Below are positions 1-64,000 of a DNA stretch of 64,000 bases, in pieces (within the stretch, counting starts at the first letter, position 1; every line of letters begins with the position of its first letter). The notes under the pieces were generated by a model. The model saw nothing but the letters and a program-made list of their open reading frames with translations. It was not told the origin of the DNA and did not search any database. Both the position numbers and the translations under genes were made by a program. Source of the DNA: Terasakiispira papahanaumokuakeensis (GTDB lineage Bacteria > Pseudomonadota > Gammaproteobacteria > Pseudomonadales > Halomonadaceae); contig NZ_MDTQ01000001.1 of the NCBI RefSeq assembly GCF_001709345.1, positions 3,477,499-3,541,498 on the forward strand, read 5' to 3'.

Positions 1-111
1 GTCGGTTTATTTTAGCGTTAGCCACTTCATCGGCTTGTCATCAGCAGCCGATGCGATTACCAGGCCCTTCACACCTCAACACAACAGCACTTTGTGCCTA
101 GCGCTGAATAT

Positions 112-148
112 AGATAGGCCCCGCTTATACGGGGCCTATCTTTCTTCT
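112..148. terminator. Rho-independent terminator, left edge
   Basis: A 12-bp perfect inverted repeat (112-123 with 130-141) has a 6-nt loop and is followed on the plus strand by TTTCTTCT. It lies beyond the stop of tyrS (minus strand), so it may serve tyrS, a gene to the left of the window, or both. The plus orientation has the better T-tract. I see no gene in 1-111. Confidence 0.75.
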
Positions 149-188
149 ACTGCCGATGGTGTTTGTGCGTAAACACGCTGACTAAAGC

Positions 189-1385
189 TTATTTCACAGT
201 GACACGGGCAAAGCGTTTCTTGCCCGCTTGAATCACATAGGTACCTGGCGGCAACATTGCGCCTGCAGGCACAACCTTCCCATCCACTTTCACCGCTTCC
301 CGTTTCAACATATCTTTGGCTTGAGCACTATTGTTCGCTAAGTCACTTCGATTCAGCACAGCGACGATAGGCGCTTCGGCCGCGCCGTCAAAATCGATCT
401 CAACTTCAGGCAAATCTTCAGGCAGTTCACCATCGGCTAAACGATTACCTGCTGACTTGTGCGCATTGGCTGCCGCTTCTTCGCCATGGAAGCGTGCAAT
501 AATTTCACGCGCCAATTCAATCTTGATATCACGCGGGTTAGCACCCTGGTCAACTGAAGCCTTAAGCGCCTCTACTTCGCTCATCGGCCGGAAAGACAGC
601 AGCTCGAAATAGCGCCACATCAGACTATCGGGCATGGAGACAATTTTACTGAACATTATCCCCGGCGCTTCCTCAATGCCCACATAGTTGCCAAGTGACT
701 TGGACATCTTCTGCACACCATCAAGACCTTCCAACAGCGGCATGGTCAACACGACCTGAGGCGATTGCCCATAGTGCTTTTGCAACTCACGGCCCATGAG
801 CAAGTTAAATTTCTGATCCGTCCCCCCCAGCTCGACATCGGCCTTCAATGCGACCGAGTCATAGCCTTGCACTAGAGGGTAAAGAAACTCATGTATCGCA
901 ATAGGCTGATTACCTTTATAGCGTTTCTCAAAATCGTCACGCTCAAGCATTCGCGCGACTGTTAACTGAGAGGCCAGCTCAATCATGCCCGCAGCCCCTA
1001 ACTCATTCATCCAAGTGGAGTTAAAAGCCACTTCAGTTTTTTCGGGATCCAGAATTTTGAAGATCTGCGCTTTATACGTTTTCGCATTTTCTAAAACTTC
1101 ATCGCGAGTTAACGGCTTACGCGTCACATTTTTGCCGGTAGGGTCGCCAATCATACCCGTAAAATCACCAATCAAAAAAATCACGTGGTGACCTAGATCC
1201 TGAAACTGGCGTAATTTGTTGACCAGTACAGTATGACCCAAATGGAGATCAGGCGCCGTCGGGTCGAATCCAGCCTTAATACGGAGCGGTTGACCACTCT
1301 TTAGCTTTTCAATCAGCTCGTCTTCAACCAGGATTTCATCTGCCCCTCGCTTAATTAAGGCCAGAGACTCATCAACCGACGTCAT
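189..1385 (-). CDS. tyrS: Tyrosyl-tRNA synthetase
   Basis: This is the cytoplasmic class I enzyme that charges tRNA-Tyr with tyrosine. The HIGH-type motif appears as HLGH near residue 50, followed by the conserved [12 protein letters not shown] stretch. The KMSKS signature is intact near residue 228. The C-terminus ([11 protein letters not shown] to RFARV) is an S4-like RNA-binding domain. At 398 aa it has the length of the TyrZ-type subfamily common in Pseudomonas relatives. The start is preceded by AAAGGAAGG, about 7 nt upstream. It is transcribed divergently from anmK, as in Pseudomonas. Family assignment is very secure. Confidence 0.97.
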
Positions 1386-1603
1386 AAATTGCCTTCCTTT
1401 AGATACTGATAGTTAAGTAATGGTTGAGCGCTAAGTATTAAGAGCCGGATCAGCAACCCAGAGTGCTGACAAACCCAATACAGCGAAGCACTGCTCGGAA
1501 CACTTGCCCATTCATATAAATGGCGGCGAGTATAGCATTGCCTTGTCATGAACCCTATCGTATGTCACTTCATCATCTGTGTGTTACTAGAAGGCCATGA
1601 GCT

Positions 1604-2737
1604 ATGACTAGAACCATCCCATCCACAAAAACACCGTGTTACTTAGGGCTCATGTCCGGTACGAGCCTTGATGGTATAGACATTGTCGCCACCGTTTTTG
1701 AGCCTGACGACACCGGCCACACCGTAGCGAGCTTAAGCCAACCGTTTGCACCGGAGCTGCGCCAAGCATTAATGCAGCTTGCCAGCGGTCATCACAGTGA
1801 TCTTATACAAATCGGTCAAACCGAGCAGCAACTGACATCGGCCTATGCGGCACTCACACAACAATTGCTCGAGCGCTTACCGGCACAATACCAACCTGTA
1901 GCACTAGGTTGTCATGGCCAAACCATTGAGCACCAGCCTGACTTAGCCATCCCCTTTACTTGGCAACTGCTGGACCCTTCTCGCCTTGCGGAGTTAACGG
2001 GGGTCGATGTTATTGCCGATTTTCGGCGCCGAGATATTGCCGCAGGAGGCCAAGGCGCCCCTCTCGTCCCGGCGTTTCATGCCCAACATTTTACCCGAGA
2101 GGAGCACCCCGTTGCCGTCATTAACCTTGGCGGCATCGCCAATGTCAGCTGGCTTCCGGCCGGCGGGAGAACCCCTGTGCTTGGTTTTGATACAGGGCCC
2201 GCTAACATGCTAATGGATGCCTGGACACAGCGCCATTTAGGTCAGCCTATCGATTGGGATGGCGCCTGGGCTCAACAAGGTCAAGTCATCCCTGAACTCT
2301 TGACAAGATGCTTGGCGGATGAGTATTTCGCGAGAGAGGCACCCAAGTCCACAGGAAGGGAGTATTTCAACCTAGAGTGGCTCGAACAGAAAGGTTTAAA
2401 TTCTGGATATAAGCCTCAAGACGTACAAGCAACACTCCTAGCGCTCACAGCAACCAGCATTACTCTAACGCTGGATCAACTGGATCCAAGCAATAGCAGC
2501 CAAGTCATTTTATGTGGTGGCGGTGCCGAGAATATAGCGTTGAGGCAGACGTTAGAAGCGCAACTGGCACCTCGTCAAGTTAACCGCAGTAGCGATACCG
2601 GCCTACCGACACAACTGGTTGAAGCAACGGCTTTTGCTTGGCTCGCCTGGCGACATCTCAACCGAGCACCCGGCAATTGTCCTGAGGTCACGGGCGCGAA
2701 GGGCCCGCGAATTTTGGGCGGCTGGTATCCCGCTTAA
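1604..2737 (+). CDS. anmK: Anhydro-N-acetylmuramic acid kinase
   Basis: AnmK phosphorylates and opens 1,6-anhydroMurNAc released during cell-wall turnover, giving MurNAc-6-phosphate for recycling. The N-terminal LGLMSGTSLDGIDIV is the family signature of the ASKHA-fold kinase. Further conserved motifs are CHGQT (around residue 104), the DFRRRDIAAGGQGAPLVPAFH segment (about 140-160) and GFDTGPANMLMD (about 195). The 377-aa length is normal. The gene is divergent from tyrS and convergent with erpA, a conserved gammaproteobacterial arrangement. Its start has only a weak GAAGG upstream. Confidence 0.95.
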   Translation: MTRTIPSTKTPCYLGLMSGTSLDGIDIVATVFEPDDTGHTVASLSQPFAPELRQALMQLASGHHSDLIQIGQTEQQLTSAYAALTQQLLERLPAQYQPVALGCHGQTIEHQPDLAIPFTWQLLDPSRLAELTGVDVIADFRRRDIAAGGQGAPLVPAFHAQHFTREEHPVAVINLGGIANVSWLPAGGRTPVLGFDTGPANMLMDAWTQRHLGQPIDWDGAWAQQGQVIPELLTRCLADEYFAREAPKSTGREYFNLEWLEQKGLNSGYKPQDVQATLLALTATSITLTLDQLDPSNSSQVILCGGGAENIALRQTLEAQLAPRQVNRSSDTGLPTQLVEATAFAWLAWRHLNRAPGNCPEVTGAKGPRILGGWYPA

Positions 2738-2816
2738 CCGTCGTGGAAAGTCATTACTCGTGGCGATCGAGGTCAAGCAGTGACCATAAACACTCGCCAC
2801 GCGGGCTAACGGGGCA

Positions 2817-3185
2817 TCAAATGCTAAAGGAGGAGCCACAGCCACATGTTGATGTGGCATTCGGATTTTGTACCACAAAGCGGGCGCCTTCTAAGCCTTC
2901 GAGATAATCGAGAGTAGACCCCACAAGATAAGGATAACTCAGTGCATCAATCGCAATGCGTGCCCCATCCACCTCCAAGACAGCATCGTCTTCCGCTAAT
3001 GCATCAGCAAACTCAAAACCGTACTGAAACCCTGAGCAACCACCACCGGTGACAAAAACGCGTAAGCACAAATCTGGATTCTGCTCCTCTTCAACCAGCG
3101 CGGCCACCTTCTGCGCAGCAGCAGGCGTCACCATCAACGCTTGAGGCGTAAAAGTGCCAGGGGTGAAGGATTCAACAGATGCCAT
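2817..3185 (-). CDS. erpA: Iron-sulfur cluster insertion protein ErpA
   Basis: This is an A-type carrier that delivers Fe-S clusters to apo-enzymes, including isoprenoid synthesis enzymes in E. coli. The three conserved cysteines are present: one in [15 protein letters not shown] and two in the C-terminal [10 protein letters not shown]. The length of 122 aa matches ErpA. The start follows CAGGAG at good spacing. The upstream promoter overlaps an IscR-like site (listed separately), fitting the iron-sulfur regulation known for E. coli erpA. Confidence 0.96.
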
Positions 3186-3213
3186 GCGATGTCTCCTGAG
3201 TTAATTCGAGAAG

Positions 3214-3246
3214 ATTGTGTGGTACCCGACCATTTTAGTCAACTTA
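3214..3246 (-). promoter_or_regulatory. erpA promoter with IscR type-1-like site
   Basis: On the minus strand, TTGACT (3237-3242) and CACAAT (3214-3219) are separated by 17 bp. The 25-bp stretch 3222-3246 overlaps the -35 and fits the IscR type-1 pattern (GACT, A/T-rich centre, GTC, then purine-rich GGGTA) with a few mismatches. In E. coli, IscR regulates erpA. Here regulation is inferred from the motif only. Confidence 0.6.
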
Positions 3247-3310
3247 TTGGTGATTACCTAACCGGTTACGAGTGAGAGCACAGCGCTAAAATACCGCAAT
3301 GGCAATACAA

Positions 3311-3336
3311 AAAATGCCGCCCAACGGCGGCATTTT
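3311..3336 (-). terminator. Terminator of argC-DUF6776-bactofilin run
   Basis: An 11-bp stem (3311-3321 with 3326-3336) has a 4-nt loop. On the minus strand it is followed by a T-run, so it would end transcription coming from the bactofilin gene. It lies in the gap 3186-3423 between bactofilin and erpA. Confidence 0.75.
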
Positions 3337-3375
3337 ATGGCTTGCTTGTACCTATTATGGCTTACCTGTACCTCT
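3336..3375. repeat. 20-bp tandem duplication
   Basis: Two adjacent 20-bp units (3336-3355 and 3356-3375) begin TATGGCTT and differ at only a few positions. They lie between the terminator and the bactofilin stop. No function is evident. Confidence 0.7.
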
Positions 3376-3423
3376 CAACTGAGCATAGCGAGATCGTTCA
3401 TCACATCATCATACGCACAACAC

Positions 3424-4032
3424 CTACGAGGATGAACGCCCAGACCCTAGGGAAGTAGAGGCTTTGTCTTGTGCTTTTGATAACTCAGGTGCGCCAGCGG
3501 TCGTCTGATCAGGCATTGGCTTTTTCGCTAAAGCCTCTGGAGTAGCCGTGGCCCCCTTTTTATCCGCCGGCTTCACAGCGGCCCCTTTATCCTGGCTTTT
3601 ATCTAATGCAGAAACAGGCTTCTCACGCGTCACATGCTTAGGCATGGGCGGTCGTTCACTATTTTTTCCCTCAGTGCGATAACGGTGGTTCAATTGACCA
3701 TCAACTTGAGCCCCCATCACCATTTCAATGGTGTTGTAGTGAATATTCCCTTTGACGACCGCCTTGCCCGCCAGCTCAAGATGCTCACAAGCGTGAATAT
3801 CACCGACCACTGCGCCATTAATCACGACATGGGGCACAGAAATCTCGCCCTCAACGGAGCCGTGATCACTAATACGCAAGACCGCCTTGGAATCATCTTC
3901 AGCAATAATATTGCCAAAAACTTTACCATCAATATGTAAACCGCCAGAAAAGTGGATGTCGCCGACAATCTCGGCCTTCCCTGAGATCAGCGTATCAAAA
4001 TGATTGCTGGATGGAGGATTCTTGCCAAACAT
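3424..4032 (-). CDS. Bactofilin (polymer-forming cytoskeletal protein)
   Basis: Bactofilins form non-nucleotide-dependent filaments and contribute to cell shape and polar organisation. Residues about 12-110 hold the short repeating hydrophobic pattern of the right-handed beta-helix core (for example HIDGKVFGNI, SVEGEISVPHVVINGAVVGDI). A low-complexity tail rich in Lys, Pro, Ala and Ser follows (about 115-202), longer than in minimal bactofilins. The gene follows the DUF6776 gene immediately and sits last in the argC run. The DUF6776-bactofilin pairing is conserved in Pseudomonas relatives. Confidence 0.9.
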   Translation of the reverse strand: MFGKNPPSSNHFDTLISGKAEIVGDIHFSGGLHIDGKVFGNIIAEDDSKAVLRISDHGSVEGEISVPHVVINGAVVGDIHACEHLELAGKAVVKGNIHYNTIEMVMGAQVDGQLNHRYRTEGKNSERPPMPKHVTREKPVSALDKSQDKGAAVKPADKKGATATPEALAKKPMPDQTTAGAPELSKAQDKASTSLGSGRSSS

Positions 4033-4776
4033 TTATGCGCCCTCCCCGGGCCAGTCGAATTCTTTTTCAACGCGCATAGCCTTGTCTCCGATAGATTGCA
4101 GAATGACTTCAACCTTTTCAGGTTTGAAGTTTTCCGGCAGGCGCACTTGCCCAACGACATTCTGGAAGAATCTAAACCTGAACCGAATACTCAGGTCATC
4201 AACTTGAGGCGATACGTCCTTGAGTGGTATGGCCACTTGGGTTTGCCCTTTTCGACCAATAAGGTTGACCAAGGCTCGCCCTTGGATATAGGTATTATTA
4301 TTCGTCACTTGCGTGATCACGAGCTTGTAGTCATAGACTCGCTCCTGATTACCAGGTTGAAGCTGCCATGTATCAACACGGAGCCCCTGATCCACATCGC
4401 CCGGCGCCATCACGCGGGTATAAAATGCAACTTCATTTTCCAGTTGAGCAATTCGGGCATTCAAATTCTCAACGGTTTGCTGCATTTCCCGATAGGCTTG
4501 GCGATCAACATCGCTGCTGCTTTTAGCGACAGCCAATTGCCGACGCAATTCCGTAATCTCCCCAGCCTGACTCTGGGCCTGCTCCCTTAGCCCATCAACC
4601 GAAGATTCCGCGGTACGCAAGCGATTCCAGTCTTCCCAGCGGCCATAGCCATAACCTGCACCGGCTAACAACACGATGAGAATGAGCACCAACAGACGAC
4701 GCCAAAATCGTTGCCAGGGGTTATAAGCTACAATTTGTAGCCTTTCGTGTTTATTTCCTTTCGTCATACTTGTCAT
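4033..4776 (-). CDS. DUF6776-type membrane-anchored coiled-coil protein
   Basis: This 247-aa protein has a basic N-terminus, one transmembrane helix (LLVLILIVLLAGAGYGYG, about residues 28-46) and a long coiled coil (about 55-118, rich in Gln, Glu and Ala). A beta-rich C-terminal domain lies outside the membrane. Its position between argC and a bactofilin gene and its overall plan match the uncharacterised DUF6776 family. It could anchor or organise the bactofilin polymer, but that is inference from gene order. There is virtually no gap to the bactofilin start. Confidence 0.8.
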   Translation of the reverse strand: MTSMTKGNKHERLQIVAYNPWQRFWRRLLVLILIVLLAGAGYGYGRWEDWNRLRTAESSVDGLREQAQSQAGEITELRRQLAVAKSSSDVDRQAYREMQQTVENLNARIAQLENEVAFYTRVMAPGDVDQGLRVDTWQLQPGNQERVYDYKLVITQVTNNNTYIQGRALVNLIGRKGQTQVAIPLKDVSPQVDDLSIRFRFRFFQNVVGQVRLPENFKPEKVEVILQSIGDKAMRVEKEFDWPGEGA

Positions 4777-4794
4777 CCGCGGCTCGCATCGGAT

Positions 4795-5844
4795 TCAAGG
4801 CAACAACGCGATCTGTTGCAGCCCGGAGGTCTCATTCAGCCCAAACATCAGATTCATATTCTGAATCGCCTGACCACTAGCCCCTTTGACGAGGTTATCG
4901 ATCACTGACATCACGACCAATTGGCGACCACCCTCGGGACGAAAAACCGCAATTCGACACATATTGGTACCCCGCACACTGCGCGTCTCTGGACAATGCC
5001 CCTGAGGAAGCACATCGACACAGGGCTCGGATGCGAATCGTGTATCAAAGATACCTTGAATGTCCACATCCTTCAGTTTCAAGCTGTTACCGTTAAGTCT
5101 CGCATGTAGCGTCGCATGGATGCCCCGTGTCATAGGCGTCAGATGAGGGACAAACGTCAACTCGACATCATGTTGTGCCGCTCGCCGCATGCCTTGACGA
5201 ATTTCAGGAAGGTGTCGATGAGCAGGCATACCATAGGCTTTCATGTTTTCACTCGCTTCACATAACAACGAGCCCACCTTAGCCCCTCGACCAGCACCAC
5301 TGACCCCAGACTTACAATCAGCAATCAAGCCATCTGTTTCAATCACACCCGCCTCAAGCAACGGCAAAAAACCAAGCTGCACAGCGGTGGGGTAGCAGCC
5401 AGGCACCGCGATCAATCGAGCGGTTTTAATCTGCTCTCGATTGACTTCAGGCAAGCCATAGACAGCTTCAGGCAATAGATCAACCGCACCGTGGGGCTGG
5501 CCATACCAATGGCTCCACTCCTCTGCATCCTGCAGTCGAAAGTCTGCGGAGAGGTCAATGACCCGCGTACCTTCCGCCAACAACTCTGCCGCTAATGCAT
5601 GGGCCACGCCATGAGGCGTCGCAAAGAACACCACATCACAAGCCCCTAATGCTTTCACGTCAGGTTCAGAAAAGCGCAGATCATCAAAATGGCCACGCAG
5701 GTTGGGATACATATCAGCCACAGAGGTGCCTGCATCAGAACGAGAGGTAATCACGCGCACCTGGGCTTCAGGGTGTGATGCCAACTGCCTGAGCAGCTCA
5801 ACCCCGGTATAACCGGTTCCGCCGACGATCCCCACATTGATCAT
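4795..5844 (-). CDS. argC: N-acetyl-gamma-glutamyl-phosphate reductase
   Basis: This enzyme catalyses the NADPH-dependent third step of arginine synthesis. The N-terminal [18 protein letters not shown] is the nucleotide-binding glycine motif. The active-site cysteine lies in [12 protein letters not shown] (about residue 148). The substrate-binding stretch [11 protein letters not shown] follows. An upstream in-frame ATG at 5865 exists, but the ATG at 5844 has AGGAGGG just ahead and gives the usual protein of 349 aa, so I prefer it. It appears to be first in a three-gene minus-strand run. Confidence 0.96.
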
Positions 5845-5930
5845 TGATACCCTCCTAAAATCCATCCAGATTGCGCGTTAGCCACTTTCGTTTTAACCAC
5901 ACGGGTTAACCAAACTTTAACCACGCTCGC

Positions 5931-5958
5931 TTTGCTAGCGATATGAACCTTGTATGAT
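5931..5958 (+). promoter_or_regulatory. Candidate sigma-70 promoter of the ClC gene
   Basis: TTTGCT (5931-5936) and TATGAT (5953-5958) are spaced 16 bp. The -10 overlaps a possible upstream TTG start at 5950, which argues for the GTG at 6001 as the real start of the transporter. Confidence 0.5.
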
Positions 5959-6000
5959 ACACGAACTGTTTTTGCTTGCCCCTCCGGACAGGGATCCGCC

Positions 6001-7749
6001 GTGACCTATTTCAAGATATTACGCAAATGGTTAAGCCTAGAGCACTTTCGACATCAGCTCGCACGTGTCGATGCATTGCCACAACTGGCCATATTAGGCC
6101 TCATGGCAGGTTTGGTGACCGGGTCTACCATGTTGGTGCTCCGATGGCTTATTGAAGGCCCGGCATTATTATTAATGCCCAATGGCCTAGCAGAAAATTT
6201 TGAAGCACTGCCTTGGAGTGTACGTTTATTACTGCCTATCGGCACGGGTTTGGCCATTGGTTTGTTACTGACTTGGTTGAAACCGACCACCCGGAAAGCG
6301 GGTATTGGTTATGTCATTGAACGCTTGGCACTCCACCAAGGTCACCTGCCTATGCGCAATAGTCTGGTGCAATTAGTCACCGGCGTCACGGCGATTATTG
6401 GCGGATTATCTGCAGGACGGGAAGGGCCGGCTGTTCACATAGGCGCAGGCGCCAGCAGCTGGCTGGGCCGCCGCCTACGCTTGCCGAACAACAGCATTCG
6501 CCTGCTGGTCGGCAGTGGCACCGCTGCCGCGATTGCGGCTTCTTTCAATACGCCACTTGCCGGGGTCATTTTTGCGATGGAAGTCGTACTGCTGGAGTAC
6601 ACCATCGCAGGGTTTACGCCCGTCATTTTAGCGGCCTTTAGTGCCGCTGCCCTGAATCAGGTGTTTTATGGCAGTTCACCCGCCTTTGATGTCCCCCCAT
6701 TGGGCTTACATTCATTGTTGGAACTCGGCTGGATTATGTTAATGGGGGTTGTCATCGGCACCCTTTCCGCTAGCTTCGTGATGATCGCTCGCAGGGTTCA
6801 ATCGTTGCCCCTACCCTCATTGTGGCTCAGGGGGTTATTAGCCGGCATTTTAACCGGTGTCGCAGGCTGCTTTTTGCCTGAAGTCATGGGCATTGGCTAT
6901 GACAGCCTAGATCAAATTTTAAATGGGCAAATGCTTTTCGGCATGATGCTTGCTCTCAGCCTGAGTAAACTGATTTTAACCGCTGTCACCGCCGGATTAG
7001 GCCTACCGATTGGCATTATTGGCCCCATCCTGGTCGTCGGAGCGGCTTTTGGTGGCGCCTTTGGCGTATTGGGGGATGGGCTACTCTCCGTCAAAGCGGC
7101 AGACTCCAGCTTATATGCCATGCTCGGTATGGCCGCGATGATGGGTGCCGTACTTCAAGCCCCCCTTGCAGCCCTGATGGCGTTGCTAGAGATGACTCAC
7201 AACACACAAATTGTATTGCCTAGCATGTTGGTCGTGATCGTTGCCGAAATGATGCATTCTGCACTCTTCCGACGACCTTCTTACTTTATTGCCATGCTCA
7301 ACGGACAAGGCATTTATCCACGGCAGCAGCCATTGGCACAGGCCTTATCCCGTGTATCAGTCGCCGCCATTATGGACCGTAATGTCTTGCGCGCACCTCG
7401 CGTAATCAACACAGAAAAAGGCGAAAAATTGCTCCAACAGCGCCCCCAATGGATCGCACTGGAACAACAAGAGGGGCAAAAAAGTGAGCGCATCATTCTG
7501 CCTGCTGCCGCACTCGCACGCTGGCTGGATGAACACCATGACCCGGAAGAAAAACTCGACCTGCTGGAAATTCCTGCTGCGCGGCTACTGGCCAGCCCCA
7601 TTCACTTGGAGGCGACACTACAAGAAGCGGATGAAGAGATGCGACAATATGGTGTTGAGGCACTTTATGTTCGTCACATGCATGCCCCCACCTTACATCG
7701 GATTTCCGGTATTATCACACGAGAACAAATCGAAACTCACTATCGATGA
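6001..7749 (+). CDS. ClC-family chloride channel/antiporter
   Basis: This inner-membrane anion transporter has about ten to twelve hydrophobic helices. The gating-glutamate motif is intact as GREGPAVH (about residue 141), and the core motifs SFNTPLAGVIFAMEV and GLPIGIIGPILVVGAAFGGAFG are present. The usual anion-binding GSGIP loop is replaced by GIGYV, so selectivity should not be assumed. The C-terminal 130 residues are a degenerate cytoplasmic CBS-like region. I choose the GTG at 6001, as a TTG at 5950 would fall inside the apparent -10. The stop codon lies inside a 16-bp tandem repeat. Confidence 0.9.
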   Translation: MTYFKILRKWLSLEHFRHQLARVDALPQLAILGLMAGLVTGSTMLVLRWLIEGPALLLMPNGLAENFEALPWSVRLLLPIGTGLAIGLLLTWLKPTTRKAGIGYVIERLALHQGHLPMRNSLVQLVTGVTAIIGGLSAGREGPAVHIGAGASSWLGRRLRLPNNSIRLLVGSGTAAAIAASFNTPLAGVIFAMEVVLLEYTIAGFTPVILAAFSAAALNQVFYGSSPAFDVPPLGLHSLLELGWIMLMGVVIGTLSASFVMIARRVQSLPLPSLWLRGLLAGILTGVAGCFLPEVMGIGYDSLDQILNGQMLFGMMLALSLSKLILTAVTAGLGLPIGIIGPILVVGAAFGGAFGVLGDGLLSVKAADSSLYAMLGMAAMMGAVLQAPLAALMALLEMTHNTQIVLPSMLVVIVAEMMHSALFRRPSYFIAMLNGQGIYPRQQPLAQALSRVSVAAIMDRNVLRAPRVINTEKGEKLLQQRPQWIALEQQEGQKSERIILPAAALARWLDEHHDPEEKLDLLEIPAARLLASPIHLEATLQEADEEMRQYGVEALYVRHMHAPTLHRISGIITREQIETHYR

Positions 7750-7779
7750 AATTCACTATCGGTGAAACTCATTATCGGT
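7732..7779. repeat. 16-bp tandem repeat, three units
   Basis: Units 7732-7747, 7748-7763 and 7764-7779 share the pattern GAAACTCACTATCGGT with one or two changes each. The first unit contains the end of the ClC coding region. Because 16 is not a multiple of 3, the duplication places the stop at the unit border. Confidence 0.85.
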
Positions 7780-7853
7780 GAAGAGGTCCACATCACACCT
7801 GAACGCTCGCACTGGCGAGCAGGATGCGCCTCTTCTCACTAAGGAAGGATCTG

Positions 7854-8300
7854 ATGGCATATCTCTGGCTCAAAGCATTTCACATTATGGCCGTCGTCAC
7901 TTGGTTTGCGGCGCTCTTTTACCTGCCTCGCTTATTCGTCTATCACGCCATGGCCCACGACGAAGGTGATCAACGCGGCATTGAGCGTTTTCGGATTATG
8001 GAGCGAAAACTCTATCGCGGCATCATGACACCATCTGTCATGGCCGTCGTCTTGCTAGGAGCGGCACTTTTGGCCTTAAACCCCAGTTATTACTTTAGCC
8101 AGGGCTGGATGCACGCCAAACTGACTCTTGTCGCAGCGCTGGTGGTGTACCACATTGCCTGTGGTCGTGAAATGCGCCGTCTGGCCTTGGATACAGAAAC
8201 ACCGAAACCTCACCGCTGGTATCGTATTTTCAATGAGTTACCCGTATTAGGCCTAGTCGCTATTGTTATTCTGGTTGTGGTACGCCCATGGAGCGGATAA
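7854..8300 (+). CDS. hemJ: HemJ-type protoporphyrinogen oxidase
   Basis: HemJ is an integral membrane protein that oxidises protoporphyrinogen IX to protoporphyrin IX in bacteria lacking HemG or HemY. The sequence shows four hydrophobic segments, the conserved N-terminal His in KAFHIMAVVTWFAALFYLPRLFVYH, and the conserved basic loop ERKLYRGIMTP. The ATG at 7854, preceded by AAGGAAGG, gives the standard length of 148 aa; an ATG at 7824 is less likely. Its end overlaps the thiD reading frame by 13 nt, and hemL lies one gene downstream. Confidence 0.9.
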   Translation: MAYLWLKAFHIMAVVTWFAALFYLPRLFVYHAMAHDEGDQRGIERFRIMERKLYRGIMTPSVMAVVLLGAALLALNPSYYFSQGWMHAKLTLVAALVVYHIACGREMRRLALDTETPKPHRWYRIFNELPVLGLVAIVILVVVRPWSG

Positions 8301-9103
8301 GAAGACGTAGTCAGCAAAAGCGTTCGATGCCGGTGGTCATGGTGCTCGCAGGACATGACCCCACCGGCGGCGCAGGTATACAGGCCGACATTGAGGCTAT
8401 TCGACATCAAGGGGCCTGGCCTGCCACCTTAATCACTTGCCTGACGCAACAAGACACACATAATGTTACACGTTTATGGCCGCAGTCGGCAGACGCTTTG
8501 CTGGCTCAAGGGACGAGCCTGATTGAAGATATGGCACCTGATGCGGTCAAAATTGGCTTGATTGGCGATGAAGCACTGGTCCCGGTCATTATTGACTTAC
8601 TGGCACAGCTTCCAGCCCAGACTCCCGTTGTTCTGGACCCCATTCTAGCCGCAGGCGGTGGGAAAAATATGGGCTCTGAAGCATTACTTGAGGCCATTCG
8701 TCAGCAGCTCGTTCCTAAAAGTACCGTCATCACCCCGAATATTCCGGAGTTAGCAAAACTGTCGCCAGGCCAGCCTCACGAAGCCGCACAGAGTCAGCAC
8801 CTCTTGAGTCGCGGGTGTCAGGCGGTATTAGCCACAGGCACGCATAGCGATACTCCAGGAGTCAAAAACATCCTATATCAGGCTCACGAACCCCCTATCG
8901 TTTACCGGTGGCCCAGACTCCCTCATGAATATCACGGCTCAGGTTGCACGCTCTCAGCCGCACTGACAGCAAGGCTCGCAGCAGGAGATGACCTGCATAC
9001 CGCCTGCACCACCGCGCAAGACTATACTTGGCTAGCGTTAGAGCAGGGCCTCATGCTTGGAAAAGGGCAACACCTGCCCCTCAGGCATGGAGAACGCAGT
9101 TAG
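8288..9103 (+). CDS. thiD: Hydroxymethylpyrimidine (phosphate) kinase
   Basis: ThiD phosphorylates HMP and HMP-P to supply the pyrimidine half of thiamine. It shows the ribokinase-like N-terminal motif LAGHDPTGGAGIQADI, the conserved VLDPILAAGGG, the ITPNIPEL stretch, and the catalytic-loop motif HGSGCTLSAALTA near residue 220. The start is uncertain: ATG 8288 overlaps hemJ, and ATG 8327 would remove 13 residues; neither has a strong ribosome site. In Pseudomonas thiD and thiE precede hemL; here no thiE lies between them. Confidence 0.92.
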   Translation: MERIRRRSQQKRSMPVVMVLAGHDPTGGAGIQADIEAIRHQGAWPATLITCLTQQDTHNVTRLWPQSADALLAQGTSLIEDMAPDAVKIGLIGDEALVPVIIDLLAQLPAQTPVVLDPILAAGGGKNMGSEALLEAIRQQLVPKSTVITPNIPELAKLSPGQPHEAAQSQHLLSRGCQAVLATGTHSDTPGVKNILYQAHEPPIVYRWPRLPHEYHGSGCTLSAALTARLAAGDDLHTACTTAQDYTWLALEQGLMLGKGQHLPLRHGERS

Positions 9104-9310
9104 TCACAAGCGACATCAATATAGACTGAAAACAACCGCTTAAAAGAGCGCCACAGCCCAAATTCAATGTTATGGTGCCGACATTCCTCATCGCAGAACG
9201 CATGATCATTAGCGATGAATAAGCATCATGAAGGCCTGAAGCACTGGAGACTCAACACTCAAGAGACCCAAGGCACTTAATGATAAGCCGTTTGGTCTTC
9301 AGGCCAATTC

Positions 9311-9358
9311 GTTTCAGATTAGTTTGGTTTCAAATTAGTTTGGCTTCAGATTAATTTC
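9311..9358. repeat. 16-bp tandem repeat, three units, upstream of hemL
   Basis: Units 9311-9326, 9327-9342 and 9343-9358 follow the pattern GTTTCAGATTAGTTTG, with the third the most diverged. They lie just upstream of the hemL ribosome site in the 278-bp gap after thiD. I see nothing else clear in that gap. Confidence 0.85.
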
Positions 9359-9381
9359 GCCTCAGACAGAGAGAGATGACC

Positions 9382-10665
9382 ATGACCCGTTCATCGGAAT
9401 TGTTCCACCAAGCCCAGCAACATATCCCTGGCGGTGTTAACTCGCCGGTACGTGCATTCAAAAGTGTGGGTGGGACCCCCTTATTCATTGCGCGTGCACA
9501 AGGGGCTTATCTGTTCGATGAAGATGGTCAGCGCTATATCGACTATGTCGGTTCCTGGGGCCCAATGATTACCGGTCACGCGGATCCAGAAGTGCTGGAT
9601 GCCGTGCGACAGCGTCTCGACCTGGGGTTGTCTTATGGGGCTCCCACGGCCATAGAAACAGAAATGGCCAACCTGGTTTGCGACCTGATTCCATCCATGG
9701 ACATGGTGCGCATGGTCAATTCAGGCACCGAAGCGACCATGAGTGCGATCCGTCTAGCACGAGGCTATACCGGCCGAGATAAGATTGTGAAGTTTGAGGG
9801 TAACTATCACGGTCACAGCGACTCTCTCTTGGTCAAAGCTGGGTCAGGTGCACTGACATTAGGTGTCCCAACATCGCCAGGCGTACCTGAAGACTTTGCC
9901 CGTCACACCCTGACACTGACCTACAATGATAGTGAGGCTGTGCGCCAATTATTCAACGAAATGGGCGATCAGATTGCAGGTATTATTGTTGAACCTGTCG
10001 CGGGCAATATGAACTGTATTCCGCCTCAGCCCGGTTTTCTCGAAACGTTACGCGAAGTCTGTGATGCGCATGATAGCGTTTTGATCTTTGATGAGGTCAT
10101 GACCGGATTTCGAGTCGCCTTGGGGGGGGCTCAGGCTCACTATGGTATTACACCGGACTTAACCACGCTGGGTAAGATTGTCGGCGGCGGCATGCCAGTC
10201 GGTGCCTTTGGCGGTAAGCGTGAAATCATGTCCCATATTTCGCCCTTGGGCCCGGTTTATCAGGCAGGTACCTTAGCGGGTAACCCCCTAGCGATGGCAG
10301 CAGGCTATACGCTTTTGAAGAAAATTGCCCAGCCCGGCTTTCATGACGCTTTGAGCGAAAAAGCAGCTCGGGTGACCCAAGGTATCAAGCAACATGCAGA
10401 CCGCCTCGGCGTCCCCTTACAGGTGCATCAGGTCGGCGGCATGTTCGGCATTTTCTTCACTGCACAGGAAGAAATCCGAAACTTTGCTGAAGCCACTGCC
10501 TGTAATACCGATCAATTCGGCCAGTTCTTCAATGCCATGCTGGCCGAGGGGGTCTATCTGGCGCCATCGGCTTTTGAAGCCGGTTTTATCTCATCTGCAC
10601 ACTCAGATGACGATATCGAAGCAACACTGGCAGCAGCCGCTAAGGCACTGGAGAGTTTAGCTTAA
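9382..10665 (+). CDS. hemL: Glutamate-1-semialdehyde 2,1-aminomutase
   Basis: HemL is a PLP enzyme converting glutamate-1-semialdehyde to 5-aminolevulinate, the second step of C5 heme synthesis. Motifs include [40 protein letters not shown], and the PLP lysine in [17 protein letters not shown]. With the second ATG (9382) the lysine is residue 265, as in E. coli, and GAGAGAG sits 6 nt upstream; the first ATG (9376) directly abuts that purine run. Length 427 aa is typical. Together with hemJ it forms a small heme cluster. Confidence 0.97.
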
Positions 10666-10820
10666 TCACAGCGCCGTCGAACGGACCTCAAAGACAATGG
10701 ACAAGATGGAACCCGATCCAAAAGCTTTGAGGTCAACGTAAAGCTGAGGCCAAACAATAAACCGGCCCTTTGAATCGCCCAACCGCTTCACTGTAGAAGC
10801 TTTAACGCAGGAGAACACCC

Positions 10821-12401
10821 GTGAGCCAGGCGCTGATCGACGCATTGCAGGCCCCGACCTGCTACAGCCACACGACCACCGGCTTTACGGTTCGGGAAAC
10901 TCACATTTCCTGGGTCATTCTGACTGGTGACTATGCCTACAAAATCAAAAAACCAGTCAATCTTGGTTTCCTTGATTACAGCACTCTGGCGCAACGCCGC
11001 CACTTTTGTGAAGTAGAAGTCTCGCGTAACCAGCACTTCAACAATCACACCTATCTGGAAGTCGTCCCTATTTCAGGCTCTCCAGAAGCCCCTCTCGTTG
11101 ATGATGATAGCGCCCCTTTCGAATATGCCGTTAAAATGCGCCAATTCGACGACCGAAACCTGCTCTGCCAGCTGCAACAACGAGGCGAACTCACGACGAC
11201 TCATATTGAAGCCCTGGTCAGACAACTGGCTCATGCCCATCAGCACGCAGAAAAAGCCCCTGCAGAGAGTGACGCGGGTAGTCTTGAGGCGATCAAAGCC
11301 CCAGTCCAAAATAATTTCACTCAAATCGCTCCCTTGCTCGAAGAAGAGCAAGATAAGCAACAATTAAAGCTGTTGGAGACCTGGGCTCACGACACCGCCG
11401 ACAGCCTTGCCGAACGACTGAATCAGCGCCGTGTACAAGGTATGATCTGCGCTTGCCACGGCGACTTGCACCTCAGTAATGCCGCCGCAACGGCCGATCA
11501 GGTCATGTTGTTTGATTGTATTGAGTTTAACCCATCACTCTACTGGATCGACCCCATCAGCGATCTGGCTTTTTTATTGATGGACTTGGAAAGCCGGGAG
11601 CTACACACCTTAGCGAACGTGGCGCTCAATCTATACCTGGAGCTGACAGGGGATTATAACGGGCTGGCCCTGTTGCCCTATTATAAAAGCTACCGGGCCA
11701 TGGTTCGGGCCAAAGTGTCTCTATTACGTTTACAAGAAGAGGGCAACCTGCTGGATGCAGAAGATCGTGCCAGCATATTGCGCCAGTATCGAACTTATAG
11801 CGCACTGGCGGAGCATTACATCGATTTCCATATGCCCTACTTATTAGTCACCCATGGTGTCTCAGGTAGCGGTAAAAGCACGCTCACGCGCTATGTAGTC
11901 GAAGCGTTAGGGGCGATTCGGATACGCTCAGACGTTGAGCGCAAACGCCTCTATGGCTTTGCCCCGAATGATGCGAGCCAGTCGCCACTAGATAGCGGCA
12001 TTTATACGCAAGAGGCCACCGCACAAACCTATGACCGATTAGCGTCTTTGGGCACTGACTGCCTCAAATGCGCGGTGCCGGTCATTTTTGATGCAACAGG
12101 ATTAAAGCGTAGTCAGCGCGATCAATTACGCGCCGTAGGGGAAGGGTTAGGTGTGCCCGTCGTTATCATCAATATGGCGGCCTCCGAAGCGACGTTACGT
12201 CGCCGGATCGTCAAACGTCAAACGCAGGGCGATCAAGTCGCGGAGGCTGACTTGACCATCCTTGAGCGCCAACTGGCCGCGCGTGAACCCTTGGAGGAAG
12301 ACGAACTTCAGTCTACCGTCCATGTGGACACCGATGCCCCCGGTGCCAGCCAGACGCTGGTCCAGCTGTTGAAAGATCACTTACATTTGGAAGAGCGTTA
12401 A
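10821..12401 (+). CDS. Aminoglycoside-phosphotransferase-like / P-loop kinase fusion protein
   Basis: This two-domain protein has 526 aa. Residues about 1-335 form an aminoglycoside-phosphotransferase-like kinase fold with the catalytic loop CHGDLHLSNAA and a DCIEFNP metal-binding motif. Residues about 345-526 form a P-loop ATPase/kinase with Walker A HGVSGSGKST and DVERKRLYG. This fusion is a widespread uncharacterised family in proteobacteria. The substrate is unknown, and it should not be read as an antibiotic resistance gene. It starts with GTG at 10821 behind AGGAG. Confidence 0.85.
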   Translation: MSQALIDALQAPTCYSHTTTGFTVRETHISWVILTGDYAYKIKKPVNLGFLDYSTLAQRRHFCEVEVSRNQHFNNHTYLEVVPISGSPEAPLVDDDSAPFEYAVKMRQFDDRNLLCQLQQRGELTTTHIEALVRQLAHAHQHAEKAPAESDAGSLEAIKAPVQNNFTQIAPLLEEEQDKQQLKLLETWAHDTADSLAERLNQRRVQGMICACHGDLHLSNAAATADQVMLFDCIEFNPSLYWIDPISDLAFLLMDLESRELHTLANVALNLYLELTGDYNGLALLPYYKSYRAMVRAKVSLLRLQEEGNLLDAEDRASILRQYRTYSALAEHYIDFHMPYLLVTHGVSGSGKSTLTRYVVEALGAIRIRSDVERKRLYGFAPNDASQSPLDSGIYTQEATAQTYDRLASLGTDCLKCAVPVIFDATGLKRSQRDQLRAVGEGLGVPVVIINMAASEATLRRRIVKRQTQGDQVAEADLTILERQLAAREPLEEDELQSTVHVDTDAPGASQTLVQLLKDHLHLEER

Positions 12402-12433
12402 GCCGTCGACGCACGATAACATGCGGATCATCA

Positions 12434-12461
12434 TTGACCCGAGGCGCTGCCCTCGGGTCAA
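12434..12461. terminator. Convergent hairpin terminator
   Basis: An 11-bp inverted repeat (12434-12444 with 12451-12461) lies between the converging kinase-fusion gene and the ChaN-like gene. The downstream T-tract is short on the plus strand (ATCTATTT), so efficiency is uncertain. Confidence 0.6.
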
Positions 12462-13534
12462 TCTATTTGGGGCTCACGCCCTAGCGAGCGAGCTAGATCA
12501 GCACAATGGTCATGGGGCGCCAGTGCGGGCGTAAAGTCGTAGAGATCAAACCGTGGCACACCATCAATCCCTGCCTGCCAATAATCACCCGCGGATAACA
12601 AGCCCGCTTCCACTGCCGTTAAGGCGATGCTGAACACCGGTTGCTTACCCGGTAACCAGCGTGAAATGCCTAGGTCTTTGCGTGCATGAACACGCCCACA
12701 CACCATGACATTGATTCGCTCCGGCTGTGTTGCCGCCAGTAAGGCCTGGGCCATGGCCTGATCCCTGGCAAGTTGCACCTGTCGCATCATGGGTAATTGT
12801 GCTTTGGGCACATAACCACAGTGGCCCGCATCAATCAGCTCATCTAAGGCTTGGGCTTGAGCTTCAGTGAGCGCAGGGCGCGGCGGCCCCTGATGGTACG
12901 CCAGCTGCTGAGCCTCACGGTCCAGATCAGTTGCCACGACTCGTGTAGCGTGATTTAACGCGGTACGCACGACTGGACCGTAATCCGCCCACGGCCACGC
13001 CTCTGGCCAATTCAGCATCTCCGCCGTAATCTCATCGCCAAGCCCCAGCGCAGCATTCAGCTGCGGCTGTAACGATTGCGGCGCCATTTCAAATGCCACA
13101 TTACCCAAACGTCCTTGATCCGCTAACCATTGAATCACTTGACGCTCAATCTGGTGGTGATCGGGATGATCATGTTGCTCACCCAGCATGAGCCAAGCGC
13201 CCTGAGGCAATGTTGTCAGCCACTGCGCTAAATCAACCTGCTGATTATGCTGTACCGGGTCCCCTTGCAAAATGCGGCCGTTGAAAGCGGCATCGGTGGC
13301 CTTCATTGTCCACGTCTGTCCTACAAGGGGGTGATCCTGTAATTCAGGCGCCAGCCACTGGTGCCCAGGCCAAGCAGAGCGCACCCAAGCGCCATTACTG
13401 CAAGCACTGAGCCAGGGCAATAACGCCATCCCGGCTAACAGCCGACGACGAGACATCCCTTGAGTTTCAACGGTATGGGATGACGAACAAATAGAAGGCT
13501 CACGCGTGTGCTGCATTCGGGCCTGCGGTACCAT
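12458..13534 (-). CDS. ChaN-like lipoprotein
   Basis: ChaN-family lipoproteins belong to the Tiki/haem-binding superfamily. The LGEQHDHPDHHQIE stretch carries the conserved Glu/His motif of this fold. The signal region has SRRRLLAGMALLPWLSAC, a lipobox whose Cys is preceded by a triple-Arg segment reminiscent of Tat signals. The ATG at 13534 has AGGAGA upstream and leaves an unusually long 26-residue leader before that segment; MSRRRLL at 13456 is the alternative. A longer frame reaching 13651 overlaps the divergent Rieske gene and is unlikely. Possible roles are haem binding or proteolysis; neither is proven. Confidence 0.8.
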   Translation of the reverse strand: MVPQARMQHTREPSICSSSHTVETQGMSRRRLLAGMALLPWLSACSNGAWVRSAWPGHQWLAPELQDHPLVGQTWTMKATDAAFNGRILQGDPVQHNQQVDLAQWLTTLPQGAWLMLGEQHDHPDHHQIERQVIQWLADQGRLGNVAFEMAPQSLQPQLNAALGLGDEITAEMLNWPEAWPWADYGPVVRTALNHATRVVATDLDREAQQLAYHQGPPRPALTEAQAQALDELIDAGHCGYVPKAQLPMMRQVQLARDQAMAQALLAATQPERINVMVCGRVHARKDLGISRWLPGKQPVFSIALTAVEAGLLSAGDYWQAGIDGVPRFDLYDFTPALAPHDHCADLARSLGREPQID

Positions 13535-13578
13535 GAAGTTTCTCCTAACATGACTCAACCTGATTGAGAGGTCTGACC

Positions 13579-13938
13579 ATGCGTGATAGCAAAAATCGTG
13601 TCGGCCTGCCCATTCCCACACTCGGTGAAAAAAGGCCTGCGGCCACCACACTCGAAATCGACGGCCACGCCATCATTCTGGTGCGTCTAAAACACCATTG
13701 GCGAGCCTATTTGAATCAATGCCCTCATCGCGGTATTCCGCTGGACTGGACGCCAGGCCAAGTACTGGATCAGAGCGGTCAGCTACTGCTCTGTGCGATG
13801 CATGGCGCGCTTTTTCATCCCGAAAATGGTCATTGCTTGGCAGGCCCTTGCCAAGGGAAAGCCCTTGTCGCTATCGACATCGAAGTCACACAGAACCGGC
13901 TATGGCTTTCACTACCCAGCCCAGAAAGGTCAGCTTAA
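13579..13938 (+). CDS. Rieske [2Fe-2S] ferredoxin-like protein
   Basis: This small soluble protein of 119 aa contains the two Rieske cluster motifs, C-P-H in NQCPHRGIPLD and C-A-M-H in LLCAMHGALFHPENG. It has no attached oxygenase domain, so it may act as an electron carrier. The ATG at 13579 follows GAGAGG; an in-frame TTG at 13564 is less likely. It diverges from the ChaN-like gene with only 44 bp between starts and converges with sfsA. Confidence 0.88.
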   Translation: MRDSKNRVGLPIPTLGEKRPAATTLEIDGHAIILVRLKHHWRAYLNQCPHRGIPLDWTPGQVLDQSGQLLLCAMHGALFHPENGHCLAGPCQGKALVAIDIEVTQNRLWLSLPSPERSA

Positions 13939-13961
13939 GCCTCGTGCCATCATTCAACGGA

Positions 13962-14699
13962 TCATGCCTTCTCCAGCATGACTGGAAGCGGTATTGTGAG
14001 CTGCATGTGCTCCCGAGTCAGACTGACGCCATAAGCGAACAGTTCAACACCCGCGGCATAAGCCTCCTGCAAAGTGCGGGCGTATACCGGATCGATATCC
14101 GCCGCAGGCATCACTGAACGAATGCCTGTATGGCCCACACAAAACAGCAACACTGCACGCTCGCCACGGGCGACACACGCCATCAGCTCATGCAGGTGCG
14201 CCGTTGCCCTTTGGCTAACGGCATCAGGAAACATGCCCAATCCAATGTCAGGTTGCTCAAGCAAAGTGACATTCTTCACTTCAACCCAACAGGGCTGCTG
14301 GCCTTCGGCGGTTAAGCAAAAGTCCAGACGCCGTTGACCTAAACGTGCTTCTCGTCGATGTGACGTATACCCGCTTAATGGCGCAATCCGATTCTCCGAT
14401 AACGCTTCAGCCACCAGCGCATTCGGTCTGGCCGTATTGATCAGCGCATAATCGGGAGCGACAGAATCGGGGCGTCCATGGCGTAAACAAGCCACCTCCC
14501 AGGTGCCCGGCAACTTACGCTTTGGATTATCGCTCAGCGACCACCACAGAGGCTCCCCCGGCTCCAAACAATGCCTCATAGAACCGGTATTGGGGCAATG
14601 GATGGTCATGACTTGGCCATCCGGCGTTTCAATATCCGCGAGAAAACGCTTATAGCGCTTGATCAGACGCGCTTCTCGTAACGGTGTCGCAAACTTCAT
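13962..14699 (-). CDS. sfsA: SfsA family DNA/RNA-binding nuclease
   Basis: SfsA was found as a sugar fermentation stimulation protein and carries a nuclease-like fold. Diagnostic features are the N-terminal KRYKRFLADIETPDGQ, HCPNTGSMRHCLEPG, and EVKNVTLLE, the last matching a PD-(D/E)XK-type core. At 245 aa it has the family length. Its start overlaps the stop of the upstream aminotransferase by 4 nt (ATGA), so the pair is translationally coupled. The aminotransferase-sfsA-dksA neighbourhood is conserved in Pseudomonas. Confidence 0.93.
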   Translation of the reverse strand: MKFATPLREARLIKRYKRFLADIETPDGQVMTIHCPNTGSMRHCLEPGEPLWWSLSDNPKRKLPGTWEVACLRHGRPDSVAPDYALINTARPNALVAEALSENRIAPLSGYTSHRREARLGQRRLDFCLTAEGQQPCWVEVKNVTLLEQPDIGLGMFPDAVSQRATAHLHELMACVARGERAVLLFCVGHTGIRSVMPAADIDPVYARTLQEAYAAGVELFAYGVSLTREHMQLTIPLPVMLEKA

Positions 14700-15880
14700 A
14701 GCATGCGCCGCTGCTCAATAAAGCGCGCGATACGCGCCAACCCTTCAGCTAAACGAGGCACATCACACGTATAGGCAATACGAATCCAGCGCTCGGCGTC
14801 TGTTTGGCCAAAGTCTCGCCCGGGTGTTAATGCGACACCGGTCGCCTCCAGGAGCTCCTCACACCAGGTAAAGCTATCTTCCGTCAACGCACTGACATCG
14901 CAGTAAATATAAAAAGCCCCTTCAGGGATGACGGGGGTTTTCAGCCCGAGCTTAGGGAGCTCGCGGAGCAAAAAGTCACGACGTTCAGCAAATGCCAGGC
15001 GTCGGGCCTCCAATAGCGGTTGCGTCTCAGGAGAAAAAGCAGCCAAAGCAGCATACTGTGCCGGTGTCGAAGCCGCCAGGAATATATTCTGAGCCAAGCG
15101 TTCTACTGCTTCGATATGAGCCTCTGGCGCCACCAGCCAGCCTAGCCGCCACCCGGTCATACCAAAATATTTAGAAAAAGAATTAATGACTAAGGCATCA
15201 TCAGCGACTTCAAGCGCTGTATGCGAAGCGCCGTCATACACTAATCCCTGGTAAATCTCATCCACCAGTAATGCGGCTTTTTGCTCGCGTGCAAATTCAG
15301 CCATTTGCGCCAGCTCAGGCAAGGTCACCACTGTCCCCGTAGGATTCGCCGGTGACGCCAGCATCAACAAACGATCATGTGCTCGCCAATTCGCTCGTGC
15401 CAGCTCAGCGGTCAACTGAAAGCGTGTCTCAGGACCGACTGCAAGCCGATGAATATCCGCATCGAATAACGCCATAAAGTGGGCATTGCAGGGGTAGGTC
15501 GGGTCGGCCATCAACACCCCATCGCCCGGATTGACAATCAGCGCAGCAGCCAACAACAAAGCACCCGATGCCCCAGGCGTCACCACAATCCGAGCGGGAT
15601 CAACCGATACCCCATGCATCCGCTGATAATGGGCAGCAATCGCCTCACGCAATTCGGGAATACCACAAGCAGGCGTATACCGGGTTTGGCCTGCCGCCAA
15701 TGCCGCCTGCCCCGCCTCAATCACCGCTGGAGGCGATGGAAAATCGGGCTCACCCACCTCCAAGTGCAAAATATCCCGCCCCTGGGCCTGTAAAGCCTGT
15801 GCCCGAGCCAGCAAGCGCATCACTTCAAAAGGCCGAATATGCGCCAGCCGGGAGGCGACGCTAAAGTCTGCATAATCCAT
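14696..15880 (-). CDS. PLP-dependent class I/II aminotransferase
   Basis: This fold-type I aminotransferase has 394 aa. The PLP lysine is in VINSFSKYFGMTGWRLGW (about residue 232), and the conserved Asp-Tyr pair is in LLVDEIYQGLVYD. Other motifs are ASPANPTGTVV and the C-terminal Arg in RWIRIAYTCD. The family includes aspartate and aromatic or alanine-type transaminases, so the substrate cannot be named. It forms an operon with sfsA and is divergent from dksA. Confidence 0.9.
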   Translation of the reverse strand: MDYADFSVASRLAHIRPFEVMRLLARAQALQAQGRDILHLEVGEPDFPSPPAVIEAGQAALAAGQTRYTPACGIPELREAIAAHYQRMHGVSVDPARIVVTPGASGALLLAAALIVNPGDGVLMADPTYPCNAHFMALFDADIHRLAVGPETRFQLTAELARANWRAHDRLLMLASPANPTGTVVTLPELAQMAEFAREQKAALLVDEIYQGLVYDGASHTALEVADDALVINSFSKYFGMTGWRLGWLVAPEAHIEAVERLAQNIFLAASTPAQYAALAAFSPETQPLLEARRLAFAERRDFLLRELPKLGLKTPVIPEGAFYIYCDVSALTEDSFTWCEELLEATGVALTPGRDFGQTDAERWIRIAYTCDVPRLAEGLARIARFIEQRRML

Positions 15881-16055
15881 TCGGATACTCGTCCACTGTT
15901 ATCAAGTTACATGATGCAACAAAATACCTTTTCAGGTGATATCACCTGACCTGTAACCGGTTTAAAGGCTGTCATCATGCCAGTTTCACTTAATGCACGC
16001 AGCCTTCTTCAGCTCAAAAGTCGTCAACAAAAAGTCATAAACCTAATGGTTTGTA

Positions 16056-16247
16056 TTGCATTTACCCTCAGATTCCAGTAAATAAGCAAGGCTCTTAACC
16101 TGGAGCGCCTGTCCTCCAGGCGTCCGTCCAACCAAGCCGATTCGAATGAATGGGTGCAGCATCGGCCGGAACCATCGGTGCCGGGCAGCTAGCGAGACGG
16201 ACTTACACCCCTTCCAGGGATGCTGATCAACGTGACGGGGCAGTACC
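16056..16247 (+). promoter_or_regulatory. dksA promoter and long leader
   Basis: TTGCAT (16056-16061) and TAAATA (16079-16084), spaced 17 bp, make a good sigma-70 promoter. The resulting leader of about 150 nt contains a CCTGGAG/CTCCAGG hairpin (around 16099-16120) and further GC-rich inverted segments. This accounts for most of the 367-bp gap between the aminotransferase and dksA. No known riboswitch is recognised. Confidence 0.5.
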
Positions 16248-16682
16248 ATGCCGAATACTGAACAGACTGAACGCCAGCAAGACTTCACCCCCTACCAGCC
16301 GGCGGCCGGTGAAGAATATATGAGTGAGGCACAGCTCGAGCACTTCCGTAAGATTCTGCTGCAGTGGAAACAGGATCTCATGGAGGAAGTTGACCGAACG
16401 GTTCAGCACCTGCGTGAAGAAGCCAACAACTTCGCCGACCCTGCTGACAGAGCAACTCAAGAAGAAGAGTTCAGCCTTGAACTGCGCACACGGGATCGTG
16501 AGCGCAAGCTGATCAAAAAAATCAACGACACCCTCGCCAAAATCGACGAAGAAGATTACGGCTTTTGTGAAGCGTGTGGCATTGAAATCGGCATTCGTCG
16601 CTTGGAGGCACGTCCCACCGCCACCTTATGCGTCGATTGCAAAAGCTTGGCTGAAATCAAAGAACGCCAACTCGGCAATTAA
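16248..16682 (+). CDS. dksA: RNA polymerase-binding transcription factor DksA
   Basis: DksA enters the secondary channel of RNA polymerase and, with ppGpp, adjusts rRNA and amino-acid promoters. The coiled-coil tip DPADRATQEEE holds the two functional acidic residues. The C-terminal zinc finger has all four cysteines (CEACG and CVDCK, about 17 residues apart). Length 144 aa is normal. It stands upstream of gluQ exactly as in E. coli and Pseudomonas. Confidence 0.97.
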   Translation: MPNTEQTERQQDFTPYQPAAGEEYMSEAQLEHFRKILLQWKQDLMEEVDRTVQHLREEANNFADPADRATQEEEFSLELRTRDRERKLIKKINDTLAKIDEEDYGFCEACGIEIGIRRLEARPTATLCVDCKSLAEIKERQLGN

Positions 16683-16743
16683 TTTTCATGTCATCACTCA
16701 GGTCGGATATCCTCGAGACATCCGGCCTTAGCAACACCGACTA

Positions 16744-17652
16744 ATGTCTGCATCTTCTTATATCGGGCGCTTTGCACCGACGCCAAGCGGCCCCCTCCAC
16801 TTTGGCTCCTTAGTCACCGCGCTGGCGAGCTGGCTGGATGCCCGCGCCGCACAAGGGCGCTGGTACGTTAGAATAGAAGATATTGATCCTCCCCGAGAAC
16901 AACCCGGCGCAGCGGATCATATTCTCCGAACACTGGAAGGTTTTGGGCTCACCTGGGATGGCCCTGTGCTCTATCAGCACAATCGAGGTGAAGCCTATCA
17001 GGCCGCCCTTGACCAGCTTCTCGCACAGCACGATGCCTTTGCCTGCAGCTGTAGCCGTAAAACACTCGCAGGCCATTCCGTTTACCCAGGTTATTGCCAC
17101 CACGGGCCACAACACCCGGAACAACCGCTGGCCATTCGCCTCAAAGTCGATCCATCAGTATGGGTCTGTTGGCAAGATCGCCTTCAAGGCTATCAACGAC
17201 ATTGTTTAGGACATTACGGTGATGTCGTCATTCGCCGTAAGGATAAGCTCTGGGCTTATCAGCTCGCCGTCGTTGTTGATGATGCCGCTCAAGGCATCAC
17301 AGATATTGTTCGTGGCCTTGACCTGCTGGTCTCTACGCCATGGCAACAGTGGTTACAACATGGCTTGCAACAGCCGCAGCCGCGTTATGCGCACCTGCCG
17401 TTAGTCTTGGCGCCCAATGGTCAAAAACTCTCCAAACAAAATCATGCCCCCGCGATTGATCCGCAGCAGGCCTTTCCTCTGCTCTGGCAAGCCCTGAACA
17501 TGCTCGGTCAGCCGCTACCCGATCAAACCCCTTGCCATATCGAAGACTTATTATCGTATGCGGTGGATCACTGGGATCCGACGCCTTTGGTAGGACTTCA
17601 GCGCCTTTCCGGCGGTGATGCCTCCAGCAGTACCAGTACCCACTCACGCTAA
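16744..17652 (+). CDS. gluQ: Glutamyl-Q tRNA(Asp) synthetase
   Basis: GluQ is a truncated GluRS paralog that attaches glutamate to queuosine in the tRNA-Asp anticodon. It has the HIGH-like motif FAPTPSGPLHFGSL, the zinc ligands CSCSRKTL...GYCHHG, and a KLSKQNHA signature in place of KMSKS. It lacks the anticodon-binding domain and is 302 aa, as expected. It follows dksA, a widely conserved pair. Confidence 0.95.
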   Translation: MSASSYIGRFAPTPSGPLHFGSLVTALASWLDARAAQGRWYVRIEDIDPPREQPGAADHILRTLEGFGLTWDGPVLYQHNRGEAYQAALDQLLAQHDAFACSCSRKTLAGHSVYPGYCHHGPQHPEQPLAIRLKVDPSVWVCWQDRLQGYQRHCLGHYGDVVIRRKDKLWAYQLAVVVDDAAQGITDIVRGLDLLVSTPWQQWLQHGLQQPQPRYAHLPLVLAPNGQKLSKQNHAPAIDPQQAFPLLWQALNMLGQPLPDQTPCHIEDLLSYAVDHWDPTPLVGLQRLSGGDASSSTSTHSR

Positions 17653-17782
17653 ATCGTTCATGATCATCAAGCCCAGCATGGGTCTTCATTGGAAGACACT
17701 CAAAAGTTCATGAACGCTAGATCGCGACACTTGTCAAAAAAGGGCGACACCCACATCCTAATATCAGCTTTTTAAGTGTCAC

Positions 17783-17814
17783 ATGCTGGGCTTACCTTAT
17801 GCTGGGCTTAAGCG
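17783..17814. repeat. 16-bp direct repeat, two units, with distal inverted copy
   Basis: ATGCTGGGCTTA occurs at 17783 and again 16 bp later at 17799. Its inverse AAGCCCAGCAT lies at 17669-17679. All lie between gluQ and the OmpA-family gene. The spaced inverted copies could form a long stem in RNA; the role is unknown. Confidence 0.6.
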
Positions 17815-17849
17815 CTTTGCATTGGCGCGTTATCACAAAGGATTCCATC

Positions 17850-18527
17850 ATGCGTAAACAATCCGTTATTGCGCTGGCAACAGCGACGGTTTTTTCCTTT
17901 TCCCTGGCAGCCTGCTCAACCGTCAATCCCTATACCGGTGAGCAACAAACCGCCAAGGCGTCATCCGGTGCGGGTATTGGGGCTGCGGCAGGCGTTCTAC
18001 TGGGGTTGGCAACGGGTAAAAATGCCAAAGAACGACGCAACCGGGCTCTGGCAGGCGCTATCGGCGGTGCCGCGATTGGGAGCGCAGTCGGTTACAACAT
18101 TGATGTTCAAGAAGCCAAGCTGCGTCAGAAGTTGCAAGGGACAGGGGTCTCCATCACCCGTGAGGGTGACCGTATTACGCTGAATATGCCTAATGAGATT
18201 ACTTTCGCGACAGGCAGCGCCCAACTCAGTGAGCGGGCTCGTGAAGTGCTCGGTTCAGTCGCTGAAGTGTTGGCACAATACAACACCACTTGCGCACTGA
18301 TTACCGGCCATACCGATAGCACCGGCTCACGAGGCCTAAATGAGCGTCTCTCACAGCAGCGGGCCAACGCGGTTGGCATTGAACTCTCACGCCAAGGTGT
18401 TGATATGAATCGACTACAAATGGAAGGCGTCGCCGACGACTATCCCCTCGCGAGTGAGCGCACTGCCAGTGGGCGGGCTCAAAACCGCCGCGTTGAAATT
18501 ACACTCTTCCCTTTAAAACAAAACTGA
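17850..18527 (+). CDS. OmpA-family outer-membrane lipoprotein
   Basis: A signal peptide ends in the lipobox LAAC (FSFSLAACSTV). Residues about 40-85 are glycine-rich (GAGIGAAAGVLLG...GGAAIGSAVG), a glycine-zipper type segment. The C-terminal half is an OmpA/Pal-like peptidoglycan-binding domain (ITGHTDSTGS, LSQQRANAV, GRAQNRRVEI). It resembles the YiaD family. The ATG at 17850 has AAAGGA upstream; earlier frames lack a signal peptide. It probably tethers the outer membrane to the wall. Confidence 0.9.
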   Translation: MRKQSVIALATATVFSFSLAACSTVNPYTGEQQTAKASSGAGIGAAAGVLLGLATGKNAKERRNRALAGAIGGAAIGSAVGYNIDVQEAKLRQKLQGTGVSITREGDRITLNMPNEITFATGSAQLSERAREVLGSVAEVLAQYNTTCALITGHTDSTGSRGLNERLSQQRANAVGIELSRQGVDMNRLQMEGVADDYPLASERTASGRAQNRRVEITLFPLKQN

Positions 18528-18589
18528 TGACAGTAAAGCTAACGCTTTCCTAGGGCGAACAACGGCCCGATATCAAAGCCCATGACGAC

Positions 18590-18630
18590 AAACCGCCTGG
18601 CTGCCAAGCATGCACAACAGGCGGTTTTTA
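18590..18630 (+). terminator. Terminator after the OmpA-family gene
   Basis: A 10-bp stem AAACCGCCTG (18590-18599) pairs with CAGGCGGTTT (18618-18627) and is followed by T residues. The remaining gap to cbrX (18631-18868) presumably holds the cbrXAB promoter, but I cannot assign one with confidence. Confidence 0.75.
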
Positions 18631-18868
18631 TCATCCATGCCATCGCCTTTGTCATATTCCTACCACGCCCTATTCGGCTTTATGCGCATTGAATTCATCT
18701 GACAGGCCGTTAACATCGGTGGTCATGATAGGAGGTCATATAAAGCCGGTGATGAGTCGCGGATACATGTGTGATCATACGGACTTGGTTCATATGGGTT
18801 CAGTTGATGGGGGCTTGGGTGATTCAAGCCTGGCGACACTGAATGTTTGATCACATAGGGGGTCTTGT

Positions 18869-19039
18869 ATGTATATTTATCGCTTGATCCTGATGTTGGT
18901 ATTTGCAGGCTACCTACTCTCACCTTTGATGCTGAATGACTGGGGAGAAAGTGCTTGGTATCGCCCCTTCCTGATCTGGGCAGGATTAATTGCCATCACC
19001 ATCTGGCTTGAGCAAAAGAGGAAGCTGGATGAGTTATAG
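18869..19039 (+). CDS. cbrX: Small membrane protein CbrX
   Basis: This 56-aa ORF begins MYIYRLILMLVFAGYLL and ends with a Lys/Asp/Glu tail. It has two hydrophobic segments (about 5-20 and 33-46), so it is probably an inner-membrane micropeptide. A strong AGGGGG lies 6 nt upstream of ATG. It overlaps the start of cbrA by 11 nt, implying translational coupling. In Pseudomonas a small ORF, cbrX, occupies exactly this position ahead of cbrA. Assignment rests on position, size and topology; its role is unknown. Confidence 0.8.
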   Translation: MYIYRLILMLVFAGYLLSPLMLNDWGESAWYRPFLIWAGLIAITIWLEQKRKLDEL

Positions 19040-22000
19040 CGTCAGCCAGATCTTTCTGCTTGGGGTCAGTTATCTGATGGGCCTCTTTGCTTGTGCTTGG
19101 ATCGTAGAGCAACCCTGGTGCTCATCACGTTTAGCACGACATCCGGCCACTTATTCACTCGGATTGGGGGTTTATGCCAGCGCTTGGGCCATTTACGGCG
19201 CCCTTGGTATGGCCGATCAATATGGCTATGGTTTTCTTACCTACTATCTAGGGATTGCAGGCGTTTTCGTCATCGCACCAGTGCTCTTAATCCCCCTGGT
19301 ACGTTTAACCCGCCGTTATCAACTGGCATCACTGCCAGATTTATTGGCCTTTCGATTTCGCAGTCGCTGGGTCGGCATGTTTGCCACTTTGGGATTGCTG
19401 CTTGGCGTGATGCCGCTGATGGCCTTACAAATTCAGGCCGTGGGCGATGCCATCTTTTTACTCACCAACGAGTCATCACCTTATAACTTGGCTTTCGCCT
19501 TTTGTGTGGTGATTACCTTATTTGCCATTTTATTCGGGGCCCGACATATCTCGCTGCAGCAACGTCACGACAGTTTAATGGTCGCCATTGCGCTGGAATC
19601 GATAGTGAAGCTAGTCGCCATGCTGCTGCTCGGCGGTGTTGCGCTTTATCAGGTATTTGGCGGCTTAGGAGGCCTTGAAACTTGGCTGGCCCAGCATGGG
19701 GGCGCCTTCAAAACCGCAGAGGCCCCACTGGAAGCCGGTCAATGGCGGACGCTGTTACTGCTCTTTTTTGCGGCAGCGATCACCATGCCGCATATTTTCC
19801 ATATCATTTTTGCCGAAAATCCATCCGAAGAAAGCCTGCACCAGGCCAGTTGGTCGTTACCCCTCTTTTTACTGTTGATGGCATTGCCAGTTCCGATCAT
19901 TTATTGGGCGGGCAAAGCATTGGGCAGCACACTCCCGCCAGCTTACTATGGATTAGCCCTCGGTGATGGCTGGAGCCTGGTCGCCTTTATTGCCGGTTTG
20001 GCCGCCGCCAGCGGTACACTGATTGTCTTAACACTGGCGCTAGCGCCAATGATTCTTAACCATTTAGTGCTCGCGGTATATCAGCCCCCGGCTCGATTAG
20101 ATCTCTACCGCTGGCTACTTTGGATGCGCCGCCTGCTGATCGCGACCCTCATACTCGCCGGCTATCTGGTCTACCGCATGATGAGCGTGCGTCACAATCT
20201 GAGCACTCTCGGTTTTTCCGCTTTTATCGCCACATTGCAGTTTCTCCCAGGTGTATTGGCCCTATTATTTTGGCAAGGCGCCAATCGCAAAGGATTACTC
20301 GCGGGGCTCAGTGCCGGGTTACTGATATGGGCTGTGGGATTAGGCCTACCGCTGATGATGGGCGTTGATCATCTGCCCTGGCCCGGGGGAGATCTTCTAT
20401 TAACCGGTCTCGACCAGTGGTATCCGATTACCGTCATCAGCATGACCACCAACATGGTGCTGCTGATCATGGTGTCACTGATCACCCCCACCAGCGATGA
20501 AGAAAAAGCCGGGGCATCCGCCTGCGCGACTGATGCGTTGTTAAGGCCGCAAAGGCGCCAGCTACGCACCCGCTCGAGCAGCGAGATGGTGCAATGTTTA
20601 AGCCTTCCACTGGGTCTTGAAACCGCAGAACAGGAAGTCCATCAAGCATTAGACGCATTAGGCATCGACCCTAATGACCAACGCCCTTATGCCATGCGCC
20701 GGCTGCGAGACCGTATCCAGGCCAACTTATCAGGCTTGATGGGCCCCGCTATCGCACAAAATATCGTCGATCAGCACCTGCCTTATCAACACGGCCGCAC
20801 TACCAGTGGTGATGATATCCACTATATGGAACGTCACTTAGAGGATGGCCAGGCCCAATTAACCGGCCTTGCCCGTGAACTGGATGGTTTGCGTCGCCAT
20901 CATCGCCAGACCCTAGAACAGCTGCCAGTGGGTATTTGTACATTGGGGCAAGATCAAGAGGTGCTGATGTGGAATCAGCATATGGTCAAGCTTTCGCATA
21001 TCAGCAGTAGTGCCGTAGTCGGCTCCCGCTTAGCGGACATTCCTGCGCCTTGGGGCGAGACCTTACTCGAATTCGTCCAGTCTGACCTGCAGCAACGTTA
21101 TCGACAACCGTTGCATCACGCCGGCCGCCCCTACTGGCTGAGCCTACATAAAGCAGAACTGCCTGGTAACACCACGCTGCTGGGCGGCACCATTCTGCTG
21201 ATTGAAGATCAGACCGAAGTCCAGCAATTAGAAAATGAGCTCATCCACAGTGAACGGCTGGCCTCGATTGGACGACTGGCCGCAGGTGTCGCGCATGAAA
21301 TCGGCAATCCGGTCACGGGAATCTCATCACTGGCACAAAACCTACAGTATGATGCGGATGAGCCTGAGCAAGTCCGTGAAGCCAGCGCTCACATTCTCAA
21401 CTTAACCCAGCGAATCTCCCGTATCGTCCAATCACTGATGCACTTTGCTCATGCAGGACGCCCCTGCGACCGAGAGCACTTTACCTCCGTCAATCTCAAA
21501 ACCTGTGCGGAGGAGGCCATCCACTTAATATCCCTCAGCCCTGAAGGGCGCGACCGTCACTATACGCTGACATGCCCAGATCCTCTCTGGGTACGGGGAG
21601 ACAGCCAACGCCTGACCCAAGTGTTGGTCAACCTGCTCAGCAATGCACGGGATGCGACTCAAAGTGGCGGACATATCCACTGTCAGGGGTACGATCAGGA
21701 TCAGCGTGTGATTCTAGAAATTCATGATGATGGCTGCGGATTACCTCAAGACCAGCAGAGCCAGCTGTTTGAACCCTTCTTTACCACCAAAGAACCAGGC
21801 CAAGGCACAGGGCTAGGGCTCGCACTGGCTTACAGCATTATGGAAGCGCATGATGGGCAACTCACGGCACAAAGCCCCAGTGATTATTTTTCAGGTCACG
21901 GTGGTATCGATAAACACGACCATACCGATGAATACAGCGTAGGGAATCGCCGTTTTGGGAAACCTGATTTCAGTGATGGCAGTACGGCCGTCAACACTCC

Positions 22001-22151
22001 ACAAATCCCCCTAGACGCGATGTTTCAGCATCCCATCCGCGCGACTCTAGACACCGCAAGTCACCTGGACGGCCAGCGTCAAGTCGGCACCTGTATCCGT
22101 ATGAGCTGGCCCACCCTTTTGCCCTTATCCGAGACTGAACAACACTCATGA
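19029..22151 (+). CDS. cbrA: Sensor histidine kinase CbrA with SLC5 transporter domain
   Basis: CbrA senses carbon/nitrogen status and activates CbrB. The first about 490 residues form a sodium:solute symporter-like (SLC5) domain of roughly 13 helices. A linker and PAS-like segment follow (about 620-730), then the HisKA dimerisation domain with phospho-acceptor His756 (GVAHEIGNP). The HATPase domain has N box NLLSNARDA, G1 DDGCGL and G2 GTGLGLALAY. After the G2 box an extra stretch of about 70-75 residues, rich in His, Asp and Gly, precedes the last strand (GTCIRMSWP). ATG 19029 has AGGAAG and lies within cbrX. Confidence 0.93.
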   Translation: MSYSVSQIFLLGVSYLMGLFACAWIVEQPWCSSRLARHPATYSLGLGVYASAWAIYGALGMADQYGYGFLTYYLGIAGVFVIAPVLLIPLVRLTRRYQLASLPDLLAFRFRSRWVGMFATLGLLLGVMPLMALQIQAVGDAIFLLTNESSPYNLAFAFCVVITLFAILFGARHISLQQRHDSLMVAIALESIVKLVAMLLLGGVALYQVFGGLGGLETWLAQHGGAFKTAEAPLEAGQWRTLLLLFFAAAITMPHIFHIIFAENPSEESLHQASWSLPLFLLLMALPVPIIYWAGKALGSTLPPAYYGLALGDGWSLVAFIAGLAAASGTLIVLTLALAPMILNHLVLAVYQPPARLDLYRWLLWMRRLLIATLILAGYLVYRMMSVRHNLSTLGFSAFIATLQFLPGVLALLFWQGANRKGLLAGLSAGLLIWAVGLGLPLMMGVDHLPWPGGDLLLTGLDQWYPITVISMTTNMVLLIMVSLITPTSDEEKAGASACATDALLRPQRRQLRTRSSSEMVQCLSLPLGLETAEQEVHQALDALGIDPNDQRPYAMRRLRDRIQANLSGLMGPAIAQNIVDQHLPYQHGRTTSGDDIHYMERHLEDGQAQLTGLARELDGLRRHHRQTLEQLPVGICTLGQDQEVLMWNQHMVKLSHISSSAVVGSRLADIPAPWGETLLEFVQSDLQQRYRQPLHHAGRPYWLSLHKAELPGNTTLLGGTILLIEDQTEVQQLENELIHSERLASIGRLAAGVAHEIGNPVTGISSLAQNLQYDADEPEQVREASAHILNLTQRISRIVQSLMHFAHAGRPCDREHFTSVNLKTCAEEAIHLISLSPEGRDRHYTLTCPDPLWVRGDSQRLTQVLVNLLSNARDATQSGGHIHCQGYDQDQRVILEIHDDGCGLPQDQQSQLFEPFFTTKEPGQGTGLGLALAYSIMEAHDGQLTAQSPSDYFSGHGGIDKHDHTDEYSVGNRRFGKPDFSDGSTAVNTPQIPLDAMFQHPIRATLDTASHLDGQRQVGTCIRMSWPTLLPLSETEQHS

Positions 22152-23596
22152 GTCAGATTTTAATTGTCGAAGATGAAGGTATCATCCGCTCAGCACTCCG
22201 CCGGTTACTGGAGCGTAACGGCTTTAGTGTGACCGAGGCCTCAACCGTGCCCGAAGCTCGTGATGCCCAACAAAAAACGCAATTTGATTTAATCATCAGC
22301 GATCTACGCCTACCGGGCGCTCCTGGCACAGAACTGATTCAAGATCAAACCCCGGTACTGATCATGACCAGTTACGCCAGCTTACGCTCAGCGATTGATA
22401 CGATGAAGCAAGGTGCAGTGGAATATATCGCCAAGCCCTTCGATCACGATGAGATGCTGGCGGCAGTCAACCACACCCTCAGCCAATATAGCCCCAAGAC
22501 CGTCACCAATGAGCCCTCCGCCGCCGCAGAAACAGCGCCCAGCCCCCCTGAACCTCATAACGGCATACTCGGCGAAAGTCCTCCCATGCAACGCGTCTTT
22601 AAGCAAATCCGAAAAGTCGCGGCAGTCGATACCCGAGTATTGATTCTTGGAGAATCAGGCACAGGTAAAGAATTAGTGGCCCGGGCCTTGCATGACCAAA
22701 GCCCCCGTCACAAAGCCCCAATGATTTCGGTGAACTGTGCCGCCATTCCGGAAACTTTGATTGAGTCAGAGCTATTTGGTCACGAGAAAGGCGCTTTCAC
22801 CGGGGCAAATGCCAGCCGTAACGGCCTGATTGAAGCGGCCGATGGCGGTACTCTATTTCTCGATGAAATTGGCGAGCTGCCCATTGAAGCCCAGGCAAGG
22901 TTGCTACGGGTACTGCAAGAGAAAGAAATCCGCCGTCTAGGCTCAGTTGAATCTCGTCAGGTCGATGTCCGCATTATTGCCGCCACACATAGGGATCTAG
23001 AACGTCAAGTCGATGAAGGGCGTTTCCGGCTCGATCTTTACTATCGGCTCAATGTTGTCGCCTTAGAGATTCCACCGCTACGTGAGCGCGGAGATGATGT
23101 CATCTTATTAGCCGAGTATTTACTCGATCAGATTAGCCAGCGCCTCAACGTGCCAGCACCTAAGCTTGGGCGATCCGCTCGCGAGGCCTTATTGCAATAC
23201 ACTTGGCCGGGTAATGTGCGCGAACTGGAAAATATTATTGAACGCGCCATCATCTTGTCAGAGGACAAACGGCTGCAGGCTGAAGATTTACACCTGCCGG
23301 GACAAACGCCTCAACCTCAATATGAAAGTCGGCGCCCCTTCACCCCTGAAAAACGCACCAGCACCGAGCACACGACTCATAGCGCGCCCCCATCTCGTGC
23401 AAACCGCAATGATCCTGCTCACCTGCCTCCGAACGACTTGTCACTAGAAGATTATTTCGTTCGTTTTGTTCAGGATAACCAGGAAGAAATGAGTGAAACT
23501 GAACTGGCGCGGAAGCTCGGAATCTCCCGCAAATGCCTGTGGGAACGGCGCCAGCGGCTTGGCATTCCACGCCGAAAAACGGCCACTGGCCGTTGA
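22148..23596 (+). CDS. cbrB: Sigma-54-dependent response regulator CbrB
   Basis: This NtrC-family activator has a receiver domain (1-120) with phospho-acceptor Asp52 (IISDLRLPG), an AAA+ domain with Walker A GESGTGKE and the sigma-54 contact loop GAFTGA, and a C-terminal Fis-type helix-turn-helix ([21 protein letters not shown]). A Pro/Ser/Thr-rich linker precedes the HTH. Its start overlaps the cbrA stop (ATGA). In Pseudomonas, CbrB drives crcZ from a sigma-54 promoter, and such a promoter follows here. Confidence 0.95.
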
Positions 23597-23647
23597 TGCA
23601 GCAAGCCAATGCCCCCTTGCAGCAGATGGCGACACTAGACAAAAGTA

Positions 23648-23709
23648 TGTTACCTAACCACTCAAGAAAGCTGCCATAATGCGTAACACCTTGAGGCAAG
23701 GCCTCAAGG
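23648..23709 (+). promoter_or_regulatory. Putative CbrB upstream activating region
   Basis: TGTTAC (23648-23653) and GTAACA (23683-23688) are inverted half-sites like those I recall for CbrB in Pseudomonas, but they stand 29 bp apart instead of about 14. Next to them is a 9-3-9 palindrome, CCTTGAGGC (23689-23697) with GCCTCAAGG (23701-23709). The region lies about 80-140 bp upstream of the crcZ start, a typical enhancer distance. Confidence 0.5.
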
Positions 23710-23763
23710 ATGAAAACGCCAAAAAACACTACCTTTATGTTTTTAAAGGAAAAAATAAGAATC

Positions 23764-23779
23764 TGGCACGCCATCTGCA
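23764..23779 (+). promoter_or_regulatory. Sigma-54 promoter of the CrcZ-like RNA
   Basis: TGGCACGCCATCTGCA matches the sigma-54 -24/-12 consensus (TGGCACG-N4-TTGCW) at all but one defined position, with GG and GC at the required spacing. Transcription should start near 23790. Confidence 0.88.
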
Positions 23780-23789
23780 GTAATAATGG

Positions 23790-24323
23790 CAAAAGAACAA
23801 GAACTCCGGCGTGGCTGACCTGAACAACAACAATAAACAGATCAACCACGAAACCGACTCCCGCAATAACAACAATAATCGGGAGAACGGTGACAGGATC
23901 CACGGCGATAGGGATAACAAAAACAACAGCCCTAGCCGATGAAGACATTGAACCCAACAACAATAAATAGTCCCCAATGTCGGATCACCGGGGCTTCAGC
24001 GAAAACCGGTCGCAAACAGTGAACAACAAAAACAAGCGCACTGAAGCGGTCCTCCCGATGCGAATAACAACAACATTCATCGGGAAAAAGGTCCAAGCTG
24101 AACCTATATTGTTTTGAATACGAGATGGTCGTTTCGGTTGATTCTCGAGACCAGAAAGCGGATTACGATGCGTCGAGAGAACAACAATAAGAACTCAAGT
24201 TTCAACCCATTGACCGTGGTGCGTATTCAGGGCGATCTAGTGATAAAAATCTGCTTGCATCGCACGGCATGGAATTGCCAAATATATCGACAAAAGGGGA
24301 GCCCTTAGGGTTCCCCTTTTTTT
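23790..24323 (+). ncRNA. crcZ: CrcZ-like Hfq/Crc-sequestering small RNA
   Basis: This transcript of about 530 nt lies between cbrB and pcnB, the position of crcZ in Pseudomonas (about 400 nt there). It carries eight A-rich AAN-repeat (CA) motifs of the Hfq/Crc type: 23791-23804, 23823-23837, 23865-23879, 23916-23927, 23956-23967, 24022-24034, 24063-24074 and 24180-24193. Six of them sit in loops closed by stems: 23810-23814/23846-23850, 23858-23863/23880-23885, 23903-23913/23930-23938, 23944-23950/23975-23981, 23993-23999/24041-24047 and 24053-24060/24078-24085. A further stem, 24143-24148/24173-24178, precedes the last motif. By analogy it would titrate Hfq/Crc and relieve catabolite repression. 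No coding signal is seen. Confidence 0.88.
24292..24323 (+). terminator. Terminator of the CrcZ-like RNA
   Basis: A 13-bp stem (24292-24304 with 24308-24320, one G-U pair) has the loop TTA and is followed by a run of T to 24323. It is the strongest terminator in the window. The 187 bp between it and pcnB show no clear element. Confidence 0.92.
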
Positions 24324-24510
24324 ATTCGTTCAGACCCAATCGATATCATGTTGCAGCGACGCCCATCATCGCGATCATAATAGAGGGTCTCACGGCCACG
24401 TTTTCAATTCACTTTTCAGTTCACACCACCAGCTTTTCACCCCTCTGGGGTTTGCCAGGACGGCCACCTCGGTTACACTGCGAAGCTGTTTTTATTGCCT
24501 TAAGGCCAAG

Positions 24511-25887
24511 ATGCTCAAAGGACTATCACGTTTCATTCAAAATCGAGGGCGCCAGCTGCGTCAGATCATGGGCCGTCAAACCATACTTTTAGAACCTGTT
24601 TGCATTCCCCGCGCCGAGCACCCGCTCTCTCGCAGCGAAATCAGCGACAGTGCGCTCAAAGTCCTCTACCGCCTGCACAAATCAGGCTATGCAGCTTACC
24701 TCGTAGGCGGCGGGGTTCGTGACCGCCTCCTCGGCAAGCTGCCCAAAGACTTTGACGTGGCCACCAACGCCACTCCGGAACAAGTCAGATCACTCTTCCG
24801 TAATGCACGTATTATCGGGCGCCGCTTCCGTATCGTGCATGTGCGCTTCGGCCGAGAAGTCATTGAAGTGACCACCTTCCGAGGCCAAGCTGAAAGCGAT
24901 CAGAGCCCTCACCATGAGCAATCTGAGGCCGGTCTGCTACTGCGAGATAATGTCTGGGGCAGCATCGAAGAAGATGCGCTACGCCGAGATTTCACAATCA
25001 ATGCGCTCTACTACAATATTGCCGATTTCGCGATCTACGATTTTGCCGGTGGAATGGCCGATATTGCAGCGCGCACATTACGCATTATTGGCGATCCAGA
25101 GACACGCTATCGTGAAGACCCCGTCAGAATGCTGCGGGCCATTCGATTTGCCGCCAAACTCGATTTCACACTCTCGACAGAAACGGCTGCCCCGATTTAT
25201 GAGCAGGCGCCATTACTGCTGCAGATTCCCCCTGCACGTCTATTCGATGAAGTGCTCAAACTGTTTATGGCAGGTCATGCGGTCGACACACTCCACCTGC
25301 TACGTGAGTACCGACTGTTTGGCATGATGTTCCCCATGACGGAAGAGGCCTTTGGCCATGACCCTCATGCTTTGGCGGTACTGGAACAAGCTCTCACGAA
25401 TACCGATCACCGTATCCGTGAAGAACGTCCGGTCACCCCGGCGTTCTTGTACGCGGCACTACTATGGCCAGCACTAAAAGCCATACAAGCCGACTTGGTC
25501 GCCGAAGGAATGCCGCCCATTCCTGCCTTACAGCAAGCGGGCAACCAGCTGATGCATCGCCAAAATCAGCACGTCATGATTCCCAAACGCTTTGCCTTCC
25601 CCATGCGTGAAATATGGGATATGCAGCTGCGCCTGGAAAAACGCCATGGCAAACGGGCTTTCCAGTTATTGCATGAGCCACGGCTCAGGGCGGGCTATGA
25701 CTTCCTGTTACAGCGGGAAAAAGCCGGCGAGCCCACCGAAGGCTTAGCCCAATGGTGGACACAGTTTCAGGAAGCCAGTGAATCCGATCGTCACCGTATG
25801 ATTGAGGCGCTTGGCCAGCCTGCCGCTAGTGGCCCACGCCGACGCCGACGCAAACCCCGCAAGCGCAAACCCAATGCCGACCAATAA
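24511..25887 (+). CDS. pcnB: Poly(A) polymerase I
   Basis: PcnB adds 3' poly(A) tails that promote RNA decay. It belongs to the class II nucleotidyltransferases: LVGGGVRDRLLGKLPKDFDVAT holds the glycine motif and catalytic Asp pair, followed by IIGRRFRIVHV and the DALRRDFTINALYYN signature. The C-terminus is strongly basic (PRRRRRKPRKRKP), usual for PAP I and distinguishing it from CCA-adding enzymes. Length 458 aa is typical. The last 14 nt overlap folK. Confidence 0.95.
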   Translation: MLKGLSRFIQNRGRQLRQIMGRQTILLEPVCIPRAEHPLSRSEISDSALKVLYRLHKSGYAAYLVGGGVRDRLLGKLPKDFDVATNATPEQVRSLFRNARIIGRRFRIVHVRFGREVIEVTTFRGQAESDQSPHHEQSEAGLLLRDNVWGSIEEDALRRDFTINALYYNIADFAIYDFAGGMADIAARTLRIIGDPETRYREDPVRMLRAIRFAAKLDFTLSTETAAPIYEQAPLLLQIPPARLFDEVLKLFMAGHAVDTLHLLREYRLFGMMFPMTEEAFGHDPHALAVLEQALTNTDHRIREERPVTPAFLYAALLWPALKAIQADLVAEGMPPIPALQQAGNQLMHRQNQHVMIPKRFAFPMREIWDMQLRLEKRHGKRAFQLLHEPRLRAGYDFLLQREKAGEPTEGLAQWWTQFQEASESDRHRMIEALGQPAASGPRRRRRKPRKRKPNADQ

Positions 25888-26392
25888 CCACATCGCCCAG
25901 ACCGAGACAGCCGCAGAAGTGATATGCTGGATTGGTCTGGGCAGTAATTTATCCGACCCAGAAGGGCAGCTACAACAAGCCTTCGATGAACTGGCTGCAC
26001 TCCCCGACAGCCAATTGATTCAACGTTCTGCGTTATGGTCCAGCGCTCCTGTAGGCCCACAGGATCAGCCCGACTTTGTCAATGCCGTCGCGGCCCTTCG
26101 CACCCAGCTGCCTCCTTTAACATTGTTGGATGCCTTACAAGCCATAGAACAGGCTCATCGGCGCGTGCGGCTTAGGCACTGGGGGCCGAGAACACTCGAT
26201 CTTGATCTCCTCTTATATGGCGACCAAGTGATTAATCATCCTCGGCTACAAGTGCCTCACCCTGAGATGCATCGCCGTGGTTTTGTGTTAGCCCCGCTTT
26301 CTTCCGTTGAACCGACAATGATCATCCCTGAAAAAGGACCGATCATCGAACTTTTGTCTCATATCCCGCTGGATGACTTGCACCCACTGTAA
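25874..26392 (+). CDS. folK: 2-amino-4-hydroxy-6-hydroxymethyldihydropteridine pyrophosphokinase
   Basis: FolK transfers pyrophosphate from ATP to 6-hydroxymethyl-dihydropterin in folate synthesis. The motifs WIGLGSNLSDPEGQL, QPDFVNAVAAL and the signature RWGPRTLDLDLLLYG-type stretch (here RLRHWGPRTLDLDLLLYG) with the metal-binding Asp pair are present. The ATG at 25874 lies inside the pcnB end, indicating coupling; a longer frame to 25802 would merely overlap pcnB. About 172 aa. Confidence 0.94.
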   Translation: MPTNNHIAQTETAAEVICWIGLGSNLSDPEGQLQQAFDELAALPDSQLIQRSALWSSAPVGPQDQPDFVNAVAALRTQLPPLTLLDALQAIEQAHRRVRLRHWGPRTLDLDLLLYGDQVINHPRLQVPHPEMHRRGFVLAPLSSVEPTMIIPEKGPIIELLSHIPLDDLHPL

Positions 26393-26465
26393 CCCTAACG
26401 TTACAGTGAAGCCGCTGTTACCTGGCACACAACTGCTACCCCAAACCACAAAGAAGCACCGAAAG

Positions 26466-26482
26466 CGTTACCTGAGGTAACG
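26466..26482. promoter_or_regulatory. Perfect palindrome upstream of panB
   Basis: CGTTACC-TGA-GGTAACG is a 7-3-7 perfect inverted repeat, 28 bp before the panB start. The related AACGTTACAG occurs about 65 bp earlier. It could be an operator or an RNA hairpin near the panB leader; no regulator is recognised. Confidence 0.45.
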
Positions 26483-26509
26483 ACTCTGGATGATCAACGG
26501 ATATTTCCC

Positions 26510-27301
26510 ATGACTCCCATCACTCTGAACACCCTTAAGGCCTTGAAAGCCAAAGGGGAAAAATTCAGTGTCCTGACCTGTTACGATGCCACCTTCTCCA
26601 CTCGAATCAGCCAGGCGGGCATCGAAGCCATGCTCATTGGTGACTCTCTTGGCATGGTCCTGCAGGGCCATGATTCGACCTTGCCTGTAACCATGGACGA
26701 TATGGTCTATCACACGCAATGTGTCAGTCGGGGGAATCAAGGCAGTCTCATTATGGCCGACCTGCCCTTTCTCAGTGATGCCGACATCGCAACCTTGCTC
26801 AATAATGCAGCACGTTTAATGAGAGCCGGCGCGCATATGGTCAAAATCGAAGGTGACCACTGGCTGGCTGAAGGAATACAAGCTCTGAGCCAACGCGGCG
26901 TCCCCGTCTGTGCTCATCTAGGGCTAACACCTCAGATGGTGAATCAGCTCGGGGGATATCGAGTTCAAGGACGAGGTGAAGCCGGTCAATTATTAATCGA
27001 AACAGCCAAGAAACTGGAAGCGGCCGGAGCCAGTGCTTTTGTATTGGAGTGTGTCCCCAGCGAAATCGGGCAAGCCGTCACTCAGGCGGTGAGCGCACCC
27101 GTCATCGGTATTGGTGCAGGCCCCGATACCGATGGCCAAGTGCTAGTCATGCACGACATGTTGGGCGCAACGGTCGGGCATACCGCCAAATTCGTCAAAA
27201 ACTTTATGACCGAAGCGGGCGACATTCAAGCGGCATTTGAAGCCTTCCATCAGGCGGTCAAACAAGGGCAATTCCCCGCCCCGGAGCACTGCTTTAAATA
27301 A
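26510..27301 (+). CDS. panB: 3-methyl-2-oxobutanoate hydroxymethyltransferase
   Basis: PanB makes ketopantoate from alpha-ketoisovalerate and methylene-THF, the first step of pantothenate synthesis. Conserved blocks are [55 protein letters not shown] and [21 protein letters not shown]. At 263 aa it is full length. It is followed by panC after about 107 bp, and the two likely form an operon. Confidence 0.97.
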
Positions 27302-27408
27302 GCCGGGAGTTACATAAACCAGGTGTCATCAGGCCTGGCTTTAAGCCAATCAAAACGTACGCTAAAAATGGCGCTTGGCCCGCTCAGGGCCAAGTGACGA
27401 GATAACGC

Positions 27409-28284
27409 ATGAAAACTTTACACGAACACGCCGCTTTAAGCGCCCAACTGGCCGACTACCGCCAGCAAGGACAACGCATTGCCCTAGTCCCCACCATGGG
27501 ACACCTCCATGCCGGCCACATCAGCCTGATCAGCGCTGCTCGCCAGCATGCGGATATTGTGGTCGCAACGATTTTTGTTAACCCGATGCAATTTGGGCCC
27601 AATGAAGACTTCGATAGCTATCCACGCACCTTGGAAGCCGATCAGCAGAAGCTCGCAGAAGCGGGCTGTGATCTACTCTTCGCACCAACCATCGACACCC
27701 TCTATCCACAGGGGTTATCACATCATACGGTGATCCACGTCCCCGAAGTGAGTGCGGGATTATGTGGGCAGGATCGCCCTGGGCATTTTGATGGCGTCGC
27801 CACCGTCGTCACAAAACTGTTCAATCTCGTCCAACCCGATGTGGCATGCTTCGGCCAAAAGGATTATCAACAAGTCGCCGTCATCCGGAAAATGGTCGCC
27901 GATTTATGCATGTCTATCGATATCATCACCGTCCCGACGGTTCGAGCCGCTGATGGTTTAGCACTGAGTTCACGCAACAGCTATCTCTCACCCCAACAAC
28001 GAGACCTTGCTCCTCGCCTTTATGCAACGCTTCAAGCACTCGGCCAGAAGCTACCTCATCACCATTTATCTGCGCTTGAGACTGAAGGTTATCAGGCCCT
28101 TAAAGCCGAAGGCTTTAAGCCCGATTATGTGGAGATTCGTGCGCTCGACTTATCACCCGCGACTGCGGCGACAAAAGCCTGGGTCATCTTAGCCGCGGCT
28201 CGTCTTGGCGAGACACGATTAATTGATAACCTGATTATCGCTGAGGAATTGACGCCGCTTGGAGGCTTTCAGGCCTCACGCTGA
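27409..28284 (+). CDS. panC: Pantothenate synthetase
   Basis: PanC ligates pantoate and beta-alanine with ATP. The nucleotidyl-transferase signature is LVPTMGHLHAGHISLI with its HxGH motif, followed by VNPMQFGPNEDFDSYPRT, CFGQKDYQQ (KMSKS-like region) and LALSSRNSYLS. Length 291 aa is typical. The stop overlaps the end of the converging TetR gene by 16 bp. Confidence 0.97.
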   Translation: MKTLHEHAALSAQLADYRQQGQRIALVPTMGHLHAGHISLISAARQHADIVVATIFVNPMQFGPNEDFDSYPRTLEADQQKLAEAGCDLLFAPTIDTLYPQGLSHHTVIHVPEVSAGLCGQDRPGHFDGVATVVTKLFNLVQPDVACFGQKDYQQVAVIRKMVADLCMSIDIITVPTVRAADGLALSSRNSYLSPQQRDLAPRLYATLQALGQKLPHHHLSALETEGYQALKAEGFKPDYVEIRALDLSPATAATKAWVILAAARLGETRLIDNLIIAEELTPLGGFQASR

Positions 28285-28886
28285 ATCAAGGCAAAGAAGT
28301 GATTAATGCTGACTTGAGCTGCCGGCATAATGTCGCTCTCTTCAGGATATTGCAGCCATTCATGAAAAATACCCGCCAACATAAACTGCAACATATAAGC
28401 GGTTTCGTTGGGAGAGCAAGCCGGATTGAGCTGCTGATGCTCATGAGCCACATCGAGCTGTTTGGTCAGCGCCTGGAAGACGTCACAGGAAAATGACTGC
28501 TTCAGCGCCACAGGATCAATATCACTCAACCGTTCGCAACGGTGCATCAGTATCGAAAACACACGTCGAGAAGAGGGCTGGTTCAGCTGTTTCAGCCCTT
28601 CCAAGCATGCTAAACGCAGCACTTCCAAAGGCGACAAATCGGTATGCTGCTCTTGAATACTATCGACCAGCTCACCAAAAGGCACATGGATCCGATCAAG
28701 AATAGCCCGGAAAAGATCCGCCTTATTGCGAAAATGCCAATAGAGGGCACCCCGTGTCAAACCAGCATGACGCGCCACCTGCTCTAGCGAAGTATTATTG
28801 ACGCCTCGCTCAAAAAACAGGGCTTCTGCTGCATCCAGCAACGCTTCCCGCGTCCTCGCTGCTTCAGCTTTAGTCCTTCGGGCCAT
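28269..28886 (-). CDS. TetR-family regulator, AcrR/TtgR-like
   Basis: The N-terminal HTH is clear: ALLDAAEALFFERGVNNTSLEQVARHAGLTRGALYWHFRNKADLF is the classic TetR DNA-binding block, closest in style to repressors of RND efflux pumps (AcrR, TtgR, SmeT). The 205-aa length fits. Unlike acrR or ttgR it has no pump genes beside it; the divergent neighbour space and the downstream AEC carrier give no clear target. The function is therefore unresolved. Confidence 0.88.
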   Translation of the reverse strand: MARRTKAEAARTREALLDAAEALFFERGVNNTSLEQVARHAGLTRGALYWHFRNKADLFRAILDRIHVPFGELVDSIQEQHTDLSPLEVLRLACLEGLKQLNQPSSRRVFSILMHRCERLSDIDPVALKQSFSCDVFQALTKQLDVAHEHQQLNPACSPNETAYMLQFMLAGIFHEWLQYPEESDIMPAAQVSINHFFALIQREA

Positions 28887-28981
28887 GACAATGACTCACT
28901 TTCATCAAGCATTTAAATAGCCTGATTCTACAACAAGGGCCTCATAGGCGCGATCACCCTTGTATTGAATGCATTGCCCGC

Positions 28982-29908
28982 TTAGCCCCACCACCAATAA
29001 CTGACACCCAGCATCAAAGGCAAAGTGACCATGGCCAACAGCGTCTGCGCCGTAATGATGGCGGCCATCAAATCCGTATCGCCTCCCAACTGACGCGCTA
29101 GAATATAGGCACTAGAGGCCGTGGGTAACGCCATAAATAAGAGAACCACCGCGCGTTGATCAACCGCCAACCCCAGCCAAGTCGCGATTAAAGCCGCAAC
29201 AAGCGGCATCACAATCAGCTTGAGCAAACACGCACAAAGTAAAGGCCAGTGCGCCTCGCGCAGCGCCATCAGATTCAAGCCAACACCAACCGCCATCAGC
29301 CCAAGCGGTAAAGCCGTTCGCGCAATCATTTCAGCAAAAGGCGCACTCCAACCTGGCAACCCTATCCCCATGACATTTAAAGCAATGCCAATAAAACAAC
29401 TTACAATCAAAGGATTACGACTTAACGCCTTTAGAGTCGGCCCTAGTGAGGGCTTATCATCCCCGGTATAAAAAGCAAAGATCAGCACACAAAATACATT
29501 CAGCAGCGGTATCATCACCGCAATGATCACGGCAGCCAACGCAATTTCAGCATCACCATATAACTGAGCGACGACCGCTAACCCAACATAAGTATTAAAT
29601 CGCATACCGCCTTGATAGACCGAAGTAAAGCTTGCGGCTGTCGAGGCTAACCAGGGCCGTGTCAATATGATCAGAGCCGACATCAACACTAGCGTGAGCA
29701 CAACCGTCGCCATCACTGGGGCAACCGGCACCTCAGATAAATTGGCTTGTGATAGGCGTGCCACGAGCATGGCGGGGAAAAGGAAGTAGTAAATCAATCG
29801 CTCCAGCTCAGGCCAAAAAGACGCGGCTGGAAAAGCTAAACGCTTCAGCACAATGCCCAATACAATAACCAGGAACACCGGACCTAAGGCATTCAGAGTG
29901 GTCCACAT
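28982..29908 (-). CDS. AEC-family transporter (auxin efflux carrier-like)
   Basis: This inner-membrane carrier of 308 aa has about ten hydrophobic helices in the pattern of the AEC family (N-terminal GPVFLVIVLGIVLKRLAF; C-terminal TASSAYILARQLGGDTDLMAAIITAQTLLAMVTLPL). Bacterial members move malate, malonate or amino acids; the substrate here is unknown. AAGGATG lies shortly upstream of the ATG. Confidence 0.88.
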   Translation of the reverse strand: MWTTLNALGPVFLVIVLGIVLKRLAFPAASFWPELERLIYYFLFPAMLVARLSQANLSEVPVAPVMATVVLTLVLMSALIILTRPWLASTAASFTSVYQGGMRFNTYVGLAVVAQLYGDAEIALAAVIIAVMIPLLNVFCVLIFAFYTGDDKPSLGPTLKALSRNPLIVSCFIGIALNVMGIGLPGWSAPFAEMIARTALPLGLMAVGVGLNLMALREAHWPLLCACLLKLIVMPLVAALIATWLGLAVDQRAVVLLFMALPTASSAYILARQLGGDTDLMAAIITAQTLLAMVTLPLMLGVSYWWWG

Positions 29909-30058
29909 AATGACATCCTTGAATGGCCTTCAAAAGAAGGGCTAAAAAATGACGATACGCGCATGCTAAGTCGCGTCTTTTTCGTATGGAACATGATTTA
30001 ACGCAAAGCTCTGCGCTTCCCCTCATGTTCGGCTCTGTTTAACCTTGTGACTGAGATA

Positions 30059-30574
30059 ATGATGATGACACAACCCAAGGACACCGCAAACGACACACGC
30101 TCGCGGCTGCTGAATTTCTTCACCCTCGTCACGCTAGGCACCATCCTAGTCTCGGTGTGGTATCTCACCGATTACTACTGGTTGAAGGATCGCGAGCAGA
30201 TCCGCTGGGTCCATTTGTCCAACTGTGACTTACCTAGATCGACTTGTGTAGCCGATTTAGGTCAGGGCCGACAAGTGTCATTACAGGTGCTAGCGCCCAC
30301 CATTAGGCCGCTTCAACCCATGCCAGTACTGGTCACAACCTCAGGTTTCCGACCTGATCGTATTGCACTGGATTTGCAGGGTGTCGACATGTACATGGGC
30401 TACAACCGAACCGAACTGGTTCAAGTCTCGCCTGGCCACTATACCGGAGAGCCCCGGCTGTCGTTATGCACTGAACAGAAGATGCCTTGGCGAGCAGGGG
30501 TTATCTTGTATGGAAACGAAGGGCCCATCGGGGTGCAATTTGACTTTCTGGTCAGCCAAAGGCACCAGAAATAA
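30059..30574 (+). CDS. Uncharacterised membrane-anchored protein of copper-delivery cluster
   Basis: A single N-terminal transmembrane helix (FFTLVTLGTILVSVWYLTDYYW) anchors a beta-rich domain of about 120 residues that would face the periplasm. It contains two cysteines near the start of the domain (NCDLPRSTCVADLG) and one later. I do not recognise a named family. It stands directly before SCO and PCu(A)C genes, so a role in copper delivery to cytochrome oxidase is a reasonable guess. The start (GTG 30047 or ATGs 30059-30065) is uncertain. Confidence 0.7.
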   Translation: MMMTQPKDTANDTRSRLLNFFTLVTLGTILVSVWYLTDYYWLKDREQIRWVHLSNCDLPRSTCVADLGQGRQVSLQVLAPTIRPLQPMPVLVTTSGFRPDRIALDLQGVDMYMGYNRTELVQVSPGHYTGEPRLSLCTEQKMPWRAGVILYGNEGPIGVQFDFLVSQRHQK

Positions 30575-30595
30575 GGAGAAGGAAGGGGGCCTAGT

Positions 30596-31222
30596 GTGCG
30601 GCTGAACCGAACGCTCTTACTGTGTGGCTTCATTGCATTACTGATATTGCTCAGTGTGCAAATTTGTCGTGCACTTTGGTGGCACCATGATGACGAAACA
30701 CCACCCAGCGGTGGACGTTTCACATTACAAAGTGCCCAAGGCCCGATATCGACGGCTGATTTCCCTGACCATTTGCTGGTCATCTTCTTTGGCTATACCC
30801 ATTGTCCGGACATCTGTCCAACGGCCATGACGGTGGTGTCTACAGCCATGCATAAGCTCAACCCTCAACAAAGGGCACACGTTCAGCCCATTTTTATTAC
30901 TCTGGACCCAGAGCGTGATACCACGCAACGGCTCAAACAATATACCGATTTTTTTGAAAGTCATATTATCGGTGTCACCGGCACTCAGGCACAAATTGAT
31001 GCCGTAGCCCAACGGTTTGGTGCTTTTTATCGCAAGATCAAATTGGATTCAGCTTTGGGTTACAGTATTGACCATTCGGCACAACTCTATCTCACCAATA
31101 GCCAAGGGCAGATTCTTAATATCGTTCACCATAGCAATCGAGCAGAATCACTACTCAAGGCGATTCAGGACACCTTGCCGCAATTAACTGCGGGGACACC
31201 GCAACAACAGGCCGGTTCATGA
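30596..31222 (+). CDS. SCO1/SenC-family copper chaperone
   Basis: This membrane-anchored thioredoxin-fold protein inserts copper into the Cu-A centre of cytochrome c oxidase. The metal ligands are present: CPDICPTA (CxxxC, about residue 65) and the distal His in YSIDHSAQLYL. An N-terminal helix (LLLCGFIALLILLSVQI) anchors it. The start is GTG after a long purine-rich ribosome site. It is the middle gene of a three-gene copper cluster, although no oxidase genes are in view. Confidence 0.93.
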   Translation: MRLNRTLLLCGFIALLILLSVQICRALWWHHDDETPPSGGRFTLQSAQGPISTADFPDHLLVIFFGYTHCPDICPTAMTVVSTAMHKLNPQQRAHVQPIFITLDPERDTTQRLKQYTDFFESHIIGVTGTQAQIDAVAQRFGAFYRKIKLDSALGYSIDHSAQLYLTNSQGQILNIVHHSNRAESLLKAIQDTLPQLTAGTPQQQAGS

Positions 31223-31273
31223 CAGAGTCAGACACCCAACACTTTCATCCACCACTTTCGACATCAATGGATA

Positions 31274-31786
31274 ATGATCATGCGCGATGCACGCTTAACT
31301 CATAGCTTTCCCGGTCAACTCGCTCTGAGCATCATCGGTTTACTCCTGAGTGCAGCGCTATACAGTAGCGGATTATGGGCTGCGCCCTCGATTGAGGTAC
31401 AGCACCCCACCGTTCGAGCCGTGCCGCCAGGCTCAGAAACCACTGCCGCCTTCATGACATTATATAATCCAACTCAAGAAGATCGCGTATTAGTCGGCGC
31501 CGACAGTGATCTGTCCGAAGTGACCGAACTCCATCATCACATCATGTCAGAGGGCGTCATGCGGATGCGTCGACTCACCCGCATTGAACTGCCGGCAGGT
31601 CAAACCGTTAAGCTTGAGCCAGGTGGCTTACACCTGATGTTGATTGGTTTGAAACAAATTCCTGCTGAAGGTGATACCGTTCAACTCAACCTTCAACTGG
31701 ATAATGGCGAAGTGATCGAAGTGCTCACTCCAGTCAAAAAAGTCAGCACTGAGATGATGTCAGCTCATGAGCATCATGCTCATTAA
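31274..31786 (+). CDS. Periplasmic copper chaperone PCu(A)C
   Basis: This secreted protein carries the H-x-n-M...H-x-M copper site typical of PCu(A)C (DUF461): His/Met in HHHIMSEGVMRM and GGLHLMLIGL. A signal peptide ends near LWAAPS. The C-terminus is His-rich (AHEHHAH), adding metal-binding capacity. PCu(A)C works with SCO proteins in oxidase copper loading, which agrees with its position. It ends at the converging HD-GYP gene with a 4-bp overlap. Confidence 0.93.
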   Translation: MIMRDARLTHSFPGQLALSIIGLLLSAALYSSGLWAAPSIEVQHPTVRAVPPGSETTAAFMTLYNPTQEDRVLVGADSDLSEVTELHHHIMSEGVMRMRRLTRIELPAGQTVKLEPGGLHLMLIGLKQIPAEGDTVQLNLQLDNGEVIEVLTPVKKVSTEMMSAHEHHAH

Positions 31787-33003
31787 AAGAAATCAGGCAA
31801 CTGAATCGGTGCCATAAGCGGCAACGGGATCACCTGAATACCCCACAAGATCATCGGATTAGCGGTCATTCGTTCATTACTTTTATAACTATACGCAATG
31901 GCATAATGGGGCTGACGGGTATCCCGCCGCATCGGAGTCGAATAATAATTACCATCGACACGCTTAATCACTGACACCACCGGCGCCTTAGCATCATCGG
32001 TTCGCTTGATGACAACGCCACTTTCACCATTGGCCAATCGAACATGAATACCCGGCGGGTAAAGTCCCAGCTCGCTAAAAAAGACTTGTGCCAAGCGCTG
32101 ATCAAAACTTTTTCCACTCTCCAGAAAAGTGCTCTGTAATGAGCGCTTATGGTCGGTAACTGGCCGATAAGCTTTCGGAATAATCATCGCCGAATAAATA
32201 TCGGCCAATGCTAGCAAGCTGGTCTCACCACGAATCTGGCTGCCCTTCAACCCATGGGGGTAACCACTGCCATCAAGCCGTTCATGATGCTGTCGCACCA
32301 GCGTCAACCATAAAGGGCAACGCACCCCCATATTCTCCAAAAGCCGTGCTGAAACCTCAGGGTGCTGGGACACCATTTTTTGCTGCACCACAGAGAGCTT
32401 ACTCTCCTGGCTTTCCAACAGCTCCTGATAATGATGCATGCCCATATTACTGGTCAGCGCAGCCCCCAAAATGGATAAGCGGGTCGCCTGGGAAAAATTC
32501 AACCGATGCATAATGATTTCGCACAAAATCGCGATTTGCAGCGGATGGTGAATGTAATAGGGGAAGTTTTCGTTCAGATGCACAGCGCCCAACAAAGCAT
32601 CGGTATCCAAGCGACACAGTCCTTGAATCGCCGTAGCAATTTCGTAAAAGCGCTTTTCAACAAACTCACTATCTGAGACTTGCTTACGTTCAATCAAACG
32701 AAAAAGAAAGTCGAGCCGATGGCCCAACTCATCTAACTCCGCAAAGGGGTTACTCTGGCGATCAAAAGACTGGGGCATCGGATGCTGCATACGATCGCCG
32801 GTTTCAAAGCGTATGGGGTTCATCTTGGCCAGCGCTTCGCGCTCTTGCGCATCCTTAAAGCGATATCCCTTTATATAAAGCCGTTCCCCCTGATGATTAA
32901 ACACACTGTAGGGCAAGGGCTCATCAAGCGGCCAGGACAAGACATCCTTAACGGGATAGGCCTGATAATCGTACAATCGGACCTTCTTTTTACGCATTGG
33001 CAT
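31783..33003 (-). CDS. Degenerate HD-GYP domain protein
   Basis: This 406-aa protein has a C-terminal HD-GYP domain (about 165-330). The GYP signature is intact (HHERLDGSGYPHGLKG), but the usual HD pair (LHDIGK) is replaced by TSNMGM in GAALTSNMGMHH, and LADVFDA is LADIYSA. Loss of metal-binding His and Asp suggests it cannot hydrolyse cyclic-di-GMP and may act as a sensor or interaction protein. The N-terminal 150 residues have a DUF3391-like beginning (KVRLYDYQAYPVKDVLSWPL). GGAGG precedes its ATG. Confidence 0.85.
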   Translation of the reverse strand: MPMRKKKVRLYDYQAYPVKDVLSWPLDEPLPYSVFNHQGERLYIKGYRFKDAQEREALAKMNPIRFETGDRMQHPMPQSFDRQSNPFAELDELGHRLDFLFRLIERKQVSDSEFVEKRFYEIATAIQGLCRLDTDALLGAVHLNENFPYYIHHPLQIAILCEIIMHRLNFSQATRLSILGAALTSNMGMHHYQELLESQESKLSVVQQKMVSQHPEVSARLLENMGVRCPLWLTLVRQHHERLDGSGYPHGLKGSQIRGETSLLALADIYSAMIIPKAYRPVTDHKRSLQSTFLESGKSFDQRLAQVFFSELGLYPPGIHVRLANGESGVVIKRTDDAKAPVVSVIKRVDGNYYSTPMRRDTRQPHYAIAYSYKSNERMTANPMILWGIQVIPLPLMAPIQLPDFF

Positions 33004-33277
33004 TCAGAACCTCCATGCTCCACCATGGGCTATCCTATCCTTAAGATGCACCTAAACGGTAGCGGCATGTCATGAGCAAGAAGTAAGTAAAACACCCCGC
33101 GATATTAATGTAATTTTGATTCTGATCAAAGGCATCATTTAAAACGTATCAAAAAAGAAACATGCAGCTTGTCTTATTAAGAGGACAGATGTTGGCATCT
33201 CGTGAAACTGGCTAATGTTCCAGCTAGGATGACAGCATACTCAGTATCCCATTACTCACTAGCCAGGAGGCCCTGCT

Positions 33278-34063
33278 ATGCCTAATGTCTTGAGCCCAGC
33301 ACTATTGGAGCAGGTTGAACGTATTGCAAGAGAAGCGGGCAATGCCATTATGCGCATCTATGCCGAAGGCTTCACGGTAGAGCAAAAGGAAGACCTCTCC
33401 CCCTTAACCGAGGCAGATCAGGCCGCGCACAACATTATTGCCAAGGGACTACAACGGCTAGAGTTACAAGCGCCTATTTTATCCGAAGAAGACTTAGATG
33501 CTTTCCAGGCACCGGATGTTCATGGGCGCTATTGGTTGGTTGATCCGCTAGATGGCACGAAAGAATTCATCCGACGCAACGGTGAGTTCACCGTCAACAT
33601 TGCGTTAATCGAAGATGGCATTCCGATTCTAGGCGCCGTCTTTGCGCCCGCCTTGGGAACCGCTTATTTAGCCATGGAAGGACAAGGCGCCATTAAAGTC
33701 TGGGATGATGGTACGCGCACGCCAATTGAAACCCCGACGGTCCCAGTCGAATCGCGCTGGCGTGTTGTGGGCAGCCGCTCGCATCCGAGCCCCGATCTAG
33801 ACAACTGGCTTGAGGCACTGGGCGATCATGTAATCGTCCCGATGGGCAGCTCTTTGAAGCTTTGCTTAGTCGCTGAAGGCGAAGCGGATCTCTATCCCCG
33901 ACTAGGGCCTACCAGTTTATGGGATATCGCAGCCGCGCATGCGGTGCTGCGAGAGGCCGGTGGCAATGTCGTCACCCTTGAGGGCGAACCGCTTAGCTAT
34001 GCCGACCCCCATCAACGTGAGAATCCACACTTTATCGCTCACGGCGCAGGCTGGACACCCTAG
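33278..34063 (+). CDS. cysQ: 3'(2'),5'-bisphosphate nucleotidase CysQ
   Basis: CysQ removes the 3'-phosphate of PAP produced by sulfate assimilation. It belongs to the lithium-sensitive inositol-monophosphatase fold: metal-binding Glu in LSEEDLD, DPLDGTKEF (about residue 90), and WDIAAAHAVLREAGG at the end. The TKEFIRRNGEFTVNIALI stretch is characteristic of CysQ rather than SuhB. AGGAGG precedes the ATG. The 274-bp gap before it shows no clear element. Confidence 0.94.
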   Translation: MPNVLSPALLEQVERIAREAGNAIMRIYAEGFTVEQKEDLSPLTEADQAAHNIIAKGLQRLELQAPILSEEDLDAFQAPDVHGRYWLVDPLDGTKEFIRRNGEFTVNIALIEDGIPILGAVFAPALGTAYLAMEGQGAIKVWDDGTRTPIETPTVPVESRWRVVGSRSHPSPDLDNWLEALGDHVIVPMGSSLKLCLVAEGEADLYPRLGPTSLWDIAAAHAVLREAGGNVVTLEGEPLSYADPHQRENPHFIAHGAGWTP

Positions 34064-34138
34064 CCATCACTTGAGATAACAGAGACTGAAACCCGCCGAT
34101 TGATCACACTCAAAACAGCAACCCATTCCATTCTATTC

Positions 34139-34167
34139 AACAGGCCAACAAAGGCCTGTTGCTTTCC
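34139..34167 (+). terminator. Probable terminator after cysQ
   Basis: An 8-bp stem (34139-34146 with 34153-34160) has an AACAAA loop followed by GCTTTCC. The T-tract is poor. Confidence 0.5.
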
Positions 34168-34272
34168 CCTACTGCATCATTATGATGAACATTTGTTGAA
34201 AATAAAAAACACGCACGATTAGCCCCTTTTTCACCCAGGGTGATCTCGTCTAGAACGGAACGGAGTGTGTTC

Positions 34273-35556
34273 ATGACAGCGCTTCAATACCCGGCATCCT
34301 ATTACGCTGCCACAGCCCATTCTCAACCTGACCGACCCACGCTTAATGCAGATATTGAGACCCAAGTCTGTGTCATTGGCGCAGGTTACACAGGATTATC
34401 CACAGCACTTCATTTAGCCGAGCAAGGTCTCCAGGTGGTGGTGTTAGAGGCCGGTCAAGTCGGTTATGGCGCTTCAGGACGCAATGGCGGTCAAATCGTC
34501 AACAGTTTCAGCCGGGACCTGGATGTTATTGAGCGCCAAACCAGCCGACAACATGCAGAGCTGCTAGGCCGAATGGCCTTTGAGGGCGGCCAGATCATTC
34601 GAGAAAGAGTGAAGCAATACAATATCCAATGCGATCTGAAAGAAGGCGGTCTTTTTGCGGCCCTCAATGGCAAGCAACTGCACGAATTGCAGCACCAGAA
34701 ACTGCTCTGGCAACGCTATGGTTATGAACAGACCCAGTTATTAGATGCCGCCGCTATGCGTGAACAGGTACAAAGCGAGCGCTATCTGGGTGGGTTACTC
34801 GATCATGGTGGTGGCCACATCCACCCACTGAACCTCGCCCTTGGCGAAGCCGCCGCCGTGGAACAGCAAGGGGGGGTGATCTATGAACATTCCGCTGTCA
34901 TTCATATCGAGCGCGGCAACCCTGCCGTTGTCCATACACAAAAGGGTAGCGTGAAAGCCGACACCGTTGTCATTGCCGGGAACGCCTACCTTGGCCAATT
35001 GATCCCAGAACTAGCGGCTAAATCCATGCCTTGCGGCTCACAGATCATCACGACTGCGCCTTTAGACGAAGACACCGCCCGAGCCTTGATTCCCCACGAT
35101 ATCTGCATTGAGGACTGCAACTATTTATTGGACTACTACCGGCTTACCGCAGATCGACGCTTACTCTATGGTGGCGGCGTGATTTACGGGGCACGTGATC
35201 CAGCCGATATCATGTCACTGGTTCGTCCTAAAATGCTCAAGACCTTTCCGCAACTGGCTCAAATTGACATTGAATACGCCTGGACAGGCAACTTCTTAAT
35301 GACCCTATCCCGGCTCCCTCAAATGGGCCGTCTGGGTGAGAATATTTATTACTCCCAAGGCTGCTCCGGCCATGGCGTTACCTTCACCCATGTGGCCGGT
35401 CGCGTGCTTGCTGAAGCCATCCAAGGTCAATATGACCGTTATGATGCCTTTGCCCAACTCAAGCATTACCCCTTCCCTGGCGGGCGCCTCTTCCGCGTAC
35501 CCTTTACAGCATTAGGCGCTTTTTACTATGACATGCGCGACAAACTCGGCATCTAA
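34273..35556 (+). CDS. FAD-dependent oxidoreductase, PuuB/OrdL-like
   Basis: This DAO-family flavoprotein has the N-terminal Rossmann motif VCVIGAGYTGLSTALHLAEQG and the motif GYGASGRNGGQIVNSFS that is typical of gamma-glutamylputrescine oxidases and related amine oxidases. The C-terminal GCSGHGVTFTHVAGRVLAEAI binds FAD. The 427-aa length (ATG 34273, with CGGAG ahead) fits PuuB. No puuA/C/D genes are adjacent, so the substrate is unproven. A longer frame to 34240 is unlikely. Confidence 0.88.
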   Translation: MTALQYPASYYAATAHSQPDRPTLNADIETQVCVIGAGYTGLSTALHLAEQGLQVVVLEAGQVGYGASGRNGGQIVNSFSRDLDVIERQTSRQHAELLGRMAFEGGQIIRERVKQYNIQCDLKEGGLFAALNGKQLHELQHQKLLWQRYGYEQTQLLDAAAMREQVQSERYLGGLLDHGGGHIHPLNLALGEAAAVEQQGGVIYEHSAVIHIERGNPAVVHTQKGSVKADTVVIAGNAYLGQLIPELAAKSMPCGSQIITTAPLDEDTARALIPHDICIEDCNYLLDYYRLTADRRLLYGGGVIYGARDPADIMSLVRPKMLKTFPQLAQIDIEYAWTGNFLMTLSRLPQMGRLGENIYYSQGCSGHGVTFTHVAGRVLAEAIQGQYDRYDAFAQLKHYPFPGGRLFRVPFTALGAFYYDMRDKLGI

Positions 35557-35691
35557 ACCTCAACCATCAATGACAGCCAAGGAACAAGATCATCTCAAAC
35601 AAGCCTGACAGACGGCAGACACAGCCCTCTTCATCTTAAGGTAAACTGCGGTTCAAAGATCAATTTGATGTGTGATGAGAGGAGAGAGGTC

Positions 35692-36513
35692 ATGGCGAAT
35701 TGGGTACCGGTGATACGGGAGACGCATCAGGAAGCGGGTTGGAAAAGGCTGAGTCACTATGGTTTTGCCTTACAGGATGCCTTTATCCCGATTGTTCGGG
35801 CTGAGATGGCGCACCTGGTACCAACCACGCCTTTAGCCTTTATCCCCCGAATCGTTGATGAACAAGGGCAGCCTCAAGACTTTCAACTGGTCGCACTCCA
35901 TTCGATTTCAGAGGGAGTGAACTTATTTATTCATCCGGATGGCCGTTGGCTCGGGGGCTACATCCCTATTGCCTACCGTGGCTACCCCTTTTGCCTAATG
36001 CCGGAACCAGAGAGCCAACAGCAGCGCCTTTATATTGATCAGGATTGTGAGAATGTCCATCCGGTCTGTCAGTCGGGTGATGAAAATATTTTCACCATCA
36101 ATGGGGATTTTAGCCCCTTTATGATGCGCCTGATGGATTTTCTACAACGGTATGAACGCGCCCGCTCGTTGACCGATCAAGCCGTTTATCAATTGGCTCA
36201 AGCGGGCGTCATTGTGCCCTGGCAGATGCCCTTACGTAACTCCATCAGCGGCCATCAGACCCAACCCCTGCCCCAACTTCATACGGTTGACCTCAAGGCT
36301 CTGAATCAGCTGGATGCAGACACTTGTGCCACCTTGACCCATAGCGGTGCCATGGAAATTGCATTTACCCAACATCAATCACGTTATCGACTGACCGCCC
36401 TTAAACACTTATACACGCTCCATCATAAATTCACTTCAGGACGCATCCGTGCCCCAGAAATTGATCTAGATGCGCTGCTGGTGGATGAAGATGACGACCT
36501 GTTCGTGTTCTAA
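35692..36513 (+). CDS. SapC family protein
   Basis: This 273-aa protein matches the SapC family: an early FIPIVRAEMAHLV stretch, AFIPRI and a central WLGGYIPIAYRGYPFCL block, and a late C-terminal region. The name comes from an S-layer-associated gene of Campylobacter and says little about function. There is no signal peptide or membrane helix. GGAGAGAGG precedes the ATG at 35692. It is monocistronic and followed by a terminator. Confidence 0.82.
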   Translation: MANWVPVIRETHQEAGWKRLSHYGFALQDAFIPIVRAEMAHLVPTTPLAFIPRIVDEQGQPQDFQLVALHSISEGVNLFIHPDGRWLGGYIPIAYRGYPFCLMPEPESQQQRLYIDQDCENVHPVCQSGDENIFTINGDFSPFMMRLMDFLQRYERARSLTDQAVYQLAQAGVIVPWQMPLRNSISGHQTQPLPQLHTVDLKALNQLDADTCATLTHSGAMEIAFTQHQSRYRLTALKHLYTLHHKFTSGRIRAPEIDLDALLVDEDDDLFVF

Positions 36514-36521
36514 CACGATGC

Positions 36522-36555
36522 CGATCAGACGACTTAATCTGAAGGCGTCTGATCG
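36522..36555. terminator. Convergent terminator between SapC and esterase genes
   Basis: CGATCAGACG (36522-36531) pairs perfectly with CGTCTGATCG (36546-36555). T-tracts are short on both strands. Confidence 0.6.
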
Positions 36556-36573
36556 TTGACCTCCTGAGGCGAT

Positions 36574-37638
36574 CTACTCAGCGGCCGGTGCATCCATCAC
36601 GGTTTCAACCATGTGATGCAACGCCTTCATCTGCTGTCCCTCACGGGTATCGTATCCTTCACCCTCAAGGCCCCACCAATCCCAACAGCCTTTGGGGTTG
36701 GCCAGACTGTCTTGCGTCTGAGGAAATAGCAACACCAATTGGCGGGCATCTGCTTGCGCCAGCAACCTACTTTTTTCAATAAATGCCGTGCCGATAGCCT
36801 CTACGGATTGTTCGCAACCGTGCAGGACTAACTGCAAACCACAGCGCTCACCGTTCTCACAGGCCTGAGGCACATAAACGTAACCATAATCCGCCAAGAC
36901 CTTCAGCGAATGCTTCCCTGCGGTTTTCCAAGGGCGCTGATCGAACTGAGTCAAGTAGCCCTGCGCTTGTGAGTGATCATCTGCGGTTTGAGCCGCTTCT
37001 GAAGCACCCGCGTCAGAATGGCCATAGAGGGCCGTTATTTCCTGAGCCGCGACCGATGCATCACAGGCATTCAAAAAGGGGCTGGCGGTTTCATCACAGG
37101 CCACAACATCTTCAGAGACACTGAGATCAACAGGCCAGCCATGTCCTGCCGATGCCAATGTCATGATGTGCGTCTTAGCGCCCAAAGCTTGGTATAACTG
37201 ATCACGCGCTTCAGTCACTCCTGACGCCACCACGGGATCAGCCCCAGCATGATAGAGAAAGACAACATCATCCTGGAGCAGGCTCAAACGACCGAGTTCC
37301 CCCGCTTCCGCACTGTTCTGAACCAATGTCAACGTCTCATCAACTGATGGGGCTCCGGCAGCAGTGCCCGTACAATGGGTCAATGCAGCGCTTAAGCCTG
37401 AACGTGCACAACCATAAGGGCCTGAGGCCATCAGCGCGGCACCATGAAAAGTTTCAGGCCAAGCCAAATGCAGCTGATGGGCAACATAGCCCCCGGAAGA
37501 TAACCCCGCGACAGTGACCGCCTGTGGATCAATATTCAAATGGGGTAATTCAGGGAATGCCGCTTCTTCACTGACACAAGCGGTCAACACCAGGGCGGTG
37601 CTCAACACACTCAAACGAAAACATAATTTGAACATCAC
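36574..37638 (-). CDS. PHB depolymerase-like esterase lipoprotein
   Basis: This is an alpha/beta-hydrolase with nucleophile motif GLSSGGY (about residue 46) and downstream Asp/His candidates, resembling poly(3-hydroxybutyrate) depolymerase / LpqC esterases. The signal peptide ends in a lipobox (VLTAC), so it is probably membrane-anchored and secreted. Paired Cys residues (CARSG...THC; CENGERCG) may form disulfides. True substrate specificity is unknown. Its promoter lies at the edge of the DnaA-box cluster. Confidence 0.82.
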   Translation of the reverse strand: MMFKLCFRLSVLSTALVLTACVSEEAAFPELPHLNIDPQAVTVAGLSSGGYVAHQLHLAWPETFHGAALMASGPYGCARSGLSAALTHCTGTAAGAPSVDETLTLVQNSAEAGELGRLSLLQDDVVFLYHAGADPVVASGVTEARDQLYQALGAKTHIMTLASAGHGWPVDLSVSEDVVACDETASPFLNACDASVAAQEITALYGHSDAGASEAAQTADDHSQAQGYLTQFDQRPWKTAGKHSLKVLADYGYVYVPQACENGERCGLQLVLHGCEQSVEAIGTAFIEKSRLLAQADARQLVLLFPQTQDSLANPKGCWDWWGLEGEGYDTREGQQMKALHHMVETVMDAPAAE

Positions 37639-37688
37639 TGATCCTTTTCAGTTCGTCCTGCCGGGTGATGCATCGGTTCATTCACGGG

Positions 37689-37974
37689 TTATTCACATAG
37701 ATCCACAGGTTTATCCACAACACATTCAGAAGGCGGAGCAACGCTGTGGATAATCATTTTATAAGGCCCCTGTGAATAATTACACTATAAGAGTAATCCA
37801 TTGAAACACATGAAGTTTCAGGTATACATTCACTCACATCAATGAAGCCTTAATTGTGGATAATCTATTGGACAAAAAATTTGATCCTGTGAGAAAAGTT
37901 TATCCACATCCCTGATATTCAAGCTGAGCGCTTAATCTATTCACACCCTGCCGGTATATCCCAACTTATACACA
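37689..37974. other. Dense DnaA-box cluster (oriC-like or datA-like)
   Basis: Seven perfect TTATNCACA boxes occur within 286 bp: plus orientation at 37689, 37711, 37900 and 37966; minus orientation at 37745, 37771 and 37855. CTATTCACA (37937) and AGATCCACA (near 37700) are near matches. Short A/T-rich runs lie between them (around 37757-37785 and 37862-37900). This fills the gap 37639-38017. No dnaA, dnaN, rpmH, mnmG or par gene is in the window, so it may be a DnaA-titration locus rather than the origin. Confidence 0.8.
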
Positions 37975-38017
37975 CCCCGCTATTCGAGGCCCACCATCCT
38001 CGAACCATCCACACCCG

Positions 38018-39199
38018 TTATTCATCATCGGGTGAAAACGCTAACAACACTTCATTGAGCCAATCAAACCCGAAAGGTGTCGTCACCAACTGACGCTCAG
38101 AAGCCTCAAGCAATCCCCGCGCCCTAAGCGTACTCAACTGTGGCTCAATGGCCGACAAATTCAACCCCGTCGTCATCGGGTAAAGTGATGCTGGCACGCC
38201 CTGCTTTAAACGCAATGCATTGAGCATAAACTCAAAAGGCAGGTCAGTGTCGGATAGCGTATTCTCCCCGGCGACAAAGTCACGCCCTTCAATCAGCCGA
38301 GATAAATACGCCGCAGGTTGGCGCGTTTTCCACCGTCGGATGACCTTGAACCGATCGGATGCGGCATGAGGGGGTGTGGATAACTTACCGTGGGCACCGG
38401 CACCAATCCCCAAATAATCACCAAACTGCCAATAGTTGAGGTTATGACGCGCTTGCCGTCCCGGTAGCGCATGGGCAGACACTTCATAGTGCTCAAACCC
38501 TGCCTGCGCTAAGCACGCCAGGCCCGCATCCTGAATATCCGCTAAAGCATCATCTTCCGGCAATACCGGTGGGCGGCTATAGAACTCGGTATTCGGCTCT
38601 AGTGTCAGCTGATACCAGCTCAGATGAGTCGGCGCTAATGCCAAGGCTTGCTGTAAATCATCCAACGCCTGAGCCACCGACTGGCCCGGTAACCCATGCA
38701 TTAAATCAATATTGAAATTCGTAAAACCGGCGTGACGTGCAGCCTCAACCGCACGGGTTGCCTCATCGCCACTATGTATACGACCCAGTGTTTTAAGAAA
38801 GCCCGGTTGAAAGCTCTGGATGCCAATGGATAACCGGTTGATCCCAGCTTGCCGATAGCCCTCAAAACGCTGTTGCTCAACCGTTCCGGGGTTCGCTTCT
38901 AGCGTGACTTCACAATCTTCCGCCAGCGTTAAACGCTCGTGCAACCCTGCGAAGAGGGCTTCATAAGCTTGGGGAGACAATAAACTGGGGGTGCCCCCAC
39001 CAATAAAAATACTGCTCAGCGCTCGCCCTTGCACCCAAGGCAAGTCATGATCGAGATCGGCCAGCAGCGCTTGCACATACTGCTGTTCGGGCAACTCAGC
39101 CTGAGCGCCGACACCGTGTGAATTAAAGTCGCAATAGGGGCACTTACGCACACACCAGGGCACATGGATATAGAGCGATAAAGGAGGCAAGGTGATCAT
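38018..39199 (-). CDS. hemW: Heme chaperone HemW (radical SAM)
   Basis: HemW is a HemN-like radical SAM protein that binds heme and hands it to targets. The SAM cluster motif is C-x3-C-x2-C in YIHVPWCVRKCPYCDFNSH. Further motifs are IFIGGGTPSLL, LEANPGT and NRLSIGIQSFQ. Length 393 aa suits HemW; the extra Cys of HemN after the motif (CxxxCxxCxC) is absent. It overlaps the end of rdgB by 1 nt and belongs to the metX-to-hemW run. Confidence 0.95.
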   Translation of the reverse strand: MITLPPLSLYIHVPWCVRKCPYCDFNSHGVGAQAELPEQQYVQALLADLDHDLPWVQGRALSSIFIGGGTPSLLSPQAYEALFAGLHERLTLAEDCEVTLEANPGTVEQQRFEGYRQAGINRLSIGIQSFQPGFLKTLGRIHSGDEATRAVEAARHAGFTNFNIDLMHGLPGQSVAQALDDLQQALALAPTHLSWYQLTLEPNTEFYSRPPVLPEDDALADIQDAGLACLAQAGFEHYEVSAHALPGRQARHNLNYWQFGDYLGIGAGAHGKLSTPPHAASDRFKVIRRWKTRQPAAYLSRLIEGRDFVAGENTLSDTDLPFEFMLNALRLKQGVPASLYPMTTGLNLSAIEPQLSTLRARGLLEASERQLVTTPFGFDWLNEVLLAFSPDDE

Positions 39200-39798
39200 C
39201 AGCTAAAGCGTGTCTTCAGTTCCGCCAACAACAGCGCACTGGCACGCCCTCGATGAGAGATTTTATTTTTTTCGGCCTTATCCAAGGCGGCCGCACTCAT
39301 CTGCCGCTCAGGCACCCAAAATAAAGGGTCATAACCAAAGCCACCCTCACCTTCCGGAGCCATCAGCACGCGCCCCTCCCAACTGGCTTGCACAATCACG
39401 GGCGTTGGATCATCAGCATGGCGCAAGAACGTCAACACACACCAATAGCGTGCGCTACGTTGGGCCTCAGGCACTTCCGCCAATGCCCTCAGCAATTGAG
39501 CGTTATTCTCCTCATCTGTTGCGTGTGGCCCCGCATAGCGAGCAGAGAAGACACCAGGCGCCCCTTTTAATGCATCGACCTCAATGCCCGAATCATCCGC
39601 TAACGCCGGTGATCCCGTATGGCGGGCTGCATTGCGCGCTTTAATCAGCGCATTTTCCACAAAGGTTAAGCCCGTTTCCTCGGCTTCAGGAACGGCAAAC
39701 TCAGACTGTGGATGCACCTGCCAACCCATCGGCGCCAGCAGATCTGCAAATTCACGTAGCTTGCCTGCGTTACCACTGGCTAGCACTAAAGGGGTCAT
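39199..39798 (-). CDS. rdgB: RdgB dITP/XTP pyrophosphatase
   Basis: RdgB removes non-canonical purine NTPs. Signature elements are LVLASGNAGKLREF at the start, ADDSGIEVDALKGAPGVFSARYAG, EGRVLMAPEGEGGFGYDPLFW, and SHRGRA near the end. The ATG at 39798 has GGAG upstream and yields 199 aa, the usual size; in-frame ATGs further upstream are less likely. Confidence 0.95.
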   Translation of the reverse strand: MTPLVLASGNAGKLREFADLLAPMGWQVHPQSEFAVPEAEETGLTFVENALIKARNAARHTGSPALADDSGIEVDALKGAPGVFSARYAGPHATDEENNAQLLRALAEVPEAQRSARYWCVLTFLRHADDPTPVIVQASWEGRVLMAPEGEGGFGYDPLFWVPERQMSAAALDKAEKNKISHRGRASALLLAELKTRFS

Positions 39799-39857
39799 AC
39801 CCGTCTCCATGATTAAATCTTTTATATTCACGATCGTGGCCAGACAGACTGATCAAA

Positions 39858-40301
39858 CTAATCGGCATAAAAACGATCGATAAAGGTCAGTTCATAAGGG
39901 GGTTGGTTAGGGTCCGCTCGCACCTGCAAGCGAAAACGAGTGGGCTCATCTTCAGTGAAACGAAAAGTGGCAATCGAATAGATCGCCTCTTGTTCTCGAA
40001 TCGTACGAAAACTCAGCGTACGCGATTGCTCGGCCAAGTTCCCGGCCTCGCCCGTCACAACGGCATTCACCGGCGTCGTGCTGCCATCCGCATTCACTTT
40101 CAATACCGCAATATTGACCAATGCCTGATAGCGGCTGCGCACAATATTATAGGCTTGGGCCACTTCCGGCTGGAGAAAGCTCGTGGTCACGGCGTTATAG
40201 TGAATCTGGTAATCCCCATAGGTCTCATAACGCTCCGCATAAGCGGGCATGGCCCATACACTGATCAACCATAATCCAATCGCTGCAAGTCCCAACCGCA
40301 T
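39858..40301 (-). CDS. DUF4426 periplasmic protein
   Basis: This 147-aa secreted protein has a signal peptide ending near MPAYA. The rest is beta-rich, beginning ERYETYGDYQIHYNAV. DUF4426 genes sit between metW and rdgB in Pseudomonas and relatives, exactly as here; the function is unknown. AGGAGGTG precedes the ATG at 40301, so a longer frame starting at 40379 is rejected. Confidence 0.88.
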   Translation of the reverse strand: MRLGLAAIGLWLISVWAMPAYAERYETYGDYQIHYNAVTTSFLQPEVAQAYNIVRSRYQALVNIAVLKVNADGSTTPVNAVVTGEAGNLAEQSRTLSFRTIREQEAIYSIATFRFTEDEPTRFRLQVRADPNQPPYELTFIDRFYAD

Positions 40302-40312
40302 GTCACACCTCC

Positions 40313-40348
40313 TGTTTTTAACGACATACATGTTTTTAACGACAGACA
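40313..40348. repeat. 18-bp tandem duplication upstream of DUF4426
   Basis: Two near-identical units, 40313-40330 and 40331-40348 (TGTTTTTAACGACATACA, with one change), lie between metW and DUF4426. Confidence 0.8.
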
Positions 40349-40369
40349 TGCTTTCACAACACGCGCGTT

Positions 40370-40957
40370 TTAACGGCACACACGATAAATCGCCACTTCC
40401 CCGAATAGGTTAGGCCATAAATGACTCACCCAGTGCGCTTCATATTGGCTGTTCCCCACCGCACGATCACGGATGCGAATCTGCTTGGCATCACACAGGC
40501 GCTCAAAATCAGCAAAGGTTGATAAGTGGATATTCGGCGTATCATACCAATGGTGCGGCAGCGTCTTTGAAACCGGCATACGCCCTTTCAGCGCTAAATG
40601 TGCGCGGCAACGCCAATAGGCAAAATTTGGAAAGGTGATAATCGCTTCTCGCCCCACTCGCAACATTTCATCCAAGGTGAGATCCGGTCGGCGCAATACT
40701 TGTAATGCCTGCGTCATGATGACGGTGTCGTAACTTTGTTCATCAAAGTTATCCAAGCCTTCATCAAGGTTTTGCTCCAGAACATCGACCCCTCGGCGGA
40801 TACAGGCCGTAATGTTATTCGGATCAATCTCCAAACCATAGCCCGCAACGCCTCGCTGCTCTAGATGCGCCAGCAACTCGCCATCCCCGCAGGCCAGATC
40901 CAACACTCGGCTGCCTTGGGCAACCCAATTATTAATGATGTCTAAATCTGCGCGCAT
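40370..40957 (-). CDS. metW: Methionine biosynthesis protein MetW
   Basis: MetW is a methyltransferase-fold partner required with MetX for homoserine acylation in many proteobacteria. The SAM-binding motif [15 protein letters not shown] is clear near residue 18. Conserved later blocks are [11 protein letters not shown] and [12 protein letters not shown]. The gene overlaps the metX stop by 16 nt, with AGGAG 7 nt before its ATG, so the two are translationally coupled. Confidence 0.95.
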
Positions 40958-42123
40958 GATGCTGCTCCTGCCTGCTGTTGCCAGATCAAATCCATAGTAG
41001 CGGTGAATACCGCCTGATAGCGCTCATTCGGTATCAGAAACGCATCATGACCATGGGGAGAATCAATACAGGCATAACTCACACGTTTGCCCGCCGCGAC
41101 CAAAGCATTGACCAGCTCTTCAGAACGCGCCGGAGCAAAACGCCAATCGGTGGTGAAGCTGAATACACTAAAACGGCATTGGGCCACCTCAAGTGCCTTC
41201 ACCAAATCCCCCCCATAAGCTCCCGCAGGATCGAAGTAATCCAATGCTTTAGTCATCAACAAATAGGTATTGGCATCGAACCGCTCAGAGAAGGTATCGC
41301 CCTGATGGCGCAAATAGGATTCCACCTGAAACTCGACGCCAAAGCTGTAATTAAGCTTGTCAGCACGCAGATCCCGGCCAAACTTTTGCCCCATCGAATG
41401 CTCAGACAAATAGGTGATATGGCCGACCATCCGCGCTAAGCGCAACCCATGACGAGGGATCGTTTCCTGCTCCAGATAATGACCATTATGGAATTCAGGA
41501 TCAGACATAATCGCCTGGCGTGCCACCTCGTTAAAGGCAATATTTTGTGCCGATAATTTTGGGGTACTGGCAATCACCACGGCGTGAAGCAAACGTTCAG
41601 GATAACGCGTAGACCACTCAAGGACCTGCATACCGCCCAAGCTCCCCCCGACCACCGCAGCCCAGCGCTGTATCCCCAGTCGATCGGCCAGCACCGCCTG
41701 TGAATCCACCCAATCCTCGACCGTCATGACGGGAAAATCAGGCCCCCAGACTCGCCCGGTATCAGGGTCTATCGAAGTCGGCCCAGTCGAGCCATGGCAG
41801 CCGCCAAGGTTATTCAAAGCCACCACAAAGAACCGATTCGTATCAACCGGCTTACCCGGGCCAATGTAACTGTCCCACCAGCCAGGTTTACGGTCATCCG
41901 GTGCATGATAGCCCGCCGCATGATGATTTCCCGAAAGCGCGTGACAAATCAGTACCGCATTCGAAGCATCAGCATTCAATTCACCATAGGTCTCGACCAT
42001 GAGATCCCAATGATTTAATTGACGGCCACAAGCCAGCGGCAAGGGGGTATCGAAATGAAATTTCTGCGGGCTCACAATACCGACAGAGTCATCGGCAGGC
42101 ACCGACGGAGCATGCTCACTCAT
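40942..42123 (-). CDS. metX: Homoserine O-acyltransferase MetX
   Basis: MetX is an alpha/beta-hydrolase that acylates homoserine in methionine synthesis. The nucleophile Ser is in [14 protein letters not shown], the catalytic Asp in TDWRFAP, and the His in [10 protein letters not shown]. The LSGNHHAAG oxyanion region is also present. Proteobacterial MetX proteins paired with MetW often use succinyl-CoA, so acetyl versus succinyl specificity is unresolved. Length 393 aa. Confidence 0.95.
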
Positions 42124-42274
42124 CTGACACTCAAATCCTTATTCCAGATCCAGCATGACGGACATCGAGCGATCGGCATGATCCGCTCTCCAGAGGAAGA
42201 GCCACTGATCACCCGATCGCTACGAAAATGAAAAGCCGGTTTCACCCGGTCTTATTAGGGAGGAAGGGAAACTA

Positions 42275-42309
42275 GGCGGTAGTGGCACCGCCCAGGGGCC
42301 ACTACCGCC
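42275..42309 (-). terminator. Strong hairpin between yggT and metX
   Basis: A 12-bp perfect stem GGCGGTAGTGGC (42275-42286) pairs with 42298-42309. It follows the stop of yggT (minus strand). The T-tract is weak, so termination could be partial, or the hairpin could affect the metX leader. Confidence 0.55.
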
Positions 42310-42320
42310 CGGGGTCAGTA

Positions 42321-42905
42321 TTAGAAACCGCCCATCAGGCCCATAGAATAGCCGCCCGCAAAACGCAGCAGGAGGCCAGTCACCAGCTGTTCAGCCAATT
42401 GCAAACCTAAAAATACAAATATTGGCGAAATATCTAATCCACCTAAGCTAGGCAAAATACGGCGTACCGGCGCCAATAACGGCTCGGTCAGCTGGAACAC
42501 TAAAATCGCCCCGGGATGATTCGCCTGAGGCGCCACCCAACTCAAGATGATAGAGATAATCAGCGCGAAGAAATAAATCTTCACCACCATACTGAACAAA
42601 CTGGCCAAAACCAACGCCAGTAACGACACCGGATTGCCCAGCGGCATGCCAATCAACTGTTGCACGATCAAAATGGCCACCAACTGCAACACGATCGCCA
42701 CTAAAAAAGTGGCAAAGTCAAAGCGTGCCATCGGTTTAATGACCTTTTGTACGGGTCGCACTAAAGGATCAGTGGCTTTCAAAATGCCTTGCGTAATCGG
42801 ATTAAAAAAATCCACACGTGCCACATGCATCAGAAGACGCAACACCATCACATAAATGTAAAGGCTGAATAACAACTGTACGGCAGAAGCCAGGCCTGTA
42901 CCCAT
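42321..42905 (-). CDS. YggT family membrane protein
   Basis: This inner-membrane protein of about 194 aa contains two copies of the YggT hydrophobic unit: VDFFNPITQGILKATDPLVRPVQKVIKP in the first half and PILVFQLTEPLLAPVRRILPSLGGLD in the second. The family is linked to osmotic or cell-envelope functions without a firm mechanism. GAGGAG is 10 nt before the ATG at 42905, which is therefore preferred over 42914. The gene follows proC closely. Confidence 0.93.
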   Translation of the reverse strand: MGTGLASAVQLLFSLYIYVMVLRLLMHVARVDFFNPITQGILKATDPLVRPVQKVIKPMARFDFATFLVAIVLQLVAILIVQQLIGMPLGNPVSLLALVLASLFSMVVKIYFFALIISIILSWVAPQANHPGAILVFQLTEPLLAPVRRILPSLGGLDISPIFVFLGLQLAEQLVTGLLLRFAGGYSMGLMGGF

Positions 42906-42943
42906 AGTCTGCATACTCCTCGTTTTTCGTATTCACCCAGGGC

Positions 42944-43762
42944 TTAATGGCCCAGAGAAGCCGCCAGTTCACGGGCACGCTGAGCAGCCGCATCGGCTGC
43001 CTTTTGTACCAGATCCCCCAGCCCCCCTTCGATAAAAGTATTCACCGCTTGCTCAGTAGTCCCCCCCGGCGACGTGACTCGACGTCGAAGTTCGGCAGGC
43101 TCCAAATCATTTTCAGTCAGCATACGGCCCGCCCCTAATGCGGTCTGCATCGCTAACTGACGAGCCACTTCAGGCGCTAAACCTTGCTGAATCCCGGCCT
43201 GCTCCAACACTTCCACAAACAGGAAAAAGTAAGCCGGTCCAGAGCCTGACACCGCAGTGACCGCATCGAGCAAATCTTCACGCTCCACCCAAACCGCCAA
43301 CCCCACCGCCTGCATCACGGCTTCGGCATACTGACGACCCTGATCACTCACCTCGGCATTGGCATAAAGACCGGCGGCCCCAGCCCCCAGCAGCGCGGGC
43401 GTATTCGGCATACACCGAACCAATGCTGTCTGCCCACCGAGCCAACGGTCGAGACTGTCCAAGGTTAATCCTGCGGCCACCGACATCACCACCGGCTGAT
43501 GCGACTGCACCAGATCTGCGATCCCTTCACAAACGCCCTTCATGACTTGGGGTTTGACTGCCATCACTACTAGGTCTCGACCGGCAATCGCTGCGCGGTT
43601 ATCCGTCGTAACCTGAATCCCCGTCTCATCAGACAACTGTTTCAGAGCATCAGCATCAACACCTGTCGCCGTGATATCACTGGGGGTCTGCCCCTGTGCC
43701 AGCAGACCTTTAATAATGGCCGTCGCCATATTACCGGCACCAATAAAGCTGATTTGCGCCAT
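42944..43762 (-). CDS. proC: Pyrroline-5-carboxylate reductase
   Basis: ProC performs the last step of proline synthesis with NAD(P)H. The N-terminus ISFIGAGNMATAIIKGL is the Rossmann glycine motif; VMAVKPQVM, MPNTPALLGAG and the signature VTAVSGSGPAYFFLFVEVLEQAG (about residues 155-177) and SPGGTTEQAV confirm it. Length 272 aa. GAGGAA precedes the ATG. It is between yggS and yggT as in Pseudomonas. Confidence 0.96.
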   Translation of the reverse strand: MAQISFIGAGNMATAIIKGLLAQGQTPSDITATGVDADALKQLSDETGIQVTTDNRAAIAGRDLVVMAVKPQVMKGVCEGIADLVQSHQPVVMSVAAGLTLDSLDRWLGGQTALVRCMPNTPALLGAGAAGLYANAEVSDQGRQYAEAVMQAVGLAVWVEREDLLDAVTAVSGSGPAYFFLFVEVLEQAGIQQGLAPEVARQLAMQTALGAGRMLTENDLEPAELRRRVTSPGGTTEQAVNTFIEGGLGDLVQKAADAAAQRARELAASLGH

Positions 43763-43799
43763 CGGTTCCTCGTTTTATTCATGAATTGAATGTATTCGG

Positions 43800-44492
43800 T
43801 CAGGCGGGCCTCGGGCCAAAGATCCCCGTGCCAACACGAACCAATGTACTACCCGCGGCAATCGCGGCAGGCAAATCGCCACTCATTCCCATCGACAGTG
43901 TATCCAGTTCTGCCTGGGGATGCTGGTGACGCAACATCCGGAGCTGTTCGGCCAACATGTCAAATGGCCGACGTTGGCGCTCAACATCGGTTTCCGGAGC
44001 CGGAATACACATCAGGCCACGTAAACGAATATGAGGCAACTCCATCACCGCTTCAGCCAGCGGCTCCACTTCCGTCGGGCTCACACCTGATTTGCTCGAT
44101 TCACCACTGACATTCACCTGCAAGCAAATGTTCAATGGCGGCAAATGCTCGGGACGCTGCTCTGAAAGCCTTCTGGCCAGCTTAAAGCGATCCACAGAAT
44201 GGACCCACTCAAAATGCTCAGCCACTTCACGCGTCTTATTCGATTGCAACGGCCCAATAAAATGCCAGTGCAACGGTAAATCGGTGAGCTGTGCCTGTTT
44301 GTCGAGTGCTTCCTGTAAATAGTTTTCACCAAAATGTCGAGCACCGGCGTCATAAGCCTCACGAATCGACTCGGCAGGGTGGCGTTTACTCACGGCCAGA
44401 AGCATGACATCGTCTTCGCTTCGCCCAGCGTCTCGGGCGGCATGAGCGATCTCAGCACGGACCTGAGCCCACCGCTCAGCAATCGTTAACAT
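43800..44492 (-). CDS. yggS: YggS-family PLP homeostasis protein
   Basis: YggS (PLPBP) is a single-domain alanine-racemase-fold protein binding PLP and influencing its distribution. The PLP lysine is in LLAVSKRHPAESI (VSK motif), followed by FGENYLQEALDK, WHFIGPLQSNK, and the phosphate-binding SMGMSGDLPAAIAAGSTLVRVGTGIFG. The ATG at 44492 (about 230 aa) matches the family length. It diverges from pilT by 45 bp. Confidence 0.94.
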   Translation of the reverse strand: MLTIAERWAQVRAEIAHAARDAGRSEDDVMLLAVSKRHPAESIREAYDAGARHFGENYLQEALDKQAQLTDLPLHWHFIGPLQSNKTREVAEHFEWVHSVDRFKLARRLSEQRPEHLPPLNICLQVNVSGESSKSGVSPTEVEPLAEAVMELPHIRLRGLMCIPAPETDVERQRRPFDMLAEQLRMLRHQHPQAELDTLSMGMSGDLPAAIAAGSTLVRVGTGIFGPRPA

Positions 44493-44537
44493 CAAAAGAA
44501 TCCCCATCAAAGGCCCAAGGCCAAGGAACTTAGTGTA

Positions 44538-45557
44538 ATGGATATTACCGAACTGCTGGCCGCATGCGCAAAAACCACCGCCTCTGATTTACACCTTAGC
44601 CCAGGGCGGCCCCCCTTATATCGGCTCAATGGCCATCTCACACCGATCGAATCAGCAGCGCTTTCAGCCCATGAATTGGATCACCAATTACGGGCACTCC
44701 TCACCCCTGCACAAGCTCAATCGCTGGATCAACAATACGATATTGATATCGCGTTATCACACCAAGGGCAGCGCTTTCGCGCTAACTTCTTTTTTCAGCA
44801 ACAAGGCCTAGCCGCCGCCTTTCGCCCTATTCCCGATGAAGTTCCGACACTCAGCGCGCTACAAGCCCCGCCCGTTTTGACCCAGCTGGCCACACAGCCT
44901 CACGGATTAACCCTAGTCACCGGCCCAACCGGCTCCGGTAAATCCACCACGTTAGCGGCCATGCTCCAGCACATGAACCAACACCTGGCCTACCACCTGA
45001 TCACCATCGAAGATCCCATCGAATTTATCCACACCCCCATACGCAGTTTAATCTCCCAACGAGAACTGCATCAGCACACCCCCAGCTTCAGCCAAGCACT
45101 CAAAGCGGCACTGCGGGAAGATCCTGATGTGATCATGGTGGGCGAACTGCGGGATCTAGCCACGATTCGTTTAGCACTGACCGCCGCCGAAACAGGCCAT
45201 GCCGTGCTGGCCACCCTGCACACCGCCTCTGCCGCCCGCAGTATTCATCGTTTGGTTGACGCTTTTCCGGGTGATGAACAACCCCTTATCCGCAACTTAC
45301 TGGCCGAATCGTTAAGAGCCGTCATCAGCCAACGCTTAGTCGCCGATACGCGGCAGGGCCGCTGTGCGCTGCATGAAATCATGATCGCCACCCCCGCGAT
45401 TCGAAACATGGTGCGTGATCAGCACATTGCCCAGATCCCCACCGCCATTCAAACCGGCAGCGCCCAAGGGATGCAGAGCATGCAGCAAAGCGCCGAAACC
45501 GCCTTCCAACAAGGTCGCATCAATACCGACACCCTGGCCAAAATCCAGAGCGAATAG
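44538..45557 (+). CDS. pilT: Type IV pilus retraction ATPase PilT-like
   Basis: PilT-like hexameric ATPases depolymerise type IV pili. The Walker A is GPTGSGKSTT, the Asp box contains EDPIEFIH, Walker B is DPDVIMVGELRD, and His box is ETGHAVLATLHT. Length 339 aa is typical for PilT. PilU, which often follows, is absent; instead the sRNA array follows. The yggS/pilT divergence is conserved in Pseudomonas. Confidence 0.93.
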   Translation: MDITELLAACAKTTASDLHLSPGRPPLYRLNGHLTPIESAALSAHELDHQLRALLTPAQAQSLDQQYDIDIALSHQGQRFRANFFFQQQGLAAAFRPIPDEVPTLSALQAPPVLTQLATQPHGLTLVTGPTGSGKSTTLAAMLQHMNQHLAYHLITIEDPIEFIHTPIRSLISQRELHQHTPSFSQALKAALREDPDVIMVGELRDLATIRLALTAAETGHAVLATLHTASAARSIHRLVDAFPGDEQPLIRNLLAESLRAVISQRLVADTRQGRCALHEIMIATPAIRNMVRDQHIAQIPTAIQTGSAQGMQSMQQSAETAFQQGRINTDTLAKIQSE

Positions 45558-45596
45558 TTCAGCCCAGACGAGATGCACAAGCCTGATCAAAAATAG

Positions 45597-45655
45597 AGAC
45601 TCAAGAGAAATAAGAGACAAGAAATGAGAGAAATAAGAAGATAAAGAAAAATAAG
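45597..45655 (+). repeat. Polypurine tract downstream of pilT
   Basis: About 58 bp of almost pure purine on the plus strand contains repeated AGAAATAAGA-like units. It lies between the pilT stop and the terminator of the first small RNA. It might form triplex or affect transcription end; nothing specific is known. Confidence 0.7.
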
Positions 45656-45662
45656 CACACAT

Positions 45663-45790
45663 AAAAAAAGGCCACCCGACAGGGTGGCCTGAGAACCGTG
45701 ACTAGCTTGATGATGAGGAGATGACTGCCCGGCATCCTTAAACCCGACGACCCAGACGGGTGTGATACCGAGTAGTGGCCATCGACCACT
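45663..45790 (-). ncRNA. PrrF-like iron-responsive sRNA, copy 1
   Basis: A minus-strand RNA of about 128 nt: start near 45790, a 5' hairpin GTGGTC/GGCCAC (45775-45789), a middle stem, a conserved core (complement of 45696-45721, reading TCTCCTCATCATCAAGC and on), and a terminator with stem 45670-45677/45682-45689 and seven T. The core resembles the antisense core of PrrF in Pseudomonas; its CTCCTC would pair with Shine-Dalgarno regions. This is the most diverged of the three copies. The name PrrF-like rests on the promoter logic, tandem arrangement and core. Confidence 0.82.
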
Positions 45791-45795
45791 CGCTA

Positions 45796-45824
45796 ACAAT
45801 AATCATTATCATTAATGAGTGCAA
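45796..45824 (-). promoter_or_regulatory. Fur-controlled promoter of sRNA copy 1
   Basis: TTGCAC (45819-45824) and TATTGT (45796-45801) on the minus strand have exactly 17 bp between them. The spacer contains ATTAATGATAATGATTATTG-like sequence closely matching the Fur box, so Fe-Fur would block polymerase. Confidence 0.82.
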
Positions 45825-45961
45825 GCTTTTTTTACCTCGCCTTAATCGCCGACCCATGGCTATCCCGATTTCACCACAAAACACCCCGCCCAAATGAACC
45901 CAACACGCGAGCACAGCTTTGCATCTCCTGGTGTCTAAAGAACAAAAACCACAAACACAAC

Positions 45962-46098
45962 AAAAAAAGGCCACCCTAAAAGGGTGGCCTGAGGACCGTG
46001 ACTAGCTTGATGATGATGAGGAGATAACTGCCAGTATTCCTCAGGGCACCTGACAACCCATGAAAAAGAGGATACTGAACCGTGGTCATCAACCACGA
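45962..46098 (-). ncRNA. PrrF-like iron-responsive sRNA, copy 2
   Basis: A minus-strand RNA of about 137 nt: 5' hairpin CGTGGT/ACCACG (46081-46097), a long middle stem (CAGTAT with ATACTG and CCTC with GAGG), the same antisense core as copy 1 (complement of 45996-46024, with one extra ATC), and a 9-bp terminator stem (45969-45977/45981-45989) followed by seven T. It is very similar to copy 3, implying recent duplication. Between copies 1 and 2 (45825-45961) I see no gene. Confidence 0.85.
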
Positions 46099-46103
46099 TT
46101 CAA

Positions 46104-46132
46104 ACAATAATAGTTCTCATTATTAAACGCAA
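46104..46132 (-). promoter_or_regulatory. Fur-controlled promoter of sRNA copy 2
   Basis: TTGCGT (46127-46132) and TATTGT (46104-46109) are 17 bp apart on the minus strand. The overlapping AATAATGAGAACTATTATT is a palindromic Fur-box-like 19-mer. Confidence 0.78.
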
Positions 46133-46227
46133 TAGTTTTCTATTATTTTTTATAGGCAGACAGACCTAGAGGCTCAAGCAGTCTTCTTAATCGCCAATTG
46201 CTCGACGGTTTCATCGTCAAAAGGAAT

Positions 46228-46358
46228 AAAAAAAGGCCACCCAAAAGGGTGGCCTGAGGACCGTGACTAGCTTGATGATGAGGAGATAACTGACAGCATT
46301 CTCAGGGCACCTGACAACCCATTAAAAGAGGATACTGAACTGTGGTCATCAACCACGA
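46228..46358 (-). ncRNA. PrrF-like iron-responsive sRNA, copy 3
   Basis: A minus-strand RNA of about 131 nt with the same layout: 5' hairpin (46342-46356), middle stem where one changed base keeps a G-U pair, antisense core (complement of 46261-46286), and terminator stem 46235-46242/46247-46254 with seven T. It is the first copy seen by polymerase coming from the thiS side. No ORF is conserved among the copies, favouring RNA function. Confidence 0.85.
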
Positions 46359-46363
46359 TTAAA

Positions 46364-46392
46364 ACGATAATCTTTATCATTTAGTTTTGCAA
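46364..46392 (-). promoter_or_regulatory. Fur-controlled promoter of sRNA copy 3
   Basis: TTGCAA (46387-46392) and TATCGT (46364-46369), 17 bp apart on the minus strand, surround AATGATAAAGATTATC, a Fur-box-like sequence. Confidence 0.75.
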
Positions 46393-46415
46393 CCTAAAAC
46401 TTAAACGACCCCAAT

Positions 46416-46445
46416 AAAAAAAGCCGCGCTTTTCAAAAGCACGGC
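46416..46445 (-). terminator. Orphan minus-strand terminator
   Basis: A stem (46423-46433 with 46435-46445, inner bases forming the loop) is followed on the minus strand by seven T. One pair is U-G on the minus strand but C-A on the plus strand, so the minus orientation is right. No gene or clear promoter for a transcript ending here is visible. Confidence 0.65.
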
Positions 46446-46449
46446 CTTA

Positions 46450-46585
46450 GGGGTGTCTGATCGCAATCCATAGGGGCTCCAATTGCCCGCGGAGGCAAGT
46501 CACCAGACGCCTGAAAACCTTATTCCCCCTGCTCAAGATCGTCAACTCACCGCCCATCCCCACGGGTGTGGGGAGTGCTCGCAAC
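46450..46585. other. Structured noncoding stretch upstream of thiS
   Basis: GGTGTCTG (46453-46460) can pair with CAGACGCC (46504-46511), enclosing further short stems, and TCCCCAC-GGGT-GTGGGGA forms a perfect hairpin at 46557-46574. It is not a recognisable TPP riboswitch. It could be a leader of thiS or a minus-strand RNA ending at the orphan terminator. Confidence 0.4.
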
Positions 46586-46660
46586 ACACGCATCCTGGCG
46601 CGCTTTCCTTTACAATGCGGACTCGCATCGCTTTCACATCACCGGTTACTGGAGGCCACG

Positions 46661-46873
46661 ATGCAGATCATGTTAAATGGTGAGCCTTATACGCTCACGA
46701 CAACCGCCACATCACCGATAACAATCAGTACGTTATTGGGGCAGTTGGGCTTGGCCGAAAAACGCATCGCGGTGGAGCGCAATGAGATGATTGTGCCCCG
46801 CAGCCGCCATGCTGAAACCGCGCTAGAAGCCGGAGATCAGGTCGAGATTGTGCATGCGATTGGCGGCGGTTGA
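46661..46873 (+). CDS. thiS: Sulfur carrier protein ThiS
   Basis: This 70-aa ubiquitin-like protein is made a C-terminal thiocarboxylate to donate sulfur for the thiazole of thiamine. It begins MQIMLNGEPYTL and ends with the required Gly-Gly (IVHAIGGG, here three Gly). GGAGG lies before the ATG; the longer frame from 46568 lacks a site. thiG follows, as is usual. Confidence 0.95.
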   Translation: MQIMLNGEPYTLTTTATSPITISTLLGQLGLAEKRIAVERNEMIVPRSRHAETALEAGDQVEIVHAIGGG

Positions 46874-47013
46874 GCGCTTATATCGATTGTCCGTTTGATG
46901 CACGTTGAATCGTTAGTCCATCAATGAAAGCCTATTGATCGTTCCCCATAGGGGCAGCGCTCGTTGTGGCCCATCTATCTTTAGCGCTTTCGCTTATCAA
47001 TACAGGAACCCTC

Positions 47014-47814
47014 ATGACTCAGATGCAGGATCCATTGGTGATCGCGGGTCAGCATTATCACTCCCGTTTATTAGTCGGCACCGGGAAATACCGGGATTTA
47101 AATGAGACAGCGGCGGCCATTGAGGCATCAGGTGCTGACATTGTGACGGTCGCGGTACGCCGAACCAATATCGGACAAAACCCGGATGAACCTAATCTGT
47201 TAGATGCCGTTTCCCCTGAACGCTATACCATTTTGCCCAATACCGCCGGTTGCTTTGATGCCAAAAGCGCGGTGCGTACTTGCCAGTTGGCGCGAGAGCT
47301 GATGGATGGGCATGACTTGGTCAAGTTGGAAGTGCTGGGCGATCAGAAAACGTTGTATCCCAACATGAGTGAGACGCTGATCGCCGCAGAGCAGCTGATC
47401 AACGATGGCTTTAAGGTCATGGTCTATTGTAATGATGACCCCATTGCCGCCAAACGATTGGAACAAATGGGCTGTGTCGCGATTATGCCGTTGGGCTCAT
47501 TGATTGGCTCTGGCCTCGGTATTTTGAACCCTCATAACATCGGCTTGATCATCGAAGAAGCGCAAGTGCCGGTGTTGGTGGATGCTGGTGTGGGCACCGC
47601 CTCCGACGCTGCTGTGGCAATGGAAATGGGCTGTGATGGCGTCTTAATGAATACTGCCATTGCCCATGCGCGCCAGCCATTAGGGATGGCCAGCGCGATG
47701 AAAAAGGCGGTTGAAGCCGGTCGCGAAGCCTATCTCGCCGGTCGCATGCCGAAAAAAGCACTCGCCAGCCCCAGTTCACCGACGGATGGCCTGATTCAAC
47801 CCTCATCACGATAA
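47014..47814 (+). CDS. thiG: Thiazole synthase
   Basis: ThiG builds the thiazole phosphate from DXP, dehydroglycine and ThiS-thiocarboxylate. It is a TIM barrel with the Schiff-base lysine in [16 protein letters not shown] and phosphate-binding loops [13 protein letters not shown] and [34 protein letters not shown] 47014 (AGGAA upstream) gives 266 aa; an earlier frame from 46966 is unlikely. trmB begins 5 nt downstream. Confidence 0.96.
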
Positions 47815-47818
47815 TCTC

Positions 47819-48541
47819 ATGAGCGAAAACATCGAAAAAGCGTTTGAACGCGCAGACAACGCCATTCACGACAAACGTATCCGCAGCTATGTGCTGCGCC
47901 AAGGGCGTATGACGGCGGCCCAGCAACGGGGTATCGACAACTTCTGGCCACAGTTTGGGTTGAGCCTGGCGCAAGGCCCCATGGATCAGCAGCAGGTATT
48001 TGGTCGTGAGGCCCCTTTGGTCGTGGAAATTGGTTTTGGTATGGGCGCGTCACTATTAGCCCAAGCCATGGCCATGCCGGATCACGACTTTATTGGTATC
48101 GAGGTTCATCAACCGGGTGTGGGTAAACTTCTGCAGGAAGTGGGTGATCACGGTTTAACCAATGTGCGGGTGTATCAGGACGATGCGGTTGAGGTTTTGA
48201 ACCAGTGTATTCCGGCGGGCACGGTTGAACTGTTGCAATTGTTCTTCCCCGACCCTTGGACCAAGAAGAAACATCATAAACGTCGCATTGTGCAGCCGCC
48301 ATTTGTGCAAACGATCCGCCAGTCACTCAAAATTGGTGGACGTTTTCATATGGCCACCGATTGGGGCGGTTATGCCGAGCATATGCGTGATGTGATGGAT
48401 GCGGCAGAAGGCTTCACCAATACCGCTGAGCAAGGTGACTATGTGCCTCGCCCTGAATCTCGCCCGCTGACCAAGTTCGAGCAACGAGGGGAAAAGCTCG
48501 GGCATGATGTCTGGGATTTGATTTACCGACGCACCGCTTAA
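47819..48541 (+). CDS. trmB: tRNA (guanine-N7-)-methyltransferase
   Basis: TrmB forms m7G46 in tRNA. SAM motif I is VVEIGFGMGASLLAQA, followed by FIGIEVHQPGVGKLL, and the signature QLFFPDPWTKKKHHKRRI is diagnostic. Length 240 aa. The thiS-thiG-trmB order is conserved in Pseudomonas. Confidence 0.96.
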   Translation: MSENIEKAFERADNAIHDKRIRSYVLRQGRMTAAQQRGIDNFWPQFGLSLAQGPMDQQQVFGREAPLVVEIGFGMGASLLAQAMAMPDHDFIGIEVHQPGVGKLLQEVGDHGLTNVRVYQDDAVEVLNQCIPAGTVELLQLFFPDPWTKKKHHKRRIVQPPFVQTIRQSLKIGGRFHMATDWGGYAEHMRDVMDAAEGFTNTAEQGDYVPRPESRPLTKFEQRGEKLGHDVWDLIYRRTA

Positions 48542-48548
48542 GTATCGA

Positions 48549-48579
48549 GACGGTGCCATGAAATCGTCATGGCATCGTC
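48549..48579 (+). terminator. Hairpin after trmB
   Basis: A 13-bp stem with one G-U (48549-48561 with 48567-48579) follows trmB. T residues downstream are few, so termination is likely but not certain. Confidence 0.5.
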
Positions 48580-48633
48580 AACTCTTCATCATGCCACCAT
48601 GACAGGCTACCTCCATCACTCTGGAGATCGCTT

Positions 48634-49518
48634 ATGTCTGTCATATCCTCCCAGTCACGCCCCTCTTCCCAAGTCCGTACGCTTTTTATCTCTGACGTAC
48701 ATCTGGGCACACCGGATTGTCAGGCCGACCTCCTTTCTAGCTTTCTTAAACGCTATCAGTTTGAGCAGCTGTATCTGGTTGGCGATGTCTTTGATTTACT
48801 GGCGATGCGCAAACGTAGTGTATTACCCCGCGCCCAGCAGGCGCTGGTGATGCAGGTCATCCGGCTAGCCCGCCGTGGCGTCAGAGTGACGTTTATTCCC
48901 GGTAACCACGATGCATTGCTCAGGCGCTTTTGTGGGTTTCAACTACAGGGCTTGAACATTGAGCGCCGTTCGATCCACCAAACCGCTGATGGACGCCGTT
49001 TATTGATCACCCATGGCGACGAGTTTGATGGCGATGTTCAGGTGCCCAACTGGCTGCATCTCTTAGGCGACCGGTTACATGCGGGGCTCCTCAAGGCCAA
49101 CCGGGGCTGTAATGGCATTCGGCGTTTTATGGGGCTGCCTTACTGGTCACTCGCAGGCGCGGTGAAACGTCGACTGAGCGGCGCACAACGGTATATTGAC
49201 CGTTATCGTCAGGCCGCCCTGCGGGAGGTGGGGAAACAACAAGAAGCGAGTCAACAGGCGCTGGCGGGGATCGTCACCGGTCATATCCATCAGGCGGATA
49301 TGGTCATGACAGAAGCAGGACTTTATCTCAATACCGGGGATTGGGTTGAGCATTGCACGGCCCTGATTGAGGACACCCAAGGCCGCTTAAGCCTGGTGAA
49401 TCATCAGGGCGAGTGCTTATGCACAGAACCGCACACCCCTCCGATCCCCATTCAAGACAGACTGCTACCTGCCACTTATTCGGTATCCGGCAAGAACGGG
49501 GGCTGGCTACACCACTGA
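48634..49518 (+). CDS. LpxH-like UDP-2,3-diacylglucosamine diphosphatase family phosphoesterase
   Basis: This calcineurin-like metallophosphoesterase has all four metal motifs: LFISDVHLG, LVGDVFDLL, IPGNHDALL, and ITGH (here IVTGHIHQAD), with THGDEFDGD between. The family includes LpxH2-type enzymes of lipid A synthesis and other phosphatases. Length 294 aa is longer than E. coli LpxH, so the lipid role is tentative. The last 43 bp overlap the converging rluA-type gene. Confidence 0.87.
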   Translation: MSVISSQSRPSSQVRTLFISDVHLGTPDCQADLLSSFLKRYQFEQLYLVGDVFDLLAMRKRSVLPRAQQALVMQVIRLARRGVRVTFIPGNHDALLRRFCGFQLQGLNIERRSIHQTADGRRLLITHGDEFDGDVQVPNWLHLLGDRLHAGLLKANRGCNGIRRFMGLPYWSLAGAVKRRLSGAQRYIDRYRQAALREVGKQQEASQQALAGIVTGHIHQADMVMTEAGLYLNTGDWVEHCTALIEDTQGRLSLVNHQGECLCTEPHTPPIPIQDRLLPATYSVSGKNGGWLHH

Positions 49519-50150
49519 AGCGCCTGCCCTGTGCGCGGGTGATCTAACGCTAACTGCTCGGCATGTAATAACAATCGCGGAGCAGCATTCTGGATCGCCT
49601 CAGGCGCATAAAAGCGGTCGCCTAAAATCGGGTGCCCCAACGTCAGTAGATGCACCCGAAGCTGATGCGACCGGCCGGTTTCAGGCCATAATGTCACATA
49701 AGCGTGATCCGACTCCTGGCGCAGACACTGATAACGCGTTCGGGCCTGTTTTCCTGTCTCGTAGCACACCTTCTGCAGCGGTCGATTTGGCCAGTCACAG
49801 ACCAAGGGCCAACTCATGACACCTTCCGCCTCAGACAACTGCCCCGCCACACAAGCCAAGTAACGTTTGCCCACTCGCCGCTGTTCAAATAGGCGCTTGA
49901 GTTGACGCTCCGCCTCGACATGACGCGCCAGCACCATCAAGCCCGACGTATCCATATCTAACCGATGCACCAATCGCGCCTCAGGTGCATAACACTGCAC
50001 ACGCTCGATCACGCTATCGTGATGAGCAGGATCTCGTCCCGGCGTCGATAACAGACCCGAAGGCTTATCCACCACCACAAGATCATCGTCTTCAAAAAGC
50101 GGTATCAGCCGATCTTCAGGGGGCTGATAAGCCCAGGAAGCCAACGCCAT
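49476..50150 (-). CDS. RluA-family pseudouridine synthase
   Basis: This RNA pseudouridine synthase has 224 aa. The catalytic Asp is in LVHRLDMDTSGLMVLA. Other motifs are VVDKPSGLLSTPGR near the N-terminus and ETGRSHQLRVHLLTLGHPILGD near the end. It resembles RluA itself (no S4 domain), which acts on 23S rRNA 746 and tRNA 32; the exact target is not proven. Its ATG overlaps the stop of the DUF2288 gene (TAATG). Confidence 0.92.
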   Translation of the reverse strand: MALASWAYQPPEDRLIPLFEDDDLVVVDKPSGLLSTPGRDPAHHDSVIERVQCYAPEARLVHRLDMDTSGLMVLARHVEAERQLKRLFEQRRVGKRYLACVAGQLSEAEGVMSWPLVCDWPNRPLQKVCYETGKQARTRYQCLRQESDHAYVTLWPETGRSHQLRVHLLTLGHPILGDRFYAPEAIQNAAPRLLLHAEQLALDHPRTGQALQWCSQPPFLPDTE

Positions 50151-50512
50151 TAAACCGCATCACCGGTTGATTCAGTGGATGGGGCAGCAGATGAATCAAC
50201 ACGCTGAGACTGCACCAGCACCCAAGGCGCCACCACGAGAGACCACACTAACGTCTCCTCGTGGTGCCAACGGTGCGCATCCGAATCGGCAACCGACCCC
50301 ATCAGCCCTTGCGTCATCCATGCTTTGACACGCGGACTATCATCTTCAATTAAAGCTGCACCGACTTCGACTAAATCCATTTCAGGGGCCACTTGGACCA
50401 CTTGCCCACGGGCATGAAATTTTTCCAGCTCGCGCCAACTGATCCGTGCGGTTTCAAGATTCAAGCGGGCACGCCGAGTTTCAGGAGTATCCGGCTCATA
50501 GGCGTCAGTCAT
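50150..50512 (-). CDS. DUF2288 family protein
   Basis: This 120-aa cytosolic protein shows the DUF2288 pattern: RARLNLETARISWRELEKFHARGQVV, then EMDLVEVGAALIEDD, and LVVAPWVLVQ. Its function is unknown. The coupled stop-start with the pseudouridine synthase gene suggests a joint operon. The C-terminal 15 residues are Ser/Thr-rich and probably disordered. Confidence 0.85.
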   Translation of the reverse strand: MTDAYEPDTPETRRARLNLETARISWRELEKFHARGQVVQVAPEMDLVEVGAALIEDDSPRVKAWMTQGLMGSVADSDAHRWHHEETLVWSLVVAPWVLVQSQRVDSSAAPSTESTGDAV

Positions 50513-50796
50513 GGCAACCTCATCAATTCAGGCATCAATAAAAGCCCTTATTGTAACGTGTTCTTGGGGCTGTTTTCTGTTGAGTTGAAAGAAAACAATC
50601 CCAGCCCACGCGGGCTCTTTATAGCCTGAAGTTTTATCAAAAAAAATGCTTATATGAAAAATACTCAACTGATCACGGGAAAGATTCATTGGCGCCAGAT
50701 CGATTAAACGGGTTCAATGGGCAAATAGATCAGTGCCAACAGGCCAGAATGAATAGATCAGACCCCATAGATCATAATGACAACGCTGGATACCCC

Positions 50797-51627
50797 ATGA
50801 CACAGACCACCCCGATTAGCTTTGAGTTTTTTCCTCCCAAGACTGATGCCGGTCGCGCCAAACTGGTGGGTGTCAGAGATACATTGGCCACATTAGCGCC
50901 TGAGTTCTTTTCCGTCACCTATGGTGCGGGGGGGTCCACTCAGGAAGGGACACTCAACACCGTGCTGACACTGCGGGAAAGCGGTATTGATGCGGCACCT
51001 CACCTGTCATGTGTGGGGGCAACGAAAGCCGAGTTAAGCGCGTTACTCAACGACTACCGCGACCAAGGTATTCGCCGACTCGTCGCCTTACGAGGTGACT
51101 TGCCTTCCGGCATGGGGATGGGAGGAGAATTGCGCTACGCCAATGAACTGGTTGAGTTTATCCGGGCCGAGCATGGCGATCATTTCAGTATTGAGGTGGC
51201 GGCTTATCCAGAAGCTCACCCGCAGGCGAATAGCTTTGAAACTGACTTAAACAACTTCATTCGCAAAGCCAACGCCGGTGCCAATAGTGCCATCACGCAG
51301 TACTTTTTTAATGCGGATGCTTACTTCTATTTTGTCGATCGAGTGCGGGCTGCTGGGGTTGAGATTCCCATTATTCCGGGCATTATGCCGATCACCAACT
51401 ACACCAAACTGGCCCGTTTTTCCGATGCCTGCGGCGCCGAAATTCCACGCTGGATTCGTAAACAGCTCGAAGCCTTTGGTGATGATCAGGACAGCATTCG
51501 TGCCTTTGGCGAGGATGTCATTACTCGACTGTGTCAGCAGCTGACCGAGGGCGGTGCCCCCGGCCTGCATTTTTACACGCTGAACCAAGCGGACAGCTGC
51601 GCCAACATCGTTAAGCGCTTGCGCTAA
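50797..51627 (+). CDS. metF: Methylenetetrahydrofolate reductase
   Basis: MetF reduces 5,10-methylene-THF to 5-methyl-THF for methionine synthesis, using FAD. The N-terminus ISFEFFPPKTDAGRAKL, VTYGAGGSTQEGT, LVALRGDLPSG, EVAAYPEAHPQA, and PIIPGIMPI blocks are all present. Length 276 aa. The ATG at 50797 fits the conserved start, while a frame to 50689 adds non-conserved residues. In the 284-bp gap before it, AGCCC/GGGCT (50603-50616) followed by TCTTTATA may be a weak terminator; no SAH or SAM riboswitch is recognised. Confidence 0.95.
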   Translation: MTQTTPISFEFFPPKTDAGRAKLVGVRDTLATLAPEFFSVTYGAGGSTQEGTLNTVLTLRESGIDAAPHLSCVGATKAELSALLNDYRDQGIRRLVALRGDLPSGMGMGGELRYANELVEFIRAEHGDHFSIEVAAYPEAHPQANSFETDLNNFIRKANAGANSAITQYFFNADAYFYFVDRVRAAGVEIPIIPGIMPITNYTKLARFSDACGAEIPRWIRKQLEAFGDDQDSIRAFGEDVITRLCQQLTEGGAPGLHFYTLNQADSCANIVKRLR

Positions 51628-51641
51628 GATCAGACCCGCCA

Positions 51642-52418
51642 CTAGGCGACCTTAATCAACGCCCAGGTGTCTGACACCTGGGTGTTAAACAACTCAATAA
51701 TCCCCGTCAGATGCTCGCTGAGATCTTTGCTGTGCTCTTGCAGGTGGAAAGCATCCAGAGGATTTTGATGAGCCCAGGGCTGGATATTAATCAAGCTGAG
51801 CATACTCTGCATAAAAGGGTTATTGACGCTAATGGTTAACTCCGGCAACACTTGGTGCCATACCGGATGCAGGCGGCTTTGTTCATACCCAGACAATAAA
51901 GCCCAGAATGAGGGTAAAAGCTGCTGTAATTGCGATGCAGACAAAGGCGCAAGCGCCTGATCTTCCGCTTGCTGTATCACTTCTGAGATTTGCGTCAGAT
52001 GTTGGCGCCAGAACAATCGACATTCTGACTGGGTCTCGCTAGAGATTTTGTCCCACACGCGTTCTTCATTCATGAGTTGCAGCAAATAACTGAACCAAGG
52101 CAGCTGCTGCCGTAAATGAAGACCCGCCAATAGATACCGTAATACCGCATGTGAGGCATAAGACTGCCCCACCACGACAGACTCAACCGCAGGCGTCACT
52201 GCCTGTAGGACTCGAACCCCCAGCGCAACCAGCACATCTTCCTTACTGGCAAATTCCCGGTAGACACTGCCGACAGCACAGCCGGCATGCTCCGCCAGTC
52301 GAGCCATGGTGAGGCGCTCAAACCCCTCTTGCTGCCCCAGTAACAGTGCACTGTGTAAAATTTCACTGCCTCGAGTTTCTTTGATCATTTTCATCACATC
52401 ATCCTTGAATAACGCCAC
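51642..52418 (-). CDS. TetR-family transcriptional regulator
   Basis: The N-terminal HTH reads EGFERLTMARLAEHAGCAVGSVYREFASKEDVLVAL, a standard TetR block. The remaining 190 residues form the ligand domain, which I cannot match to a subfamily. The protein is long for the family at 258 aa. It converges with metF, and a 13-bp tandem repeat stands just upstream of its start. No target is evident. Confidence 0.85.
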   Translation of the reverse strand: MALFKDDVMKMIKETRGSEILHSALLLGQQEGFERLTMARLAEHAGCAVGSVYREFASKEDVLVALGVRVLQAVTPAVESVVVGQSYASHAVLRYLLAGLHLRQQLPWFSYLLQLMNEERVWDKISSETQSECRLFWRQHLTQISEVIQQAEDQALAPLSASQLQQLLPSFWALLSGYEQSRLHPVWHQVLPELTISVNNPFMQSMLSLINIQPWAHQNPLDAFHLQEHSKDLSEHLTGIIELFNTQVSDTWALIKVA

Positions 52419-52462
52419 TGGAGTTCATTGGAAACCATCACTTCATCCCTTAATGACCGCAT

Positions 52463-52501
52463 GCCGACATACCATGCTGACATACCATACCGACATACAG
52501 G
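52463..52501. repeat. 13-bp tandem repeat, three units, upstream of TetR gene
   Basis: Units GCCGACATACCAT (52463), GCTGACATACCAT (52476) and ACCGACATACAGG (52489) lie between the TetR gene and yifB. They could be an operator array for the TetR product, or merely a slippage product. Confidence 0.75.
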
Positions 52502-52536
52502 GGATCGTGTGATACCGCTTGCAATACGGCGGCCAT

Positions 52537-54045
52537 TTAAACCGCTGCCGCATCAAAACTACCGCGATAGCTCAGGGCCTCCAAGACATGGGCTCGGCTA
52601 ATCGCCTCACTGGCCTCTAGATCCGCCAATGTTCGAGCGACTTTAATAATGCGGTGGACCGCCCGGGCAGATAAGTGCATACGTTGCATGGCTTGTGACA
52701 TCAGCTGCTGTAAATCATCACTGAGCGCCGCATGCTCTCTCAACTGTGGATGCGCCAAAGCACCATTCAAACAACCTGCTCGCTGATACTGGCGCGCATG
52801 GGTCGCAGCCACACGAGATCTGACAGTTTGAGAATCATCACCTTCAGGCGGCGCCCAAAGCGCATCGGGCGGTAATGCAGGCACCTCCACATGCAAATCG
52901 ATACGATCCAGTAGAGGGCCTGATAGCCGTGCACGATAACGCTGAACCTGCTGAGCTGAGCACACACAAGGTTGGCGCGGATCGCCCAAATGGCCACACG
53001 GACAGGGGTTCATCGCCGCCACTAATAAAAAATGAGCTGGAAATGTCGCTTCTTGAGCCGCTCGGCTGATATGAATCTGACCTGATTCCAGAGGCTCACG
53101 CAGGACTTCTAATACCTTGCGTTCAAACTCCGGCAGCTCATCAAGAAATAAAACGCCATGATGGGCCAAGCTAATTTCCCCAGGCCGCGGATGCGAGCCA
53201 CCTCCCACCAAGGCCACCGCTGAGCTGGTGTGATGTGGCGTTCGAAAAGGACGCTGTCCCCAATCACGAATATCAAACCCTTGGCGGATCGAACGAATCG
53301 CGGCCACCTCCAAGGCGGCATCGCGTGTCATCGGGGGGAGCAAACCGGGTAGGCGGCTCGCCAACAGCGTCTTGCCTGTACCTGGCGGGCCATGCAGTAA
53401 CAGGTTGTGCCCTCCGGCTGCGGCCACCTCAAGCGCTCGCTTGGCCGCCCCCTGCCCTCGAATGTCGCGCAAATCAGTCGCGGCGGTTGAGGCTAACGGC
53501 GAATCGAGCCGACCTTCAGCAGGGGTTAACAACGTCACGCCCTGTAAATGCGCAGTCAATGCCAGCAAATGGGGCACGGCATAGACGGTAACGCCCTCGA
53601 CCAATGCCGCTTCAGCACTGTTGGTATCGGGAATCAATAAAGCACGTTGTTGTTTGGCACACGCCAGGGCCGCAGGAAGCACGCCACGGACTGGACGCAA
53701 CTCACCATTTAAGGCTAACTCGCCAAGGCACTCATATTGTGCCAACGGCTCAACGGGGATCTGCCCAGAGGCCGCCAAAATCCCCAGGGCAATCGGCAGG
53801 TCATAACGACCCCCTTCTTTCGGTAGATCCGCCGGGGAAAGATTGACGGTAATGCGGCGAGCGGGGAATTCAAACCCGGCATTTTGCAAAGCACTACGGA
53901 CACGATCGCGGCTTTCTTTAACCGCCGTTTCAGGCAGGCCAACCAGTGTCATGCCGGGCAAGCCATTCGCTAAATGGACTTCCACACGCACGGCGGGCGC
54001 ACTCAAGCCGATGGGCGCTCGGCTATGGACTATCGCTAAACTCAT
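52537..54045 (-). CDS. comM: YifB/ComM family Mg-chelatase-like AAA+ ATPase
   Basis: ComM-type helicases promote branch migration during natural transformation. The N-terminal Lon-protease-like fold starts MSLAIVHSRAPIG; the AAA+ core has Walker A HGPPGTGKT, Walker B LFLDELPEF and the MNPCPCG...C zinc-like motif. Length 502 aa. The ATG at 54045 has GGGAGGTG upstream, rejecting the frame to 54081. The presence of pilT and comM is compatible with, but does not prove, competence. Confidence 0.93.
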   Translation of the reverse strand: MSLAIVHSRAPIGLSAPAVRVEVHLANGLPGMTLVGLPETAVKESRDRVRSALQNAGFEFPARRITVNLSPADLPKEGGRYDLPIALGILAASGQIPVEPLAQYECLGELALNGELRPVRGVLPAALACAKQQRALLIPDTNSAEAALVEGVTVYAVPHLLALTAHLQGVTLLTPAEGRLDSPLASTAATDLRDIRGQGAAKRALEVAAAGGHNLLLHGPPGTGKTLLASRLPGLLPPMTRDAALEVAAIRSIRQGFDIRDWGQRPFRTPHHTSSAVALVGGGSHPRPGEISLAHHGVLFLDELPEFERKVLEVLREPLESGQIHISRAAQEATFPAHFLLVAAMNPCPCGHLGDPRQPCVCSAQQVQRYRARLSGPLLDRIDLHVEVPALPPDALWAPPEGDDSQTVRSRVAATHARQYQRAGCLNGALAHPQLREHAALSDDLQQLMSQAMQRMHLSARAVHRIIKVARTLADLEASEAISRAHVLEALSYRGSFDAAAV

Positions 54046-54124
54046 GGTCACCTCCCTGTGGCCAAAAGTCTTGTCATTCATTCATCATGGGTGGGTCGAA
54101 AACCAAGAGATCACCAGCCCACCT

Positions 54125-54418
54125 TTATTCAGATTCGCGCTCACCTGAAGCGGGCACCGATTCTGATGCCGCATCGCTCGCGTTCAAACGCGCTTCTAAG
54201 GCTTCCACTCGTTGACTCAAAGCCTCTACTTTTTGCCGTGTGCGCTGATGAATTTCCAATAAGCGGTCGTAGTCATCCTGACTGACCATGTCCAGCCGAC
54301 TCAAACTATCCTGCAACAGACGTCGTAATGTATCCCGCCCAGGCAGTCTGGGTCCATGAGCTTCCAACTTATCGGTCAACTGCTCGACATTCTGGCGAAT
54401 CCAATTCTGATCAATCAT
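54125..54418 (-). CDS. ubiK: Ubiquinone biosynthesis accessory factor UbiK
   Basis: UbiK (YqiC/BMFP) is a small coiled-coil protein that assists ubiquinone synthesis under aerobic conditions. The sequence of 97 aa is mostly helical with a heptad coiled coil (about 50-78, VEALSQRVEALEARL). GAGGTG precedes the ATG. It stands between comM and glnK, as in Pseudomonas. Confidence 0.9.
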   Translation of the reverse strand: MIDQNWIRQNVEQLTDKLEAHGPRLPGRDTLRRLLQDSLSRLDMVSQDDYDRLLEIHQRTRQKVEALSQRVEALEARLNASDAASESVPASGERESE

Positions 54419-54535
54419 TCAGCACACCTCATCTAAGCACCAATGGCAAGGTAACCTCCATCATACCGTGTCCTGATCATCATACCTAGAATAAGACGCT
54501 TCACATCGCCGTGATCAGTCATAGAGCGCTGGTTT

Positions 54536-54570
54536 AGCGCACGACCTTCTTCATTGCGCCATGATAGTGC
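54536..54570 (+). promoter_or_regulatory. Two NtrC-like sites upstream of glnK
   Basis: GCGC-N7-GCGC (54536-54550) and GCGC-N7-GTGC (54556-54570) resemble the NtrC palindrome GCAC-N7-GTGC, with one or two changes each. They lie about 100-150 bp upstream of a sigma-54 promoter, the usual enhancer distance. Confidence 0.6.
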
Positions 54571-54670
54571 GCAAAACGCACCAAAAGTAGACCTCAAGCG
54601 AAAGCTAAGTTTACTCATAATCCGTCAAAACAATAAATAAGCCATTGTTTTATAAAGACTTTTATTGTTG

Positions 54671-54686
54671 TGGCACAACCCCTGCT
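54671..54686 (+). promoter_or_regulatory. Sigma-54 promoter of glnK-amtB
   Basis: TGGCACAACCCCTGCT keeps the GG (-24) and GC (-12) at the right spacing. Expected transcription start is near 54698, 80 bp before glnK. Nitrogen control is inferred with the NtrC-like sites. The rest of the 54419-54780 gap is A/T-rich. Confidence 0.8.
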
Positions 54687-54729
54687 TTGTTCCAGGTAAG
54701 CGGCACGCTGGTGCAAACCATCGCCCTGA

Positions 54730-55119
<390 letters not shown>

Positions 55120-55199
55120 CAGCATAGCAGGCTGCAAGCCTCAACAATGAAAAACGGTCCAGCATAAAAGCCTCACGCTGAACACCTAGGAGAACTGAG

Positions 55200-56474
55200 A
55201 TGGAAGAACTGCTGAATGGCACAGCGGGTGATCTCACCCAGCTCAAATATGCTTTCGACACCTTTTACTTTCTGGTCTGTGGCGCCTTGGTCATGTGGAT
55301 GGCCGCAGGCTTTGCCATGCTCGAAGCGGGTCTAGTAAGAGCTAAAAATACCACCGAGATTCTCACCAAAAATATTGCCTTGTTCGCAATCGCCTGCACC
55401 ATGTACTTACTGGTGGGTTATCACATCATGTACTCCAGCGAAAGCGGTGGTGTCCTACCCTCGCTCGGCTTTTTAATTGGCACAGAGCACGCTGCCGATA
55501 CAGTGTTGGCCGGTGGTGATGATGCCCCTTACTACTCACTGCGTTCTGACTTCTTCTTCCAGGTTGTCTTTGTCGCAACAGCCATGTCGATCGTATCGGG
55601 CGCTGTGGCAGAACGGATGAAGCTTTGGAGCTTTCTGGTATTTGCCGTGGTGATGACCGGCTTCATTTATCCGGTATCAGGTTACTGGAAGTGGGGTGGC
55701 GGTTTCCTGAACGAAGCCAACTTCCAAGACTTTGCCGGTTCCGGTGTTGTTCATATGGCTGGGGCTGCAGCGGCATTGGCGGGTGTGCTACTGCTAGGGG
55801 CACGTAAAGGCAAATACGGCAAAGATGGCAGTATTTATGCGATCCCCGGCTCTAACCTACCGCTGGCCACACTGGGAACCTTTGTGCTGTGGTTGGGCTG
55901 GTTCGGCTTCAATGGCGGCTCTCAGCTGGTGATGTCTAACATCTCCGATGCCAATGCGGTGGCTCAAATCTTCGTCAATACCAACGCTGCCGCCGCCGGT
56001 GGGGTGATTGCGGCGTTGATCCTGGCCCGTATCTGGTTCAAAAAAGCTGATCTGACTATGGCCTTGAACGGCGCGCTCGCTGGGCTGGTTGCCATCACTG
56101 CAGAACCCCTCACACCGACAGCGTTTGGGGCCACCCTGATCGGTGGTGTCGGCGGTCTGTTGGTCATGGTTGCCATCGTCACACTGGACAAGCTACACAT
56201 TGATGATCCGGTTGGTGCGATCTCAGTTCATGGTGTCGTTGGCATCTGGGGCTTGCTCGCCGTACCACTGACCAATGACGGCGCGACGCTAGGGGCTCAG
56301 TTATTAGGAATCGTCAGTATCTTTACTTGGGTCTTCGTTGCCAGCCTGGTGGTATGGGGCATTATCAAAGCCGTCATGGGCTTGCGCGTCAGCGAAGAAG
56401 AAGAATATGCCGGTGTGGATCTGGCCGAATGTGGGATGGAAGCCTACCCAGAATTCACTAAGTCTGCGAAGTAA
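55200..56474 (+). CDS. amtB: Ammonium transporter
   Basis: AmtB conducts ammonium/ammonia across the inner membrane. It has about eleven helices; the conserved twin histidines lie in GSGVVHMAGAAAALAG and ISVHGVVGIWG. The signature DTFYFLVCGALVMWMAAGFAMLEAGLVRAKNT occurs at the start, and a short cytosolic tail at the end. No obvious cleavable signal peptide precedes the first helix. It is flanked on both sides by P-II genes. Confidence 0.96.
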   Translation: MEELLNGTAGDLTQLKYAFDTFYFLVCGALVMWMAAGFAMLEAGLVRAKNTTEILTKNIALFAIACTMYLLVGYHIMYSSESGGVLPSLGFLIGTEHAADTVLAGGDDAPYYSLRSDFFFQVVFVATAMSIVSGAVAERMKLWSFLVFAVVMTGFIYPVSGYWKWGGGFLNEANFQDFAGSGVVHMAGAAAALAGVLLLGARKGKYGKDGSIYAIPGSNLPLATLGTFVLWLGWFGFNGGSQLVMSNISDANAVAQIFVNTNAAAAGGVIAALILARIWFKKADLTMALNGALAGLVAITAEPLTPTAFGATLIGGVGGLLVMVAIVTLDKLHIDDPVGAISVHGVVGIWGLLAVPLTNDGATLGAQLLGIVSIFTWVFVASLVVWGIIKAVMGLRVSEEEEYAGVDLAECGMEAYPEFTKSAK

Positions 56475-56550
56475 CACAGATTCATCAGCCTCTGACCTCC
56501 CAGAGGCTGACCTGATGCCTGAACTCTACCTCGACGTTGTTGTTGTGATT

Positions 56551-56576
56551 ACGCCCCATTTAGGGGCGTTTTTTTT
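56551..56576 (+). terminator. Terminator after amtB
   Basis: ACGCCCC (56551-56557) pairs with GGGGCGT (56563-56569), loop ATTTA, followed by eight T. It separates amtB from the second P-II gene. Confidence 0.9.
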
Positions 56577-56718
56577 CACTGCAAAGCAGTGCTTTTGCTT
56601 CCCGACCAAACCCGTTAAGCTGGCCTATCCCGAGGGGGTAGAAGTTGTCCCACATATCACTACGTCGGTACGCCCGACATTGGCCAAGCGGTGTAGCGGT
56701 ATGACGGTCAATACAAGA

Positions 56719-57189
<471 letters not shown>

Positions 57190-57190
57190 T

Positions 57191-57305
57191 GTTGTCGATT
57201 TAACGTTGTCGATCTAACGCTGGACCGATCTATGCAGCGGCCAACACAATAAGCGTCAACACAATAAGCGAGCACTTTCGCACAAGCCCGCCACAAGCGG
57301 GCTTG
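57191..57305. repeat. Two tandem duplications and a hairpin after second P-II gene
   Basis: A 14-bp unit is duplicated (57191-57204, 57205-57218), and a 15-bp unit CAACACAATAAGCGT is duplicated (57242-57256, 57257-57271). A 9-bp hairpin follows (57283-57291 with 57297-57305); it may be a terminator but lacks T residues. Confidence 0.7.
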
Positions 57306-57443
57306 ATGCTATTGGGGCCAAGTGTTTCTGACGTCAAAGTTCTGCTTTATTCGACAGCACCATCATTTAGAAGCACCGTGATGAAAAAGCCCGTTGTATT
57401 TAACCGCCTCGCCTTAATTCAACACCCTTAACATTCAACGGCC

Positions 57444-57884
57444 TCAATCACGATGCTCTGATGGATTGGCAGACGGCGACTCATGCGCAGCTTCAGGGTT
57501 GTCAACGCGACGCGCGCTCACTTGGCGCTGATTTCGCCGATTCAGGTGTAAGGCCAAACGCACACGCCGCGACGTCAGCCAGACCCCTAACCCAGCCCCC
57601 ATGATGTTAGAGACCAGATCATCCCAGGCGGCCTCACGTTGAGGAATAAAGGCTTGGGCCAGTTCAATGAGAACACCACAGGTCAAGGTCAACGCCCAAG
57701 CTTGCGATGGCCCCTGACGCGGACTGCTCAAATTAATTAAAGCAGCGAGCACCGCATACCCCACGATGTGCATGGACCAGCTCCACCACCAGGGCATTTC
57801 TGTAGTATCAATGGGCCACAAGCTAGATACCCACAACATCACGGTCCAACACCAGGCTAACCTGATCCAGGTTTTACTTTGCAT
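57444..57884 (-). CDS. VanZ-like membrane protein
   Basis: This 146-aa protein has about four hydrophobic segments and the VanZ-family core ELAQAFIPQREAAWDDLVSNIMGAGLGVWL. Most such proteins are not linked to vancomycin resistance, and their function is unknown. The C-terminal tail of about 35 residues is hydrophilic and probably disordered. Confidence 0.85.
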   Translation of the reverse strand: MQSKTWIRLAWCWTVMLWVSSLWPIDTTEMPWWWSWSMHIVGYAVLAALINLSSPRQGPSQAWALTLTCGVLIELAQAFIPQREAAWDDLVSNIMGAGLGVWLTSRRVRLALHLNRRNQRQVSARRVDNPEAAHESPSANPSEHRD

Positions 57885-58130
57885 TCCTTGACCTCACATC
57901 CGTGGGTACTAATCCCAATCCCATTTTTTTACACCATCTAGATAACCAGTGCCGATCCATAAAAATCCAACTATTTTGTTCTTTCAACACTCACATTTAA
58001 CGTGAAGCCGCCGAAAATTAAAGGCTGATGATGTAACCATAGTGCCTAAACGCTTGGATCATATGAAGCACACTAAAAGGTTAGAAATGAATCACCCTAT
58101 GCACCATGTGCACTGAACGTAATGAAATAC

Positions 58131-58159
58131 TTTTCACAAAACAAAACGAAGTGGATAAT
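58131..58159 (+). promoter_or_regulatory. Candidate speA promoter
   Basis: TTTTCA (58131-58136) and GATAAT (58154-58159) are 17 bp apart, about 110 bp upstream of speA. The remainder of the 392-bp gap (57885-58276) is A/T-rich and shows no other clear element. Confidence 0.4.
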
Positions 58160-58276
58160 CGCCGCGACACCTAATCAGTGTAGCGATGGTTGCACACCCA
58201 CAGATTCTGAACATGACTCACGCCACAACCGACCCCCACTAAGTCGGCCTATCCCCAGATCAGCAGGACACCGCCC

Positions 58277-60196
58277 ATGAGTAACTGGTCCCTTGAAGAC
58301 GCCAACCGTATTTACAACATTGACCATTGGGGTGATGGATATTTTGCAGTTAATCCAGACGGCAATATTGCGGTACGCCCTAACCCGGAACAACCCGATC
58401 ATCGAATAGACTTGGCTAAACTCGCCGAGCATTTGCAGACCGAGGGTATGACGTTACCCGTCTTGGTGCGTTTCTCTGACATTCTACAAAATCGGGTTAA
58501 CCGCTTATGTGATGCGTTCGATCATGCGATGGCGCAACAAGACTATAGCGGGGGCTATACGGCCATTTATCCGATCAAGGTGAATCAGCAACGTCGTGTC
58601 GTCGAAGAATTGTTGGACAGCCGTGCGCGGGCAGCGGCCAGGGTCGGTCTTGAAGCCGGCAGTAAACCCGAATTGCTGGCGGTGCTGACACAATCCACTG
58701 ATCACCCGTCGATGATTATCTGTAATGGCTATAAGGACCGCGAATATATTCGGCTGGCCTTAATGGGGGAGCAGCTGGGCCATAAAGTCCACATTGTGAT
58801 TGAAAAGCTGTCTGAGTTGAATCTGGTGCTGGAAGAAGCGGCTAAACTCAAAATCAAACCTCGCCTTGGTGTTCGGGCACGCTTGGCCTCAGTCGGTAAA
58901 GGGCATTGGCAGGATACCGGCGGCGAAAAATCGAAGTTTGGGCTGGCCGCCACACAGATTCTGATGCTGATTGAGCAATTACGGGCAGTCGATGCTTTAG
59001 ACTGCTTGCAGTTACTGCACTTTCACCTGGGCTCACAAATCGCCAATATCCGAGATATTCAGCGCGGCTTGAAAGAGTGCGGCCGTTTTTATCACGAGCT
59101 GTACAAAATCGGGGCCAATATCAAGGTTGTTGATGTCGGAGGGGGATTAGGCGTTGATTATGAAGGGACACGTTCGCGCAGTAGTTGCTCCATCAACTAC
59201 TCTATGTCGGAGTATGCGAACAATGTCGTGGCCGCGTTTCAGCAAGTATGTCAAACCCATGATTTGCCTCACCCTCATCTACTCAGTGAATCTGGCCGGG
59301 CACTGACAGCCCATCATGCCGTGCTGATTACCAATGTGATCGATATTGAACGGCATGATCTCAGTGAACCGGAAGCACCCGATGAAGATGCCCTCCCCGT
59401 TTTGCTCGAATTGTGGCGGGTTTATCAACGAGTTGCCGGAGGCACTGACGATCGCGTGCTGGTGGAAAGTTATCACGACGCCATTCAGGCCCACTCGGAA
59501 GCCCAAGACCTGTATATTCATGGTTTGTTGGATATGTCAGGGCGCGCCTTATCAGAGCGGATATATCTCAGCACCAATGCACGGATTCGTACCCAGTTAA
59601 ATCCACGTAATCGTGTACATCGCGAGATTCTAGATGAGCTGAACGAAATTCTGGCCGACAAATTATTCGTCAACTTCTCGCTGTTCCAATCCTTACCTGA
59701 TGTTTGGGGCATTGATCAGGTCTTTCCTATTTTGCCTTTATCCGGGCTTGACCAGGCCCCAACCCGACGTGGCGTGATCCAGGATATTACCTGCGACTCG
59801 GATGGTCGGGTCGATCATTATGTGGATGGCCAGGGGGTCGAGAGCACACTGCCACTCCCCGAATGGCGCACCGATGAAAACGGCAATACCAAACCGCGAT
59901 TACTGGGCTTTTTCATGGTCGGGGCTTACCAGGAAATACTCGGTGATCTGCATAACCTGTTTGGGGATACCGACTCAGTAGACCTCGTGCTGGATGAAAA
60001 TGGCGAAGTGGTATTGGAGAATATTATTAAAGGCGACAGCGTTTCTCAGGTGCTGCGTTATGTGAATTTTGAGCCCCAGCATTTACTGGCAGCACTCCAG
60101 TCACAGCTGGATGAATGCGACCTGAGCAACGAGCAAAAAGCTCAATATCGCCAGTGGGTGCAGGAAGGTCTAGAAGGCTACACTTATCTTGAATAA
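58277..60196 (+). CDS. speA: Biosynthetic arginine decarboxylase
   Basis: SpeA decarboxylates arginine to agmatine for putrescine/spermidine synthesis, with PLP. It has an alanine-racemase-like barrel: PLP lysine in AIYPIKVNQQRRVVEELL, HFHLGSQI, VVDVGGGLGVDYEGT, SESGRALTAHHA, and the C-terminal QSLPDVWGIDQVFPILPL. Length 639 aa is normal. The 3' end (CTTGAATAA) is the seed of a tandem 15-bp repeat that follows the gene. Confidence 0.97.
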   Translation: MSNWSLEDANRIYNIDHWGDGYFAVNPDGNIAVRPNPEQPDHRIDLAKLAEHLQTEGMTLPVLVRFSDILQNRVNRLCDAFDHAMAQQDYSGGYTAIYPIKVNQQRRVVEELLDSRARAAARVGLEAGSKPELLAVLTQSTDHPSMIICNGYKDREYIRLALMGEQLGHKVHIVIEKLSELNLVLEEAAKLKIKPRLGVRARLASVGKGHWQDTGGEKSKFGLAATQILMLIEQLRAVDALDCLQLLHFHLGSQIANIRDIQRGLKECGRFYHELYKIGANIKVVDVGGGLGVDYEGTRSRSSCSINYSMSEYANNVVAAFQQVCQTHDLPHPHLLSESGRALTAHHAVLITNVIDIERHDLSEPEAPDEDALPVLLELWRVYQRVAGGTDDRVLVESYHDAIQAHSEAQDLYIHGLLDMSGRALSERIYLSTNARIRTQLNPRNRVHREILDELNEILADKLFVNFSLFQSLPDVWGIDQVFPILPLSGLDQAPTRRGVIQDITCDSDGRVDHYVDGQGVESTLPLPEWRTDENGNTKPRLLGFFMVGAYQEILGDLHNLFGDTDSVDLVLDENGEVVLENIIKGDSVSQVLRYVNFEPQHLLAALQSQLDECDLSNEQKAQYRQWVQEGLEGYTYLE

Positions 60197-60320
60197 AACA
60201 TGCTTAAATCAAAAACGCTTGAATAAAACACGTCTGAATAGCACGCGTTTAAAGCAAGCACCCTGATCGTCAGGCGAGAAGAGCACAGCGGCCTAAGCCC
60301 CAAAAGTGGTGGCTTAGGCC
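60188..60320. repeat. 15-bp tandem repeat at the speA 3' end, plus a hairpin
   Basis: Four 15-bp units (60188-60202, 60203-60217, 60218-60232 and 60233-60247; pattern CTTGAATAAAACACG) begin inside the speA stop region. Beyond them, GGCCTAAGCC (60290-60299) pairs with GGCTTAGGCC (60311-60320), overlapping the end of the convergent HD-GYP gene; it may terminate both genes. Confidence 0.75.
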
Positions 60321-61468
60321 CATTTAAGCCCACCGCCAGCAAAATGCGGTTGTGATCTGAAATCAGGCCATGTACGCATAATATCCTCAACCGACTCACG
60401 CTGATCGATCAATACTTGTACACATGGTGCATCCAGTTGGCCTCGATCTTTCAGCCGTATAAGCTCGTCAAAAGCCTCATCAACCGACCAAGCCGACTTG
60501 TAGCAACGGACACTGGTTAAAGCATCAAAAATATCGGCGACGGTCACGATACGCGCCGCCAACGGAATCTCTCGCCCTTTAAGGCCATCAGGGTAGCCCG
60601 AACCATCCAGCTTCTCGTGATGATGGCGCACAATACTGCGCAACATCTGCACCTCATCCACATTAGAAAGGCCGTGCTGCTCAATAATTAAATCCAGCAT
60701 ATCGCTGCCCCGACTGGTATGACTTTTCATCTGCTCGAACTCTTCCTGAGTCAGCGGTCCGGGCTTGAGTAAAATATGATCGGGTACCGCGATCTTGCCG
60801 ACATCATGCAAAGGAGCGAACAACAGTAATAACTCAAGATCACGATCAGTTAACGGAGGCGAAAGATGGGCACCAATCAAACGGCTGTACAACCCCATAC
60901 GACGCAAGTGCTCCCCTGTTTCAGGGTCACGCTCAGCACATAATGTCATCGCGGACTGAACCGCCGCCGTTAGGGTTTTGACGCTACTGATTTCCTGATA
61001 CACCAACTGAGCGATCAACTGACTGATCAGCTCCAGATGCGATAGCACCGGCCCCCGAAAAGCCGCCCGATGGCGTGAATTAAAAAAAATGAAGCCAACT
61101 AGCACATCGCCGCAAACCAGTGGTGCGGTATAACTCGCGCGCCAGCCTTGAGCCAGAATCTTTTGGGTGTGGACTTGCGGCTGACGGCTGAGGGCATCCA
61201 GATCATTAATGATCCGAACCTGGCGCTGCTCTGCAATCTCGCGAAGCGAGCGCGATGAGCTCAACTGTGTCCAATAATGCGTCAGGGCTTGACCTTCTGC
61301 CCCGGTCGCAAAATAGGTTCGAACCTCATCATTATCCTCATCATAGAGTGCAATAGAAAAACGTTCGACCTGAGCATATTGCCGCTGCAATCGTTGACCG
61401 AGATAACGCAGCCTTTGAGGAAGATCGACCGCTCGATTCAACTCACGAAAAAAGCCATCCTGCACCAT
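60314..61468 (-). CDS. GAF and HD-GYP domain protein
   Basis: This 384-aa protein has an N-terminal GAF-like sensory domain (about 10-160, ending VGFIFFNSRHRAAF) and an intact HD-GYP domain: HD pair in LHDVGKIAVPDHILLKPG and HHEKLDGSGYPDGLKG, with VADIFDALTSVRCYK. It should be a cyclic-di-GMP phosphodiesterase, unlike the degenerate HD-GYP protein at 31783-33003. No REC or membrane segment is present. Confidence 0.92.
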   Translation of the reverse strand: MVQDGFFRELNRAVDLPQRLRYLGQRLQRQYAQVERFSIALYDEDNDEVRTYFATGAEGQALTHYWTQLSSSRSLREIAEQRQVRIINDLDALSRQPQVHTQKILAQGWRASYTAPLVCGDVLVGFIFFNSRHRAAFRGPVLSHLELISQLIAQLVYQEISSVKTLTAAVQSAMTLCAERDPETGEHLRRMGLYSRLIGAHLSPPLTDRDLELLLLFAPLHDVGKIAVPDHILLKPGPLTQEEFEQMKSHTSRGSDMLDLIIEQHGLSNVDEVQMLRSIVRHHHEKLDGSGYPDGLKGREIPLAARIVTVADIFDALTSVRCYKSAWSVDEAFDELIRLKDRGQLDAPCVQVLIDQRESVEDIMRTWPDFRSQPHFAGGGLKWA

Positions 61469-61536
61469 AAGCGTTTACTCCAGGTTCTGAGTGACACAAC
61501 ACCTAGCTTATGATGCCGACTTAATATATCTAAGAG

Positions 61537-61567
61537 TATTGGGCCAGATCAATGAACTGGCCCAATA
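61537..61567. terminator. Hairpin between HD-GYP and FAH genes
   Basis: An 11-bp perfect stem (61537-61547 with 61557-61567), loop of 9 nt, lies downstream of the FAH gene on the minus strand. T-tracts are poor; partial termination is possible. Confidence 0.5.
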
Positions 61568-61604
61568 TCAGTATTATCTAAACTCAATCGCCTCAATCAG
61601 CTCG

Positions 61605-62261
61605 TTAGCCCACCAGACCAGTCTCAGACAGCCAGTCTTCCAAGGTCAACTGTAACTGATCACCCGTGTGCAAGGTGCCCACACCTTCCGGTGTTCCCGT
61701 CAAAACCACATCACCCGGCATCAACGTAAACCACTGGCTGGCATAGGCCAATAAATGCTCGACAGGCGTCAGCATTTGCGCCGTATGGCCTTGCTGACGC
61801 AACTGGCCATTAATACTCAGTGAAAAGTTCACATCATCCCAGGCTTCAACACGATCCGCCGCAATAAACCCTGTTAAAGGACAAGCCCCATCCCAGCCTT
61901 TCGCAATCTCCCAAGGATGGCCTTTTTCTTTAAGCTTTGATTGCCGTGCGCGTAACGTCAGATCGAGTGCCATCCCCACGCCGGCAATCCCAGTCAGGGC
62001 TTCGCTTGGCGTCACATGACTAAGCGACTCACCAATCAGCAGGGCCATTTCAGCCTCGTAATGAACATCGCCCTCACCCTGTGGCAAGCGCAAAGGCGCG
62101 GAGGAAAAATCAACGACACTCGTGGCAGGCTTAATAAATAAAAGAGGTTCAGAGGGCACCGGGTTATTCAATTCAGCCGCATGTGCGGCGTAATTGCGCC
62201 CGATACACACCACTTTGCCCAAAGGCTGGTGAAAAGGCTGGCCGTCTAATGTTGCGATCAT
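61605..62261 (-). CDS. Fumarylacetoacetate hydrolase family protein
   Basis: This is a small FAH-fold enzyme (about 218 aa) like YcgM/FAHD1 acylpyruvases. Metal ligands are the Glu pair in HYEAEMALLIG and a downstream Asp in ALDLTLRARQ; KGWDGACPLTGF and VLTGTPEGVG are family motifs. Related enzymes hydrolyse acylpyruvates or act in aromatic degradation; the substrate is unknown. The second ATG at 62261 has AAGGGG at good spacing, so it is preferred over 62267. Confidence 0.9.
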   Translation of the reverse strand: MIATLDGQPFHQPLGKVVCIGRNYAAHAAELNNPVPSEPLLFIKPATSVVDFSSAPLRLPQGEGDVHYEAEMALLIGESLSHVTPSEALTGIAGVGMALDLTLRARQSKLKEKGHPWEIAKGWDGACPLTGFIAADRVEAWDDVNFSLSINGQLRQQGHTAQMLTPVEHLLAYASQWFTLMPGDVVLTGTPEGVGTLHTGDQLQLTLEDWLSETGLVG

Positions 62262-62308
62262 ATTCATCCCCTTATGCGGTTCATCGGTTTGGATTCAAGG
62301 GTTCGGCG

Positions 62309-63616
62309 TCACAGTGGCAATACGCTTTCATCCTGCCACTGCGGATGGCGATAACGCATTTCACCACCAATCAGCGTGGCATTAATACGTCCTCTTTGTG
62401 GTTGATCCAGCCAGGGCATATTATGCCCAGCAGAACACAGCGTATCGGCGCTAGGCGTCCACTCAGCCTCCAGATCCAACAGCGCCAGATCTGCGGCATA
62501 GCCCGGATACAAGGCCCCCGCTTCAAGCCCGAGCAGTTCCGCAGGCCCTTCAGTCAAACTGGCCAGCAGTTGAATTAATGTCAGCTCTTCTCTTTCGACG
62601 AGTTTTAACCCTTGAGAAAACAACGTTTCCAAAGTACTGATACCCGGTTCAGAGGCAGCAAAAGGTGCCTTTTTAGCCGCCGCTTCATGGGGCAGGTGGG
62701 CGCTACTGATCGCAGTCACTACGCCATCACGAACGCCTTGGAGCAAGCCAAAACGATCAGATTCACTGCGCAACGGCGGCACGAGGTGGAACAAGCTATT
62801 AAAGCCTTCAAGCTGTGCATCGGTATAGTGCAGATGAGCCATGCTGACGTCACAGGTCACGGCCAGCCCACGCGCTTGTGCACTACGGACCATCTCGACA
62901 GATCGCGCCGATGACAACATCCCAAAGTGAGCCTGTACCCCGGTCTGTTCCACCAAGAGTAGATCGCGCGCCAGCGCGACAGTTTCAGCTGTTTCAGGAA
63001 TCCCCCCCAGGCCCAGACGAGAAGCCACCGCTCCATCATGAGCACAACCATCGGCCGCCAAATCGGGATCTTGCGAGTAGAAGAACACTCTTAAGTCATA
63101 AGTGGCCGCATATTCAAGGGCACGCAGTACAACCCGATGATCACGGATCGGTGAATGCATATTGGTCACGGCGACACAGCCTGCATTCTGCAGGGATGAC
63201 ATATTCGCCAACAGCTGCCCTTCAAGGCCTTGTGTCAAAGCGCCCAAGGTCAACACATGGGTGTTACGGGCGGCTTCGGCTTTCTCCTGAACCACTCGCA
63301 CGACGGCCGCAGAATCTACCACCGGTGAGGTATCAGGGCGCGCACACAAAGTGGTATAGCCCCCGGCTAAGCCTGCACGCGTCTCACTGCACAAATTGCC
63401 TTTATAGCTCGGCCCTGGCTCACGCAGGTGAGTCGCTAAATCAATAAATCCAGGCACCACCAGCAAGCCCTCGGCATGCAGCGTCCGATCGGGCTGAAAG
63501 CCGGCCGCAGCAGGACCAATATCCAGAATACGTCCATTTTCAATATGAATATCCTGGACTTCATCCAAATGCTGCGCCGGATCGAGCACACGTCCGCCAA
63601 TGATCGACAATTTCAT
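62309..63616 (-). CDS. pyrC': Dihydroorotase-like protein PyrC' (probably catalytically inactive)
   Basis: This amidohydrolase-fold protein of 435 aa follows pyrB with a 4-nt ATGA overlap. In active dihydroorotases the first metal site reads D-x-H-x-H-LREPG; here it is [10 protein letters not shown], so the first His is Ala. The usual DHAPH near the C-terminus is SSAHLPH, also altered. In Pseudomonas a similar inactive PyrC' is a structural subunit of the aspartate transcarbamoylase complex, which is the likely role here. A separate active dihydroorotase must exist elsewhere. Confidence 0.92.
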
Positions 63617-64000
63617 TGATTGTTCTCCTGCTGCATTGACTGACTGAGCTCCCGTTGTTGTGCTTGCCCTCCAGTCGCCATACTGAGTACAGCCATGCGC
63701 GTGGCAATGCCATAGCTGACCTGTTGCAAAATGACCGAACGAGGGCCGTCAGCCACAGCCGATTCAATTTCAACACCGCGATTAATCGGGCCTGGGTGCA
63801 TCACGATAACGTCTGGACGGGCATAAGTGAGCTTCTCTTGAGTCAACCCATAAAGACGGTAGTATTCGCCTTCCGAAGGCAGGAGTGCGCCATGCATGCG
63901 CTCACGTTGCAAGCGCAACATGATGACCACATCCACATCTTTGAGCCCTTCTTCCATCCGCGTATAGACTTCTACGCCCAGCGCCTCAATATCACGAGGT
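63613..64000 (-). CDS. pyrB: Aspartate carbamoyltransferase catalytic subunit (partial)
   Basis: Only the C-terminal part is present; the gene continues past the right edge. It reads [21 protein letters not shown]-type sequence, then [65 protein letters not shown], which is characteristic ATCase sequence. It makes carbamoyl-aspartate for pyrimidines. Coupling to pyrC' is as in Pseudomonas. Confidence 0.96.

Follow-up and report, generated by a model that had tools for sequence, protein, structure and literature searches.

Three tandem PrrF homologues with Fur-box promoters and a predicted sodB target in Terasakiispira papahanaumokuakeensis

Results

The window, a 64,000-nt stretch of the Terasakiispira papahanaumokuakeensis genome, carries three minus-strand units, flanked by a pilT-like gene and by thiS, that very probably encode PrrF-type trans-acting small RNAs of approximately 130–140 nt, each made from its own promoter, repressed by Fur and sparing iron via sodB. 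This reading was drawn from the sequence, namely from the homology of the units, the anatomy of their Fur boxes and promoters, their terminators, the phylogeny of the copies and their complementarity to sodB.

Structure of the locus

The array lies between a gene that we take, by our own recognition, to be pilT (44538-45557, plus strand, Pfam T2SSE) and thiS (46658-46873, plus strand, Pfam ThiS), a site that is presumably not the prrF site of P. aeruginosa. We found that the three units, named A, B and C in their 5'→3' order, are direct repeats on the minus strand, in agreement with the three tandem units described in an earlier note on this DNA. Including their promoters, they occupy 46227-46392 (A), 45961-46132 (B) and 45662-45824 (C), all on the minus strand. 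The predicted RNAs themselves, with starts inferred (for unit A, approximately 7 nt past the -10 element), span 46227-46357 for A, 45961-46097 for B and 45662-45789 for C, the diverged copy. The units share one layout, in which the promoter is followed by a short hairpin at the 5' end, then by a middle stem, the C/U-rich core, GCTAGTCACGG and a terminator. Their folding z values were -2.7 (A), -4.7 (B) and -3.2 (C). The Terasakiispira genome contains only these three copies of the unit.

The earlier note had also described a middle stem with compensatory changes. The stem is present, and the changes were weakly supported both in a test on a MAFFT alignment and in a direct reading. In the alignment of the three rows, a single pair, located in the 5' hairpin, was altered on both sides, a result matched by 162 of 500 shuffles; the middle stem had 75.9% of its cells paired and no two-sided change, with the 3' side of the stem of unit C standing out of register. 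Read directly, the stem is CAGTAT/ATACTG in B, CAGTAT/ATGCTG in A and CGGTAT/ATGCCG in C, corresponding to one A-U to G-C exchange.

Direct reading and a scan with the 19-bp E. coli Fur box confirmed that a Fur-box-like sequence overlaps a putative sigma-70-type promoter with 17-bp spacing (TTGC.. -17 bp- TAT.GT) in every unit, as the earlier note had proposed. The promoter of unit A (46364-46392, minus strand) has a -35 element TTGCAA (46392-46387) and, after 17 bp, a -10 element TATCGT (46369-46364), with Fur-box matches at 46360-46378 (15/19 on the plus strand, 14/19 on the minus strand) and 46366-46384 (14/19 on the minus strand). That of unit B (46104-46132, minus strand) has TTGCGT (46132-46127) and TATTGT (46109-46104), also 17 bp apart, with a match at 46106-46124 (14/19). 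For unit C (45796-45824, minus strand) the elements are TTGCAC (45824-45819) and TATTGT (45801-45796) with the same spacing, and the matches lie at 45798-45816 (15/19 on the minus strand) and 45792-45810 (16/19 on the plus strand, 15/19 on the minus strand). Eight matches of at least 14/19, overlapping and on both strands, were found in the 64 kb, all of them at the three promoters, whereas 100 simulations under a Markov model of the window gave an expectation of 1.15 such matches and 0.08 of at least 15/19. By our own count, each promoter matches 8 of 12 consensus letters, which is below the threshold of 9 of 12 in the promoter scanner, and the three promoters are therefore absent from its list; the scanner reported three plus-strand matches instead, as compared with 1.6 expected in shuffles. 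Two genes of the Fur family (146 and 57 bits) and one hfq gene are present in the same genome.

Each unit ends in a rho-independent terminator, a trait of PrrF. The stems, GGCCACCC/GGGTGGCC in all three copies, are located on the minus strand at 46234-46255 (A), 45968-45990 (B) and 45669-45690 (C), and each is followed by seven T, running on to 46228, 45962 and 45663, respectively; the three GGCCACCC stems with their T runs are thus as the earlier note had them. The region 45300-46800 contains seven terminator-like sites, as compared with 2.1 expected in shuffles.

A hairpin-rich stretch immediately upstream of unit A (46415-46520, minus strand) may represent a further small RNA or leader. It ends in a strong terminator with a T run (46448-46420), has a folding z of -2.5, and gave no Rfam match at the gathering score and no similarity in the compared loci other than that of its own genome. 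As for gene neighbourhoods, 50 loci were searched, comprising PrrF loci from relatives (among them L014, L019 and L113-L119), the window's own locus and a placeholder; next to PrrF, 24 of them have a relative of the window's Mem_trans (AEC-type) permease and 11 a relative of thiG. The window regions compared with these neighbours were 28982-29908 and 47026-47814. The Terasakiispira array flanks thiS-thiG, and the permease homologue is 16 kb away from it, suggesting a local rearrangement.

Homology to PrrF

The whole window gave no match to Rfam at gathering scores. In E-value mode (951 bases, 4227 families), all three units matched the PrrF family RF00444 better than any other, each aligning end to end over model positions 1-150: unit A at 46227-46391 (44.8 bits, E 3.9e-6), unit B at 45961-46132 (47.9 bits, E 8.2e-7) and unit C at 45662-45823 (48.8 bits, E 5.1e-7). 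The next-best family had an E-value of 0.085. The covariance search that the earlier note had suggested as a check thus aligned every unit, at 44.8-48.8 bits, yet below the RF00444 gathering score of 90 bits. When 58 genomes were searched with RF00444 at E ≤ 1, 40 matched, including 34 of the 37 Halomonadaceae with Terasakiispira among them; no match at this threshold was found in the Halomonadaceae genomes G010, G018 and G032. The gathering score was passed by one of the 58 genomes, G056 from another family (127.5 bits), and by none of the 37 Halomonadaceae, while G037, from a third family, reached 84.4 bits. At E ≤ 1 the model also matched three of 14 control genomes, none above the cut-off, and weak single matches were therefore left unused. 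Since the curated cut-off excludes the Halomonadaceae searched here, we use the label "PrrF homologue" and not "Rfam-certified PrrF".

A second covariance model, R1, was built from 30 copies of 25 other Halomonadaceae genomes, none of them from the window (129 positions, 12 pairs). It matched unit A at 74.0 bits (E 1.7e-14), unit B at 64.6 bits (E 4.2e-12) and unit C at 61.0 bits (E 3.4e-11). With R1 at E ≤ 0.01, at least one copy was found in 247 of 250 Halomonadaceae genomes, the 25 training genomes included, and none in the remaining G018, G267 and G268. At E ≤ 0.001, 41 of 293 sampled Pseudomonadales genomes matched, 12 of them Halomonadaceae and 29 from other families. R1 also recognised the copies of G056 (E 7.2e-10) and G037 (E 2.0e-8); as the G056 copy passes the Rfam cut-off, intermediates join the units to the Rfam family. 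Taken together, the end-to-end RF00444 alignments and the R1 matches uphold the PrrF-like identity proposed in the earlier note, and indicate that the three units are PrrF homologues by common descent.

Copy phylogeny and arrays in relatives

The order in which the units duplicated was examined with a tree of 37 copies, from which the extra ATC described below had been removed beforehand and whose bootstrap was not fully settled. Units A, B and C formed one clade (99/100), which fits the triplicated locus of PrrF-type units that had been claimed. A and B were the closest pair (99/88) and are 98% identical, while C stands apart, with 75% identity to B (tree columns). The tree accordingly bears out the view that the two copies at higher coordinates (copies 2 and 3, i.e., B and A) are recent and that copy 1 (C) has diverged. 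Copies from the same genome also paired in G030 (100/99), G017 (100/99) and G008 (100/98); the two copies of G007 fell into one clade with those of G030, and the two of G023 did not pair with support.

Multiple copies are not confined to Terasakiispira. At least two R1 matches were present in 72 of 250 Halomonadaceae genomes and at least three in 17 of 250 (hand count), and the match positions were inspected in these 17 genomes and in G023. We found that nine of the 17 have at least three units within approximately 1 kb: G000, G098, G197, G160 (four), G194 (five), G232, G240 (four), G244 and G248. A genome of another Pseudomonadales family (G498, locus L189) carries five tandem, very similar units with Fur-box scores of 13, 14, 14, 14 and 14. 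The idea that the Terasakiispira triplication is unique was rejected, as relatives have arrays of three to five units.

The arrays differ in their promoters. In G197, each of the three promoters has a Fur-box-like site (12, 12 and 14 of 19), and in G100, where the three units follow each other at intervals of approximately 1.34 kb and the intervening sequence contains long ORFs (judged by eye), the sites score 12, 13 and 12 of 19. In G098, none was found at the first unit within the fixed search window (9/19), and the others score 13 and 15. In the arrays of one genus, g11 (G194, G160, G240, G244 and G248), a Fur box (14/19) is present at the first unit only; the scores of the later units, 9-11, are at chance level, and the two units of G232 caught by the script agree. 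Expression of these later units would therefore need read-through or an unrecognised promoter. The g11 loci (L113-L117) comprise three to five units, and the later units keep terminator-like hairpins (L113, L114). The g11 arrays may possibly be read-through concatemers. The three copies in Terasakiispira are one local case of an array growth that has occurred repeatedly.

The antisense core

A conserved C/U-rich core is a trait of PrrF, and units A, B and C have it with extra ATC. Across relatives the core reads CTCATCAAGC, and CTCCTCATCAAGCTA[AG]TCACGGTC was invariant or nearly so in 30 aligned Halomonadaceae copies. The core of units A and C is CTCCTCATCATCAAGC, also given as CTCATCATCAAGC, with one extra ATC, and that of unit B is CTCCTCATCATCATCAAGC, also given as CTCATCATCATCAAGC, with two. 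On the minus strand these cores are located at 46267-46285 in A and 45702-45720 in C (CTCCTCATCATCAAGCTAG in both) and at 46002-46023 in B (CTCCTCATCATCATCAAGCTAG), and they contain two (A), three (B) and two (C) ATC. The identical antisense core that the earlier note had reported for the three copies was therefore not found, since A and C differ from B in ATC number.

To look for this core elsewhere, an exact pattern allowing 4-14 bases at the variable place was scanned against genome_contigs (84,980 species, from which the Terasakiispira genome may be left out). Four stretches were obtained, one of which holds both copies of Allopseudospirillum japonicum (G023). The other three are single matches in a Kaiserbacteria MAG, Niveispirillum and a Bacteroidaceae MAG, and these matches in unrelated bacteria were taken for chance. 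Both copies of G025 have one extra ATC, together with a 3' part that has diverged; the exact pattern is blind to them, and the list of ATC-lengthened cores is thus incomplete. So far it comprises Terasakiispira, A. japonicum (both copies) and G025 (both copies).

Predicted targets

The sodB leader of Terasakiispira reads ...GGTTCTTGATGATGAGAAGATAAGGAGACTGATCATG and is complementary to the core of unit A at 18 of 19 positions, from -30 to -12 relative to the start, reaching the Shine-Dalgarno sequence. The solved structures that best match the encoded protein are named iron superoxide dismutases. A genome-wide search for the 19-nt complement of the A core, allowing up to three mismatches, gave nine sites, as compared with one for the reversed control: the three small RNA genes, the sodB leader (one mismatch) and five others (three mismatches each). 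Thus the sodB leader is the only site within two mismatches outside the array itself. Of the five others, one immediately precedes the start of a HiPIP gene, one is in sense orientation inside an ORF and three are antisense to ORFs.

Pairing was assessed by a score with costed bulges and by the longest unbroken run; scoring with RNAduplex was dropped, as it permitted very long bulges. The A core forms 12 unbroken bp with its own sodB leader, and none of 1000 shuffled leaders equalled it by run or score. The weighted scores on sodB were 40 (A), 34 (B) and 39 (C), corresponding to z values of 4.0, 2.8 and 2.9, respectively, against the leaders of 34 window genes, none of which scored as high with any unit. 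The iron-sparing role proposed in the earlier note is therefore favoured by target prediction, which points to the sodB leader with high specificity. The sdh target suggested there fared differently: sdhC pairing was not above the 34 background leaders (z 0.8 to 1.6). The sdhC start GCCGTGAATAGC shows partial complementarity to the core's 3' portion, with the best pairing at the start codon in seven of 10 genomes; as its score lies within background, sdhC is not claimed as a target.

The HiPIP, a [4Fe-4S] protein (PF01355, 77.3 bits), is a possible second target (L172, own genome C1:417766-417784, minus strand). Its leader pairs with the PrrF core over 12 unbroken bp, a length reached by none of 1000 shuffled leaders, and its weighted score was equalled by four of 1000. 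The complement of the seed TGATGAGGAG occurred at 12 sites outside the array, as compared with two for the reversed pattern. Four of these 12 seed-only (10-mer) sites lie before start codons, of luxS, a TRAP permease, a histidine kinase and a small ORF; by the same mechanical rule, a Shine-Dalgarno-matched control 10-mer also gave four of 12, three of them inside longer ORFs. Seed-only targets were accordingly set aside as weak leads, not clearly above this control. One of them, luxS (PF02664; L034, own genome C1:73645-73654, minus strand), whose product is an iron-dependent enzyme, carries the 10-nt complement of the seed at the ribosome site and is a lead only, as the site is not above the control.

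We then compared cores with and without the extra ATC on the Terasakiispira sodB leader. The longest unbroken runs were 12 bp for the cores of A and of A. japonicum and 11 bp for B, whereas eight natural cores without extra ATC gave 6-8 bp. The weighted scores were 40 (A), 39 (A. japonicum) and 34 (B), as compared with 24-35 without extra ATC, indicating that the insertion brings a clear gain for unbroken length alone and that B gains less. When each core was paired with the sodB leader of its own genome, the longest runs were 11 bp (G008), 9 (G023), 8 (G001), 7 (G098 and G027), 6 (G016, G197 and G194) and 5 (G007). Because own-core pairing is weak in many genomes, sodB is not a demonstrated target across the family; it is a predicted target for the Terasakiispira genome and not for Halomonadaceae at large. 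Among 11 cores and 10 sodB leaders, the own core was generally not the best: that of G008 came first on the leaders of G023, G001, G098 and G027 (41, 41, 40 and 34), on which the own cores scored 29, 31, 30 and 30. The A. japonicum leader, despite the shared ATC insertion, has no matching lengthening and gave 9 bp with all cores but one. A co-variation of seed and sodB is accordingly backed by a single genome. The lengthened core with a matching sodB leader is the freshest point of this analysis.

Discussion

From these data we infer transcription of the units, repression by Fur, use of Hfq, repression of sodB and an effect of dosage. When iron is plentiful, Fur-Fe(II) would occupy the box between -35 and -10 and block all three promoters; when iron is short, all three RNAs would be made together. 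The C/U-rich core, probably with Hfq, would then pair with leaders of iron-protein mRNAs, above all that of sodB (Fe-superoxide dismutase) and perhaps that of the HiPIP. As pairing at -30 to -12 touches the Shine-Dalgarno sequence, we propose that translation of sodB would stop and its mRNA would be degraded. The three promoters and three copies would mainly raise the dose, and the ATC-lengthened core would tighten pairing with Terasakiispira's own sodB.

One might suppose that the copies are specialised and not just a matter of dose, with C (diverged 5' half and middle stem) and B (longest core) serving different targets or iron levels. The identities (C 75% to B, A and B 98%, tree columns), the ATC counts of 2, 3 and 2 and the slightly different Fur-box scores of the units would suit such a view, which we nevertheless consider unlikely, as the units hardly differ in pairing region and terminator, all three pair with the sodB leader (40, 34 and 39), and no target reached by one copy alone appeared among the few leaders compared. 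The different targets that the earlier note had tentatively offered thus received no positive support, the cores differing by ATC count alone. Another view takes the array mainly as a source of a longer, PrrH-like RNA reading through two or three units and regulated by a signal other than Fur, e.g., heme. PrrH of P. aeruginosa is described as arising by read-through of the prrF1 terminator (PMC4211561), and later units without a findable Fur box in several relatives may be reached in this way. In Terasakiispira, however, a separate promoter, a Fur box and a strong T-run terminator are present for every unit, which makes this view very improbable.

It is more improbable by far that the units are an independently evolved RyhB analogue or a dispersed repeat merely resembling a small RNA. 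The Rfam score under the cut-off speaks for such an origin; however, the PrrF match is end to end (E 5e-7 to 4e-6), core, promoter and terminator all fall in register, the genome has three copies only, a relative is found in 247 of 250 Halomonadaceae genomes, and RyhB is absent among the 27 Rfam matches in E-value mode. We therefore prefer the reading of three PrrF-type RNAs acting together. As a tentative and rather doubtful extension, the PrrF loci of Halomonadaceae might be evolvable dosage arrays, to which units were added repeatedly in separate lineages; in the Terasakiispira lineage, the seed would be a tiny ATC repeat that changed length together with the sodB leader, the pair being tuned by triplet insertion.

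The PrrF iron-sparing system is carried beyond Pseudomonas and Azotobacter into Halomonadaceae (copies in 247 of 250 sampled genomes), where the Rfam cut-off annotated none of the 37 genomes examined. Open-licence full-text searches gave, among the matches listed, no recognisable report of PrrF in Halomonadaceae or of arrays of at least three units. In Halomonas bluephagenesis, a PrrF1 scaffold is described as an engineering tool and not as a native gene (PMC13101641). The natural arrays, which range from one to five copies, some of them having recognisable separate Fur promoters and others not, and whose seed varies by triplets, are material for the question of why bacteria keep several near-identical small RNAs, for which the text of a review on sibling small RNAs offers speculation only (PMC4211561).

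Among iron-sparing small RNAs, RyhB and NrrF are reported to be made when iron is short (PMC2851614), and IsrR is described as another (PMC9410917); the Terasakiispira units may by analogy be likened to these, although PrrF is stated to have no sequence homology with RyhB (PMC4211561). ArrF of Azotobacter vinelandii, a PrrF homologue reported to act on sodB (a title cited in PMC4211561 and PMC2851614), is reported in one copy (PMC8085936) and, unlike the Terasakiispira units, forms no array. The aligned Halomonadaceae copies have the same layout of core, hairpin and terminator, several genomes with tandem arrays of three to five; the ATC-lengthened core sets Terasakiispira apart from most Halomonadaceae cores read, which are a minority of the 250 genomes. 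PrrF1 and PrrF2 of Pseudomonas aeruginosa (RF00444) are described as repressed by Fur and induced upon iron limitation, with iron proteins as their targets (PMC4211561, PMC2851614). With them the Terasakiispira units share the Fur box over the promoter, the C/U-rich core, the rho-independent terminator and the tandem arrangement. The array has three units as compared with two in P. aeruginosa, the tandem prrF loci described in PMC4211561 being pairs, and its inter-unit identities range from 75% to 98%, as compared with 95% reported for PrrF1/2 (PMC4211561). The core is ATC..AAGCTAGTC with extra ATC, in contrast to AUCAGGCUAAUC in the Rfam PrrF consensus, and the 5' hairpin and terminator sequence differ from those of PrrF1 and PrrF2, with scores below the Rfam cut-off. 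This kind of system is known from Pseudomonas; what is new here is its variation by an array of three copies and by a longer pairing region.
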